Shown here one piece after another: positions 1-64,000 of a stretch of DNA of 64,000 bases. The translations under genes and the position numbers were made by a program. This DNA is from Geosiphon pyriformis (lineage: Eukaryota; Glomeromycota; Glomeromycetes; Archaeosporales; Geosiphonaceae). The stretch is taken from contig JAAOMT010000697.1 in assembly GCA_016748015.1 (NCBI GenBank), positions 473,034-537,033 on the forward strand. Direction: 5' to 3'. A model generated the notes under the pieces. The model was given only the letters and a program-made list of their open reading frames with translations. It did no database searches and was not told the DNA's origin. How positions within the stretch are numbered: position 1 is the first letter of the stretch; each line of letters starts with the position of its first letter.

Positions 1-383
1 TTGATTTGGAAATTAATGGCTTGAGATGAGGAATGCACGAGCGAAGTCCTTCTTGAGCTAATCCATTTCGAATAGTTTGTATAGAAATAGATTTGTTGGT
101 ATCTTTAATAAAATTCAATCATATTTGAGAAAGAGTTTGGTGGCGGGTTTCTTTATTCTCCATTATTGAATATTTGAATTGTTCACGTGCGCATTTGTCA
201 AGAATTTGTGGTTGGCCCGTTCGTTTTTTAGGAAGTTTTTTTAGCTCGTATGACTTCCATACACGTATTACAGAAGAACGTGAACATCCAATAGTCGTGT
301 ATCTCACTGTTTGTATGTCCTAACTTTATTGCTGAAATAATCCCTCCTTTTTGGTATTCAGAAAGTTCTTTTCCAAGACACAT
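1..383 (-). pseudogene. Tc1-family transposase, N-terminal part, broken
   Basis: Transposase cuts and pastes the element by binding its terminal repeats. Reading starts at ATG 383-381 (MCLGKELSEYQKGGI), and the first helix region reaches about residue 30. The frame then shifts near position 290 into TIGCSRSSVIRVWKSYE, the second helix-turn-helix, followed by a basic linker with GQP at about 205-215. A TGA at about 119-121 interrupts the frame where a Trp or Arg is likely. Beyond it the protein continues with SISIQTIRNGLAQEGLRS, typical of the second DNA-binding subdomain of Tc1 transposases. One frameshift and one stop make it inactive. The catalytic domain would lie beyond position 1. Confidence 0.75.
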
Positions 384-574
384 TTGATGCGGTAAATTTT
401 TTCACGACAAGAATGTTTGATATTTTATATATACGCGTATGATCCACTGTTGTGTTTTACAAGGACACGATTTATATTGATTTGTAGATTATAACTATAA
501 GTAATTATAAAAAAAATTATGGCTTAAATTGGTAATGGTATTACTATATATTGCCTTTTTTATATATTATATTA

Positions 575-602
575 AGTGTCCAATACTTTTTATACCCCCC
601 TG
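575..602. repeat. Tc1 terminal inverted repeat (outer end)
   Basis: A run of six C followed by TG marks the transposon tip on the plus strand, with TA just outside. The partner repeat is beyond the window, so the repeat length is only a guess. Confidence 0.6.
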
Positions 603-604
603 TA

Positions 605-949
605 TATTATATACAAAACCAACCAAAATTTAGGTGGCCTTCTTATAATCTTCAAATATCTGCACAGCTTCATCATACTAACTCTCTAGCACAAAGTTTT
701 TGTAGATAAGAACATACAAGTCAACATCTAATGAACATGAAAAAAAAAATTCCACAATAATGAAAAAAGATATATAAGATTTTACCAGAGACTTTTAAAT
801 TGCAATTTGCTTAAGCAAAATTTTTTTACAGAAATCAAACTCTACAGCACACATAAATACAGAATCAGAAAACTCAATCTTTCTATACTGTAAACACAAA
901 ATGCTTGGATATTTCTTATTATAAAGTCTCTTTTTAATAGTAACTGGCA
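605..949. other. intergenic, no gene seen
   Basis: The stretch is A-rich and slightly less degenerate than the DNA to its right, with scattered C and G. No reading frame, repeat-family match or RNA gene could be recognised. It may be old host intergenic sequence between two insertions. Confidence 0.5.
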
Positions 950-1409
950 ATAGTAATTAGTATTTTGTTAACAGTTATAATCAAAAATTATTGTTCTAGT
1001 GTTATTAAATAATTATTATAAATACTAAAAATATTAATATAATAATAATATAAGTTTTAATATAATAATCTTAAATTTATTAATTAATAAATAAAATAGA
1101 AGTTTTTATTTAATAGTTTAATTAATTTTTAATTGTTAATAAAAGTAAAAATAATTAAACTAATTTTAAAGTAAGTTTATTTATTGTTTTGTTTTTTTTA
1201 TGTTTTTTTAATTTTTATTATTTTTGCTATATATATATATATTTTTATAATTTTTTTGAATTATTACTAAAATTTTTGATATTTTTGTCAATATTTTTGC
1301 AAGTCCTAAAATTTTTATTGGTATTTTTAATATTATATGTTTTAATAATTTTTTACTTTGCTATTGGTTATTTATACTATTATTTTTGTGTTTTTTTATA
1401 TAAATAACA
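950..1409 (-). repeat. LTR family A relic (5'-half, truncated)
   Basis: The order of landmarks matches the better-preserved family A LTRs at 47308-48198 and 49469-50373. These are a segment like ATTGTTCTAGTG near 993, a TATATATATA block near 1230 followed by T-rich sequence, a CTATTGGTTATTT segment near 1360, and the terminus TATAAATAACA ending at 1409 (family end: TATGAGTAACA). About half of the LTR is missing on the left. It separates LINE copy 1 from the unrelated DNA before 950. Confidence 0.55.
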
Positions 1410-3126
1410 ACAAAATATATTAAAAATTAAACAAGTCTAACATTTTTTTTGCTATTAGTGTATTTATTAATAATATAATTTAAATAAACAATAGTTAAAT
1501 TATATCTCAGTATATTTTAGACATTGTAAATAAATTTTTTAAATCAATAATATCTTAATTAATAATAATAAAACAATAACTATTCTAATTAATCATAAAG
1601 TAATAAGTTTTTTTTTGTTAATTAGTGATTTGCTAATTTTAGTTGTTAAAAAAAATAATCTTATAAATATTTGGGTATTTTTCTATTAACAAAAAATTTG
1701 TCAAAGCTTAACTTTATAAAAGCTTATTTAGACATTAAACTTTTTATTGACAAAGTATTAAAAAAAATTATTTTTAAAAATTAATTTTTGTATTTGATCT
1801 TAATAATACTTTATTTTATTATTAGTTATAAAATTCAGTTTAGTTTTATTTTTAATAGTGTGTATAATAAGTAAGACATTCTAATTTGTAAAAGCTTAAA
1901 ATTAAAATTTGGTTTGTTTTTGGATTTTTTAAGTAATCCAATCTATAATTTTTTTTATATGACATAAAAACGTTTAAACAAGTACAGACTAAATACAAGT
2001 TAGCTTTTGTGTTAGATTTTTTTAATATTTATAATATTCTAAATTAGTTATTTAATTATAAATCTTTTGACTTACAAGTTTTGATTTGGTGTTTTTATTA
2101 TTTTTTGTGATTTCTAGTTTTTTTCAAGATTAATTTAACAAACAATTTTTTGGTTAATGTAATTTATATTTTTTGTAATTATAACTTATTATTAGTTAAC
2201 TTTCTATATTTGATATTTCAATTTTGAAATAAAATTTTAATATTAATAATTTTGAGTAGTTTAGTTTTTTTCAAGATGTTTTGCTTACTTAAATAGTTTG
2301 AAATTGCTTTTGTTAAACAGTTATATAATAAAAAAGGAGTATTTTTAACTAAAAAATTTTTAGACATTAAAAAAAATTGAATTTTTAAGACTTTGTTTTT
2401 AATTGGTTTATGTTAACTATTTGGTTTTTTAAATAACTTGGCTACTTATTATAATAAATTTTTTTTGGTTATTAGTTCTTAGTCTTTGAATATTTTAAAT
2501 TTATATAAGTTTAATTTAGTTTGTGATTAATTAATCAATATTAATATGAATTGTTTTTTTATTTTTACTAATGGCTTTTTGAGCAATCTGAATATTATTA
2601 ATGTGTTGACTAATATTACAGCTTTTTGAAAATCTAAATCTAGATTTAAATATTAAGATGTTTAGATTAGTTTTTTCTATAATAATCAAGCTATAGACTA
2701 TTGTGCTAATTTTAATATATGTTTTTTTTTATGTATAATCAAAATAATTTCTAATAGCCAGATGGCTTTAAATATATATTGTTTAGAATTAGTATTAATT
2801 TTGTTAGATTTTATAATTGTTGTTGAATTAAGTAGTAATATATTGTAAATATTAACAAGAAAAAAATTTAAGTATTAATTAACATAAAGTTAAAAGTTAT
2901 TTTGACATTTTAAACAATAAAAGACTTAATATTCTGACTAATGCTATTTTATTCTTGAATATAATACTTTTGGCTTATATGTGAGAACAATTTATTAAGA
3001 TTAGAAGTAAAATTGTTTTTAAGAATACAAAGTGTTTTGTCTGTAGAATTTTTCAAATAATTTATTATGCCTATTAAAAGTCAAATTTGGTGTTAGAGTT
3101 TTAAATAGTAATCTGCTTAAAGATAT
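1410..3126 (+). pseudogene. LINE copy 1: RT C-terminal part to RNase H, heavily decayed
   Basis: The region aligns in order with the well-preserved LINE at 60070-61750. The RT catalytic box lies at about 1448-1470, where the intact copy has FVDD and this one reads FINN. The segment matching IISYRMQFSLVPV follows at about 1825-1860. The RNase H part begins at about 2550 (FTNG for YTDG), with a decayed counterpart of SDSQAALDAC at about 2752 and of the HKVKSHSG segment at about 2880-2920. Stops occur every few codons. The copy stops abruptly at 3126, where the Ty3 element begins, and resumes at about 14340. It cannot encode protein; identity is from alignment, not from an open frame. Confidence 0.75.
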
Positions 3127-4106
3127 TGTTATGAATAAACTTAATAGAGTAATATTGTAATTTTTAATGCTTGTAATTTGATAATAAAAGCCAATTGAGT
3201 ATTAATATAATAGTTTTTTTTTGATTAAATCAGTTATTAGTTTTTGAAAAAATTTTTGTTTAAAATTATATTTATCGAGTTTTTTTTTGTTATAAAACAC
3301 AGAATTTTGGTTTTTTTAATTGTACTGTACTTATTGTATTTTTTTCCAAGTTAGTAAGTATAATTATTAAGATTTGATGTTATTTTTTTGTCTTTTTAGT
3401 AAGCCAATAAGATAAAATTAATATTTAAACTTAGAAATAACTTCTTTTTTTACTAAGTTATTATAAAGTTTATTCTTAAACAATTAATTTTTAATATTGT
3501 TATTCCACAAAAAAAAATCAAGATAAAAGAAAAAAAAAATTATTATTATTAATTATCATAATTAAAAGTAATTGATTTAAGTTGTTAAGATTTTAAAATA
3601 ACTTATATTAATAGTATCTGGCCAAAAATAAAAATAAAAAAGACAATTAATTTAATTTTAACACTCAAACTCTAAAGATTATTTATGTGTAAATTGAATA
3701 ATAAGATTTTATTAAATTAGTTTACAAATTTATAAGATAAAGTTAATTTAAACTATGGTTTTAATATAAAAAAAATGATTCTTGTTTTTTTTTTATTTTT
3801 TATTTATTAAAACTATTTATTTTTATACATATTTTTTGGTTTTACAAGATTATTTTTAATTGCTTATTATTACTGGTTATTGTTTGCTATTACTATTATT
3901 GTTTTGTTTTTTATGCTATAATTAGTTATTTTATATTATAACTAGTTATTTTGTGCTATTTCATATTATTGTGTATTATTTTGTATTATTTTGAGTTATT
4001 TTATATTATCTTGTATTATTTTGTATTATCATATTTTTTTTATGTTATTATATATTAATTACGTTTTTTTAATAATTTTGAATTGGTTTTTCTATTCGAA
4101 TAATAA
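3127..4106 (-). repeat. LTR family B (3' LTR of the nested element)
   Basis: It starts TGTTATGAATAAAC and ends CGAATAATA. A second copy of the same length (985 bp) lies at 53394-54378, starting TATTATAAATAAAC and ending CGAATAACA. Shared landmarks are a TTTGATAATAAAAGCC-like segment 50 bp in, TACTAAGTTATTATAAA near 3458, and a series of TTTTGTATTATT-like repeats at 3940-4030. The left flank (LINE copy 1, ending AAAGATA) continues in the intact LINE as AAAGATTTGCAC, which supports the boundary. Confidence 0.75.
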
Positions 4107-5079
4107 TATTTTTTTGAAAATTTTTTTTTTAATATAATGTTTAATTTTTATGTTAAGTATTGCTTTTTGTAGTTTTTAAACTAAAATTTGTTATTTATTT
4201 TATGTTGTTAACTGTAATAAACTTTAATAAATTGTCTAATAGTATAGTTAAACAGTATTTAAATACTGAATATAGTCAATATATTACCTTATAATATAGT
4301 ATTAAATTGTTTTTTTTGACAAATTTTTTTACTTGTTTGAGAGCCTTTTTATTGAATATTTGTTTGTTAATATTTAAGTATAGTGTTTATAAATTTAGTT
4401 TTTTGCCAATTTTAAAAAACTATTATATTAATAGAAGTTTTTTTTTCATGTTTTAAAGATTTTAGAGATTTACTTTTTTATGTTTAATTTTATGGCTAAA
4501 TTGTTCAAAACTTTTTTAATTTTCTTAAATATTTAAGTACAGTATTTTTTTTTCTCTTAATTGTTTATAAAAATAAAAATATTCAGTTCTAGTTAAACTC
4601 TTATTTACTCTTTTTTGCTTGTATTTCTGTATTATATTTCTTTTTTATTAATTGTAATTTCTATTAATATTGTAAATTGTTTAATTGTTTCAAATAGTTG
4701 TTGTAAAAATATTAAGATTTTGTTTAAAAAATCTATGTTAAAAATAGTATTAATTTTTTTTTTATTTTTTTAATATTTATAAATCTATTTTATGTGATTT
4801 AAATTCTTGTACATAGATTGTGTTTGATAATAATAATTGGTTTTAAATTTTGTAATATATTTTCAAGTCTAATTAATAAAATTTGTATTTCTAGTTAAGA
4901 TATTAATAACAATAATTTTTGAAATTGTGTAATAAAGTTTTAGACAATTTTTATGTATGGTTTTTTTTAAAATCTTGTTTTCCAATCATAATTTGTAAGC
5001 TTTGTTGCTTAAAATTTTATGTATGTAAAATAATCTATTTTACTTTGGATCAAATTTTTTACTCTACTGTTTTTTAACT

Positions 5080-5795
5080 TTGATATAATATAATAATATT
5101 TGATCTTCAATTTTAAATTTAACTTGTTGGTCTAATAAGCAATTGTTATGTCTTTTTTTTGTTATTTTTAAGAATTATTAATATTATTAACTGCTGTTTT
5201 ATAATTGTTTTCTAATGTTTATATGAGCTAATATATTTTTTAATACAAAATAGCTTTAAAGTTTTCTTTAATAATTGTTTTTGTTAAGAAGAAAAGTATT
5301 TTTAATTCAATAAATAGTGTGGTCTTTTTTCTATAAATTAATTTGAATAATATAAACTAAGTAGTATTTTGCTTTAATATTTTATATGTAAATAATATTA
5401 AAAATATAAATAAGTCTTATTCTTGTGTATTTTTATAGCTTATTTTTATTAGTGTTTTATATAAAGTTTAATTAAATTATTCTGCCAATTTGTTTATTTA
5501 AAAATAATATAAAGATAACAAAAACTGTTTTATTTCAAATTGTTGGCTTAATTCTGTTAAAATATTATTAATAAAATGTGTTTTTTAATTAGATAATAAT
5601 TTTTTTGGGCATTTATGTTTGCAAATTAGATTTTGGTATATAAACTCAGTTACTGTTTTGGTATTTACAACTGGAATTGTTTAAGTTTTTGGCTATTTTA
5701 TAAGATAGTTTACAGCTACTACAATATATAGATTTTTTTATATAGTAATTAAAAAAAATTCAACCAAATCAATTTAATTCTATTAAATAAATTTT
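5080..5795 (-). pseudogene. Ty3/gypsy integrase relic
   Basis: Read on the minus strand from about 5790, the frame gives IDLVEFF, then NLYIVVAVNYLIK, stop, PKT, stop, TIPVVNTKTVTEFIYQN and LICKHKCPKK. This matches the integrase core of Ty3/gypsy elements around its first catalytic Asp (the YIVVAVDYLTKW-type motif), with that Asp read here as Asn. Further along, near 5100-5140, KFKIEDQILLYYI resembles the C-terminal segment in which an FxIGDxVLLY motif is usual. Several in-frame stops make it dead. The family assignment is confident because motif order and spacing both agree. Confidence 0.75.
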
Positions 5796-6845
5796 TAATT
5801 AAAATAAATTAAAAAACGGATTTTTTTATTCTTTTTTAATCAAAACAACAGATAAAAACCATAGACTTAATAATTTTTTTTATTAAACTATTGTTTAATA
5901 TTTACTGTATTTCTTATTTAATTAAATTATCTTTATCTAAAATAACTTAATAGACTTGTTATTTAATAAGTTTAATATTTTTAGTGTTGATTTTATGTTT
6001 TACAATTTTAGTGTATCTGAATTTATTTTTATTGGCAAAAATATTAACTTATTGGTTTAAAAAAACTTTGAATTATATTTGCTAAAGAGTACTTAAATTT
6101 TCTAAGTTGAGTTTATTAATTTTTTTGTAGTAAATAGATAGCTTTTTTTTAGCATGTTTTATACTTAAGATATAATATTACAGAATAAAAACAGTTGGAT
6201 AAAGTCAAAAATAAATTGCAGCTTTTTAAGATTTTAAATGTTTGTGATAATAAAACCAATAAAATTTTTTTTTAAAATTTCAATAATATTTTTCATAAAA
6301 TTGTAGATAAGAATTTTGAATACTTTATTCTACTTTTATTATGTATTGTTAATATAATAAGATTAAAATTATTATATTAGTATAGATAAGTTTTACTTTG
6401 TAATTGGTGTTTTTCATAAAATTAATTTGTAATTTTTTTTTTCTACTAAATTTAAATCTTTGGATTTTTTGAGCAATAAGACTTGATTTTTTTTGTATTG
6501 TTATAAGAATTAGTTAAAATTTTTTTAAAAAAGATAAAAAATAGCTTGTGTAATTTTTTTTGGAATTTAATTATATAGAATTTATTGAAATTGTTTTAAA
6601 GCATTACAATTATATTTTTTTTAATATTAATTTTTTTGTTTGCAAGACTAAATTAAAATACAATTTGGATTATAGTATTAATAAAAATTTTTAAAGCTAA
6701 TTTATGATCTATTTTTATAAAAAACTGGAGTATTATAACTACAGAAAATTGTATAAAATACCTTAAATTGAATTTAGCATTATTTTAGTTTTAATTTCTT
6801 AGAAAAATTAAGATAGATAAAATACTGTTTTATTTCAGTAGTCAT

Positions 6846-8620
6846 TGTTACTTATAGAAATTAAGAATTATAATAATAGATAAAATAGCCAATCAGAAAT
6901 AGGTGTAGTAAAATAAAAAATTCTGGAATTTTCTTGAGAAATTGCAAAATTTCCAGAAATCTTGTATAACATAAATTATATATATATAATAAGAATAGTA
7001 AAAACAGAAAAAAGTAATTCCAAGAAAATTTAATAAAGTTCAAGATTCTAAGATCTTTTTTTCAAAAGATAGTTTTCTATAACTTGAAATAGAAATACAT
7101 TAATATCAATAAAATATATAATTATTATCCAATTTATGCTATTGTTGCTTGATTAAGAATATTAATCACTTTTACTGTTATACTTAGAAAAGAGAAAAAT
7201 AATACATAATCAAAAAAGAGAAAAACACATGATTATAAATTAGCCAATTAGAATAGAAAAAGAGAAAAAAGGATTTTTCAGAAAATCCAAGATATTTCAG
7301 AAAAGTTGAGAATTTTTCAGAAAATCCTGGATGTTTCAAGAAATCAAAGATTTTGTAAAAAATCTAGCAAAAAAAAAAATTTCTTGTGTAAAGAGAATTA
7401 TGTATATATAGCAGTAGTATTAGAAGCTAGAAAATAAGGCAATTAGACTCAGAGTTAATAGAACTTTTAAAGTTAATTAGACTCACAGGTTATAATTATT
7501 AAATACTTCTCTTTTCAAGAATAGTTGCTATCAACTAAAATAAAATTATATCAATAAAATATCCCTTCAATTCTTCAAATCTATGTTATTATTTATTATT
7601 TAATCTGCTGGCACAATAGCTCTTGATTATGACTATTGACAAAACACTTATTTTTTATTTTATTTTCTTTATTTTTTTATTTTTTTTTATTTTTTTTATT
7701 TTTTTTTATTTTGTTGTTTACTAAATTGATTAAACAGATTAGGTACTAAGTTACTGACATCAGAATATAGCATTGGTAAAAGACCCAAAAATAAGAATAG
7801 ACACTCAAATTTGAGGATAGCTTATTAAGAGATTGCTGGCCACTATGCTGAGAAAAAAATTGATGAAATTGTAATTCTAAGAAGTAATAAACAAAACAAG
7901 CACACCAATTTGAGAGTTGAGAAAACACTAGAAATCTCACCAAAGGATACATTTACTAAATCTCTGTTCATTATACAAAAGACTCAACCAAAACCTTCAG
8001 ATCACCAAAACTTTTAGATAACTAAAACCTTCAGATATAAAAATCTTCAGAAACCAAAATTTTCAGAAATTACCAACAACATCAAGCAAATTAAACACCA
8101 AGTTATAGGTTTGTTATTTGATTTGAAATTCCAAATAATCATCTGTAACACCACACTATTAACACTCTATGTTAATAAAATCTAACATTTAATTATATTG
8201 GACTAATAGTTCTTAATTATGACTATTAATAGAATATTATTTTCTTATTTTCTTTTCTTATTTTTTTTATTCTTCAGTATTTTTTTTTATTTTGTTTCTT
8301 TGTTGTTTACTAATTAATTAAAGAAATTAAACATTAAGTAATTTGACATTAAAGATAATTTAATAAAAAACCTAGGAATAAGAGTAAAAATTTAAAGATA
8401 GCTTATTAGAAAAACACAACTGCCAAAATAAATCAGCCATTACACTGAAAAAAAAAATTCACAGAAGAAATTATTAATTAAATTTCTGTCCATTATACAA
8501 AAAACTCAATTAAAATCTTTAAATTCCAAAATTTTCAGATATTACTAACATCTTCAGTTATTAAGCACTAAGTTATGAGTTTGTTATTTCTTTTAACATT
8601 CCAAATAATTATCTATAACA
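6846..8620 (+). repeat. LTR family A, interrupted by a second LTR
   Basis: The outer LTR begins TGTTACTTATAG at 6846 and is readable to 7175, ending in a segment like ATCACTTTTAC. It resumes at 8151 with CCACACTATTAACACTC and ends ATCTATAACA at 8620. Joined, the two parts give about 800 bp and follow the reference LTR at 40794-41643, where AATCCACTTTCCACTATC is continuous. No primer-binding site follows 8620, so it is a solo LTR. Confidence 0.65.
7176..8150 (+). repeat. LTR family A, inner copy nested in an older family A LTR
   Basis: It starts TGTTATACTTAGAAA and ends ATCATCTGTAACA (reference LTR: TGTTACTCATAGAAA and ATCCCCTGTAACA). Inside are the TATGTATATATAGCAGTAG TATA segment at about 7400, a CAATAGCTCTTGATTATGAC segment near 7613, and the AGAATTGCCGGCCACC counterpart near 7830. 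The flanks TTAC and CCAC could be a 4-bp target duplication altered by C-to-T changes. Confidence 0.65.
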
Positions 8621-11600
8621 TTATATTTAACTTTTAAAATATTATGTTTTTTGTTGTTAATACATACTTTTTTTTGAGTTCTTTAAGTTTAAAAATGAAG
8701 TAGAGTGTTTATAGAGGTAAATTAAACAAGAAATTATATTTATTACAATATTAAAAATAATATAAAATTAAATAATAATTATATAATTTGGTATTGAAAT
8801 TAATTAGTTTTTGTTTTTGTTTTTTTTGTATAAAAACAAGCTTTTAGTAATGTTTTTAGAACACTTTAAAATTGTTAATAAACAAGTTATCTATTTTTTT
8901 AATTATTACTGGATTATTTTTAATAATATATATTTTTATAACAGTAGTTTTTTCCTATTTTATTGTGACTATTTTTTAGATTTATTTTTATTATAAAAAT
9001 ATAAGTCTAGTTAATTGATTGTTTATAAACAGCATTGAAAGAAGTTTTTTATAAGTTTAATTATTGATAAAAATAATATATTAATAAAATTTATTATATG
9101 TTTTTTTTATTAAAAAATATTATTTTATAGTTTTTTATCTGGTAAAATTTTGTCATATGTAAGACATAATATGTTGTTTTATTTATCTTGTTATTTTAAT
9201 TACTTAAATTGTTTTAATACACAAAAATGACAATAATATTTGGTAATAGTTAACTATACTTTATTGTTTCTTACATATATATTTATTGAAAATAATTTTT
9301 TTTCATAATTAACACAAATTAATTTTAAAAGTTAATATGATTAATTTTTTTAATTTAGAAATAAATAGACTAAAATTAATACTGGTGGCTCTTTATTAGC
9401 TTTTTTTTTATCTTTTTTTTATATAAGTGGTAGTAATAGCTTTATTTTAAAATTGTTAGTTCAAAAAACTTAATAAGTTTTTAAGATTAATTATAAGATG
9501 GTTTTTTTGAATTTTATTAGTAATTGTTTTAAAACTGCTGTTTAAAATAGTTATATATGGCTGGTATTCTGATATATTGTTTATTAAAGATAATTTGAAG
9601 TTTTTATATGTTTTAGTTAAACATAATATTGGTTTAGTTAGCTATTATTTCTTATAAAACTTGATACTAGATGGTTTCTATAACAAAAACTTTTATAGAA
9701 ATCTTAATTTTATTGATTTTAAAAAAAAAATAATTAATCTGTTTTATTAATGTTTTGATATTTTTATTTGCAGTAATTATTCTAAAAATATTAATATAAT
9801 CTATTTGGTAACTTAATTAATTATAAATTGTTTTATAATTATGTTATTAACTAATTTATTGTTAAATATTAACTTAATATTTATTGGTTTTATTTTAATA
9901 TTTGTGTAAATTGTTGTAATTGATCTATCCTAATTAATAATAGCTTTATTAAAAAAATTAGAAGTGTTTAAAGTATTAATATTAAATAGAAATATTAACT
10001 GCAAAAGTTTTATTTTCAATAATAGTAACTTGAAAAATTATTTTAGTGATGGCCATTATTATCCAATAGAAATTAACAAAAATCAAAAATAATAATATTA
10101 TAATATATTAATCAATTATTAAATAATAGTATAAATAATACAGATTAATAAATAAAATTAAAAAACATAATATGTACACAATAGTATACAAAATATATAC
10201 AAATATATCTAATTTAATGTAATTATAAACAAATAAGCCAAGAGGTATTTACAGTTAAATAGAAGACTTAATAGCTTAACAATTACTTATTAATTAGTTA
10301 GAATAAGCACAATTATATATAACTTAAAATATGTATATATACAATAGCTTTTTAATTAAAAAAAAACAGACAGAGAAAAAATAATAAAAAACAAAAAGAA
10401 GTTAATTAAACAAAAAAATGAAAATGAATAAAAAGTGAAAAAATTAGATTATAATTCTAAAAAAAGCTGAAAAATATGTCTTTTAAACTTTGTATTATAA
10501 TATTTATTAATACTAAAATCAATAAAATTAAAAATTTTCCTCCTTTATAATTTGGTCTCTTATAAATAATTTAAAAAGCCACTACTTTTTTCTATTATTA
10601 TCTTTTTATTGATAAAAACAACAGTAGAAATATTTAATATATCAATAAAAACATGAACAAAATTCAAGCTTAACAAAATTAAAAACATATTAAAAAGATA
10701 TTAATTACATAAAATCACCTAAAAATTACTTGTAATAATATCTTGATCAAAATTAACAGTTAACTTAAAAATTTAGAATAAGCTTTCCATATTTTTGGAA
10801 AATAATCTTTGATCAAAATTATTTTATAAATACTAATTTTTTTGAATTCTATTTTTATTTTTTAATCTTCTTAAATTTATTAAAAATAGGATACTACTTT
10901 ATTATAAGCAAAAAATACAGACATTTGATATCAGTATAAAATAAAAAAAGTATCTTTGTGGGAGTCTCAAAGAAAGACACAATTAGAAGTATAGAAATAT
11001 AATAAGAATTCTCCTTAGAAAACTAGCATAACAGTAATTACTAACAACAATTTTAATAGAAACATTATATTACACACCAAATTTAATAACAAAGATACTT
11101 ATTAGAGAAAATTATTTAATATCTGTTATAAAGTTAGAAAAAACTTATCAAGTTAATCTTCAAATTCTTAAATAAGAAAAATAATAATAATTTATTAAAT
11201 GAGAATTTAACATAAATTAAAATCAATGTTAATTGAGACTAATATATTTATTTTTATATCAAAATTATATAATTTTTTATATTATTACTTGATCTAAAAA
11301 GCCATAGAAATTAATTATAATATAACCACTAAGAAAAAAATAATTCATAATATTATGTTGTTAAAAAAAAATTGGTAATATTAATTATATCTTTTTTTTT
11401 AAAAATATAATATTATCAAAATTCTAAGTTTTGATAAGATCAAGATATAAAGCTTGATTGAAATATTTTGCTAATAGTGCTTGTAATAGTAGGCAGTTTT
11501 AAGTTTTAAAATAGTTTAAAAGTTAACTGTATTAAATTTTTAGCCATATTTCTTTATCTTTAATTATAGTTAATAACTTAAAACCTAAAGTTATTATATT

Positions 11601-11770
11601 GTAGAACCTAATAGTATGGCTAAAATAAGACTGCAATTTGAGAATTTGAATAGTAATGAGATAATTGTAATGCATATTACAGCTGCTAATACTAAAATAA
11701 AAAATATTAGCTTCTAATTAATTAGAGATATTATGGTTGTTAGTATCAATTCTTTTAATTTTGGTTAAAT
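8621..11770. other. AT-rich interior of the nested element, not resolved
   Basis: About 3.1 kb between the nested LTRs and the gag zinc knuckle. T exceeds A on the plus strand from 8621 to about 10080 and after 11400, as expected for the minus-strand Ty3 sense; A exceeds T from 10080 to 11230. No RT catalytic box, protease site or LINE motif could be read on either strand. By position it should hold the protease, RT and RNase H genes of family B, possibly with another insertion in the A-rich part. Confidence 0.4.
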
Positions 11771-13402
11771 ATTTTTTATAACAGTTTTACACAATATGTT
11801 TAGGTTTTTAACAGTAGTAATAATTACAAAAATCTTGTTTTCAGAGTTGTTATTATTATTGGTGTTTTTGCTATTATTGGTATTTTGAATTGCTAATATT
11901 TTGTCTATATTATAGTAATTAATAAGTTTTTAAACTTTTGGCAAAAAATTCTTTAATTTTTTGAATTAATTTTTTACTTAATTAAATAAGTTTTACATTA
12001 TGTTTGAGATTTTATTTATAGTTAAATTGATAATTTGAGTGTGAATTGCTTTTTATTCTGCTAATTTAAAATTATAAGCAAATATTACTGTCTTTTATAA
12101 GTTGTTAAGATCTTAAGATCTAATAAATTAAAAATTTCTGTTTCTTAATTTTTTAATAAACTAATTTAGGATTTGGTCAAAAATATAATAGTTCTGTTTA
12201 ATAGCTTAAATTTAACAAAAAATTTGATTAAATCAGCCAAAATAAAGTAATTGCTTTATAGTCTTTTATTTTATAACACTAAATTGATTTTGTAGTTAAA
12301 TTAAAGTATTAAAGTTACAAAAATACTATAAAAAAGCAAGTTTAAAGATGATAAAGTCAGTTAGCTTTTAATTAAAAAAGTCTGTAGTTTTAATCAAAAA
12401 AAATAGAGCTTAAATTATTCTAGTCTTGTTTTAGTTGTTGGCTATAATTGTTTTTTTGGCTTTATAATCTATATATATGTATTTTTTTTTACCAAAAAAA
12501 TTTTTCAGTCTAGCAATATTTCTATAAGTTATGATTAAAATAATAAAAAGTTGTTTATTTGTTAATAAAAATGATATTAAAAAAAATATGTTTAGTTGTT
12601 TATTTGAAATTGTAACTAGTTGTTTTTCTTTGTTGGTTGCTATAATAAATTGAAATAGTAATATTCTTCTTAAAAGAGTAGTTGTTAATTCAGTTAATGA
12701 TTTTAATGTTTATTGTTTTCAAAAAAATGTATTTTAGAAAACAGTATTTGTTGTTAAAATAAGATTTTCAAATAATGTTTTGTATTTTTTTAATAATTTA
12801 GTTCAGAAATTTTTATTAAGGTCCTAAAAATAAAGATTTCTGTAAGTTTTTAAAGTTTTTGGCTGTAAATTGTTTGATTAATTTAATAGAATTCTGTTTT
12901 TTGAAATTTAATAATAAGATAATATTGTTAATAAAAAAAACTTTGACTTTTTGCTTGTTGTAAATTGAAGTTTTTTTGTATAAATAACTGTTAAATATTG
13001 CTTTTTGTATCTAATTCAGATTCTTTAAAAAAAATTTTGTGTTGTAATTTTTTTTAAGTTGTAAATAACAATTTTACATGTATTTTTCAATTTTTTTGTC
13101 AATAAGAAAAAAAGTTTTTATAATTGCTTTTTTAATGATTAAAGTTAAGTATAATAACAAGTTTTAATAAATTTGTTTTCTGAATTTTCTAGTATTTGCT
13201 ATTTTACTTAGATAATAATTAACTTTGGTATGTATATAGTAAAAACAATTATTTTTAACTGTAATTGTTTTTTCTGAGATTTTTAAGTCTTCTTAAAAAT
13301 ATTAGTATAATGTTTTTTAAAAAATAAGTAATTTTTTTAACTGTTTTAATAATTACTATTTTGTGAGTTTTTTGGGTACTTTGTTTTTGTAGATTTTTTA
13401 AC
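11771..13402 (-). pseudogene. Ty3 family B gag relic with decayed zinc knuckle
   Basis: On the minus strand at about 11830-11777 the frame reads YYC, stop, KPKHIV, stop, NC. The spacing C-x4-H-x4-C is kept, and the sequence fits a retroviral-type CCHC knuckle of the CGKPGHIARDC kind with Gly-to-Lys and Trp/Arg-to-stop changes. Upstream on the minus strand, at 12.1-11.9 kb, a decayed segment is rich in Asn, Lys and Gln, as gag linkers usually are. The start and the capsid part could not be read. Gag would package the element RNA. Confidence 0.5.
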
Positions 13403-13420
13403 TTTACAGAAAGCACCAAA
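13403..13420 (-). promoter_or_regulatory. primer-binding site of Ty3 family B
   Basis: The minus strand reads TTTGGTGCTTTCTGTAAA immediately after the LTR end. It is nearly the same as the sites next to family A LTRs (TTTGGTGCTCCCTGTGAG at 41644-41661 and TTTGGTGCTTCCTGTAAA on the minus strand at 49451-49468). TGG matches the complement of a tRNA CCA end. The tRNA itself was not identified. Confidence 0.6.
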
Positions 13421-13496
13421 TATTATAAGTAAACTTAGTGAAATAGTATTATAACTTTTGGTGCTTGTAATTTGATAATAGAAGCCAATTAAGTAT
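13421..13496 (-). repeat. LTR family B, 76-bp remnant of the 5' LTR
   Basis: It starts TATTATAAGTAAACTTAG and shares TTTGATAATAGAAGCC with the other two family B LTRs. It is cut at 13496 by the family C LTR. Confidence 0.6.
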
Positions 13497-14325
13497 TGTT
13501 ATTAGTAAAATTTTAGCTATTAATTAACATGAAATTATTCTTTTAATTTTTATTATTAATTAGCATATATTATTATTATTTTAATTATTACTTATTAGTT
13601 AATCAAATTATTAAATATTATTATCCAATGAATAATCCAATTTGTATAATACACAATTATAATAATCAAATTATACAATACTCCAAATTTTGTAATATTT
13701 AAGAATTTGTTGAAATTTGTAAAAATACATAAAGTATCTTAATAGTTTACCAAAATTATTTATAGTTCATAGAAACAACTTATAGTTTGTTAAAATATAT
13801 CTTTAATTTGTCAAAATTAAAACAAAAAAAATTCAAGTTTATAGACTAGTACTATAACAAGTTGTATAAAAAAAAAGCTTTTTTTTTAAAAAAATGTATC
13901 TTATTTTAGATTTATTCTTATTAGTATAATTCAAAAATAAAATATACTTTAAAAACCAATTTTTTAATATTTATACTTAATATTTCTTAAAAATCCAAAC
14001 TAATATTTTGAAATTGATTAGCTACTAATTTTAGTAAACCATTAGTGATTCTAAATCTGAACCAAAAACAATTTTCTTAATAAAATTTTATTTTTTATTA
14101 TTTTTCTTATTAGAATTATTAAAGTAACTTATAAACAAAATTCTTGTAAAAAAGTTAACTTTTACAACAAAGTAATTACATATTTTAATAAGTTTTTAGA
14201 TAAGCAATTTCTAAAAAAAAGTTGAATTTTATTATAAAGTAACTATATAGACAAATGGTTCAGTTATTTTGAATAATACTTAGCATTTTATCTATAATAT
14301 ATATCAGATAGTTAATTATGTTTAA
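13497..14325 (-). repeat. LTR family C, minus orientation, decayed
   Basis: The sequence is the reverse complement of the LTR at 42733-43716, collinear over about 800 bp. Examples are CAAGTTGTATAAAAAAAAAGC at about 13860 (partner: CAAGTTGTATAAAAGAAGAGC on the minus strand near 43340) and GAAATTGATTAGCTACTAAT near 14010. The left terminus TGTTATTAG matches the family end TGTTACCAG. Its other end is missing and LINE copy 1 resumes by about 14340. Confidence 0.7.
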
Positions 14326-14339
14326 TAGAAAATAGATTC

Positions 14340-15220
14340 AGATTTAGGGATTTTGCGGAATTTTTTTATTTAGTCTATTAATTGGCATTATATTAATATA
14401 GCATCCTGATTTTTATATGCTTTCTGATTATACTACCAGATTTTTAGCTGCTTTTTACACATATTTAATGAAATCAATCCATAAAAAATTGCCAACTGCA
14501 GTTAAAAAAAAACTTTATAATAAGAAGTACTTAGGTGTATTGTGTTTGTTCTGTGATAATATCAAATTGTCTAATTATGTCTTTACTTGTTCAAAAAACA
14601 CTTTAGTGCACTTTGAAATTTTGTTAGATTACTTTGTATTATAAGTATTTTTGATGAGATCTTGTTTTCTATTAATTTCTTTAATATTGCATATTCTTTT
14701 GTTAAGAGTATTAAATATTAATATTTATAAGATCTTATATAAAAGATTTGTTTTTAGAAACTGGGTTAGCAAAACTGTTTTTAGATTCAAAAATAAGAAA
14801 AAAACTATAGTAGTGATAACTAATTTTGTCTGGTATTTGGCTAATATATATTATATTAGATTATAAAATTTTAAGTCAAAGTACAAAATTAATATTAAAA
14901 AAAGTAGTTTGGTGAAAGACACAAAAATTTTGCTTAAAATATGTGGTGGTCCATTTAAATTTTTTTCAACAAAAATAACTTGTCTGCTTAGAATTATTGA
15001 ATCTTTTGTTATTAGTTTTAGATTATGCAAGACTTGTTTTTTTTTTAAGTTTGAATAATGATTTAAGGGTTAATATAAATATATAATATAGTCTTAATTA
15101 GTTTAAATAAGTAGTTATATATAGTAAGCACATAAGTCATATTTAATTTGATGTACTTAATTTGTTTCTGTATATTAAATAATGATTAAATTGTATTTGT
15201 AAAACAAATAAAAAAAAAAA
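14340..15220 (+). pseudogene. LINE copy 1, C-terminal part and 3' end
   Basis: This continues the copy that stops at 3126. The open stretch 14417-14644 aligns with the C-terminal domain of the intact LINE: TYLMKSIHKKLPTAVKKKLY for TYLMKALYHQFPVAVRKCVY, then VLCLFC and NYVFTC for VLCLYC and DHVFSC. These are the four ligands of a Cys-Cys-His-Cys zinc site, with the His here read as Tyr. A second open stretch at 14651-14866 follows. The 3' UTR is recognisable to about 15215, where a poly-A-like tail begins. Confidence 0.75.
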
Positions 15221-15880
15221 AATTTTTTTTTTTAATTTAAAGTTTTTTTTTTACAAATATATTTAATATAAAACTAAATTAAATTTTTAACTAATAATAG
15301 ATTATAAAATTATTAAAACCAAATATAAAAATTGTATATTAGAAATAATTTTTTTTAAAATTATGTTAAATTATTTTTGTATTAAAATATTTTTTTTTAA
15401 ATTAAGATTAAATAATTTTTTAATTTATAAAAATATGTTTAAATATAAATAAGTTTTATTAATTTTATAAATAAAACAAAAAATTTATTTATATTTAAAA
15501 TAATATTTTTAATCTTAAAATTAATTAAAATAATTATTATTTTTATTGTATTTATAAAAATATTATTAATTTTAAAAAATCTATTAATTATATTTAAAAT
15601 ACTTTGTATAATTATATAATTATTTTTAATTTATTTATAATTACTATAAATAAAAAGTTACATTAATTTTGATTTTAATTCTGCCAATTATGATTATAAA
15701 CAATTAAATTTACTTAATATTTAAATAAAGTTTTATTTTTTTTTATTTTACATAAAAAAAAAATTATAAAAAATTTTCTAAAAAAAAAAATACTTTATTT
15801 TGGTTTAAATTATTAAGATTTTGTATTTTTTTAATAATTTAAAATTTATTAAAAATTTTTTTTTTTTTTATTCATTTTAA
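15221..15880. other. AT-rich spacer, nothing recognised
   Basis: Almost pure A and T with poly-A and poly-T tracts between the 3' ends of two LINEs in opposite orientation. No gene, LTR or RNA could be recognised. Confidence 0.6.
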
Positions 15881-15989
15881 TGAATGAAATCCAAATACTG
15901 CCTAGTTTTATACATTAAAGAAATAATCTATACTAAGTATAAATCATGCTTTTTCTATATGTGACCAGCCACTTAGGCTGATCAGAACA

Positions 15990-18900
15990 ACACTATGCAG
16001 CTATATAAACTGAAACTGAATCACCTACTCTAGAAAAAAACAAATAAGATTTGTAAAAGCCAAAATATATGCCAAAAGCTTTAGCTATGCCAAGCAATTT
16101 AACCACACCAGCAGAAAACCCTGAAGCCAAACCAGAGACTGACATGAGAGTGGAACTATTTAAAGAAATCAAGCTATTTTTCTCCATATATGCATAATGT
16201 TTAGCACAAACTAACCAAATATCATCTCTAAAAGCAAGACTAAGGAAGCACACAAATTTAACAACCTTTTAACAAGCAATCTTGAGATCACAGAAAATGG
16301 AAACAGCCTTGCAAAAAAACCATTAAGAACACAACCCTTAAAAAGAGCCATTGACAAAAAAGAATCAGAAATACAGATTGACAGCAACCGAAGCACACTC
16401 AAAAAAAAATAGAAGAGACCCGAAAGTAACTTCCAAGAACTCACATGGAATTCCAGTAACTAATGCCAAGCAGGCTCATTAACTCTACAGAAAAACACAT
16501 GATCTGACATTTTTACCTTACTACAGTACAGACACAATACACTGAGATAATGTTTATTATAGAGGCACTTACGAATGACCACTGGCAACTGATAATGCAA
16601 AGCTTTCATGAAATAAGTGCATGTATTAGCCAATGCTTTGCTGATATAACCAGTGGCCATGTGCAAATCAGGATGTCATACAAACAAAGAACAGTGCCAA
16701 TCAACCTCAGAAAGCAAACCACAAGCCAAAAACTTTGAACCAGAGCCAAACTCTTAATGCACACGACAAACAGAATAATAAACATCATGAACAAAATGTC
16801 TAGAATTGTTAGAAATAATATTGCTATTGGCCATCAAAAAACATTCACTCAGATAAGGAAGAAGAAACCAGCCAGAAATAGAAGTGTTACCAGTAATTGC
16901 ATCAGTATGCTCATTTTCCAAGATGTTAGAGTGATCTTTTACCTTGTGCCAACTAATCAAATTTTTATTGTAAATGACATTAACAATATACTAATGTTCA
17001 ATCCAGTACTGATTACAAAAATTGGGACACACCAAATCCAATTCTGACTTGCAAGCATCCAAAGCAGATTGACTATCTAAAAACAAGTGAACAGAACTAG
17101 ACAAAGGAACACACTTTAGAGCCAATGCAATAGCCTGCATCTCAACCAAAGTAGATGACATTAAACCTGATATGTCAATGCCCAAACCCAAATCAATGTC
17201 TTTGAAAAAAACAACAGCACCAGCCCTGCAGCCAACTGTACTTAAACCTCTTAAAGACCCATCTGTATATACAAATAAACTATTGGTACTTACCCAAAAC
17301 AGACAATTACATACAGATACAAAACTGCTTGAGTTAAGAATATTTATGGAACCAATACTACTCAATGCTAAAGGAAGATTCAAGAACAAATCCATATTAT
17401 TGAGAAATGCAGAGGAAAGTTTGAACCACTCAGGAACAGGGCCATGAGGGTCCAGCTTTTTTTACCACTTAAATATGTACCAATTATAGACATTACCATG
17501 ATGATCACAAAGCTAATTCACAAAAGCAATGCCATACTATTGAAGAAAAGGAAAGAACTTGAAAAACCTTAGCTTGTCAAGAACATCAGACATGGGAATT
17601 CTACCATACAAGCAAAAAGGATTGACCAGAGAGCCACCAATTGACAGATTGCAATCATAAAAAATACAAACCAAGCCTGCTAAAAAATTATTAGAAGCAC
17701 TAACACAAACACAAACAGGAAAGCTCAATGGATGAACAGGATGCTAATAAAGAACTTGCAAATCATGAGACCTATGAGAAAACAATTGATCCAGAATTCC
17801 ACCAGCATTTATAAAGCTAACAAGAGAAGCAATCTTACTCTCAAATTGAATTTGCACAAAAGATTTCAAACCATAAAAGGAGAGGTGATGAATTGTATCA
17901 CTAGAAAAGTCAAGAGACAGGCCAGACTTAAGCTTCAGCCCTTTACAAATCATTGCATCCCATTTATTGTACACACCAACTGGAACAAAACTAAACTGTG
18001 TCCTATAACTGATTATAAGATGCAGAACTGCTGACACCAAATACAAAAACTGTTTATTTGAGACTGCTTTTCTCAAAACCAAATTGGTGAAAAAGTGGAT
18101 GTTCAAATGCACTTTAGCCAAACTAGGCTTCAAAAGACCTTTAGTCAAAAAAAAAATACCCAGATATTAATGAAATTCACACTTTTTAGCAATAGAGATA
18201 GATGCACCACTGATAGAGAGAAAAAGAATGCTAACTCTCCTATTAATAGGAATGGCTACTGTTTTATTATTATTGATTGAAATATTATTGATCCAAAAGA
18301 AATTACTAGCAATATTGAAAATATGTTGAGTAGCAATTTGACTGTTACCAATCTAAATTGTATCATTAACAAAGGTGCCAGCAGCAAAAAAGAAGGAAAA
18401 CCCAGTCTGAAATTCAATGCAACCACTTTTGGAAACAAAATATGAATTTAGTTTATACTCACATTCACTTTCCTAATGCTTGATTTCACACAACAAAGGA
18501 TCATAAAATATGTGTCACAGAAGGGGAAAAAAAACTTTTCCTTAATCCAAACTATCATGCACACAATAACCATCTGTCAAACCAAAATCTGTCATAACTC
18601 TGTTGGTATGATCTTTATGAATATTACCAAAGAACTGAATAAATTTGCTGTATATTTTAATCCTGACCAGGCTCTTCTCAAAATGTTTTTAGCCAACAGA
18701 ATTGTATGCTTTTTGCATGTTTTGTAGAACCAGCAAAAGCTCTTGGTTCTTTTCCAAAGCATTTTTAATAACTGAACCAATTGCAAAAATGGGAGATTAA
18801 GTTGATGTGTTCTTTAAAACCAAAAAATTGTCCCCACAAAAAACATCAAAAGTGCTGTATGCCAAAAAAATCCTATCAGAGAGAATTTTGAAAAGAATCT

Positions 18901-20520
18901 TGCAAGCTGTTTCGATCAAAGCAATAGGACAAGTATTCATAAGAACACCTTCTTACTCATATGGTTTAGGAATTATTGAGACCCAAGCCTTCTTTTAAAA
19001 TTCAGGCACCAACTTACAAGAAAAACAAAAGTTCAAAAACACCAAAAACATATTCAGAATTGACTTGTTACAATGTTTCTAAAGCTTGTTCATGATACTT
19101 GAGAGACCAGCAGCTTTGCTATCAGGCAGATTGGAAATTACATCAAATAGCTCACTAAACTCAATTAAACACATTATACCAAAAAAGGCTTTATCAAAAA
19201 CATAATCTAAAGGTTAATATTGATGAGACCAATTATTAAAGACATCAACAACCACACCATGCTTCCTGGTTTAACTTTTCATAATAATGTTTACTTTAAA
19301 TTTAACTGAATCGGGTTCCAAAATAAGCTTATCATCAACAACCAGGTGGTTCAGAACCACTTTGCAGAAAAGGTGCTCCAAAACACTCCTGATAGTATAA
19401 CCTTTATTTGTTTCGAAACTTTCCATCCTCTTCTCTATAGCAGCTCTGATGTTCATTTTCTTAGCTGCCAGAGATTCAGCCAGCTTGGATACACAATATG
19501 ACTTCCTTATACTAAAGAAAGTAGAATAAACACACTTAGAGTTTGCACCAGAGTTAATAAGATCTTGAACAACTGAGGTTTTTATATGGTCCAAAAAGTC
19601 CCAGCACTTTATAAGAGAGACAAAACTAATAACATTTCTTTTACAAGATGCCTTGACAATTTTTGAGACCAAAAGCTTCAACTTATGAAACCTCGAAGAA
19701 ACTTTGGTGAAAACACTATCAAAACTCTTGAACCATTTCTTTCTAAATATTTTATTTGCTAAAAGAATTATTATCTTGTGTAAAATGTCCCATATGGCAT
19801 CTAGCTCTGAAAACTTGACAGCAGTAATGAACTCATCAGAAAACATTCTAGTATTGGCCAACATAGCATCTTTAAATTTTTCTCACTTATTGTTATCAGC
19901 ACCCTTGAAATTAAACTTCCAATGATTCTTATTAGTCTGCTTATGAAGAGAGTGTAACTAAACATCCAGCAAACCACTCAAACCCACCAACACAGAAATG
20001 GCTTGATGATTAGTGTTAAAGTGCTCACTAACATCTACAACACTTCATTTTAAAACTGCATTAACCAAATTAAAAGAAACCAATACATAATCAATTGTCT
20101 TTTTTGCACTTCTTGAATTTTTCCATGTAAGATTCTTTACAACCAAACTACCTAGCAGAGAATTGACCAGCTCCAGATTGAGCCACTTTTTAAAACTAGC
20201 ACATTTATGCAAACTGTTTTCATTGAAATCCCCACCAAGAATAATAAAAGAAGATTTATTTACAGCTTTTGCAATGAAAGAGTTGATTTTACCAGTTTGA
20301 GAGAACCAAACCACTGAAGAAGCACTAATGTAGAGCCCCAAAATTGACATGGAAAGTTTATTCTTGAAGAGCAGCTTAATTGACAGAAGCCAACCAGATA
20401 CCTCAGAAACTTTGCTTATATGTTATACCAAAAAAATGTTCATGATAATTACCAGAATCTAAACCAGACATAAAAATCTAAATGCCACTAAATTTATTTA
20501 TGATTCATGGACGGATCTTA
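15990..20520 (-). pseudogene. LINE M1 ORF2: endonuclease, RT, RNase H, zinc site; broken
   Basis: ORF2 would nick target DNA and copy the element RNA into it. The endonuclease lies at about 20500-19980: LGLYIS, GGDFNEN and KKTIDYVLVS are clear, and the final catalytic motif reads TNHQAISV, so the usual Asp before His has become Asn. RT follows at about 19870-18000, with the catalytic box near 18370 reading FVND instead of FVDD. RNase H is at 17300-16990: VYTDGSL, STLVEMQA and DSQSALDAC keep the Asp, Glu and Asp. The C-terminal zinc site reads VLCLYCSKVKMSDHVFFC at about 16530. Many stops and shifts separate these pieces. Confidence 0.8.
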
Positions 20521-21039
20521 TCTTTCAACTTAGTTTCAATAACAATAGAGATCAAATTGTTCATATTCTTATGCCAATAAATAATATTATTTTGTTTCAC
20601 AGGATTGTTTATTCCCTTAATGTTGCAGATGGCAACTTTTTAAACTAAATCACTTATTGAAAAGGAAGTTGTGATACCAAATCTGCACTAAGACTATCTA
20701 TTTTGGCTGAAAAGCTCAGAACTGTTTCCATCAGACACTTTATGCTGTCTTCCAACTTTGACACCAAAGACATATCAAATAATACCACTTCCATAACAGT
20801 CTTGCCACCAGTAGATGCACCCGAACTCTTACTCATCACTACATCTGCCCCTTGATCTTGTAATAAAGGAGTTATCAATGGCTGACATCTAAGACTAGGC
20901 TGGGAAACCATTGGCCCAAGTGTATCTAACCTCTTAGCCAGCTTACCAACCTGCTCTGCAAGATTGGCAAAACTGCACTCAAGAGTGACAAACCTATCAT
21001 TTACATCCATTATAACCAGTAGGGATGGCTTCATTTCTG

Positions 21040-22560
21040 AAGAGGAGCCAACTTTTGCTGAAATACCATGACCAAAGAAAAGAAAGAAAAAAGACTTACC
21101 AGCAACTTTTGCTTAAAAGAGACCACCAAAAAAAACAGGATAAGCAACTGGAACCAAACATTTAGCATAGATTGCAGCCAGTCTGCTTTTATCTGCATCT
21201 AAAAGCACCTTACATAATAGTACTCCAAAGAAAATTTTTCTACCAGTAGCACAGCCTAATAACATATGACCCAATTTTTCATACTTAGTGCACCCAGCAA
21301 GAACCAGACATAACCAGTGCAGATTGGTGCTCCTTAGTACTAGTGTGGTTCTCATGACAGCATTCAGTAACTCAGCAGAATCAAAGCAAATAACAGCACA
21401 TCTAGTCTGAGCATATATAACTGGATAACAATCAATGACACACGTTTTCCCACCCACGGCTCTAACAAAGTCTCAGATATTATGAACATTTGTTCTCATT
21501 GGTAGTGTATAGAACAGTGCCTTATGCTGATCTCTCACATCCCATGTTTTTTTATCCAAATCTACTATAGCAACACATATCGCATTTTTCCTAATTAAAA
21601 TAGACCATTTTGCTGTGACCAAATTAGCATGATCTAATTGCTCAAACTTAATCACAGCCTTCTGCCATAGTCTAATTAGTTGCATCTTGATCATTTTAAT
21701 ATTCCCAAACTCAAACAGCACAGTGCGCACAGTCTCAGCCAATGTCCCAATTGGTATCTCTTTTATGACCACAGTTTGATCTGATCGCTCAGTAAATTTT
21801 TTAAGATTGGTGTTTACCATGATCTTTGCACTTGCAGTTTTATTGGTGGCTTTTATTAGACCCAATTCAGAAGTGAATGTCATCCTGATAATCTCAGCAA
21901 ATTTTGAGAGGGTAGATGCCTTCCCAAAACCATTGATTCTTGAAAATAATTTTTTGATTACTGTGCATTTTTCTTAAGAAGATTTACTTACTACTTTGTC
22001 CAGCCCAATATCCAAAGCAAAAGACTTATGAACAGAAATATTAACCAAGTTCTTTAAAAGAGGAGGGAGGACTACAGGTTTGTCCAAAAAAATGTTATTA
22101 TCATCATCATTCAAAAAGTTGATTTTCCTTAGTGGCTTATCCAGTGCTCTTTTGGTCTGAGTTTTTGAACTCTTAGGAGTATGGTCCGAGTCTCTACCAG
22201 TAAAAGTGCCACCCTTTCCATAATCAAAGCTGGTTTCTTTAACCAAACATTCCTTCTCCATATCCACACTATCAGACTTAGTAGTATTACCAGTCTTAAA
22301 CTCTTAAGAATGACTACTTGATACCTTAGCAGCAGCAAATTTTCTATTACCAATATTATCCTCCAAAGCACTATTTTTTTTCTTCTTTCTAGACTCAGTA
22401 GACTTAATACAAATATTAAAACTAGGCTTTATAATAGACTTATTCAGAACGGCAATACTAGAGCCAATGGTGGCCTCATAATTAAGTAGAAACAGTTTGG
22501 ATTTATCATGCTGAATGTTGAAAAAACTTTTTTCAGAAAAATTTTTGGCTTTTTTTTGGG
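21040..22560 (-). pseudogene. LINE M1 ORF1: gag-like RNA-binding protein, broken
   Basis: ORF1 proteins of such LINEs coat the element RNA. The acidic N-terminal part runs to about 21974. Next comes a segment with RRM-like spacing at 21790-21600 (VVIKEIPIGTLAETVRTVLF, then a block ending AKWSILI). The CCHC knuckle lies at about 21292-21250 and reads CTKYEKLGHMLLGC, with the second Cys changed to Tyr by one G-to-A change. A coiled or Leu-rich tail at 21034-20654 carries LAEQVGKLAKRLDTLG. Frame changes occur near 21973, 21470 and 21113. Confidence 0.7.
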
Positions 22561-22599
22561 AATTTGGGATGAACGAAAGAAAGAAATTAATTTTATTAA

Positions 22600-24840
22600 T
22601 ATAATTATTATATATATATTTTTTTATTTGCTTAACGAGTGCAGCCCAAAAACAATTTAGTACTATACACCAAAAAAATGATCTAAACTAAATGTTAATC
22701 ATGCATTTTTTACACATGACTAGTTACTTGGACTAATCAAAGATACACTACACTGAAACAATAAAAGGTGAGAATAATCCCAACTCACAAATTTTTTCAA
22801 TAACACTATTTAGATTCCTAAAATCAAAAATAAACTCACTAAAAAATAATCTAGTAGATTTAACACTACTCCTAACCTTAGCACCTGACATCTACCACAA
22901 AGCTATGACATGTTTAAAAGTGTCTTCACTTAAGAGAAAAAGTTTAGCAGCCTGTATATCATCATAATCCATGTCACCAAAGTCAACTTCAGATCTAAGA
23001 CAAGCAATATTCTTAGACACACCAACCAAAAGATTGGCAAAATTGTTAGAAGCATATTTCATAGAAAGAAGATCTTTCTCTGACTAAATAGTCTTAACAG
23101 CATTATTATCAAGGAGACAAGATACCAAGACAACCAAAGAACCAACAGGCTCAACAATAGACTTTACCAAAGCAGCCAAATCTGAAATTTGCTTTTTCAA
23201 AGAGTTCAATCTAGACCCAATAGCAGAATCAATAACAGCCACAGGAGGGGTGAAAGCCACCAAAAAAGGAAATTCAGACATAACAGAAGAAGCAAATGCC
23301 TTAGCATAAGACAAAGAACCAACAAAATGTGGTTTGAATATCTTGGGAGCCTTAGAAAAGAGAGATGAAGCAACTTTACAGTCTACAGCCAAGTGATCTG
23401 TTTCTTGACACCAAAAACAATGCCAATAATTAGAAGTCTTTTATCAGATATGGCACTTTCTAAGCATATCAGTATTGGTCCAAATCAGCTTGAGAGCCAA
23501 ACATAACTAGAACAAAGTGGAGATGATGACCAGAATTAGAAGACCAAGAAATAAAACAAGACCGGCCACCAACCTGAAAAATCATATTACTGATTTCAAA
23601 GGCAGTACAGCCAGGAGGAAGGTTGATTAACTTGTTCTTAAACTTATCACGAGACAAAATAGTCTTATTTTAATTCACCAAGAGAAGGATTCTAACACAA
23701 TTCTTGTCCACCAATACTGACCAATGATTCAAAGCAGACATAGCAGAATCTAACTTCTTAAAATGAACCACCACATATTGCCAAATGCCAATAGGCTTTA
23801 GCACAACATGAGTAACCATACCAAAAACACTAAGAGCTGTCTTAATGTCAGCAGCAGACACACCCAAAGGCACATTACACAGTACAACAGCAGCAGAAAG
23901 GGATCCAGACTCAGAAACCACCAAAGACTTAGCAATTTTAAGAATGACAAGACAAACAGAACTTGTAAGCTTAACTAAAAATACAGCATCTAAAGAGATT
24001 TGAGAAGCAAATTCCACACAAAAAAGCTTTATATTGTCTTTTAAAACAGACTTAGCACCCAAAAAACCATATACAGACTGAAAAACAGCCTTAACATAAG
24101 CCAATTTGATTTTAAAAATAGCACCAGGCACCAGAGTGGAAGCCACTCATCCAGCAAATCTTTGATAACTAGCAATAGTTTCCCAAGCACCACTAAAAGT
24201 AGCACCAGAAACTAGAAAAGGAGATAATTCAGTTTCCATCTGATCAGTCCAGTTCACAAGAACAGGTGACCCAACAGGAAGAGATTGTTTTGCTTCTAAA
24301 ATCAGCAATGATTTGCTGGAAGACACCATATTTGGCAACACAGCCAGTGGTTGATCTTGGCCCATTTTGGATGACATACCAGATGATGCTATGGAGATCT
24401 CATCTAAGATCTCATTTGGAACCACAAAGGGATTTAGTGTAATAATGGCAGAGGCAGGCAACTGCTCCTACTTTTCTAAACTTTTGGTCTTTTTGACCAT
24501 TTTCTTTGAAGAGGAGGTACAAGAAGCACCAGATGTTGAATACTTTTGGGCTCTTAGTAGGGGTGGAGGTAACACTGAGACTAACCCAAGTGTGTCTCTT
24601 TGAGAAAACTTTGACTAGTGAAAAATCAGTCAAAGATAAGGAAGTTGCTTCAGTGGTTATTAAAAACAACTTTTCATGATTACTGGGTAAAGGAAAGGCT
24701 TTTAAAACGTTTTGTCTAGTTGCTTTTACAACAGAGAGAGCTTTTTTGGTTGAAATTTTATTAGATATTTTAGGACAAATATCAGGTGCAGCTTTTTTAC
24801 TCTTTGCTCTGGTCATGGTCATAAAATTAAGGAGACAAAG
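22600..24840 (-). mobile_element. ORF1-only half-LINE with LINE 3' end
   Basis: This 2.2 kb element has a gag-like ORF and then goes straight into a LINE-type 3' UTR at about 22760-22625, which aligns with the 3' UTRs at 62490-62610 and 15990-15890. No endonuclease, RT or RNase H sequence is present. Its ORF1 is related to, but clearly diverged from, that of the full LINEs next door, so it is not a simple internal deletion of M1. The layout resembles the HAL1 half-LINEs of mammals, which have ORF1 but depend on another element for RT. Dependence here is an inference. Confidence 0.6.
22880..24822 (-). pseudogene. gag-like ORF1 with RRM-like fold and intact CCHC knuckle
   Basis: Translation can start at ATG 24822 (MTMTRAKSKKAAPDICPK), a basic N-terminus. 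The frame shifts near 24470 and continues as PASAIITLNPFVVPNEIL. It passes a TGA at about 24147-24149 into the segment to 23670. That segment contains AAVVLCNVPLGVSAADIKTA and a block ending NHWSVLVDKN, which match the RRM-like part of the LINE ORF1 (VLKEIPVGTS and SKWSILIEKD). After more stops, PPGCTAFEISNMIFQVGGRS matches the LINE segment around GEKTCFID. The knuckle at about 23435-23385 reads CFWCQETDHLAVDC, a perfect C-x2-C-x4-H-x4-C. A Leu- and Val-rich tail follows to 23084. About one frameshift and five stops make it inactive. Confidence 0.6.
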
Positions 24841-24992
24841 AGTTTTTTTTTTATTATATATATAATCAAAAAATTTATTAAATTTTTGTATATTTAATCT
24901 GTTTTTTAAGTGTATTTATTTAACAAAATTATATATTTAATTTAAGTTATTTATTTAAAAAAAATATAAAATTTACTAATTTTTAATTTTTA

Positions 24993-25031
<39 letters not shown>

Positions 25032-26700
25032 ATTTTTAATAATTTTTTTTAACTTTTTTCAAATATTTTGGCTTTAAAAATTCTGAATTAACAGTTTTAT
25101 TATTAATAAATATATTTAATTTTTTTTTATTGCTATATATTTTTTTTATAATTTTATTTATAAAAAGTTATTAATAATTTATATTTAAAACAAAATTAAT
25201 AAAATTATTAATATAAATATATTTAAATTTTTTACTAATTAATTTATTTATTTTTTTAAATTAATAAGATTGTATTTTAAATTAATAAAATAAATTTCAA
25301 GTTTTTTAAAACAGATAAAAAACATTTAATATTTATAAATAAATTAATATTAAAAAAAAAAATTTAAAAAAAAAAAATATATTTTTAGCAATTTTTTACA
25401 CAAAAAAAACAAACAAATTAACTTGTTTTTTAAAAACATTTATTGTTTAATAAACTTGTTTACTTTTTTTTAATTTAACTTAAATTCATATTTTTTAAAA
25501 ACAAAAATTGTGTTAAAAGCATTTTTTAAAATTTTATTAAAATTAAAACAAATTGTTATAAATTTAATTTAATTAATTATATAAATTTTTTTATAATATA
25601 ATATTAAAAGAAAAAATTATATATAGTAATAGTTATTAATAAAAAAATATAAAAAAAACACAATATTTATTAATATTAGTTTTTTATTATATATACTAAT
25701 TTTTTTTTAATAAGAACAAATTATTTAAAAGCTATTAATTTAATAATTTTAAAATTAACAAATTTTATTATTAATACTATTTTATTAAATTTAAAAAAAA
25801 ATTAATTTTACAATTTTTTGAAAAATTTTTTTTAATAATAATTTTCTTATTTATATGTATATTTATATGTTTTAAAAATAATATCATACTTTACAACCAA
25901 TTTATATGTAAACATAAATTAGATAATTTTTTAAAAATAATTTTTTTTTAAAATTATCAATATAATAAAAATTATTTTTTACAAAAAGCAATTTTTCTTG
26001 AGAGTTTTATTATTATTAAATTAATGTTTAAAATAAAAATTTTTACAAGTTTTTTTAATATAATACTTTTTTATGTTTTTAATATTTGATTTTCTATTAA
26101 TATTGTAATAAAAACTGTTTATTTTACAAACTTTTTAAAAAACATATTATATTTATTTATTTTTACATTTAAATTATTAACAGATGTTTTTAACACAAAT
26201 ATATTAAAACTAAATTTTCTATTTTTTTAATTTGTTAAAATTATAATAGTTATATATATTTTTATATTAAGCAATTTTTCTTTTATCTTTTTGGTTATAC
26301 TTATAAAAACAAATGTGTTTTATTATGTTTAGTTTTACAAATAAGAAAAAATAGCTTAAGAAAAAAACTGAATAAGAAAGAAATTAATAAGATATTTTTT
26401 TGGCTCTGTTTTGTCCTTTTCATGGTTTGGAAAATAACAAAAGAAATTTATTTTTCTTAATATTTACAATCTAAATTAAAATTAATTAAATTTTTTTTGT
26501 TAGTAAAAGACTTAAAAATCACTGGTTTTTTTTTTGCAAGTTGAAAATTTTTATGAATTCGTAAAATTTCTTTAAGCATTTTTGCACTTAAAAAATAAAA
26601 ATAATAAAAGGCACAAAAAGCAAGTAAAAATTTTTTGTTAAAAATAAAAATAAGAAATAAGTAATATGATAAGAATTTTTTTTTGTTTTTTATTATTCAA
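24841..26700. other. AT-rich desert, nothing recognised
   Basis: About 1.9 kb almost without C or G, including an (ATT)n run at about 25000-25030. No open frame, LTR terminus or LINE motif could be read. It probably holds repeats decayed past recognition. Base composition changes sharply at about 26700, the left edge of the gene island. Confidence 0.6.
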
Positions 26701-27296
26701 AACTTTTTATTAAGCCATAAAACTAGTGTTAAAACACAAGAAATTCTTTTTATTTATTTGTATTCATCAGCTTCGCATTTAATTTCATTGGAATACAAAG
26801 AATATTTCTTATTAACTTGTGTTCGAGTCTTTTTGCTGACCTGATAAAAATCAAATGTAAATTTTTGAACATATACTATTTGTACTATTTGAAAATATAA
26901 CTAATTCCTTAAATCTTTCCATATCCTAATTATCACGTAGCATAAAAACGATGAAAGAAACATGAATCTTTAATGCTTTTAAAAGATCAAATGCCTTTAT
27001 AAGATATTCAAAAATACTCTTTAAAAGGAATAGAAACTACCAGCGATTCATCTATCTTGAAAAGTTTAGAGTTCATTTTGAATAAATTCAATGTACATGG
27101 GCTGTATTGTTGACATCTGTTCAAAGATTTTATCCTACTAACTTGGAAAACCTGGAAGAAGCAAAAAACAAAAGTTTGCATATTGTCATTGTGAATGCAG
27201 ATAAGCACAAGATTAAAATTATAAGCATATGATGAAAAATTATTTTAATGTTGATTACTTTACCCAATTTTTAGTTTTTTAGTTTTTTTTTAGAAC

Positions 27297-27420
27297 GATG
27301 AAGAAAGTGCGGATGAGTACGAAGAAGAGTCGGGACATGTATGTAACACCGACAATGACAATATCGGTAAAGATAACAGCAAGATCAATGGAGTGTATTG
27401 ATCTTTACCAATCAGTCAAT
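27297..27420 (+). other. possible acidic terminal exon, unidentified
   Basis: After a T-rich tract ending in TTTTTTTTAG at 27294 there is an open frame reading NDEESADEYEEESGHVCNTD and ending in a TGA or TAA within about 120 bp. The acidic composition and the splice-acceptor-like start are the only support. No upstream exon was found and no family is recognised, so it may be chance. Confidence 0.15.
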
Positions 27421-27424
27421 CAAC

Positions 27425-27460
27425 TCAAATCAAATCAAATCAAATCAAATCAAATCAAAC
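27425..27460. repeat. microsatellite (TCAAA)n
   Basis: Seven tandem copies of the pentamer TCAAA, perfect except at the ends. Confidence 0.95.
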
Positions 27461-28433
27461 TAACTGATCCTGGAAATAGCCTAGTAGGAATTAGCGAAAG
27501 AAAAGGCTTCAAATAAAATATCGCCTATATGACTTATATCTATTATACATTTTTTAGTGCTGAGAAAAATAATATTGTTCAATCAATAAGAAATTTCATA
27601 AGCGTGACGTTACCCGCTACCATCTGTTCACTTTATCTAGTTTTTTGTCCTAACAGGATAATAAAATTCAACCATTTTCTTCCAAACTTCAATTAGTTCA
27701 GGATTGCGAGATGAAATTCAAGTATTTAAAATTATTCATTATAAGGATAGGGTCATGAGAAAGATTATGAAAAAAGGAGTCTATACTATTCTTTGGGTCC
27801 CAAAAATAAAATCCATAAATTTACTCTTAAACTTCCCAGTGGGAAATACTTCAAAATAATCTTTTTCCCTAGTGAATAGGATAATTTTTTATTATTTATA
27901 GTTCGTTTTATCAAATTTTTAACAAGTAAAAAAGAGAGAATAATTAAAATAATTTGAATCCATATGAATATGAACAATATTTTAATCATCTCTTGAAAAA
28001 AAAAAAATGTCATAATAAATTTTATTACTACATGTATTTCTTTTATATTCCATTTTTTACCATTACGTTTTATTTTTATTTTACATGAGCTTTTTGAAAG
28101 GTGAATTTCTTTTTTTATTAAAAACATTTTTATTTTTATAATATTTATTATTATTATTATTATTATTATTTTAATGCCAAACTCCTTATATTCCCCTAAA
28201 TTAACCATTTACTTATTTAATTATTTTAATCGTTTAAAAGATTTAATTATACTCATAAGTTTTCTTATAGAAATTGAGAAATTCTAGAATCAAAAAAAAA
28301 AACAAAAAACAAAAAATGAATTCATTTCTCAATATAAACCTTTTATCTTGTAGCGTTTTTTAAAATGAGATGATAAAGCCCATCAACAATTATTCGAATA
28401 TTGAAAAATCTAAAAAAGCTGTTTATTACTATT

Positions 28434-28561
28434 TTACTCTACTCTACTCTTCTCTACTCTTCTCTTCTCTACTCTTCTCTTCTCTACTCTTCTCTTCTCT
28501 ACTCTTCTCTTCTCTTCTCTTCTCTTCTCTTCTCTTCTCTTCTCTTCTCTTCTCTTCTCTT
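28434..28561. repeat. pyrimidine tract, CTCTA/CTCTT pentamer array
   Basis: About 128 bp of uninterrupted C and T on the plus strand, built of ACTCT and TTCTC pentamers that become uniform TTCTC to the right. It opens spurious frames on both strands. It lies in the spacer downstream of RAB2, about 1 kb from that gene's stop codon. Confidence 0.95.
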
Positions 28562-29549
28562 ATCATCAGAAATGAAACCTTAAAAGAATTAAAGCCTTGA
28601 TTAAAAGATACATGAAGAGTGTGGCAACTAATTTCCAAAAATAGTTTCCATCAAGAACAGTGGTGAGCCTTCTGATATAAATGGTATTATCTAACAGCTG
28701 ATCGGGGGTTAAAGCCCCATTTTTTGTCTCATGATATCACAATGTTTTACATAAAGAATTTTTTTTTGCATAATCTGATGAGCAAAAACCAAGTAAATTC
28801 ATATTCTTCGTAGGCTCTCCCTGCAAATACAAGAACGTTTTAATCCCCTTTCACTCCTTGGATTAGAAAAAAAGGGGCTGAAAATTGTAGTTGTTTACCG
28901 AGGCTATTCTAAAATTTGTAGAAATTATTATCCGGCTAGCTCAAATTCGTTATATATTTGAAACAATTAAACTTAAAATTATTTTGAAAAATCTCTCCCT
29001 ATACCAAAATTATTGTAGACTCCAATTTGTGATACTGATCATCAGAAAAGATATTCAAAAAAAGTTTTTTGAAAAAAAAAAAAAAAAAAACTTAATTCAT
29101 GGCACGACGAACATTCGGTGAAATGTTAAACCGTACCTCTAGCCTTATCTTTTGCAACCATTCTTTTATCATCTGTTATTGGGGGATTTTTAATTAAACC
29201 GACCTCGGGATTTCCAAATTTATCATTTGGTACCTTCCTATCTATTATCCGAAAACACAAGAGTGCTATAATTGTTCCTTTTTTTGATTTTAAAAAAAAT
29301 TTAAAAAATATTTGGACTTCGTGAATTTGTACAACTGCACAAAACATATTCCAGCTCACCAGCAAAATTGTATTTATCAATTATATAATTTATTGTTTAA
29401 TAAATGACTTCAAAAATTTGATGTATCCATTAAAAGATCGACGATCTTTATATATTAATATTGCTAATTATAGTAGCATTAATGTTGTTTAGGACTAATA
29501 AAAGAAAGTAAAAGAGGAAAAGCTAAAAGGAATAATGGTTAATTTGCTT
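28562..29549. other. spacer downstream of RAB2
   Basis: This mixed-composition spacer lies left of the RAB2 stop codon. It contains a poly-A run at 29072-29090 and a conserved-looking minus-strand stretch at 29130-29240 (RIIDRKVPNDKFGNPEVG) followed by a possible donor AGAG-GTACGG. I could not attach it to any gene or name its family, so it is left unassigned. Confidence 0.3.
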
Positions 29550-31147
<1,598 letters not shown>

Positions 31148-31653
31148 GACTGAATCGTAAAAAGTTTCAGAAAGTAAAAGAGTAAAGTATAAAGAAAGTG
31201 TAAATCACTCTAAAAACTGAAATTTCGTTAAATTTATAAATTTCAAAAAGTGAACGTAAAATGAGAGTTGGAAGGGTTCAGAAAATAGAGCAACTATAAA
31301 TCACTCTAAAAATTCTGAGGTTCGTCAAAGTTTCTAGGTTTCGAAGGGATGAAGTGTTTAAGTTCAAGTAAAAAGTTATAGCTTGGTTTTTGAGACACGG
31401 TATTTCTCTTACTTTATATAACCCTGAAAAGTTAAAAATATCAATACCACAAATGGCCATATCTCCTGATCATTACATAGTTTTCCGAAATCCAAACATT
31501 TCAAAATCGATACTAGAATGCCAATGGAACAAGCCACATTCAATGTAGTACAACATTGTCAATTTGCCACAATACCAAATCTTTTAAAGGCTAGAACGGA
31601 AAGGACTTACAAGGGTCATAATTTTTCTCGCCAAATTTAAAATAATACTCAAA
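31148..31653. promoter_or_regulatory. divergent spacer between RAB2 and the CHERP-like gene
   Basis: This 506-bp spacer separates two start codons pointing away from each other, so it should carry both promoters and 5' UTRs. No clear TATA box or known factor site stands out. Confidence 0.6.
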
Positions 31654-34600
31654 ATGTCGCAATGGATTCCACCAGGTGAGTCTTTAACATTCAATTTTTA
31701 ACTTTCAAGAGGCTTTTCACTTTTATTACTCTGGCCTCTCTTCTGAGATTCAATAGGCAAACTATTGTGAATCATGTTTCAACATAAATTCTTTCTTGTA
31801 ATGAGGGAATTGGCTCACAAACCTTTATAATGTTTCAAAAAGTCTTTTCTTTCAGTGTTTCTAATGAATCAAGGTTCCCTTCTCATAAACAGGCCAATAC
31901 CCACCACCACCTCAACAGCCTTCTTATTCGAGTTATCAAGGTCCTCCTCCAGGGGCAATAAATCAATACATTCAACCTATGAGGCCCCCTTATCAACGGC
32001 CACTTTTGTCTTCTTCTACTTCCCCTCCTCTTGATGACCTCGCTATTTCATTTGATAGTCTAGCAATGTCTTTAAGAGCGACTGCTGGCCCTACGGAATT
32101 GGAGAATTTTCAAGTGTCGCTTTCCTTGTTGATGCACGATTGTTCTCAATCTAATATTCAGGTATAAATCTCTCTTGCCTTCTTTTCATTGTAGAAATTA
32201 TTTTTAATCACCAAGATTGGTTCGAATATTGGTTTGTCTGTTAACAGCGCGGCAAAACATGGATATTTGATCATTGCACAACCTCGGCACAATTTGAAGT
32301 TCTTGCACGTTTCATAATATCGTTATCGAAATCTCGACCAATTTTTGAGGACAAGTTACATCTAATATACCTTATCAATGACGTTCTGTTCCATAGGTTA
32401 ATTTGATCAAGTTAGGGCATGATTTTTTTCCAATTAAAGAGACTTTTACCAAATGTATATATTTTTCTTTTTTAACAGTGAACGTCGACAAGAGCCCTGG
32501 ATCAAAGAGGCATTACATCCACATTTGTTATCTTTACTTCGTGCTGCTTATCATTTCATGGATGCATCGGAATCTCAACAAGATAAAGTTCTTAAGGTGA
32601 TCTTCAAAATCTTTACATTGATCGATAACGAACTTCAGATTTTTTAAGGAGAAATCCAACAATAATCTTTATATTTTATACGAAAATAGGTTATTTCCAT
32701 ATGGGGAGATAAACATTACTTTGACGAAATAAAGATAAATGCGCTAAAAGCTGGAGTTCTAATACCACCACCACCTCCTGGTCAGCCTCCTATATCAAAC
32801 TTTGCTGGACTTTCACTAGGACAACATCCGTTCGGGAATCCACATTTTGCTCTGCAACATTCTGTTTCGCCTTTTTATAATACAGGACCACCACCACCAC
32901 CACCACCACCACCGCCACCACCAGCTCCTCTATTTCCTAATCTCCCACAAAATTTACCCCCCACAAATCCTCTCATCTCACCTACCCTATCACCTAATCA
33001 TATGAGACCTATATCTGAACCTGGACCTCCTGGAATTCCATCTCAATTCCTACCCGGACCTTCTCCGCCAGCTATTCCAATGCAGGGAGTAATTGCTTGC
33101 CCTAATATTCCACCTCCAATTCCCCCGGTCCCTGAAAAGAAATATCATGAATTGCCAGCTGGGTTGATGGTTCCTTTGGTCTCGGTACGAAAATTATTAT
33201 ACCTTGAATTTTTTTGTTTTCTATGTTTTATTCTTTTAATCTTCTACTTATTTCTTCAGCACTCTTAGAGTGAGAATCCGCCATACTCTCCTATCCCCGT
33301 AGCCTCTATTAGAATTCCTCCTCATCGTCTACCACCCACGCCAGAATTGTTGGGCGCTTTAGATAAATTTTATGAAGGGCTTAAGTTAATCCTTGCGCCA
33401 GAAGAAGAGCAAGAAAGCCTGAAACAAAATATCAAGATTGAATTGGACAAGGAGGGATGGGAAAACGGATTTCTGGACGATTTCTATAAAAATTTGCAGG
33501 TGCGTCGAGCAGCTGCAGCTGCCAAAGCGATTTCCGAAAGACATCGGCGTCATCTTCCCTATCAAACGCGTGAAAGGGATGATAGAGGAAGAAGATGGTC
33601 AAGGGATCGAAGTTATTCCAGATCGAGGTCTTCTTCACGACACCGATCGAGAAGAACAAGGCGTCGTAGCTATTCTGATTCATCGAGTCGGAGTCGAAGT
33701 CGAAGCAGAGGTAGAAGTCGAAGTAGGACGAGACCACCTGGACGCAATAAAATTAGGGGAGATAAAAGTCGTAGTAGAAATCGTTCAAGATCAGGTTCAA
33801 GAATCCGTTACAGAAGTCATAGTCGGTCCAGGCATTCTTGGCGAAGGGGACGCTCGAGATCTACGTCTAGCTCATCCCATTCTAGATCTGCCTCTCGATC
33901 AAGATCACTTTCTGAATCAAGGTCTCGGCCTAGGTCCCGATCAAGATCTAGAACACGTACAAAGTCGATATCTTTATCCCGATCGAGATCGAGATCTATA
34001 TCAAGGACAAGGAATAGATCAAGGTCTCGATCGACATCCTCTTCTCGATCATATGTGCGTAGGGGAATTAGAAGTCGTGGCAGGCATCGTCCCAACGATT
34101 ATAGTTCATCTTTACGCAAACGGCTTCGTAGCCGATCTTATAGTCGATCACGATCAAAAAGTCCCCAAGCTTATGGTGGTGGTGGTCTAGGCTATTCGGG
34201 GCATGGGGAAGAAGGTGCTAGACCCGACAAAATGATATCTGATCAGAATGTTGGGTTTCAAATCTTGAAAAAACTTGGTGCGGCTCTCTAAACATTGAAG
34301 ATCACGAAAATTTCGATTTTTCTTATCAACGCTATAAATTGGCATATTTTCTTAAAAGCTATTTTACTTTGTAGGTTGGGAAGGTGCTGGCAAGGGATTG
34401 GGCTCATCTTCAACAGGTATATCTGAGCCCATCATAAGCGGTGAAGTAAGGCATGGGGAACATAAATATTTAGGGGTTGGGCACGATCGAGGTGAAGGTG
34501 ATGACATTTTCGATCAATATCGTAAACAAAAAAGTTACACCTATCAAAGGATCGATGTTCCTTCTAAAGAAAAACCTACAGGATGCTTTCGTTGTGGAAA

Positions 34601-34721
34601 GGTAAGTCGAAACTGTTATACACTTTCACAATTCTATATTTTGACTACTTTAAATACCCCATATTGTCTATAGCCAGGACACATTGCGCGAGAGTGTCAT
34701 GAAATCGGACCGTTTCATTAA
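31654..34721 (+). CDS. CHERP-like splicing factor: CID, SR repeats, G-patch, zinc knuckle
   Basis: Exons: 31654-31675, 31893-32161, 32248-32396, 32479-32596, 32690-33184, 33269-34277, 34375-34601 and 34674-34721. They give 2337 nt, 778 aa, all phases consistent. A Pro/Gln-rich start is followed by a CID fold at about residues 50-200 (FEVLARFIISLSKSRP, then LHLIYLINDVLFH), which in this class binds the RNA polymerase II tail. Next come a polyproline stretch of about 12 Pro near residue 255 and the PAGLMVPLV motif shared with CHERP. An Arg-Ser domain spans about residues 460-655. A G-patch is built across exons 6-7 (GFQILKKLG then GWEGAGKGLG). At the end is CFRCGKPGHIAREC, a CCHC knuckle split between exons 7 and 8. 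Known CHERP works with U2 snRNP; a nuclear splicing role here is inferred. A SURP domain, present in animal CHERP, was not seen. Confidence 0.88.
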
Positions 34722-34898
34722 CATGCAATATGTGCCGTCATCAGAGTAAAGATTAATTAACTATTGATTTAACAAAAATGGCGGGTTATTTTTGCCCACG
34801 AGTTCTACAACCCAACCGAGATATTAGCTTTTTTTATTTGGCAATGGGGAATTATATCACATATTGGTACGTTTTCAGAAATCAGTGGGTACTTCAAT
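34722..34898. other. convergent 3' spacer
   Basis: Only 177 bp separate the stop codons of the CHERP-like gene and the PBDC1-family gene, so their 3' UTRs probably overlap. Confidence 0.7.
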
Positions 34899-35672
34899 CT
34901 AAGGCTTCTTTACCAATATTGAATTCAAACCTTGTTTATTTCGGCTTATTTCGATCGCGTAAAACTAAAAATATTATGGATTTTATAAATTTTAAAAACG
35001 TCAAGATAAAATCGAGGTGTACATTGAAACTTGCCTGTATTCTGGTAACTGTTTGAAACAGAAGCAATCGAAAATGTGAAAAAGGAGGGTGCTGATAATA
35101 ATAGCTCATGAGTTAACCGCTTACCAAAAATAGTATTCTCAGCAGTGTAATCGCCATTGACATTTATTCGCAACAATGTTCCAAAATTATAATCAGCAAC
35201 TTTTTTCTCATATTTCATCATCCATTCACGCCATTTAGCCTTTGCCGATTCGATTTTCATTTCATCTTCGTTAATTTTGTCGATAGCTAATCCGGCGAAA
35301 GTTGATTGAAAATCAGCATAAATTTCATCATCAATGCTATATTATTCGAAGTTAATTAAAAATCAGATTCGATATTATGCATGGCCTAATTTAATGCAAA
35401 AAAAATCCAAAATATAGTACGGAGTTAGCCGAAGAGATTTGCCATCAAGAGTGGAAATAAGTTTGAAATATGTTTCCGCGTGGTGAAGCGCCTTCACCGC
35501 CCACTGCTTTTCTGGAAGTGCAACAAAGTTCTGTGTGAACTTGAAAATTCGCGCTATTCCCTTCTCTGCGTTCTATGGATTTAATGATCATGCGGGGTAA
35601 AAAACGAAACGATGTTCGTATACCAATGTCGGGATGGTTTTCTTGAAGTTCTTCAGCAGGTGGTAACGACAT
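34899..35672 (-). CDS. PBDC1: PBDC1/YPL225W-family protein, 5 exons
   Basis: Exons on the minus strand: 35672-35624, 35511-35421, 35336-35125, 35048-35035 and 34964-34899. They give 432 nt and 143 aa, close to yeast YPL225W and animal PBDC1, with phases consistent. Matching blocks are KQWAVKALHHAETYFKLIS, LTPIDDEIYADFQ, the stretch DYNFGTLLRINVNGDYTAEN followed by TIF, and the end VTRIQ then FYAIEISRNKQGLN. YPL225W has been linked to folding of the translation factor eEF1A; I recall this and cannot test it here. The 14-nt fourth exon is followed by an intron with a GC donor (CAG-GCAAGT). Reading straight through the intron gives a false tail after FGKR. The start was chosen at MSLPPAEELQ, in phase with exon 2. 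It is divergent from SEC2. Confidence 0.9.
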
Positions 35673-35984
35673 TTTTGGCCGAAGTTTGAAGTTTAATCTA
35701 ACGGATAAAGGATTGATCGTCCGTATTTCATAAAGGTTACTTGAACCAATCAAATTCCCGCCCGACAAATTAAACCCAGCCACAAATAAAACTACCGAGC
35801 TGAATGCTCAAAATCATTTTACGCTTTTTGGTGTCTCGCGGTGAAACTTGACCAGGTTTCTTGAAACTCGGTAAACATTTTTTGGGCTATCTCGAGAGTT
35901 TGATTTGTCTTTTACTAATCTTCATAATTCCTCTCCCGATGTTATCTCGGTCCAAAGTTTTATCGCAATCTGTACTCCTCACAA
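35673..35984. promoter_or_regulatory. divergent spacer between PBDC1 and SEC2
   Basis: A 312-bp spacer between two start codons on opposite strands, presumably a shared promoter region. No named factor site was recognised. Confidence 0.55.
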
Positions 35985-37832
35985 ATGACAGAGACTGTAC
36001 CCCTATCAAATCAAGAAGGGAGAGACTTTCACAATGATTTCAAAAACTATCATACTAAACTTCAGGCAGAGTTTGAGCAAGCTTCTGAAGCCCCGTCAGA
36101 ATCATTAATGCAAGATATGGATTCACAGAATAAGACGCCACCTATAACGGACACGATAGATCAGTCGAATAGCGAACCTGAAGGAAACAACATCAGTTCA
36201 CCAACACCCCCTTCACCAATTTTAGACTTTGAGGTTGAAAAAACACCCTGCCCTGTTGTTTCTTTGCGTGAAGAAATTCTCGAAGAGGAAGAATTGGCCG
36301 ACTGTCCTTGTCAAAGATTTAGCGTAGCTCCTGGTTCAGCGACTTGTAGCAATTGTTACAGGATGGTGCCTGCAGTGGCTGAATTATACAGAGAACGCTT
36401 GCAGCTAGTTGAAGATTTAGATATTTCTCATGACAAAAATAAGGAAGAGTCCGAGAAATCTGAACAGAAAAACGTTCAACTTCAAACATTACAAGAAAAA
36501 CTAGTAAAATTAGAGGATCAACTCGATGCTAAAACCGATGAATTAAATGATCTACAGAGAGCAATGTCAGTATTAAATGAGAAATATGTTGATGAAATTG
36601 ATAAGGTGGCTGAATTACAGCATTCTAAAGATATGGTAGAAGGAGAGCTGGAAGAATTGAGCAGATCATTATTTGAGCAAGCAAATGGGATGGTGGCTCA
36701 AGAAGCAAAACAACGTTATGAGTCGGAAGTGCAACGAAGATTGTTAGAGAACCAACTCCAAGAAACTCGGGAGAGATTGACAGCCGAAAGTTCACAACTC
36801 CAAGAATTACGTGAAAGGATGGAAAAAATGGTCCAGCAACAGCCTGAAACAGATAGTAGACGTTCAAGCAATCATAGTGATCCTTCTTTTAGGGCCAGCA
36901 TTGATCTAGCTGAACTTTTTGGTCTGCGTGAAAGATCTCCAGATGCCGCAGCAATATTACCACCACCAACAGGGGAGGATGGATTTGGAATTGATGAAGA
37001 GCTACTTGCGGAGTTCAAAGACTTCCTTATTCAAAGTCCATCCGTTCGCATTCAAAAAATCCATACCATCCCCTTTATGCGACATTGCCTCGATGAGGAT
37101 ATAGATCCGTGTATGCGATTCGGAAATAATCCACGTGTGTCTCCCCGAAGAATCGTTGATGCTATTGTTGCGAATACATGTTGCATTGAAGAGGCACCTT
37201 TGGGGGCCGATAAAGAATTTGCTCAAAACCTTAATTCTCCAATTCGTAATTCGACTGCTAAGCCAATGTTATGGGAACGCTTTAGTGGAAATGGTTCATC
37301 ACTTCCGCGTGCTGGTTGTCAATGTTGTGGTCGGTCCGGCTCTTTGCCCTTCCAGTATCGCATAACGACACTTGACGATTGGGCACTGATTGATCGATAC
37401 TGTCGTGATAGATTAGTAGCAGTTTGCGAATTTTATGTTTTTATTCGCAACATCCGGCAAGGTCTTTATAATAATCGTAAACTTGAGGATCTTTACGCTG
37501 AATGTTTACGCTTAAGGCTACAAATTTTTTATGCAAGACTTGGAGCTTTACCCTCAGTTTTCAACACTCTTGGGATAAAGGGTACTGAATTAGCATCGGC
37601 ACGGAAACCATCGTTGCAATTATGTGAGCTTAGTGAAAAGACATCGGTTGCAATTGAGGATCCTTCACCGTTAACTACTAATGATTTTGAAGATCAAAAT
37701 TCAAATTTCCCCATTATTTCGAATGGTGATGCACCTACAAATGGAAATTCAATGCCATCTAGTCCTACAGATCCTTCCCTACCTGTGACTCATCCTACTG
37801 CACCAACAGCTGTAATCGGTATAACTGGATAG
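35985..37832 (+). CDS. SEC2: Sec2/Rabin-type Rab guanine-nucleotide exchange factor
   Basis: Such proteins load GTP onto Sec4/Rab8 on secretory vesicles and so drive exocytosis. It is a single open exon of 615 aa. Residues 1-100 are Ser/Pro/Glu-rich. C107, C109, C121 and C124 form a CxC-x11-CxxC pair that could bind zinc. A long coiled coil spans about 135-285 and contains the family motif LSRSLFEQANGMVAQEAK at about 225-242, the part that contacts the GTPase in Sec2 and Rabin8. A conserved C-terminal block starts at about 341 (EFKDFLIQSP, IPFMRHCLDEDIDPCMRFG) and ends near the segment RLVAVCEFYVFIRNIRQGL. The tail after about 540 is low-complexity Ser/Pro/Thr. The absence of introns contrasts with its neighbours. 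The start is the first in-frame ATG, ACAAATGACAG. Confidence 0.85.
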   Translation: MTETVPLSNQEGRDFHNDFKNYHTKLQAEFEQASEAPSESLMQDMDSQNKTPPITDTIDQSNSEPEGNNISSPTPPSPILDFEVEKTPCPVVSLREEILEEEELADCPCQRFSVAPGSATCSNCYRMVPAVAELYRERLQLVEDLDISHDKNKEESEKSEQKNVQLQTLQEKLVKLEDQLDAKTDELNDLQRAMSVLNEKYVDEIDKVAELQHSKDMVEGELEELSRSLFEQANGMVAQEAKQRYESEVQRRLLENQLQETRERLTAESSQLQELRERMEKMVQQQPETDSRRSSNHSDPSFRASIDLAELFGLRERSPDAAAILPPPTGEDGFGIDEELLAEFKDFLIQSPSVRIQKIHTIPFMRHCLDEDIDPCMRFGNNPRVSPRRIVDAIVANTCCIEEAPLGADKEFAQNLNSPIRNSTAKPMLWERFSGNGSSLPRAGCQCCGRSGSLPFQYRITTLDDWALIDRYCRDRLVAVCEFYVFIRNIRQGLYNNRKLEDLYAECLRLRLQIFYARLGALPSVFNTLGIKGTELASARKPSLQLCELSEKTSVAIEDPSPLTTNDFEDQNSNFPIISNGDAPTNGNSMPSSPTDPSLPVTHPTAPTAVIGITG

Positions 37833-38500
37833 AATTCCAATTCAGTAATTATTTAATCGTCTAAATGAAAAGATGTCTCATTTCGGAGTTGTCCTCGCTC
37901 AAAGATGGAAACATTCCCTTCCTGATGAATTGACTTTTTTGTCAATTACGACCAAGCTTTTCGTCTTGTATGATGGTAAAATTACCCGCCCATCTATGTT
38001 AAGAGGTAAAAGGAGCATGATAATCAATCCGGGACAACTAAACATTGATTGTATCTTTGCATGAAAGACAGATCACCTTTGTTTCTTCCTGTCCTTTTGG
38101 CCTTTAACATTTTTCATCTTTGCATTTTGGTTATTTTGTTTTCTTTTTTTTTGATATTGATTATTTGATTGGACAATCGTCATGTCTCTTCCTTTCTCGC
38201 ACTATGTATAATTTTTTGATGTTTTATTATATATAACTGTATATTTTTATAATCGCTTTCCCTCACTTTTTATAACACTATTCAAAATTAATGTCCGGTT
38301 TTTTTCTACCCACCAATTGCATCTTTATTGACCAATATTGAAATTCATACAACCTCCGAAAAACTGAAAGGTTTTTGTAGAATTGCTATTGATCGTTCAA
38401 AAGAAGACTTGAACTTCTCAAACTTAAGATGGTATTTTTCAATATGTTGCCTGATAAATTGAACCAAAACCAAATAGGATGGTTTTTATATAACTTTTAT
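37833..38500. other. SEC2 3' UTR and island edge
   Basis: The composition stays gene-like to about 38300 and then becomes AT-rich. A short open frame at 37873-38064 shows no family features and is best treated as 3' UTR. Confidence 0.5.
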
Positions 38501-39139
38501 TGTGTTTTAAAATGTATAATATAGAAGTTCAAAAATACTTTTTGTAAAACTGGTTTACTTATTTATTTATTTAGGTCAAAAATAGAAACAAAAGTTTTTT
38601 GTATAAGATTGTTTCTTTAAAAAAAACTTTAAAAATAAATTTATTTTTGTGAAAAATATCCAATTTTATATTAACAATAAAAAAAATTATTGTAAATTAT
38701 TAAAAATAAAAATTTTGGTAAATTAAAAAAAATTTTTTTTATTAATTTAATTAAGTATAATTTTACTAAGTTTTATTCTTAAAAATTAAATTATAGATTT
38801 AATTTATGTATTTTTTATATATAACTAATTATTAAAAAACTTTTTTGCATTTTAATACAAAATTTATTATACTTATATAATAAGTTTTATATTTATAATT
38901 AAAGAAAAAAGTAAATTTAAAACAACTTTTATTATTTTTTAATATATTTAAAGTATTTTTATTTAGATAATTTTTTTTATAATAAAAATAAATAAACACT
39001 ACTTTAAAAAAATACTTTTTTTAAGTAAAATAAGCTTTTTATTAGTTTAAAAACAGTATTTTTGGCTTTAAATAAAAGTTTTTCTTTATTCAAAGTTTTT
39101 TTAAGCAGTTTATTAAAAATAGTTTAATATAATTACTGT
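38501..39139. other. AT-rich spacer
   Basis: Low-complexity A and T with almost no CpG, between the gene island and the first LTR to its right. No element could be recognised. Confidence 0.5.
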
Positions 39140-40026
39140 TGTTACAGGTAATTATTTGAGATGTTGAAACAAATAACAAATCTGTAATTTGGAACTTAAT
39201 AGCTATTACTAATAATAATTTTTAAAGATTTTAGAGTTTAAAGATTTTGGTTAAGTTCTTTATATAATAAACAAAGATTTAATTGATAATTATCTTCCAT
39301 GAATTTTTTTCTTTAGTGTAATGGCCAGTTTATTCTGATTGTTATGCTCTTTTAGTAAGCTATTTTTAAGTTTTTTACCTTTGTTTCTAAGTCTTTTACC
39401 AGACTATTTTTAATGTCAATTACTTAGTACTTAATCTTTTTAATCAATTAATAAACAACAAAAAATAAAAATAAAATAAAATAAAATTAAAAATTAAAAA
39501 ATTAATGTCTTGTTAATAGTTATAATTAAGAGCTATTGGTCTAATGTAGTTAAGTATTAAATTCTATTAACATGAAGTGTTAATAGTGTAAAAGTGATTA
39601 ATATTTTTTAATTAGATAATGATAATATAGATTGAATAATAATAGATAATTTTATTAATATTGATATAATTCTACTTCAAGTTATAAAAAACTATTTTTT
39701 AAAGAAAAGAGTATTAGATAATTACTTATCTCTAACTATTGTTTTTTATTTGAATCTGAATCTAAACTTAACTACTTTTCTTTTTTTAATATTTTTGCTA
39801 TATATATATAATTTATGTTATACAATATTTCTTGAAATTTTTTAATTTCTTTAAAAAAAATTCTGAAATTCTACAATTTTGAAATTTTTTAAAAAGAATT
39901 TTGGAATTTTAAAATTTTGAAATCTTATAATTCCTTAAGAAAAATCCTGGAATTCTTCTATTTACTATATATTTTTCTTATTGGCTATTTTTCTACTTAT
40001 TATGATTCCTATTTCTATAATTAATA
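39140..40026 (-). repeat. LTR family A, minus orientation, solo
   Basis: It starts TGTTACAGGTAATTATTTGA and ends CTATAATTAATA (family: CTATGAGTAACA), 887 bp. Landmarks include the AATGGCCAGTTTATTCTG segment near 39320 and the TATATATATAATTTATG TATA segment near 39799. No partner LTR or primer-binding site is next to it. Confidence 0.75.
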
Positions 40027-40793
40027 CTGTTATTACTATTAAAAATTTAAAAATATTTGGTATTAAAACTGTTTTTTACTATTGTTTTTTTATTTATTTA
40101 AATAATTTTTTTTATTAAAGTTTAATAAGTACAAACTAATTGCTATCTAATATACAAAACCAAAATTAAAAGTCTTAGCTAAATACAATTCACACTTTTT
40201 CTACATATTACCAATTATTCAAACCAATTAAAAACACATTATACTAATGCTTTAAAAGAAAACTTATTCAAAGAAAACATTTTTTAAACAATTTCAAATA
40301 ATATAGTACTATTAAAAATCAAGTTTACTAATTAGTTAGCTATCTTAAAAACATTAGACTTAATATTAACTGGTTTATATTTCCAAAATAACAATAAATT
40401 AGAAAACATATTATTATTAATAGCAGACAAATTCACATAAAAACCAAACATGTTAATTTTATTATAACTACACTTATTTTTTAAAACAATCATATCTCAC
40501 TCCAATTTATTCACAACTTTGCTAAAAGTACTTATATGTACTAAAATCTCATTGATTTTAAGACTGAAAACACTGTTTAATATAAGATTATTTTAACAAA
40601 CTGCTTAAACACAGTAACCAATATATTAACAAACTTAACAATCAATTTAACCAAAGCTAACAACTTAACCAAATTAGATTTCAAAGATACCAACCAAGAA
40701 AAAATTAAAAAATTACCAACAATTACAAAAGAAAAAGCAGAAGCCACCAAAAAAAAAACACAGAAAGATTTAAAAAAGCAAAAATCTTAACAT
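40027..40793. other. A-rich unidentified sequence between opposed LTRs
   Basis: This 767-bp stretch is A-rich on the plus strand with C above G, as in the Ty3 sense strand. The last 200 bp read as a Lys/Thr/Asn-rich frame (LTKANNLTKLDFKDTNQEK at about 40645-40705), reminiscent of gag-type or coiled-coil sequence. Stops are frequent upstream. No family is recognised. Confidence 0.3.
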
Positions 40794-41643
40794 TGTTACT
40801 CATAGAAATATAGGAAATATATTAGCATAATTATTAACCAATCAAAAGTAAGCGTAGTAAATGTGGAATTCCAGGATTCCTCTCAGGAATTGCAGGATTC
40901 CAGAAATTTCAGGATTCCCCAACGAGGAATTGCAGGATTCCAGAATTCCAGGATTCCTCTCAAAGGAATCACAGGATTCCAAGAATTTTAAGATTCCTGT
41001 CATGAAGAATCGAGGAATTGAGGAATCTCAATTATGTATATATAGCAGTAGTATTAGAAACAGAAAAGACAGAATTGATACCACAGAATCCTTAGCCTAG
41101 AAACAAAAATCATCAAATAAATAATTATTTCATATCTCAATCCACTTTCCACTATCAACACTTCATGTTGATAATAAGTGATACTTAACCATATTGGAAC
41201 AATAGCTCTTGATCATGGCTATTAACGGGATACTAATCTGCAAATTGCCTTGGCTTATTTCTTTTCTTTCTTTATTTTTCTCTTATTTTTCTTTATTTTA
41301 TTTTGATTTATTATTGTGCACTAACACATTGATTGAAAAGCACTGATTACTGACATCAAGGATTGCCTGGTAAAAGACCCCTGTGAAAGGGTAGGATATA
41401 TACAGAAGATACGAATTACTTACCAGAGAATTGCCGGCCACCAAGCCGAGAAAAGAATTAACAAACTTGCAAATCTGGGAAGCTCTAGATAAAACAACTA
41501 TTGAATTTCTGTTCATTATACAAAGAACTCCATCAAAACCTTCAGATACAATGCTCGCAGAATCTCATCAACGGAAATAGCTTCATGAGTACCAAGTTAT
41601 GAGTTGTTATTTACTTCAACAGCAGAAATAATCCCCTGTAACA
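40794..41643 (+). repeat. LTR family A, best preserved copy (5' LTR)
   Basis: 850 bp, starting TGTTACTCATAG and ending ATCCCCTGTAACA, so with TG...CA ends. A cluster of six GGATTCC motifs occupies 40870-40990. A TATA segment (TATGTATATATAGCAGTAG) follows at 41034, giving a plausible promoter. A primer-binding site and gag follow directly, so this was the 5' LTR of a Ty3-type element whose remaining body is lost. Confidence 0.85.
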
Positions 41644-41661
41644 TTTGGTGCTCCCTGTGAG
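41644..41661 (+). promoter_or_regulatory. primer-binding site of Ty3 family A
   Basis: TTTGGTGCTCCCTGTGAG directly follows the LTR. TGG at 41646 would pair with a tRNA CCA end, but the tRNA was not identified. Confidence 0.7.
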
Positions 41662-41702
41662 GTATAATCCTACAGAGAACCAGCACCAACCCAAATCTAA
41701 AC

Positions 41703-42732
41703 GTGGCAGAATCAGAAAATATAGGAGCAAACCATTTAGGATTCGCGAAATCCTTGTTTCAACAATACAGCCAACAATTAGGATTAAACAGTAATCATTA
41801 CCCAGCTGAATCAGTCTTTAACTTTTACATTAACAACAGAATCACTGAATGCTTAGGAGGAACAGTTAACATTGAAGCAACAAGAGAAAACTTTTACACA
41901 AAATTATTCCAACATACCAACTTACCAAAGAACTATAGTTTTGCACCAATAATCAGAGAAATCAACCAGACTATTGAAAGGTACACTCAACAACAATTTC
42001 CCATTACCTATGCAGACAAAGGTAAAGGAAGAATACAAATACCAGCACCAATACCAAAAAGAATACAGTTACCTAGTTGGAAGAAGCACAGAGTAGAATT
42101 ACCAACCACTCCATTATATCACTACACACCTGGAAGCGCCATCAACATCTTATTAGTAGACGTGTCCACCTCAAACATAACATTAACAATTGGAAAATTC
42201 CAGTTCCAAAGCAAACAATGGAAAAAAGATTTACTAGGGCCATATAGAGCATATTTTGAAGGATTTAAATCACAATCACCAACTCCATTAGGAATTCAAT
42301 CACCACTGCCTCAACCAGACTTTGGAATCGCTACCCCATGGGAACTATCTGAAGAAAAAGAGGAAAAAGAATCAGAAGATCAAGAATTTACTTACCAAAA
42401 CCCGATCACTAAAAACCCAGAAGTTGAAACCCCAAATTTCAAGCTCAGCAAAGTCTAAATCTAGAAAATTTGGAAATTGAAACCCCGAATCATCAAAGGC
42501 AGAACAATCCAAACCCCGAATTAAGTAATCAGCAAAACTTACCTCCGGTAATCATCATCAATCAACCACTGATTAATCCAGTAGCCAAACTCATACAACA
42601 GTCATTTCAACTACCATCCCAACAACCAGTACAATAACAACTACTTCAACAACCACCACAACAACCCAACTTAGATCCAATGGCCTATGCACCAATTGCA
42701 AAACTTGACAACTTTACTGGTGAAGAAAATGA
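41703..42732 (+). pseudogene. Ty3 family A gag, truncated by an LTR insertion
   Basis: Gag would form the particle around the element RNA. The open frame begins at a GTG at 41703 (translated AESENIGANHLGFAKSLFQQ) and runs 251 codons to 42458. No ATG is present just upstream, so the start has probably been altered. After stops and a frame change the protein is still recognisable at 42541-42730: PPVIIINQPLINPVAKLIQQ, a Gln/Pro-rich linker, then MAYAPIAKLDNFTGEEND, the usual entry to a Ty3-type capsid domain. It stops there at 42732, where the family C LTR begins. No capsid, protease or pol follows. Confidence 0.7.
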
Positions 42733-43716
42733 TGTTACCGGAGGTTTTTGGTCTCTTTTCTTAAATGTTGTTGATGCTTGTTTGCTGTGAATTCACGTTT
42801 TCTGGATGTGGTTGAACCTCCAGTAACTGAATTTATCTTCAAATTATCTTCTATAATTTGAACTTGCTGGGCTTAAAAGTGGAATGGCCAATTCCATGCC
42901 AGTTACTTTATATAGTTACATTGTAGTAAATGTCAACTCTTTCCCAGAAATTGCTCGTCTGGAAGCTCACTAAATTGTGTATAGTTACTTTTGCTGTGAA
43001 AGTCAACTCTTCTACAGGAATCTCGTCTGTAGACTACCCTAATGATTATGATAATAAAATAAAAGAAAAGGAAAGAAAAAAAAAATGAGGAATTGATTTG
43101 TTAAAGTCGTTTTGAATCCAGGTCTGGAAGTGTTTTAACAGTCTACTGAAATTGGTAGCTAATCAATTTCAAACTGTTAGTTGTGTTTTTGAGGATTTTC
43201 CAAATGCGATAATTTAAAGAATTTGGTTTTTCGAATTATTTGATATTTATTTCTTTTTGTGTGTGTAGGAATAGTTCTAAGTGATAAATCTAAAGTAAGA
43301 TACATTTTCTCGAAGAGAGAAGCTCTTCTTTTATACAACTTGTTGTAACACTATTCTATGAACTTGAACTTTGCTCTTTTTTACAATTTTGCTAAACTGA
43401 AGATACATTTTAGTAAACTACAGGTTATTTCTGCAAACTATTGGATATTTCGGTGAACTATTAATTATTTCGGCAAATTTCTACAAATTTCGGCGAACTT
43501 TTTGAATGTTACATAGTTCGGGGTATTGCATAATTGATTATCACAATTAGGTTACATTTGTGTTATGTACAAATTGGGTTATTAATTAAATAATAATTTT
43601 GGACATTTTGCTAATATACTAAGTGATAATTTGAAACAATAATATATGTTAATTAATAATAGGAATTATAAAGATAATTTCATGCTAAATAATATCTCTA
43701 ATTTTGTCTGGTAACA
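42733..43716 (+). repeat. LTR family C, best preserved copy
   Basis: 984 bp with perfect 7-bp inverted ends, TGTTACC at the left and GGTAACA at the right. A decayed copy in the opposite orientation is at 13497-14325. Internally it has several short repeats of the form TTTCGGYRAAC at 43440-43500. It interrupts gag on the left, and LINE copy 2 follows on the right, so the right boundary is not a simple insertion into gag. Confidence 0.75.
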
Positions 43717-46700
43717 ACAGATTTAAATACTTTGGTAGTTAATAAGAATATAGATAATATTATACTATGAAAAACTTGTACTTAAACATATGTATTGGGT
43801 CAACTACCAAAAGCTTTTTATTTGTAAATTTAAGCAATAACAAATATGTTTTAATGCTCTTACTACTTAAATTTGACAGTTCCAAGCAATTCTTATTAAT
43901 TAAATTACATGTTTCAGAAAAGTAGAGTTTTAATTTGGCAAAATTTTCTGTATTGAATATTGAACTTTCTACTGTGTCTATAAATTTTTTTGGTAATAAG
44001 TTAATAGTAGTAAAAAAAATTTTCTATTGTGTTAATGATTTAAAGAAATATTAATTCTTCAAAATTTTTTGATATAATTAGATCATCTTTTATATCTAAG
44101 TTTAGTTTAAAAAAAGCTAAGAAGTTGGCAATTAATAAAAAAATTTTAGTCAATAATAATATCAAAATAACAAATAAACATACAGATTAAGAAGTAATAA
44201 TTAAAAAAATTCATGTAAATCTTCTAAAATCAGCTGTAAAATCAGTTTTTTCTAAATTTGGCAAGATTGTATTTATTAGAATGCAGTTGATTGGTCTTTA
44301 ACAAAAAGTTTTAATAAAATTAAGTTAGTTAAAGTTACTGATTTGGTTGCAGTCAAGTAGTCTGTTCTTATGGAAAAAAAAATTGTTTGTGTTACAAAGA
44401 CTGTTGATAATAAACAAACATGAGTACTTAGAAATTAGTATTGGATTTTGCTGTATACTTTGCCAATTGGTATTACTGCTTATAATCTCTTTAAATTATT
44501 GGTTTTATATAATAAAAAAACTTGTTTTATTGGTTATAATTTAGGTTCATATATATGTAACAAATATGCTGTGATTTGTTTTATTGATAAAACATTCAAA
44601 AAAACTGCTATTGATTCTATTTTAGTCTTTAAGACTGTGAATTTACATTGAGTTGGTCTTTTTTTGGTTTGTTGTGTTTAATATAAAAAATTTGGTTATG
44701 TTTCTAATATTTGTTTAAAGGGTAATAATTTAGGTAATTATATTAAGAAAGTGGTTAATTTTCAGAATTAGATCTATCTGACAAATATATATATAAAAAA
44801 ACAGTTATTAATTGCTTGCCTAGTTTTCTTTAATAAAAAAACTTGGGCTCAAATTGCTGGTGGTTTTTCTTCTTGTGTAATTTTTTTGGTCTCTCTTAAT
44901 AATAGTTTGTCTTTAAATGTTAAACTCTTTTTATTAGTGTCTGTAGAAGTGAATAATAAGTTTGTTATCTTTGAGCACAGTTTTACTAGTTTTGTAAAAC
45001 AAGTTAAAAAGTTAACTAAAAAGTTAGATGTACTTAGATCAACAGTTTTCCAGTCTAATCCTAAATGTCAGTTATTAGTGACTTTTTTATTACAGAATCA
45101 AGAAATAAATATAATAATAAGTGAGAGTTTAAGTGCAGTTACTAGTAATAAAACTGTTACAAAAATGGCATCTTTGGATTTATTAGTGATTTTTAAGTTG
45201 GAAAACAGTTTACAGAATTTTTAGATATGATTTTGGGCCTTATAACCAAGATGAACAATATTGGTCTTGGTTCAGATATTTTTCTTCTTAATAACTGATC
45301 TTGTATTGAAGATTGATACATGTAATATTAAAAATATTAATGTTTTTGTTAAGCAGATTGATGTTGTTTAGTGATATGTTAATTTGAATAATATGATTTC
45401 TATTATTATAAAAATTAAATTAAGATCTAATATTAGGTCTTGAATAATAAATAAGTTTAAAGAAGTACAGATCTTCACATCTGGTTTGGATAAAAGTTTT
45501 TTTAATATTGAAGTGGCTATAATTATAAATAATTCATTGGCTCAGTATATTTTAAAGATTAATAAAATTTTGAGCAGAATTATTTTAGTTTATTTTTTGT
45601 TTAAAAATAAAATTTTAGTGACAATTTTGGAATTATATGCTGGTGCTTTTTTTGAAGTTAGATTCGAACAGACATTAAAAATCAATTTTTTTATTGTCAA
45701 AGCAGTCAATTTTAGTTCTTTTGTGATCTTGGATAAAGATTTCAATGAAAATTAATTAAAAAAAAGTACAAATTTCAAGTTTTGTTTAGATTTGAGTTTG
45801 GTTAATACATTTAATAAATATTTATTAGTCAAAGTTTCTATTTGAAATAACTTTAGAAGTGTTGAAAAAGTGTTAAATTTTATATTTGTAAATAAAAATC
45901 TGGTATCTTTAGTTACAAATTATAAGATTAATATTGTGTCAGAATTTTTTGATATGAATTACAAAACAGTTTTGGTTTTAGTTAGTTTAAGTGGTTTTCT
46001 GGATATTTATCTTAATAGTATTTATAAGCAAGCTAATAAAAATCAATGAAAATTTAAAATAAAAAATACAAATAAAGCCAAATAGATATAATTTAAGAAG
46101 TGTTTTTCTAATAAGTTGTTGACAGTATTAGATATGTTCAAGAAAACAGAATATTGTGGTAATTTAAATATAATATGAAAAATATTAAAAAATGTTTTAG
46201 TACAATCTACCAATATAGTGTTTTCTAAATATTAGTATAGTGAATATAATTGCTCAAAAAACAAGCAGTTATCAAAATATTTTAGGTTAAAACTGCTTAT
46301 TGCTAAGATTATAAAAAAATAGAATTTTGGAGATCTGTTGAAATTTGATTATTTTGTTAAAGTTTGGTCGATTATTGATAATATTAAAGCATCTAAAGTT
46401 GCTTATATAATTTAAAATAAAATAAGATCAACAAACATTATTAAGTATTTGTTATTGGTTAGAAAAAAATATTACAAATCCAAATATTATGAATTAAAAG
46501 CATCTAAAAACATAACTATTTGAAAAACAATTGACCAATATATAGAAATTTCTGTTCTAACAAAAAACAGATAATAAAAAGTATTTTGGAACAGTCTTTT
46601 TGCAAAGTTGTTTTGGATCATCTGGTAATAAAAAATGAATTGGTTGTAAAGTCTAATAAAATAAAACTTAGAGTTGATAAAATCATAGAAAAGTAGACAA

Positions 46701-47307
46701 AAAAATAATCAGTATTTCCAAAAATGTTTGAACTTTGGTTTTGCTAATATATGCTTTTAGATTATGTTAATAATAATGCTTTTTTTGATGTAATAAAAAA
46801 AATTGATATAGAAGAATTAGCTTTGGTAGTTAATAGTTTATTAAATAACAAGATAACTAAATTGTTGAGAATTCTAAATAAATTGTAAAAACATTACAGT
46901 AATAAGATGTTAAAATGTCTTTTAAGATTGTTAAATTTGTGTTTAACTTTAGGTATAGTTTTAGTTTCTTAGAAAAAAGCATAGGTTTTAATAATCTCCA
47001 AATCTTATAAATAAAATAATGTTTTAACAAATATTCAGCTTATTATACTGATTAAAACAGCTAGAAAAATTCTGTTAAAGATTTTTTTTGATCAGATATT
47101 CTTAATGTATAGTAAATTTAATATTTTTTATGACAATAATTTTTCAGTATTAAAGAGTATTTCAATTTGGTTTCTTATTTTTGTTATTGGATTGGTTGTC
47201 AAAAATACACTAGAGAAGAATAAAAAACTTTAATTGGTTTTGCAAGATATATGCAAGACTTATGATTTAATAGAGTGGTATTATCTAAAAGCTAGCTTAC
47301 AGCATAT
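43717..47307 (+). pseudogene. LINE copy 2, 5' portion (ORF1, endonuclease, start of RT)
   Basis: It is collinear with the LINE at 56500-59840 but heavily decayed. The ORF1 RRM-like part is at 44200-44370 (FSKFGKIVFIRMQLIGL for VSKFRKIKTNKMQLVGL). The Leu-rich tail is at 44886-45224 (FVKQVKKLTKKLDVL for LAEQIGELAKRLNSL). The endonuclease is at about 45370-46000, with LELYAG for LGLYAG and DKDFNEN for GGDFNED. The RT segment ends at about 47300, where the LTR element is inserted, after a counterpart of VLQDIRKAYD. Stops occur in every domain. Roughly the first 200-300 bp of the element are missing. Confidence 0.8.
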
Positions 47308-48198
47308 TGTTACAGATGATTATTTAGAATCTTAAAGCAAATAACAAATTCATAACTTGGTGCTAATAGCTAATATAATGAGGATATTTGAAGATTTTTG
47401 TATCTGAAAGTTTTTATGATTTAAAAGTTTTGGTTAAGTTCTTTGTATAATAGACAGAAATTTAATAGTGTTTTAGTAGTCTCCCAAAATTGCAATTCTA
47501 TTGAATTTTTTTCTCAGCATGGTGGCCAGTAATCTGGCAGAAATGCCTTTTTAGTAAGCTATTCTTAAATTATCAAACTTTATACCCTTTTTTTGAAGTC
47601 TTTTACCAGGCTATTCTTGATGTCAATAACTCAATGCTTAATTTTTTTAATCAATAGTAAATCAACAAACAAAAAAAAATAAAATAAAAATAAATAAAAA
47701 AAAATAAAAAAAAAATAAAAAATTAGTATCCTATTAATAGCCATGATTAAGAGCTATTGTTCCAGTGTGGTTAAGTGTTAGATTTTATCAACATAAAGTG
47801 TTGATAAATAGAAAAGTGATTAGATTTTCAAACAAATAACAATAACATGAATTTAAAGAATTAAAAAGATATTTTATTTATATAATTTTATTTTGGTTGA
47901 TAACAACTATTCTTGAAATAAGAGTTAATAAAAAAAAAAAAAAAAGAATTGTTCTAAATTAATAAAACTCTATTAAATTCTTCAGAAATTGCTTTTTTGC
48001 TTTTAATACTCTCACTATATATATATAATTTATGTTATATGAGATTCTTTGAATTTTTCAATTCTCTAGCCAGGAATCCTGTAATTCTGAAATTCTGCAA
48101 TTCTTTTAAGAGAAATTCTGAAATTCTACTTTTATTATGTTTATTCTGATTGGCTAATTTATGTACTAATATTTAATTCATATATTCTATGAGTAACA
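47308..48198 (-). repeat. LTR family A (3' LTR of the short element)
   Basis: Starts TGTTACAGATGATT and ends CTATGAGTAACA, 891 bp. It is slightly more decayed than its partner at 49469-50373. Confidence 0.85.
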
Positions 48199-48479
48199 TT
48201 ATTTCCTCTTTTAATATTGAGTTTCTGCGAAATCTTCTAAATTTCTCTTTTGTATCAATGTTGTTGCTGTAATTTCTATTGTTATTTTTAAATCTAATTT
48301 TATATGTAACTAGGAGTTTTTAACTATAGTGGTCTGTCCAGAATATCAATTTCAAATCTTGCATTTGTATTATGTGCATGTTCAGACATAATATTCTCAT
48401 TATTATCATTGAATTTAATTAATTCCTGCTCTATTGTAAGATTTAGAAGTGTAATATATTGTTTGGTATTTGAAGTGGA

Positions 48480-49335
48480 GTTTGAATTGTTGTTGGCAAA
48501 GTTTGAATCATCATTGTCATTAGCAGAGTTTTAATCATTGTTGTCATTAGTGGAGTTTGAATTGTTGCTGTTATTAGCAGAGTTTGAATCATTGTTGTTA
48601 TTAGTGAAGTTTAAATTGAGATTAAGTTTCAATTCCAATTTCCATTTGTTCTCACTGATTGGCTTTTTTTCAAATATATGATGCATAGAAGTGGATTGTA
48701 ACTATGTTCTAATATTCTGACTTAGGACTGTTAGGTGAGTTTTTCTGATTTATTAGTACTGTGGGAATTAGGGTTTATTGGGCTATTGAAGGTAAGTTTT
48801 CTTGTATGATAGTGGGATTTAAAATTTATTGGACTTCGAATGTTTGGGTTTTTGAATAATTCCCAGAGTTTAAATTGCTAGAGGTTTAACAAGTTTTATC
48901 AACGGTAAGTTTTTTGTGTGATAGCAGAGTTGAAATTATTGGGTTTTGAATGTTTGGGTTTTTGAATGATTAGGTCTTGAATAATCAGAGTTTTAATGAG
49001 TTTATTAAAGATAAGTTTCAAATATTTAGGGTTTTAACAATTGGGTCTTGAATAATCGGGGTTTTAATTTAACAAGTTTTTAACAAATTTATCAAAGGTA
49101 AGTTTTGAATGTTTGGGGTTTTAATAATCAGGTTTTAAATAATTGGAGTTTGAATTTAACAAGTTTTAATAAATTTATTAATAGTAATTTTCAAATGTTT
49201 GGGGTTTTAACAATTAGGCCTTGAATAATTGGAGTTAGAATTTAACAATTTTTTTATTAAAGATAAGTTTTGAATGTTCAGGGTTTTAATGATTGGGTCT
49301 TGAATAATCAGAGTTTTAATTTAACAAATTTTTCA
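48480..49335 (-). repeat. tandem repeats in the interior of the short LTR element
   Basis: Two arrays. At about 48480-48615 a 42-bp-like unit containing GTTTGAATCATTGTTGTCATT recurs four times, giving Asn/Ser-rich coding on the minus strand. At about 48830-49335 a unit of about 80-90 bp with TTTGAATG, TTGGGTCTTGAATAATC and TTTAACAAG recurs five or six times, giving Asn/Pro/Lys-rich coding on the minus strand. Both lie in the gag-like interior, so they look like expanded gag linker repeats. Confidence 0.65.
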
Positions 49336-49468
49336 AAAGTAATAGTAAAATAAAGATTTTGCAAATTCTAAGTGATTTTTCTTTGTTTTTTTTTAGTCTG
49401 CTATTTTTCTGCATGGTTGTTGTTGGTACTGGTTTTTTGTTGGATTATATTTTACAGGAAGCACCAAA

Positions 49469-50373
49469 TGTTACAGGTGATTATTTGAAATCTCAAAGCA
49501 AATAACAAACTCATAACTTGGTGCTAATAGCTAATATGATGGGGATATTTGAAGATTTTTGTGATCTAAAGGTTTTTGTATCTGAAGGTTTTCATGATCT
49601 GAAGGTTTTGGTTGAGTCTTTTGTATAATAGACAGAGATTCAATAGTGTTTCAGTAACCTTTCAGAATTGCAATTCTGTTGAATTTTTTTCTCAGCATAG
49701 TGGCCAGTAATTTGACAGAGATGTCCTTCTGATAAGCTATTTTTAAATTATTAAACTTTATACCCTTTTTTTGGAGTTTTTTACCAGACTATCTTTGATG
49801 TTAATAACTCAGTAATTAATTTCTTTAATCAGTAATAAATCAACAAACAAAAGAAAATAAAAAAAAATAAAAAAAAATAAGAAATTAGTATTCTGTCAAT
49901 AGTCATGATCAAGAGCTATTGTTCTAGTGTGGTTAAGTATTGGATTTTATCAACATGAAGTGTTAATAAATAGAAGAGTAATTAGATTTTTAAACAAATG
50001 ACAATAACATGAATTTGAAGAATTAAAAAGATATTTTATTTATATAATTCTATTTTTGTTGATAGCAATTATTCTTGAAATGAGAGTTAATAAAAAAAAA
50101 AAGAGAATTGTTCTAAATTAATAAAACTCTATTGAATTCTCCAGAAATTGCTTTTTCTGCTTTTAATACTTTTATTATATATATATAATTTATATTATAT
50201 AAGATTCTTTGAATTCTTCAATTTTTTAGTCAGGAATCTTGTAATTTTTCATATGAGAATCCTATAATTCTGCAATTCTTTTAAGAAAAATCCTGGAATT
50301 CTACTTTTATTACGTATATTTTGATTGGCTAATTTATGTACTAATATTTAATTCCTATATTCTATGAGTAATA
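49469..50373 (-). repeat. LTR family A (5' LTR of the short element)
   Basis: Starts TGTTACAGGTGATT and ends CTATGAGTAATA, 905 bp. The minus-strand primer-binding site at 49451-49468 joins it directly. Confidence 0.85.
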
Positions 50374-53130
50374 ATATTAAGATATGCAGTCATTTTTTGC
50401 CAACATACATAAAGATCAGATTGATAGGATGATAACTGATTTTGGACTTTTAGATAGTTACAAGATATATAATAGATTAGATTAAGATAAAGTTTTTTCT
50501 CCTTTTTTCTGGAGAATTTTTTATGATTTACTTTTGTGTGAAGTTAAAAAACATAAGCACTTGTATAGATACTGAAATAATATAAAGTTTGTGGTTAGAA
50601 CTGGCAAAATTGAGATTATTAAAAAAAAACATTATTTTTTGTTGTTAGTACCTTTGTTAATGATATAATTTAAGTCAAAAGTAGCCAAGCTTTTACTCAA
50701 TACATTTTGAATATTGTTAGTAAGTTTTTTAATATTAATAACATTTCAATTAATAATAAAAAGACAGTGGTTATTTCTATCAATCAAAGTGTTAAAACTG
50801 TCTTATTAATAATTAGTGGTTTGCCAATTATAATTGCTAAAAAAAATAAATTACACAAATACTTAAGAATTTTTTTGTTAACTAAAGATTTTTTTAAGTC
50901 TAATTTGGTTGAAGCTTATGCCAATATCAGATTTTTTTCTAATGTGATATTAAAAAAAGCAATTACAAATAAACAATTTTTTTATTTGGTCTTAGTTGTT
51001 TTATAGCTTATAGTTAGTTATCAGTCACAGTTTAATTTTGTTTTATTAAGTGTGTGTTATAAGTAAAATGTAATAATCAAAAAAAATTTTAAAGCCAAAA
51101 CCAGTTTATTAGATGATTTTTTTAGTAAAAATTTGCATTATCTATTCTTGTATAGTTTAAAGCTTTTTAAGCAAATACAGTTCAAAGAAAAAATGGTTAT
51201 ATTAATTGCTTTTTCTAATGTATTGAGCATTTTTAGACATCTGTTTAAACATAGATTTTTGGATTTATAGGTTTTGAAGTGGTCTTTTTTAAACTTTTTG
51301 CAGTTTTTTATTAAGTTGTATATCAGTTCAATAAACAATTTTTTAACTAAGATGGTAAAAATTTTTTTGGACAATGATTTATCTTTAGTAAACAATTTGT
51401 TTAATGTATTTTGTAGTTTTAGTAAATTCTCAATATTAGACATTTTGGAAAAATTTCTGTATTATAGTTCTGTTTTTTCTCTAAAACAGTTTAGAATTGC
51501 TTTTGGTAATAGACTTTTAGACAAAAAAAAGAATGTAATAAGTTAAAAAACATTTCATTAATAGAAAAAATTAGATCCAAGAGGTCTTGTGTTTTATTGG
51601 TTCAAGTTAATGTCTAAATTTTTAATTGATAAGAGTTTTTTAATAGTTGATTTTGCTAATATTAGAGAATTAATTGGTCTGGATATTTTAAAATCTAAAA
51701 AGTTTTCTAATGTATGAAAAAACTTGCTTGAGATTTGGTTTGATTCTGTTAAAGTTTACACAGACAGTTTTTTAAAGTATGCTGGTTTTGCTGAAGTTAC
51801 TAATAAGGTGGCTGTCTACTTTTTAGCTGTGAATGCAGGTTTTGGTGTTAAGATGTGTAGTTTTTTGTCTTTTACAATAACTGGATTACAGGCTGTTATA
51901 CTGTTTTTGGAGTATGTTTTATCTTTTTGTTTAGTGGTTTTATATCTGAATAGCCAATTTGTTATTAATATGTGTTTCTAAAATTTTTTTTGCTATATAA
52001 AATTTTTATAATTAGTGTTGGATGAAAAAAAAGCATATTGTTAATTTAATTAAAAATAAAAATCTTTTGTTATATGGGTATTTCAAATAATATTTGAGCT
52101 GATAAAATAGCAAATAAAATTGCTTATTTTCTTTTTTTTCTGCCAATTGGAATTTAAAAATGTTTCATAATAGCTAAGAATATGACTATGTTTAACAATA
52201 CTCATTATTTTGTTTATAATTTATACAGATTTGTTTGTCATGCTCAATAGAAAACTGGTCTTGATGTGATTTTAATTGTGTTAATTAGAGAGGTAGATTG
52301 GTTAGCTACCACAAAAGTTTAGCATTTTAACTTACATATGCTTTCTGAGTTTACTAATAGAAAGTCTGTAAATATATATATATACTTAATAAAAACTGTA
52401 TATAAGCAACTACTAATAGCAGTTAAAAAAAGATTGTATAATAGATTATATTTTGGTATGTTATATTTACTGTATAGTAAGATAGAATTATTTAACTATG
52501 TTTTTGCTTATATTGGAAATAATAAGATTCGAAAAAATATTTTGGTAGAAGCTTCTGAAATATAGATGTCATTAGTAAATGCTTGCTGTCTGCTCTTTTC
52601 TGTTGTTCTACAAACATTTTTTCAGTGTTTATTAAATATAAGTTTGTATATAACAATTTATAAGAAATTTGTGCTAAGAAACTAATATGTTAAAGCTGCT
52701 ACAGTTTTTAATAAAAAAGTAAAAACAGTTTCTGTTTTTGTTAAATATGTGAAACATTTGGTAAAATTGTATTGGACTAAAATATGGCTTATAAGATAAA
52801 AGAATAAGATAAACATAAAAAAAGCTGGATTGGTCAAAAATAGTAATGTGGTTTCAGATTTGCTTTGTTGTATAGTGTTTATATTATTTAATAGAGTGGT
52901 TTGATTGCTTAGTATAATAGAGTTTTTTACAATTAATTTTAGTAAACATAAATAGTGTCTTTTTTTTTTAGTTTAGGTAAAAATATATATATTAATATAA
53001 ATATTTAGTGTTGTTTTATCTGGTTTGAGTGGCTAACTACATGTAGTAAAAATGTAAGTCATATTTAGTTTGAACCACTTAGTTTGGTTCTATATACTAA
53101 ATAATTGTTAAACTTTACTCATTAAATATT
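50374..53130 (+). pseudogene. LINE copy 2, 3' portion (RT, RNase H, C-terminal zinc site)
   Basis: This continues the copy interrupted at 47307. The RT catalytic box at about 50650 reads FVND for FVDD. The open stretch 50707-51006 aligns with the part after it (FFNINNISINNKKTVVISIN for FFHINDISINNNKTVAIPIN). RNase H at 51724-51981 keeps VYTD but has GLQA where ELQA is needed and LNSQ for SDSQ. The C-terminal zinc region at 52338-52520 has LYLLYSKIELFNYVFAY, so all its zinc ligands are lost. The 3' UTR and tail end at about 53130. Confidence 0.8.
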
Positions 53131-53139
53131 TAATAATAA

Positions 53140-53393
53140 AAAAACTTATTAATAATTAAATAACTTATTAAAAAGATAAAAAACATTATAATAAATTAAT
53201 TATTATGTTAAAAAGTAAAATACCAAATATTAAAAATTATTAATATTTAAATTTCTGTTTTTTATATAAAAAAATTTATCATAAAAATTTTTAAATTTAT
53301 TAAAATTTTAAAGAATAAGTTTTTGTCTAAAATTTCAATCTTTATAAATAGTTCTATTAAAAACTTTCGTTTTTTTAATGCTATTAATAATAC
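53140..53393 (+). pseudogene. LINE copy 3, left fragment (up to RNase H)
   Basis: The end of this stretch (about 53325-53393) aligns with the LINE segment coding for NADSLSVYTDGSLKN, followed by the solo LTR. The first 180 bp are too decayed to place with confidence. Confidence 0.45.
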
Positions 53394-54378
53394 TATTATA
53401 AATAAACTTAGTAAAATATAGTTGTAATATTTGGTGTTTATAATTTAATAATAAAAACTGAGCAATTTTCACATAAATTGGCTTTGATTACAAATTAATT
53501 TATCAGTTTTTAAAAGTTTTTTCTGGTTTATTAAGTTTTTTTGGTATAAGACACAGAAATATTGTTTTTATAATAATATTATAATAGTTGTGTTTTTTTT
53601 TGAGTTAGTTAAGTACAGTTATTAGGATTTAATATTGTTTTTTTATTTTTCTAATAAACTAATAAAATAAAATTAATATTTAACATTTAAGAAAAGTGTT
53701 CTTTTTTTACTAAGTTATTATAAAATTTATTCTTAAACAGTCAATTTTTAGTATTGATACTTTACAAAAAAAATAAAAAAAAATAAAAAAATAAAAAAAA
53801 TAAAAAAAAATAAAAAGAAATAAAAAAAATAAAAACAAAATTAGTATTTTGTTAATTATTATAATTAAGAACAATTGTTTTAAGTTATTAAAGTTCTAAA
53901 AATGTTTATGCTAATTGTATTTAATCTGAAATAAAAGTAAAAGAAACAATTAATTCAATTTTAATAATTAGAATATTAAAATTAAGTATTTTTATATAGA
54001 ATAACAATATTTTATTAAATAAATAAAAAATATAGAGAATAAAAAAAAAAATTTGCAAACTAAAAATAAGATATTTAAATTTGATTCTTGTCTGTTTTTT
54101 TTTATTTGCTAAAACTACTTATATTTTTTAGTTTTATAATATTGTTTTTAATTGTTTATTATTATTAATTATTGTTTATTTTTTTAGTTATTGTTTTGTT
54201 TTTTATATTATAATTAGTTATTATATATTATTATTGGTTATTTTATGTTATTTTGTATTATTTTGCATTATTTTATGTTATCTTATATTATTTTGTGTTA
54301 TTCTATATTATTTTGTGTTCTTATATTGTAATTATGTTTTTTATTATAGTTTTTGATCAGTTTTTTATTCGAATAACA
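53394..54378 (-). repeat. LTR family B, solo, inside LINE copy 3
   Basis: 985 bp, starting TATTATAAATAAAC and ending CGAATAACA, the same family as 3127-4106. LINE RNase H sequence lies on both sides, so this is a solo LTR left after recombination between the two LTRs of a former element. Confidence 0.75.
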
Positions 54379-55720
54379 ATATAATTGTTTATTTTTTTGA
54401 TTTAAGTTTGGATATAAATGTAAAAATTTATAGTTTTCTGTCTTTAACTTTAACTAAATTGCAAACTATTGTATTGGTTCTTAAATATATTTTAGTATTT
54501 TTAGAATCATAATTTATTTGAATAGCTAAGCAGTCTTAAATACATATTAAGTCAAATTAAAATTAATAACTTTTGATTTTGCAACAAGTATTAAATAAAA
54601 CATTATTATATTAATAATTTAATTAAAAACAAAAACATTTTGGTTAATTAGACCAAAGTAAAGAGTTATTTTGATATATTAAACAATAAATATATTAATA
54701 TATTAGTAGATTATATTGGTTTTTTAGTACTTGTTTTTTTATATATATATTAAAAAAAAATTTTGATGGTAAAAAATAAAATAATTTTCAGTAATTTTTA
54801 GTATTTTATTAGATTAACAAAAAATACTATGAAATATTTTTAATAAGAGATTGAATCTGGTTTAAAAATAGTAAATCTATTTATTTTTAATAGTATTAAT
54901 TAATAATATACAACTTTAATTTGGCATTTTAACTCTTATATAGTGATTAAATACATACACAAAACTATTGTTAACTTATATATATACTTAATAAAAACTG
55001 TATATAATAGATTATTTATAGCAATTAAGAAGTATTTGTATAATTACAATTACTCAAACATATTATATATGTATTATAATAAGATAGAATTTTCAGATTA
55101 TATTTTTATTTGTAATTTGAATTTTATTGTTTAGCAAAATCTGTTGAATAAACTTTTTTTATAAATATTTTTAATTAATACTAATTTAAAATTATCTGTT
55201 ATTTTTCAATTATTGGCTTTAAATGTTTTTAATATTAGTTTGTATATAATTTTATACAAAAAATTTTTGTTTAAGAATTGATTAGTAAAACCAGAATTTT
55301 TTTAAAAAATATTAAATTAATTGTTTCAAATTTGGTTAATTTTATATGAAATTTAATTATTAATTACAAAGAGTATATATGGCTATCTAATTCTAAGTTT
55401 TAAGTAAAAATAAATTATATAAATTTAATAAAAAAAGATAATTTAGTAATAAATATTATTTAAGACTTTTTTACTAAAATATTAGATAAAATTATTTATT
55501 TGTTAAGAATTGTATACTATTGGTTTTAATTTACAAATTAGATGTTTATTTTTTGTTAGTGCAATTAGAAAAATTTCTGTTAATATAGTTATATAGTATT
55601 GTTTTAATTAATTAAATAGCTAATTATATCTAATTTATAATTTTAGATAATTATATTATATTAGATAATAATTAAATTTTATTCATTAAATAAATAAATA
55701 AATAAATAAATAAAATATTA
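54379..55720 (+). pseudogene. LINE copy 3, right fragment (RNase H to 3' tail)
   Basis: It aligns with 61265-62636 of the preserved LINE: the counterpart of FFEDINLGLS at about 54395, the decayed DSQAALDA segment near 54523, and the C-terminal domain at 54943-55134 (IYLIKTVYNRLFIAIKKYLY for TYLMKALYHQFPVAVRKCVY). It ends in a clear (TAAA)n tail, CATTAAATAAATAAATAAAT, from 55682. It is among the most decayed LINE copies here. Confidence 0.75.
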
Positions 55721-55935
55721 TAAAATATAATACAATATATTTATTTGTAATATTTAATGCTTTTAATAAGATATAATTTACAAAAAATAACAAATTAAAT
55801 AATAATTAGCAAAAATAGCAAAATTAAATTACATAAAATAAATTATTTTTTTATAAAAATAGCTTTATAATAATTATTATTTTAATGTTTTATGTATTAA
55901 ATATAATAAGATAAAATACATAATATTATTAAAAC
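55721..55935. other. AT-rich spacer between two LINEs
   Basis: About 215 bp of A/T-rich sequence between the tail of copy 3 and the 5' end of copy 4. Nothing recognised. Confidence 0.5.
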
Positions 55936-56029
55936 TTTTTTTCTCTCCTTCGTCCAAAATTCCCAAAAAAGAGTCAAAAGTTTTTTGATAAAGAAGTTAT
56001 TTTCACAATTCAGTACGATAAATCCAAAC

Positions 56030-57820
56030 CCTTTATTCTTAACTATGAGGCCACTGTTGGCTGTAGTATTGCTGTTATGAAAAAGATTGCTAAAGTTTCT
56101 GGCTCTAATGATGGCTTCAAACCTGTTCTTTTAAAGAAAAAGAGAAGAGATGGTGCTCTAAAAAATAGTTCTGGTAATAAAGTTGTTGGTACTAAGGTTT
56201 AAAATAGTCATTCATGAGGTTCAGAAACCAGCAATACCACTGAGTTTGATAGCATTGATATGGAAGAAGAATGTCTGGTAGAAAAAACTAGCTTCAGGCA
56301 AAAAAGCGGAGAAGAGTCTGGTGGTATTGATACTGATATAATGCCTAAGGGTCCCAAGAGGATTGTTACCAAGTGTACTCTTGGGAAGCCTCTTGGCACT
56401 ATTAATTTCGGCATGGAAAATGATGATGATGATGATATTTTGGATGGGTCACTCTCTCTCTCTCCCTCTCTCTCTCTCAAACATATGGTGCAGATCTCGG
56501 TCAGAAAATCTTTTGCTCTAGATATTGATCTTGAAGTGGTTGCTGACAAGTCATCTTAAGAGAAACTAGCTTATGTCAGAAAAATTTTTTCTGGTGTGAA
56601 TGATTTTGGGGAGACCTCTACCCCCTTAAAATTTGGTGGTATTATTTGGGCATCTTTCACTTCTAATAAGGCGATGATGGTGACGGCAAAAATGGCAAAT
56701 GATCGTGGTATTGTGATAAACACCAATCTCAAGTGCTCTGGTGACAATCGTATGAATCGGGCTATTGTGTTGAAAGAAATTCCAGTGGGAACTTCTGTGG
56801 AGGCTGTGCATGCTGCAGTGTCTAAATTTAGAAAGATTAAGACGAACAAAATGCAGTTGGTGGGTTTGTGGCAGAAGATGATCATTGAATTAGAAGATTA
56901 AATACAGACTGATTTATTGGCTTCTAAGTGGTCCATCCTCATTGAGAAAGATGTGGTTTGTATGACCAGAGCTGATATTGACAAACAATCATGGGATGCC
57001 AAGAATAGTTTTAGGGCTTTGCTACATACTCTCCCCATGGAAACCACAGCTCATGATTTGTGGAACTTTATTGGTTCTATTGGTGAGAAAACTTGCTTCA
57101 TTGATCACAATCTCTTGAATTATTCTTATGCCTGTTGTGCCTCTGTGTGTTTTGGTTCTGAATTGGATCTGGTTAATGCAATGGCAGTAACTCTGGTTAT
57201 AAAGAGTGTTGGTCTCCACTGGTCTCATCTTTCTTTGGCGTTGTGTGTGGTTTGCAAGAATTTTGGCCATATGTCTCAGGACCAGCTCAGACTGGTGAGA
57301 ATTTATGCAAAAAAATCTGCTCCCATCTTCCATCTCCTGGCATTTGGTGGTAAAACTTGGGTGTCGGTTGTTGGTGCTTCTCCTATTCACCCCCCCTCTG
57401 GTAGCAAGTCACAATTTGGTTCTATTATTAATAGTAAACCTCTTCCTCCCGTCGTAGATGAATTGGAAGAACATCTAGTCAGTATTGAAAGCAGTCTCAT
57501 CAGCCTCGCGGAACAAATTGGTGAGTTGGCTAAGAGGTTGAATTCACTCGTGCTGGCAGTTTCCCAGCCTAACCCTGGATATTAGCTGCCAGTGACCCCC
57601 CCATCACAGAATCTGGAGGGTGATATAGTGATGGGAACAGCTTTGGGTAAGACCACTAGTGATAAGACTGCTGTGATTGTGAACTCATCAGTGTCTTCCC
57701 AAGTTATTAGGTTGGAAAATATGTTAGAAGGACTCTCCAAATCTGTGTTAAGCTTGTCTGCTTGTTTTGAAAGTTTGGTTTTGGCTGGTGGTGCAAACTC
57801 TCAACTCTCTTCTCAATGAG
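56030..57820 (+). pseudogene. LINE copy 4 ORF1, gag-like, five stop interruptions or so
   Basis: The N-terminal part is charged (KKKRRDGALKNSS near 56150) and is followed by the open stretch 56260-56559. A CT-repeat at 56451-56480 has replaced the coding sequence that M1 has at this place, changing it to Ser/Leu repeats. The RRM-like part is at 56760-56990 (AIVLKEIPVGTSVEAVHAAV, then LASKWSILIEKD). A truncated knuckle is at 57245-57290 (CVVCKNFGHMS), whose last Cys is missing. The coiled tail at 57480-57560 has LAEQIGELAKRLNSL. Stops at 56898 and 57583 break the frame. No clear start codon is visible upstream, so the true start is unknown. Confidence 0.75.
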
Positions 57821-57831
57821 TGAACTCGTTT

Positions 57832-60800
57832 GGAAGATCACCACATGCAATGTTAGAGGAATGACCAATCCTACGAAACAGGATGACATTATTTGTTGAC
57901 ACAACAACATGAACAATTTGATTTCAATTTTTATGGAAACAAAGTTAAAGAGGAGGGTTCATCCTTGGATCATTAACAAATTTGATAGTGTAAGGGTGTT
58001 TATATCTGGCTTGAATTCTGGTTATCTGGGTGTTGGTGTTGTAATTGTCATGAATTCTTTTTTGGCAAAACATGTGTGCAAGGTTTCTGAGGTGCCTGGC
58101 TGGCTCTTATCTATTAAGTTGCTGTTTAAGAATAAACTTTCAGTATCGATTTTGGGGCTTTATGCAGGCACTTTATTGGTGGTTTGGTTTTCTCAGGCTG
58201 GTGAAATTAACTCTCTCATCGCAAAGGCTGTTAATAAATCTTCTTTCGTTATTTTTGGAGGTGATTTCAATGAAGATGGTTTGCGTAAAAGTGCAAGTTT
58301 TAAGAGATGTCTCAATTTGGGGCTAGTCAACTCTTTGTCAGGTAGTCTGGTTGTGAAAAGTCTTATATGGAAGAATTCAAGAGGTGTGAAAAAGACTATT
58401 AATTATGTGTTTGTCTCCTCAAGTCTGGTCAGTGTGATCATATATCGTAATGTTTTGAAGGTTGGTGAACATTATGACATGGATTACCAGGCTGTTTCTG
58501 TGTTCATAGGCTTGGATGGGCTTTTGAATGCACAGTTGAATTCTTTTCGAAAACAGGCATATAAGGATCATTGGAAGTTCAATTTTTAAGGGTGCTGATG
58601 AGGTTAGATGAAACAATTTTAAAGGTGCCATGTTGGCCAATGCTACAATGTTCTCAGATGAGTTCGCCACTTCCATGCAGTTTTTGGACTTGGATGCAAT
58701 ATGGGATATTGTTTGCAAGATATTGGTTCTCTTAACTAGTGAAGTGTTTAAGAAAAAGTGGTTTAAGGATTTCGATAATGTTTTCACCAAGGAATTTTTG
58801 AGTTTTCACAAATTAGAGCTTTTGGTTTCCAAGATTGTCAAGACCTTATGTGAGAAGTGTGTTGCAAATTTTGAGTCTTTTATGGGACATTGGGTTTCTT
58901 TGGACGATGTTAGGACTTCGGTTGTATGAAGTTTGGTGGATTCTGATGCTGGCGCTGATGATGTTTGTTCTGCTCTCTTTGGTGCTAGGAGATCTTATTG
59001 CGCATCCAAGCTTGTTGAGTCTTTGAGGGCTAAAGAAACAAACATCAGGTCTGTTATAGATAAGAGAATGGAGAGTTTTGAGGTGGATAAAGGTTACACA
59101 ATCAGAAGTGTACTGGAATGACCCTTTCACAAAGTGGTTTTGGATCATTTGGTCATGGATGATGAGTTAATTTTTGAGTCTAATTTGGTAAAATCTAAAG
59201 TTGACAATATTATGGAAAGATGGACCAGGAAGTGGTTAGTGGTTGATGATGTTTCTGATGCTTGGTCTCATTAGTACCGACCTTTGAACTATGTTTTTGA
59301 TGAGGCTTTCTTTGGAGTGATGTGTGCGATTGATTTTGATGAGTTGCATCATGTGGTCTCTAATCTGCCTGATGGCAAAGCTGCTGGTCTTTCAAGTATC
59401 TCTAATGAACTATGGAAACATTGTAATAAGTCAGTTTTGGGTTTGCTTCTGGTTCTGTTGAATTCTTGTCTATCTTGTGAATCAATACCTGGTTCTTGGA
59501 AAGAGGCTTGAGTTTCAATGATTCCCAAGCCCTATAAGTGGGAGGGTGTTCTTATGAATACTTGTCCTATTGCTTTGATCGAAACTGCCTACAAAATTCT
59601 CTCCAAGATTCTTTCGGACAGGATCTCACTGGCTTGCAGCTCTCATGATGTCTTATATGGTGACAATTTTTCAGTTTTAAAGGGTATGACAACTCAGTTA
59701 CCTATTTTTGCTGTTGGTTTAGTTGTTGAGGATGCTCTGGAGAAAAACTGGGAGCTCTGGTTGGTTTTACAGGACATACGAAAAGCTTATGATTTGGTTG
59801 GCTGGAAACACCTCGAGAAAAGTTTGGTCAGGATTAAGATGTGTAGCAAATTTATTCGGTTTTTTGCAGTATTCATAGGAATTGCACCAATTGTGTAATG
59901 ACAAATTTTGGTTTGATGGATGGCTATTATGTGCACAATAGTCTGGATCAAGGAGAGGTTTTTTCCCCACTTCTGTGGCGTATATTTTATAATCCTCTAT
60001 TGTGTGAAGTCAAGTGTCAAAGAAGTGTGTGTGAATATAGGTTGAATTCTCATTTTGTGTCTAAAAGTGGTCATATCGAATCTCAGACTGGGCTATCTTC
60101 CTTTTTTGCTGCTGGTGCTTTTGTCGATGATATAATCTGGGTTGGTAGCAGTCAAAGTGCTACTCAACATATTCTCAATGTAGCTGGCGAATTTTTTCAT
60201 ATTAATGACATTTCAATCAATAATAACAAAACAGTGGCAATTCCCATTAATAGTAGAGTCAGCAATCCTTTTCTTTCCATTAGTGGCTCACTGATCTCCA
60301 TTGCCAAAAGGGGTGAATTTTATCAGTACTTGGATATTTTTCTCTCAACTGAAGATCTTTCAAAGCCTAGTTTGGCTAAGACAAATTCTGATGTTTGTTT
60401 TTTTATTAATCTGGTCTTGAGGAAGGCAGTTTCAGATAAGCAATTTTTGTATCTGGTGTCGGCAGTCTTTCATTCTATAATCAGCTATAGAATGCAATTC
60501 AGCTTGGTTCCTGTTGGCATGTGCAACAAATAGGACACTATGGTTCACAAATATTTGAAACTTAAATCTGGTCTCTCACAGGATTTTCTTAGTGATACAA
60601 TCTACCATCCTTCTTTTTATGGTTTAAAGTCCTTTTAACAGTGTCAGTCAGAAAGTAAGATTGCTTCACTTATCAGTTTCACAAACTCTATCAGGATTTT
60701 GGGGCATATGTTTAGTTACAAGTCTCATGACTTGCAAGTTCTGTGCTGGCGGCCTATTCATCTCTTGATCTCTCCTACTCGCATTTGTGTCAGTGTTTCT

Positions 60801-62495
60801 AATAATTTCTTGGCTGGTGTGGTTTCCATCCTTCTTGACTGCAAGCTGTCTTTGGGTGGTTTCTTGGCCAGTGCTTTTCGGTTTTGTGGTGGGGTTTTTA
60901 TGTTTGTTGTTCTTGGCGAGTCTTTGTTTTTTAAGTTTTTGCCATCCCTTTGGCATTATGGTGTTGTTTTCGTGGACCAGCTTCAGGATTGCTATGGTAA
61001 TGTCTTTAACTGGCTTATCTTTAAGTGATGGAAGAGGCTGGATCCTTGTGGTCCAGTCCTTGAGTGGTTTGAACGTTCAGTCAAGTTTCTTGTGGCCTCC
61101 CATTTTTCTCCCTCAGTTTCAGTTGGTGTTGGTCCTGTTAACATTTGTAGTTCTGATGATTTTGTTTCTGTATGTGATTGTTTCTCTCAGGTTAATGCTG
61201 ATAGTTTGTCTGTGTATACGGATGGGTCATTAAAAAATTTGGGCACGACTGGTTGTAAGGCTGGGGCTGCTGCATTTTTTGAGGACATTAACTTGGGTTT
61301 GAGTATTAGTGTTCAGGGTTTGGTGTCATCTACTTTGGCAGAATTGCAGGCTATAGCGTTGGCTCTGGAGTGTGTATCTATGGCTTATTCTGTTTGTCTG
61401 TTTTCAGACAGTCAGGCAGCCTTGGATGCTTGCATGTCAGAGGTTGACTTGGTGTATCCTGACTTTCACAATCGGTACTGGGTCAAATGCTGGCATATTA
61501 GGAATGTTATTCACAGTAAGAATTTAAGGGTTAGCTGGCACAAGGTTAAGAGTCACTCTGGTGTATCGGGGAATGATCGAGCCAACAGCATCGCTGACGC
61601 TGCAACTTTCTATAATTGGTTTCTCTCTCCTCGTGTTGATAAATGTTTTTTGTTAGCGGATAATGGTATTGTGTCTAGTAACTCTAGACACTTTGTTTGA
61701 GACATTTTTTGTGCTGTTTGTCAGATGCATTGGGAGATCAGTTCTGGTTCTGAGTTTCTACTTAAAGATTTGCACTTGGATGTTGATTGGCCTAGCTCTT
61801 TCAGAATTTGGCATCCTAATTCACATATGGCAACAGGTTTTATTAGCAGGCATACCGCTGACGTTCGTACTTACTTAATGAAGGCTTTGTACCATCAGTT
61901 TCCCGTGGCTGTTCGAAAGTGTGTTTATGATAGATGTTACCCGAGTGTTCTGTGTCTGTATTGTGGTGAGATAGAGGTATCTGATCATGTGTTTTCTTGT
62001 GTAATTAATGATCCAGCTCATTGTTGGGTTTTGGAATCCTGTATGTCTTCTTGGAAGGCAATTTCTAGTCTTTCCATCTCTTTTTCTAATGTATTGCAGC
62101 TGTTGTCGACTTGTGCTTCAGATTTCCTGGTGTCCTCAGCTCTTTACAAGGGTTTTGTTTTCAGAAGATGGTTTTGGGAGGCTGTTTCAGTCTTCCATAA
62201 TCCCAAGGTTGCTGGCGTCAAGATTACTGATTTTGTACGCTCCCTTTGTGTCGCTTTCAGAAATAACATTTGGTTGGTCCATGCCAAGCATTGTGCATAC
62301 ATGAAAAAGAATGGTCTGATTCTGGTGGATGGCTTGATTCCTGTCTTGGTTTCTGGTTTGGTTTTAAGGTTTTCGGGTGGTGTGATTAAATTGCTTGGTA
62401 TTGCTGAAGCTTTTGGCATCCGTTTTGGTTTTCGCAAATCTTGTTCATTTTTCTCAGGTATTGGTGACTCAGTTTCTATTAATATAGATGTGTAG
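57832..62495 (+). pseudogene. LINE copy 4 ORF2: endonuclease, RT, RNase H, zinc site; multiple stops
   Basis: The endonuclease (57832-58600) shows TCNVRG, METK, LGLYAG, GGDFNED and KKTINYVFVS. The last catalytic motif reads MDYQAVSV, so the catalytic His has become Tyr. RT covers about 59290-60640: QDIRKAYDLVGW (motif A), then FVDDIIWVG at 60120, with both catalytic Asp kept. RNase H (61200-61620) keeps VYTDGSL, STLAELQA, SDSQAALDAC and SGNDRANSIAD, so all catalytic residues are present. At about 61960-62000 LCLYCGEIEVSDHVFSC gives a C-x2-C-x7-H-x3-C zinc site. Stops occur at about 58588, 58927, 59119, 59509, 59896, 60531 and 61698, and many can be explained by C-to-T or G-to-A changes. The end is the TAG at 62493-62495. 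Confidence 0.85.
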
Positions 62496-62636
62496 TGTTG
62501 TTTTGACTGGCTTGAGTGGCTGGTCATGTATAGAAAGTACATGATTCACACTTAGTTTAAATTATTTCTTTGATGTATAGTTCTAAGTTGCATTTGGACT
62601 TCACTCGTTAAATAAATAAATAAATAAAAATAAAAT
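62496..62636 (+). other. LINE copy 4 3' UTR and tail
   Basis: The 3' UTR has a stem CATGTA-tagaaag-TACATG at about 62525-62543, followed by ACTTAGTTTAAAT. The tail is (TAAA)n. The same order of segments is seen in the 3' UTRs at 22760-22625 (minus), 15990-15890 (minus), 53010-53130, 15100-15215 and 63150-63250. Confidence 0.7.
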
Positions 62637-62924
62637 TTTTAATTTATAGTTTTATATACAAGATAGATTTAATTATTTATAAAAATGTATTAAATAAACA
62701 TTTTTTGCTTTAATAATTTAAAACTAATATATGTTTAAATATTTTTTAGTGTTTTAGTCTTTAATTATCTCTATTAATAATAATAATTTATATATAATAA
62801 TATATAAAAATTTTGTTTGTTTTTAACAATATAAAAACTATTATATTAAAAATTATTGTTTTGCTTATAAGATAATAATTAATGTTTGATAATTTGACTT
62901 TAAACTTAAAACTACATTAAAAAA

Positions 62925-63004
62925 AATAGTTTATTGTAAGTTAATAGTTTATTGTAAGTTAATAGTTTATTGTAAGTTAATAGTTTATTGTAAGTTAATA
63001 GTTT
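62925..63004. repeat. 18-bp tandem repeat, about 4.4 copies
   Basis: The unit AATAGTTTATTGTAAGTT is repeated without any mismatch, starting at 62925, 62943, 62961 and 62979, plus a partial copy at 62997. Confidence 0.95.
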
Positions 63005-63250
63005 AATACTTATTAGTATTTTTGGTTTTTTACTATTTTATTTAATAATACTTGGTATTATAAAGGATTAGACTATAAGTTTTGATTTGTGAATATATTA
63101 TTTGTTCTTTTTTTAGGCTGAATAAACATGTTTTAATTAAAATAGTTACATAATGTAATTTTGATTAGCTTAAGTGATTGGTTACATGTAAATTATATTT
63201 AATTTAAAATATTTGGTTGTTATATTGTATTGTATTAAATAAAAATTTTA
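63005..63250 (+). pseudogene. LINE 3' stub (copy 5)
   Basis: It aligns with the last 250 bp of LINE copy 4: the counterpart of KLLGIAEAFGIRFGF at about 63045-63100, then the 3' UTR, GATTAGCTTAAGTGATTGG, near 63160. Everything upstream is missing, which fits a 5'-truncated insertion. Confidence 0.65.
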
Positions 63251-63419
63251 TTTTTGTAATTTAATTACAATTTTATTATTATATAAACTTAAATATAAAA
63301 TTAATTATTCATAACAACAAAAACAACAACAATTATATTAAAATAATTCATAATTAATTAAAATATATAAAATTACAGATTAATTATTTACAATATAAAT
63401 ATTTTATTATGTTTTTTAA

Positions 63420-63686
63420 TTGAATTTTGGATATACGTATAAAAAATGGTCATATTGATTTTTTTCACGTGACGGTTATTGCTTCTCTTTGAAAAAAATT
63501 TTAGACTGCATTCCACAGTTTTCATACCTCGTTCCTTTCCCTTTTCAGATATCCTTACCAAGGTAATTAATTTCCTGAAGGCTAATAATGCATAATTATG
63601 AGAACTTGGTGTTTCTCCACGCCTTAGGGTGTGTTTCATCTCATAAATTCTACTACGGGGTTCCTCTGTTCGAAACGTTACTATAG
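63420..63686. promoter_or_regulatory. RPS19 upstream region with E-box palindrome
   Basis: Composition turns gene-like at about 63430. An 8-bp palindrome TCACGTGA at 63465-63472 contains the E-box CACGTG, 215 bp before the start codon. In some fungi E-boxes bound by Cbf1-like factors lie in ribosomal protein promoters; its use here is inferred. Confidence 0.45.
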
Positions 63687-64000
63687 ATGGCTGGTGGCTT
63701 TACCGTGAAAGACGTAAACCCCCACGATTTTGTAAAAGCCTATGCCGCTTATCTAAAGCGCTCCGGAAAACTCGAAATACCCAAGTGGGTAGACCTTGTT
63801 AAAACTGGCCCTTACAAGGAATTGGCGCCATATGATGCCGATTGGTTTTATATTCGTGCAGGTATGGATCAAAGGACAATAAATTATGATAAAATTACAT
63901 TTTTATAACATTGATATTTCTTGCTGTTTTCAAAGCCGCCGTAGCCCGTCATATATATCTTAGAAATGGAGTTGGGGTTGGTGCCTTGAAAAAATTACAT
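63687..64000 (+). CDS. RPS19: ribosomal protein S19 (eS19), 5' part, runs off window
   Basis: eS19 is part of the small ribosomal subunit and is needed for 18S rRNA maturation. Exon 1 is 63687-63861 and exon 2 begins at 63936 (GT-AG intron of 74 nt, phase 1). The visible protein starts [20 protein letters not shown], then reads [29 protein letters not shown], and after the intron [20 protein letters not shown]. The match to the eS19 N-terminal half is close, including the conserved P-D-W-F-Y-x-R-A and R-H-x-Y-L-R blocks. About 80 of some 145 residues lie in the window. The start is the only ATG near a purine-rich context (TATAGATGG). It is the first gene of another island. Confidence 0.95.

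Follow-up and report, generated by a model that had tools for sequence, protein, structure and literature searches.

Gag-only half-LINEs without reverse transcriptase in Geosiphon pyriformis, probably mobilised by LINEs through exchangeable 3' tails

The analysed window, a 64,000-nucleotide stretch of a Geosiphon pyriformis contig (JAAOMT010000697.1), contained, at positions 22619-24843 on the minus strand, a decayed member of a family of repeats about 2,275 bp long. Members of this family were laid out as a short leader, an ORF1 of about 700 codons, a LINE-type 3' UTR of about 140 nt that begins at the stop codon, and an A-tail. We consider it probable (about 0.83) that these elements, here called half-LINEs, form a long-lived, RT-less and gag-only lineage of non-LTR elements that is mobilised in trans by LINE ORF2 proteins via exchangeable 3' tails. 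A more far-reaching version, to which we give somewhat less than even odds, would be that of an old and independent gag lineage that lacks an RT and has exploited several families of LINEs within a single fungal lineage; its coat would be held under selection, and it would change partner by exchanging one modular 3' recognition tail for another at the stop codon, which would uncouple the evolution of the coat from that of replicase specificity.

The window copy (ORF1 type A, tail type A) ran from its 5' end at 24843 to an A-tail at about 22619-22623. Both ends recurred in the 20 copies fetched with flanks, except for the start of L021 and the 3' end of L022; the 5' end ACTCTTTGTCTCCTTAATTTTATG and the type A 3' end ...CGTTAAGCAAATAAA, followed by the A-tail, lay at the edges of homology in this set (L009-L028 and the window copy). 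The gag-like ORF1 (22748..24822, minus strand; first ATG 24822, stop TAG 22748-22750) was broken, with deletions of 44 bp and 11 bp relative to its relatives and seven stops in the shared frame. Within it, on the same strand, lay a first RRM-like region (23676..23894), placed by its likeness to residues 320-375 of the relative L062, a second RRM-like region (23478..23651, a position partly counted by hand) corresponding to Pfam RRM_1 in L062, and a CCHC zinc knuckle, CFWCQETDHLAVDC, of the form C-x2-C-x4-H-x4-C (23378..23419), corresponding to Pfam zf-CCHC in L062. A leucine-rich stretch beyond the knuckle (23090..23212, minus strand) reads as a putative coiled coil. No endonuclease, RT or RNase H was found in the window element (22619-24843, minus strand), in agreement with the earlier note, and Rfam gave no match in 22590-24870 at E values up to 1 and none at the gathering score in the window. 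The LINE-type 3' UTR (22620..22747, minus strand; tail type A) was 77% identical over 147 nt to that of a full LINE, copy 4 (55930..62642, approximate ends, plus strand), and 70% identical over 150 nt to that of the neighbouring full LINE M1 (15849..22580, approximate ends, minus strand). Homology to both began at about the stop codon and ran to the A-tail, confirming the earlier statement that ORF1 goes directly into the 3' UTR type of the full LINEs. RNase H was found in copy 4, and its RVT_1 match was slightly under the Pfam cut-off.

A genome-wide DNA search with the window element gave at least 43 matches, its own included; at least 40 were long (79-100% identity), and at least 35 of these spanned over 2,100 of the query's 2,241 bases. 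The 27-nt 5' end matched the genome at 433 places when up to three mismatches were allowed (at 70 places perfectly), and its reversed control matched at none. Only 41 genomic matches were obtained with the end of the type A tail, and we therefore examined what the other 5' ends run into. Unit length was 2,262-2,279 bp in 17 of 21 units (L009-L028 and the window copy). Also among the 21 were the window unit (2,221 bp, with its two deletions), L017 (2,255 bp), L022, which was without its 3' end, and L021, whose start was mis-called by the script. The family comprised several subfamilies, with ORF1/tail types A, B, C, D and E; in the ORF1 protein search, where the best 126 of 3,826 candidates were scored, the ORF1 rows of the types were 59-77% identical to L010. 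More diverged half-LINE-like copies were seen close beside another copy in L027 (5316-6903, C346:41080 onward; 66-72%) and L024 (455-2267; 76%), which suggests older subfamilies.

The genome was then the place to look for other copies with the same junction, as had been proposed. Of 35 copies selected through a 5' end, an ORF1 or an open frame, blind to the tail, 34 showed the ORF1-to-3' UTR junction and none entered ORF2; the remaining copy (L058) had neither a tail nor a LINE peptide match. Twelve of the 35 were a sample from the listed perfect matches among the 433 5' ends. Eleven of these passed, some 2.0-2.2 kb in, into a LINE-type 3' UTR (ten tails were found by BLAST and that of L052 by eye and alignment; the L050 tail was incomplete), and no LINE peptide match was found in any of the 12. 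All 20 copies picked by ORF1, which were more distant rows of the ORF1 search (59-65% identical to L010) and were judged by eye over 241 bases each, went from the ORF1 stop into a LINE-type tail, with ORF2 in none of them. The three copies picked by open frame (L061-L063) likewise entered a LINE-type tail, again with ORF2 in 0 of 3, and ORF2 followed ORF1 in 0 of the 21 copies with flanks (window copy and L009-L028). In L058 (C238:254191-254891), the sequence about 2 kb past a perfect half-LINE 5' end looked unrelated; from this we read it as a truncated or rearranged copy.

The 21 aligned copies had one reading frame of 709 codons in common, and ORF1 was intact and free of stops in L061, L062 and L063 (701-708 aa from the first ATG). 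The L062 protein matched Pfam RRM_1 at residues 415-468 (E 3.2e-6; 27.3 bits, curated cut-off 20.7) and zf-CCHC at residues 486-501 (E 5.2e-5; 23.6 bits, curated cut-off 20.8), showing that the gag-like protein with an RRM-like part and a CCHC knuckle, which had been recognised by reading, is found above cut-offs in a relative. Neither profile matched the window ORF1 piece 23670-24146 or the searched ORF1 pieces of copy 4 and M1. Residues 320-375 of L062 weakly matched structure 1whx (phmmer E 0.0062), which we take to be an RRM structure. The window ORF1 was about 23-29% identical to the M1 ORF1 over the matched part. Over the 166-residue region in common with M1 ORF1, half-LINE ORF1 rows were 52-87% identical to one another and the seven resident LINE ORF1s were 37-61% identical to one another; identity between half-LINE and LINE ORF1s was 13-33%. 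In a maximum-likelihood tree (165 columns), the 14 half-LINE ORF1 rows and the 7 LINE ORF1s were split by a branch with 100/100 support, bearing out the claim that this ORF1 is clearly different from those of M1 and copy 4.

In the 709-codon frame of the 21 copies, 96 stops were counted in 14,768 codon cells. The eight codon places with at least five stops were Trp or Gln codons in the other copies, as expected from decay. Changes in the copies were mainly C>T and G>A (12.7% of C and 10.4% of G in columns with a 70% majority) and, with ancestral letters guessed from the copies, were most frequent at CpG (47-53%, compared with 15-29% in other contexts). Per copy, 18-24% of the guessed former C/G sites had changed, compared with 0.7-4% of A/T sites (21 copies). 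Such C:G>T:A decay suggests that the repeats were subject to cytosine methylation or a RIP-like process. Within types A and B there was no third-position excess (6.5, 5.4 and 4.9% at codon positions 1, 2 and 3), because the copies differ mainly by C:G>T:A decay after insertion; for this reason the test for selection compared subfamilies. Between types A/B (20 rows, without L021) and type C (3 copies chosen for open frames), fixed differences at sites steady on each side numbered 34/559, 23/576 and 86/582 at codon positions 1, 2 and 3 (chi-square p 1.7e-11). Transversions alone, which C:G>T:A decay does not make, numbered 12, 5 and 22 at the three positions (p 0.004). The third-position excess between A/B and C indicated that ORF1 was under purifying selection while the subfamilies split. 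As ORF2 was absent from every type seen, the selected copies would already have been RT-less.

One ORF1 body carries two tail types, with the switch at the stop codon. Tail A was present in 16 of the 21 copies and tail B in five (that of L022 incomplete). The A-B difference in ORF1 was 0.137, compared with 0.140 within A, showing that the ORF1 body is the same; in the 3' UTR it was 0.380, compared with 0.122 within A. When followed in 150-column steps, A-B divergence jumped at the step holding the stop codon. A fifth tail, E, stood behind an ORF1 end that looked D-like by eye in L055, and was 82% identical to the tail of LINE L032. Type A tails had their best LINE match at 71-82% over about 145 nt and their best match to a B, C or D half-LINE tail at 66-67%. 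No close LINE match to any half-LINE tail was found among the 10 LINE tails: the maximum was 82% (types A and E with L032), and rows of types B, C and D reached 58-71%. The half-LINE tails of alignment A1 were picked by hand. In the tail tree, the 25 half-LINE tails never formed one group (0% of 200 bootstraps), and two label changes sufficed; the AU test kept a single clade of half-LINE tails as not rejected (p 0.08). Among the best 40 B-tail matches, 18 of unassigned owner were read upstream, and all 18 stood behind a half-LINE ORF1, with a LINE ORF2 in front of the B-like tail in none of the 18. These owners count against a simple capture model, and the source of tail B may therefore be another half-LINE lineage, or a LINE that was lost or is too diverged.

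A stem-loop with a 9-bp stem and a 5-nt loop was predicted in the tails, starting 8 nt after the stop codon (9 nt in type B); in the window copy it lies at 22717..22739 (minus strand). The 34 tails chosen for this analysis were 10 LINE and 24 half-LINE tails. Tail E was left out, one of 35 tails sought (HA_L026) was dropped because its stop context was not found, and 10 of 16 LINE tails were kept, the others (two of L015, L017, L025, L012 and a reversed L013 piece) being decayed or not tails, a choice that may favour clean stems. Across the 34 tails, 91.5% of cells were paired, compared with 82.2% after shuffling; double-change cells numbered 39, compared with 15.6, and the covariation score was 0.489, compared with 0.305. 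None of 500 shuffles was as high for any of these three measures, with the caveat that related rows may beat shuffles even without structure. The number of pairs with a double change (5; 317 of 500 shuffles) and of further pair types (15; 65 of 500) showed no clear excess. Pairing was 19-54% when the stem was slid by 1-3 columns. LINE tails alone had 85 of 90 cells paired (10 of 500 shuffles as high), half-LINE tails 195 of 216 (0 of 500), and type A alone 49 of 54 (29 of 500). Pairing in types B, C and D taken alone was not above shuffles, indicating that the signal lies mainly between types, and in the LINEs; a signal between types is as expected if they diverged under constraint. RNAalifold, unaided, predicted the inner six pairs. 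The window copy folded at -5.8 kcal/mol (z -3.6) and copy 4 gave z -3.3. Folding relative to shuffled sequence was weak for L061, L062 and LINE L032 (z -0.4 to -1.4), and covariation was therefore relied on. The compensatory changes support a predicted stem-loop that is common to LINEs and half-LINEs. A second candidate hairpin, at about columns 34-52 of alignment A1, was dropped because its register shifts between copies.

The window copy was flanked by a probable target duplication on the minus strand, with the 5' copy ATTATATATATAATAA at 24851..24866 and the 3' copy AATATATATATAATAA at 22605..22620; this pair of 16 nt with one mismatch was AT-rich, of low complexity and weak alone. Among the 19 copies with two defined ends, which excludes L021 and L022, 7 had a match of at least 14 nt (one mismatch) between their flanks, compared with 7.3% when flanks were paired wrongly (p 2.6e-4). 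The search for target duplications, which the earlier note had advised, thus gave a statistically supported excess for the group, while single cases stayed weak in AT-rich DNA. L043 and L030 had the 3' end but lacked the 5' part, a state that fits target-primed reverse transcription.

From these observations we infer mobilisation in trans by a LINE ORF2 protein. The single protein encoded by the half-LINE RNA, an ORF1/gag that combines RRM-like parts with a CCHC knuckle, would presumably coat that RNA. The RNA would end in a 3' UTR homologous to those of the resident LINEs, with the stem-loop just past the stop. A LINE ORF2 protein would most likely recognise this tail and, by target-primed reverse transcription, copy the RNA into AT-rich targets. 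LINE ORF2 ends were seen in open frames of 580-656 aa, the matched part being free of stops (e.g., C314:854211-854969 and C357:2783-3541), showing that less decayed LINEs exist that could be partners.

Half-LINEs could instead have arisen by deletion of ORF2 from an autonomous LINE carrying this ORF1, one that is rare, lost or absent from the assembly, in which case selection on ORF1 would reflect the parent and the tails would follow their parents. The ORF2 check covered a sample of the 433 5' ends and the best 126 of the 3,826 ORF1 candidates, which leaves such a parent some room. However, 0 of the 35 tail-blind copies continued into ORF2, 34 of them having a tail; types A, B, C, D and E all ended after ORF1 despite their ORF1 divergence (59-77% to L010); and the seven LINE ORF1s fell in a separate clade (100/100). 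We therefore regard a hidden autonomous parent as unlikely.

A lesser chance still attaches to the view that these are retrocopies of a host gene, gag-like and domesticated (compare L1TD1), which LINEs would have copied through poly(A) alone. One protein, an A-tail and no RT are features that such retrocopies would have. Against this view stand the homology to LINE 3' UTRs, which extends from about the stop codon to the A-tail, and the covarying stem-loop in common with LINEs, and the copies are diverged subfamilies with several tails rather than one gene; we give this account very little weight. A one-off deletion in a single M1-like LINE copy is brought to mind by M1, which directly adjoins the window element. 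Its probability is close to nil: it is ruled out by the at least 40 long genomic copies, the window's own included, with the same ends in those fetched, and the ORF1 is about 27% identical to that of M1 over the matched part. The earlier reading, that the element is not simply M1 with a deletion, was upheld by the same copies and by an ORF1 identity to M1 of about 23-29%. A lineage of gag-only elements moved by LINE proteins is accordingly preferred.

Half-LINEs resemble HAL1 in having ORF1 only, with no endonuclease, RT or RNase H (ORF2 in 0 of 35 tail-blind copies), in a 3' end in common with a LINE of the same genome (71-82% for type A; weaker, 58-71%, for B, C and D), and in being multi-copy elements with A-tails, some 5' truncation and target duplications as a group excess only. 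HAL1 ORF1s are close to L1 ORF1, whereas half-LINE ORF1s form one deeply diverged clade at 13-33% identity to the seven resident LINE ORF1s. HAL1 proper was rejected, as the half-LINE ORF1 is not closely derived from a resident LINE ORF1 (13-33%; separate clade, 100/100). Five tail types, an RRM/CCHC ORF1, a structured 3' tail and a fungal host also distinguish half-LINEs from HAL1, which is described as a non-autonomous, ORF1p-only L1 derivative of mammals with several origins (PMC5753468). HeT-A of Drosophila is described as encoding only a Gag-like protein and as forming tandem arrays at chromosome ends (PMC3776773). A Gag-like sole product is likewise what half-LINEs have; in contrast to HeT-A, half-LINE copies are dispersed, though close pairs occur (L024, L027). 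HeT-A must borrow its RT. A HeT-A-type telomeric element was rejected: 0 of the 20 flank-fetched copies were in a tandem array, L024 and L027 holding a second copy nearby. One of the 20 (C269:2111) lay within 5 kb of a contig end, and contig ends may not be telomeres. A SINE, which encodes no protein and has a pol III promoter, was ruled out by the shared open frame of 709 codons.

In zebrafish, the 3' tail stem-loop of the stringent-type LINEs ZfL2-1 and ZfL2-2 is described as being recognised by ORF2 (PMC4176376), and LINE-SINE pairs are described as sharing 3' ends with a stem-loop (PMC6510757). The half-LINE tail is like that of stringent-type LINEs in its conserved 3' stem-loop (covariation, with two measures not above shuffles). 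Binding of ORF2 to the tail was shown for ZfL2-1 and ZfL2-2, whereas for half-LINEs it is presumed from the sequence. Unlike the SINE of a LINE-SINE pair, the non-autonomous half-LINE codes for a protein.

No report of ORF1-only LINEs in fungi was found in searches of an open-licence collection of papers. In a paper on the TEs of Rhizophagus irregularis, two thirds of these elements are said to be unclassified (PMC11075540), and the terms non-autonomous, ORF1, gag and zinc knuckle were absent from its main text. Some of the repeats left unclassified in such genomes could turn out to be half-LINEs. Several subfamilies and tail types, intact copies and the covarying stem-loop go beyond the earlier note. 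A diversified, gag-bearing and RT-less lineage with hundreds of copies would show that non-LTR elements can persist for long as 'gag without pol'. With one ORF1 and two tails, the A/B pair offers a natural experiment on the shares of the 3' RNA and of ORF1p in the choice of LINE partner.

A reading of M1 and the half-LINE as a single longer element was rejected because copies at other loci stop at the same A-tail and M1 sequence does not directly follow. An M1-like LINE 5' end was seen 0-450 bp from a half-LINE 3' end, in the same orientation, both in the window (22580-22620) and in L030 (1-1026, 1476-2469); in L030 the two are about 450 bp apart, and the M1-like end was taken as a separate insertion. 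This closeness is possibly due to chance in AT-rich targets. At 52990-53153 the window also contained a fragment of a LINE-type 3' tail with 70% identity to copy 4, apart from both full LINEs.
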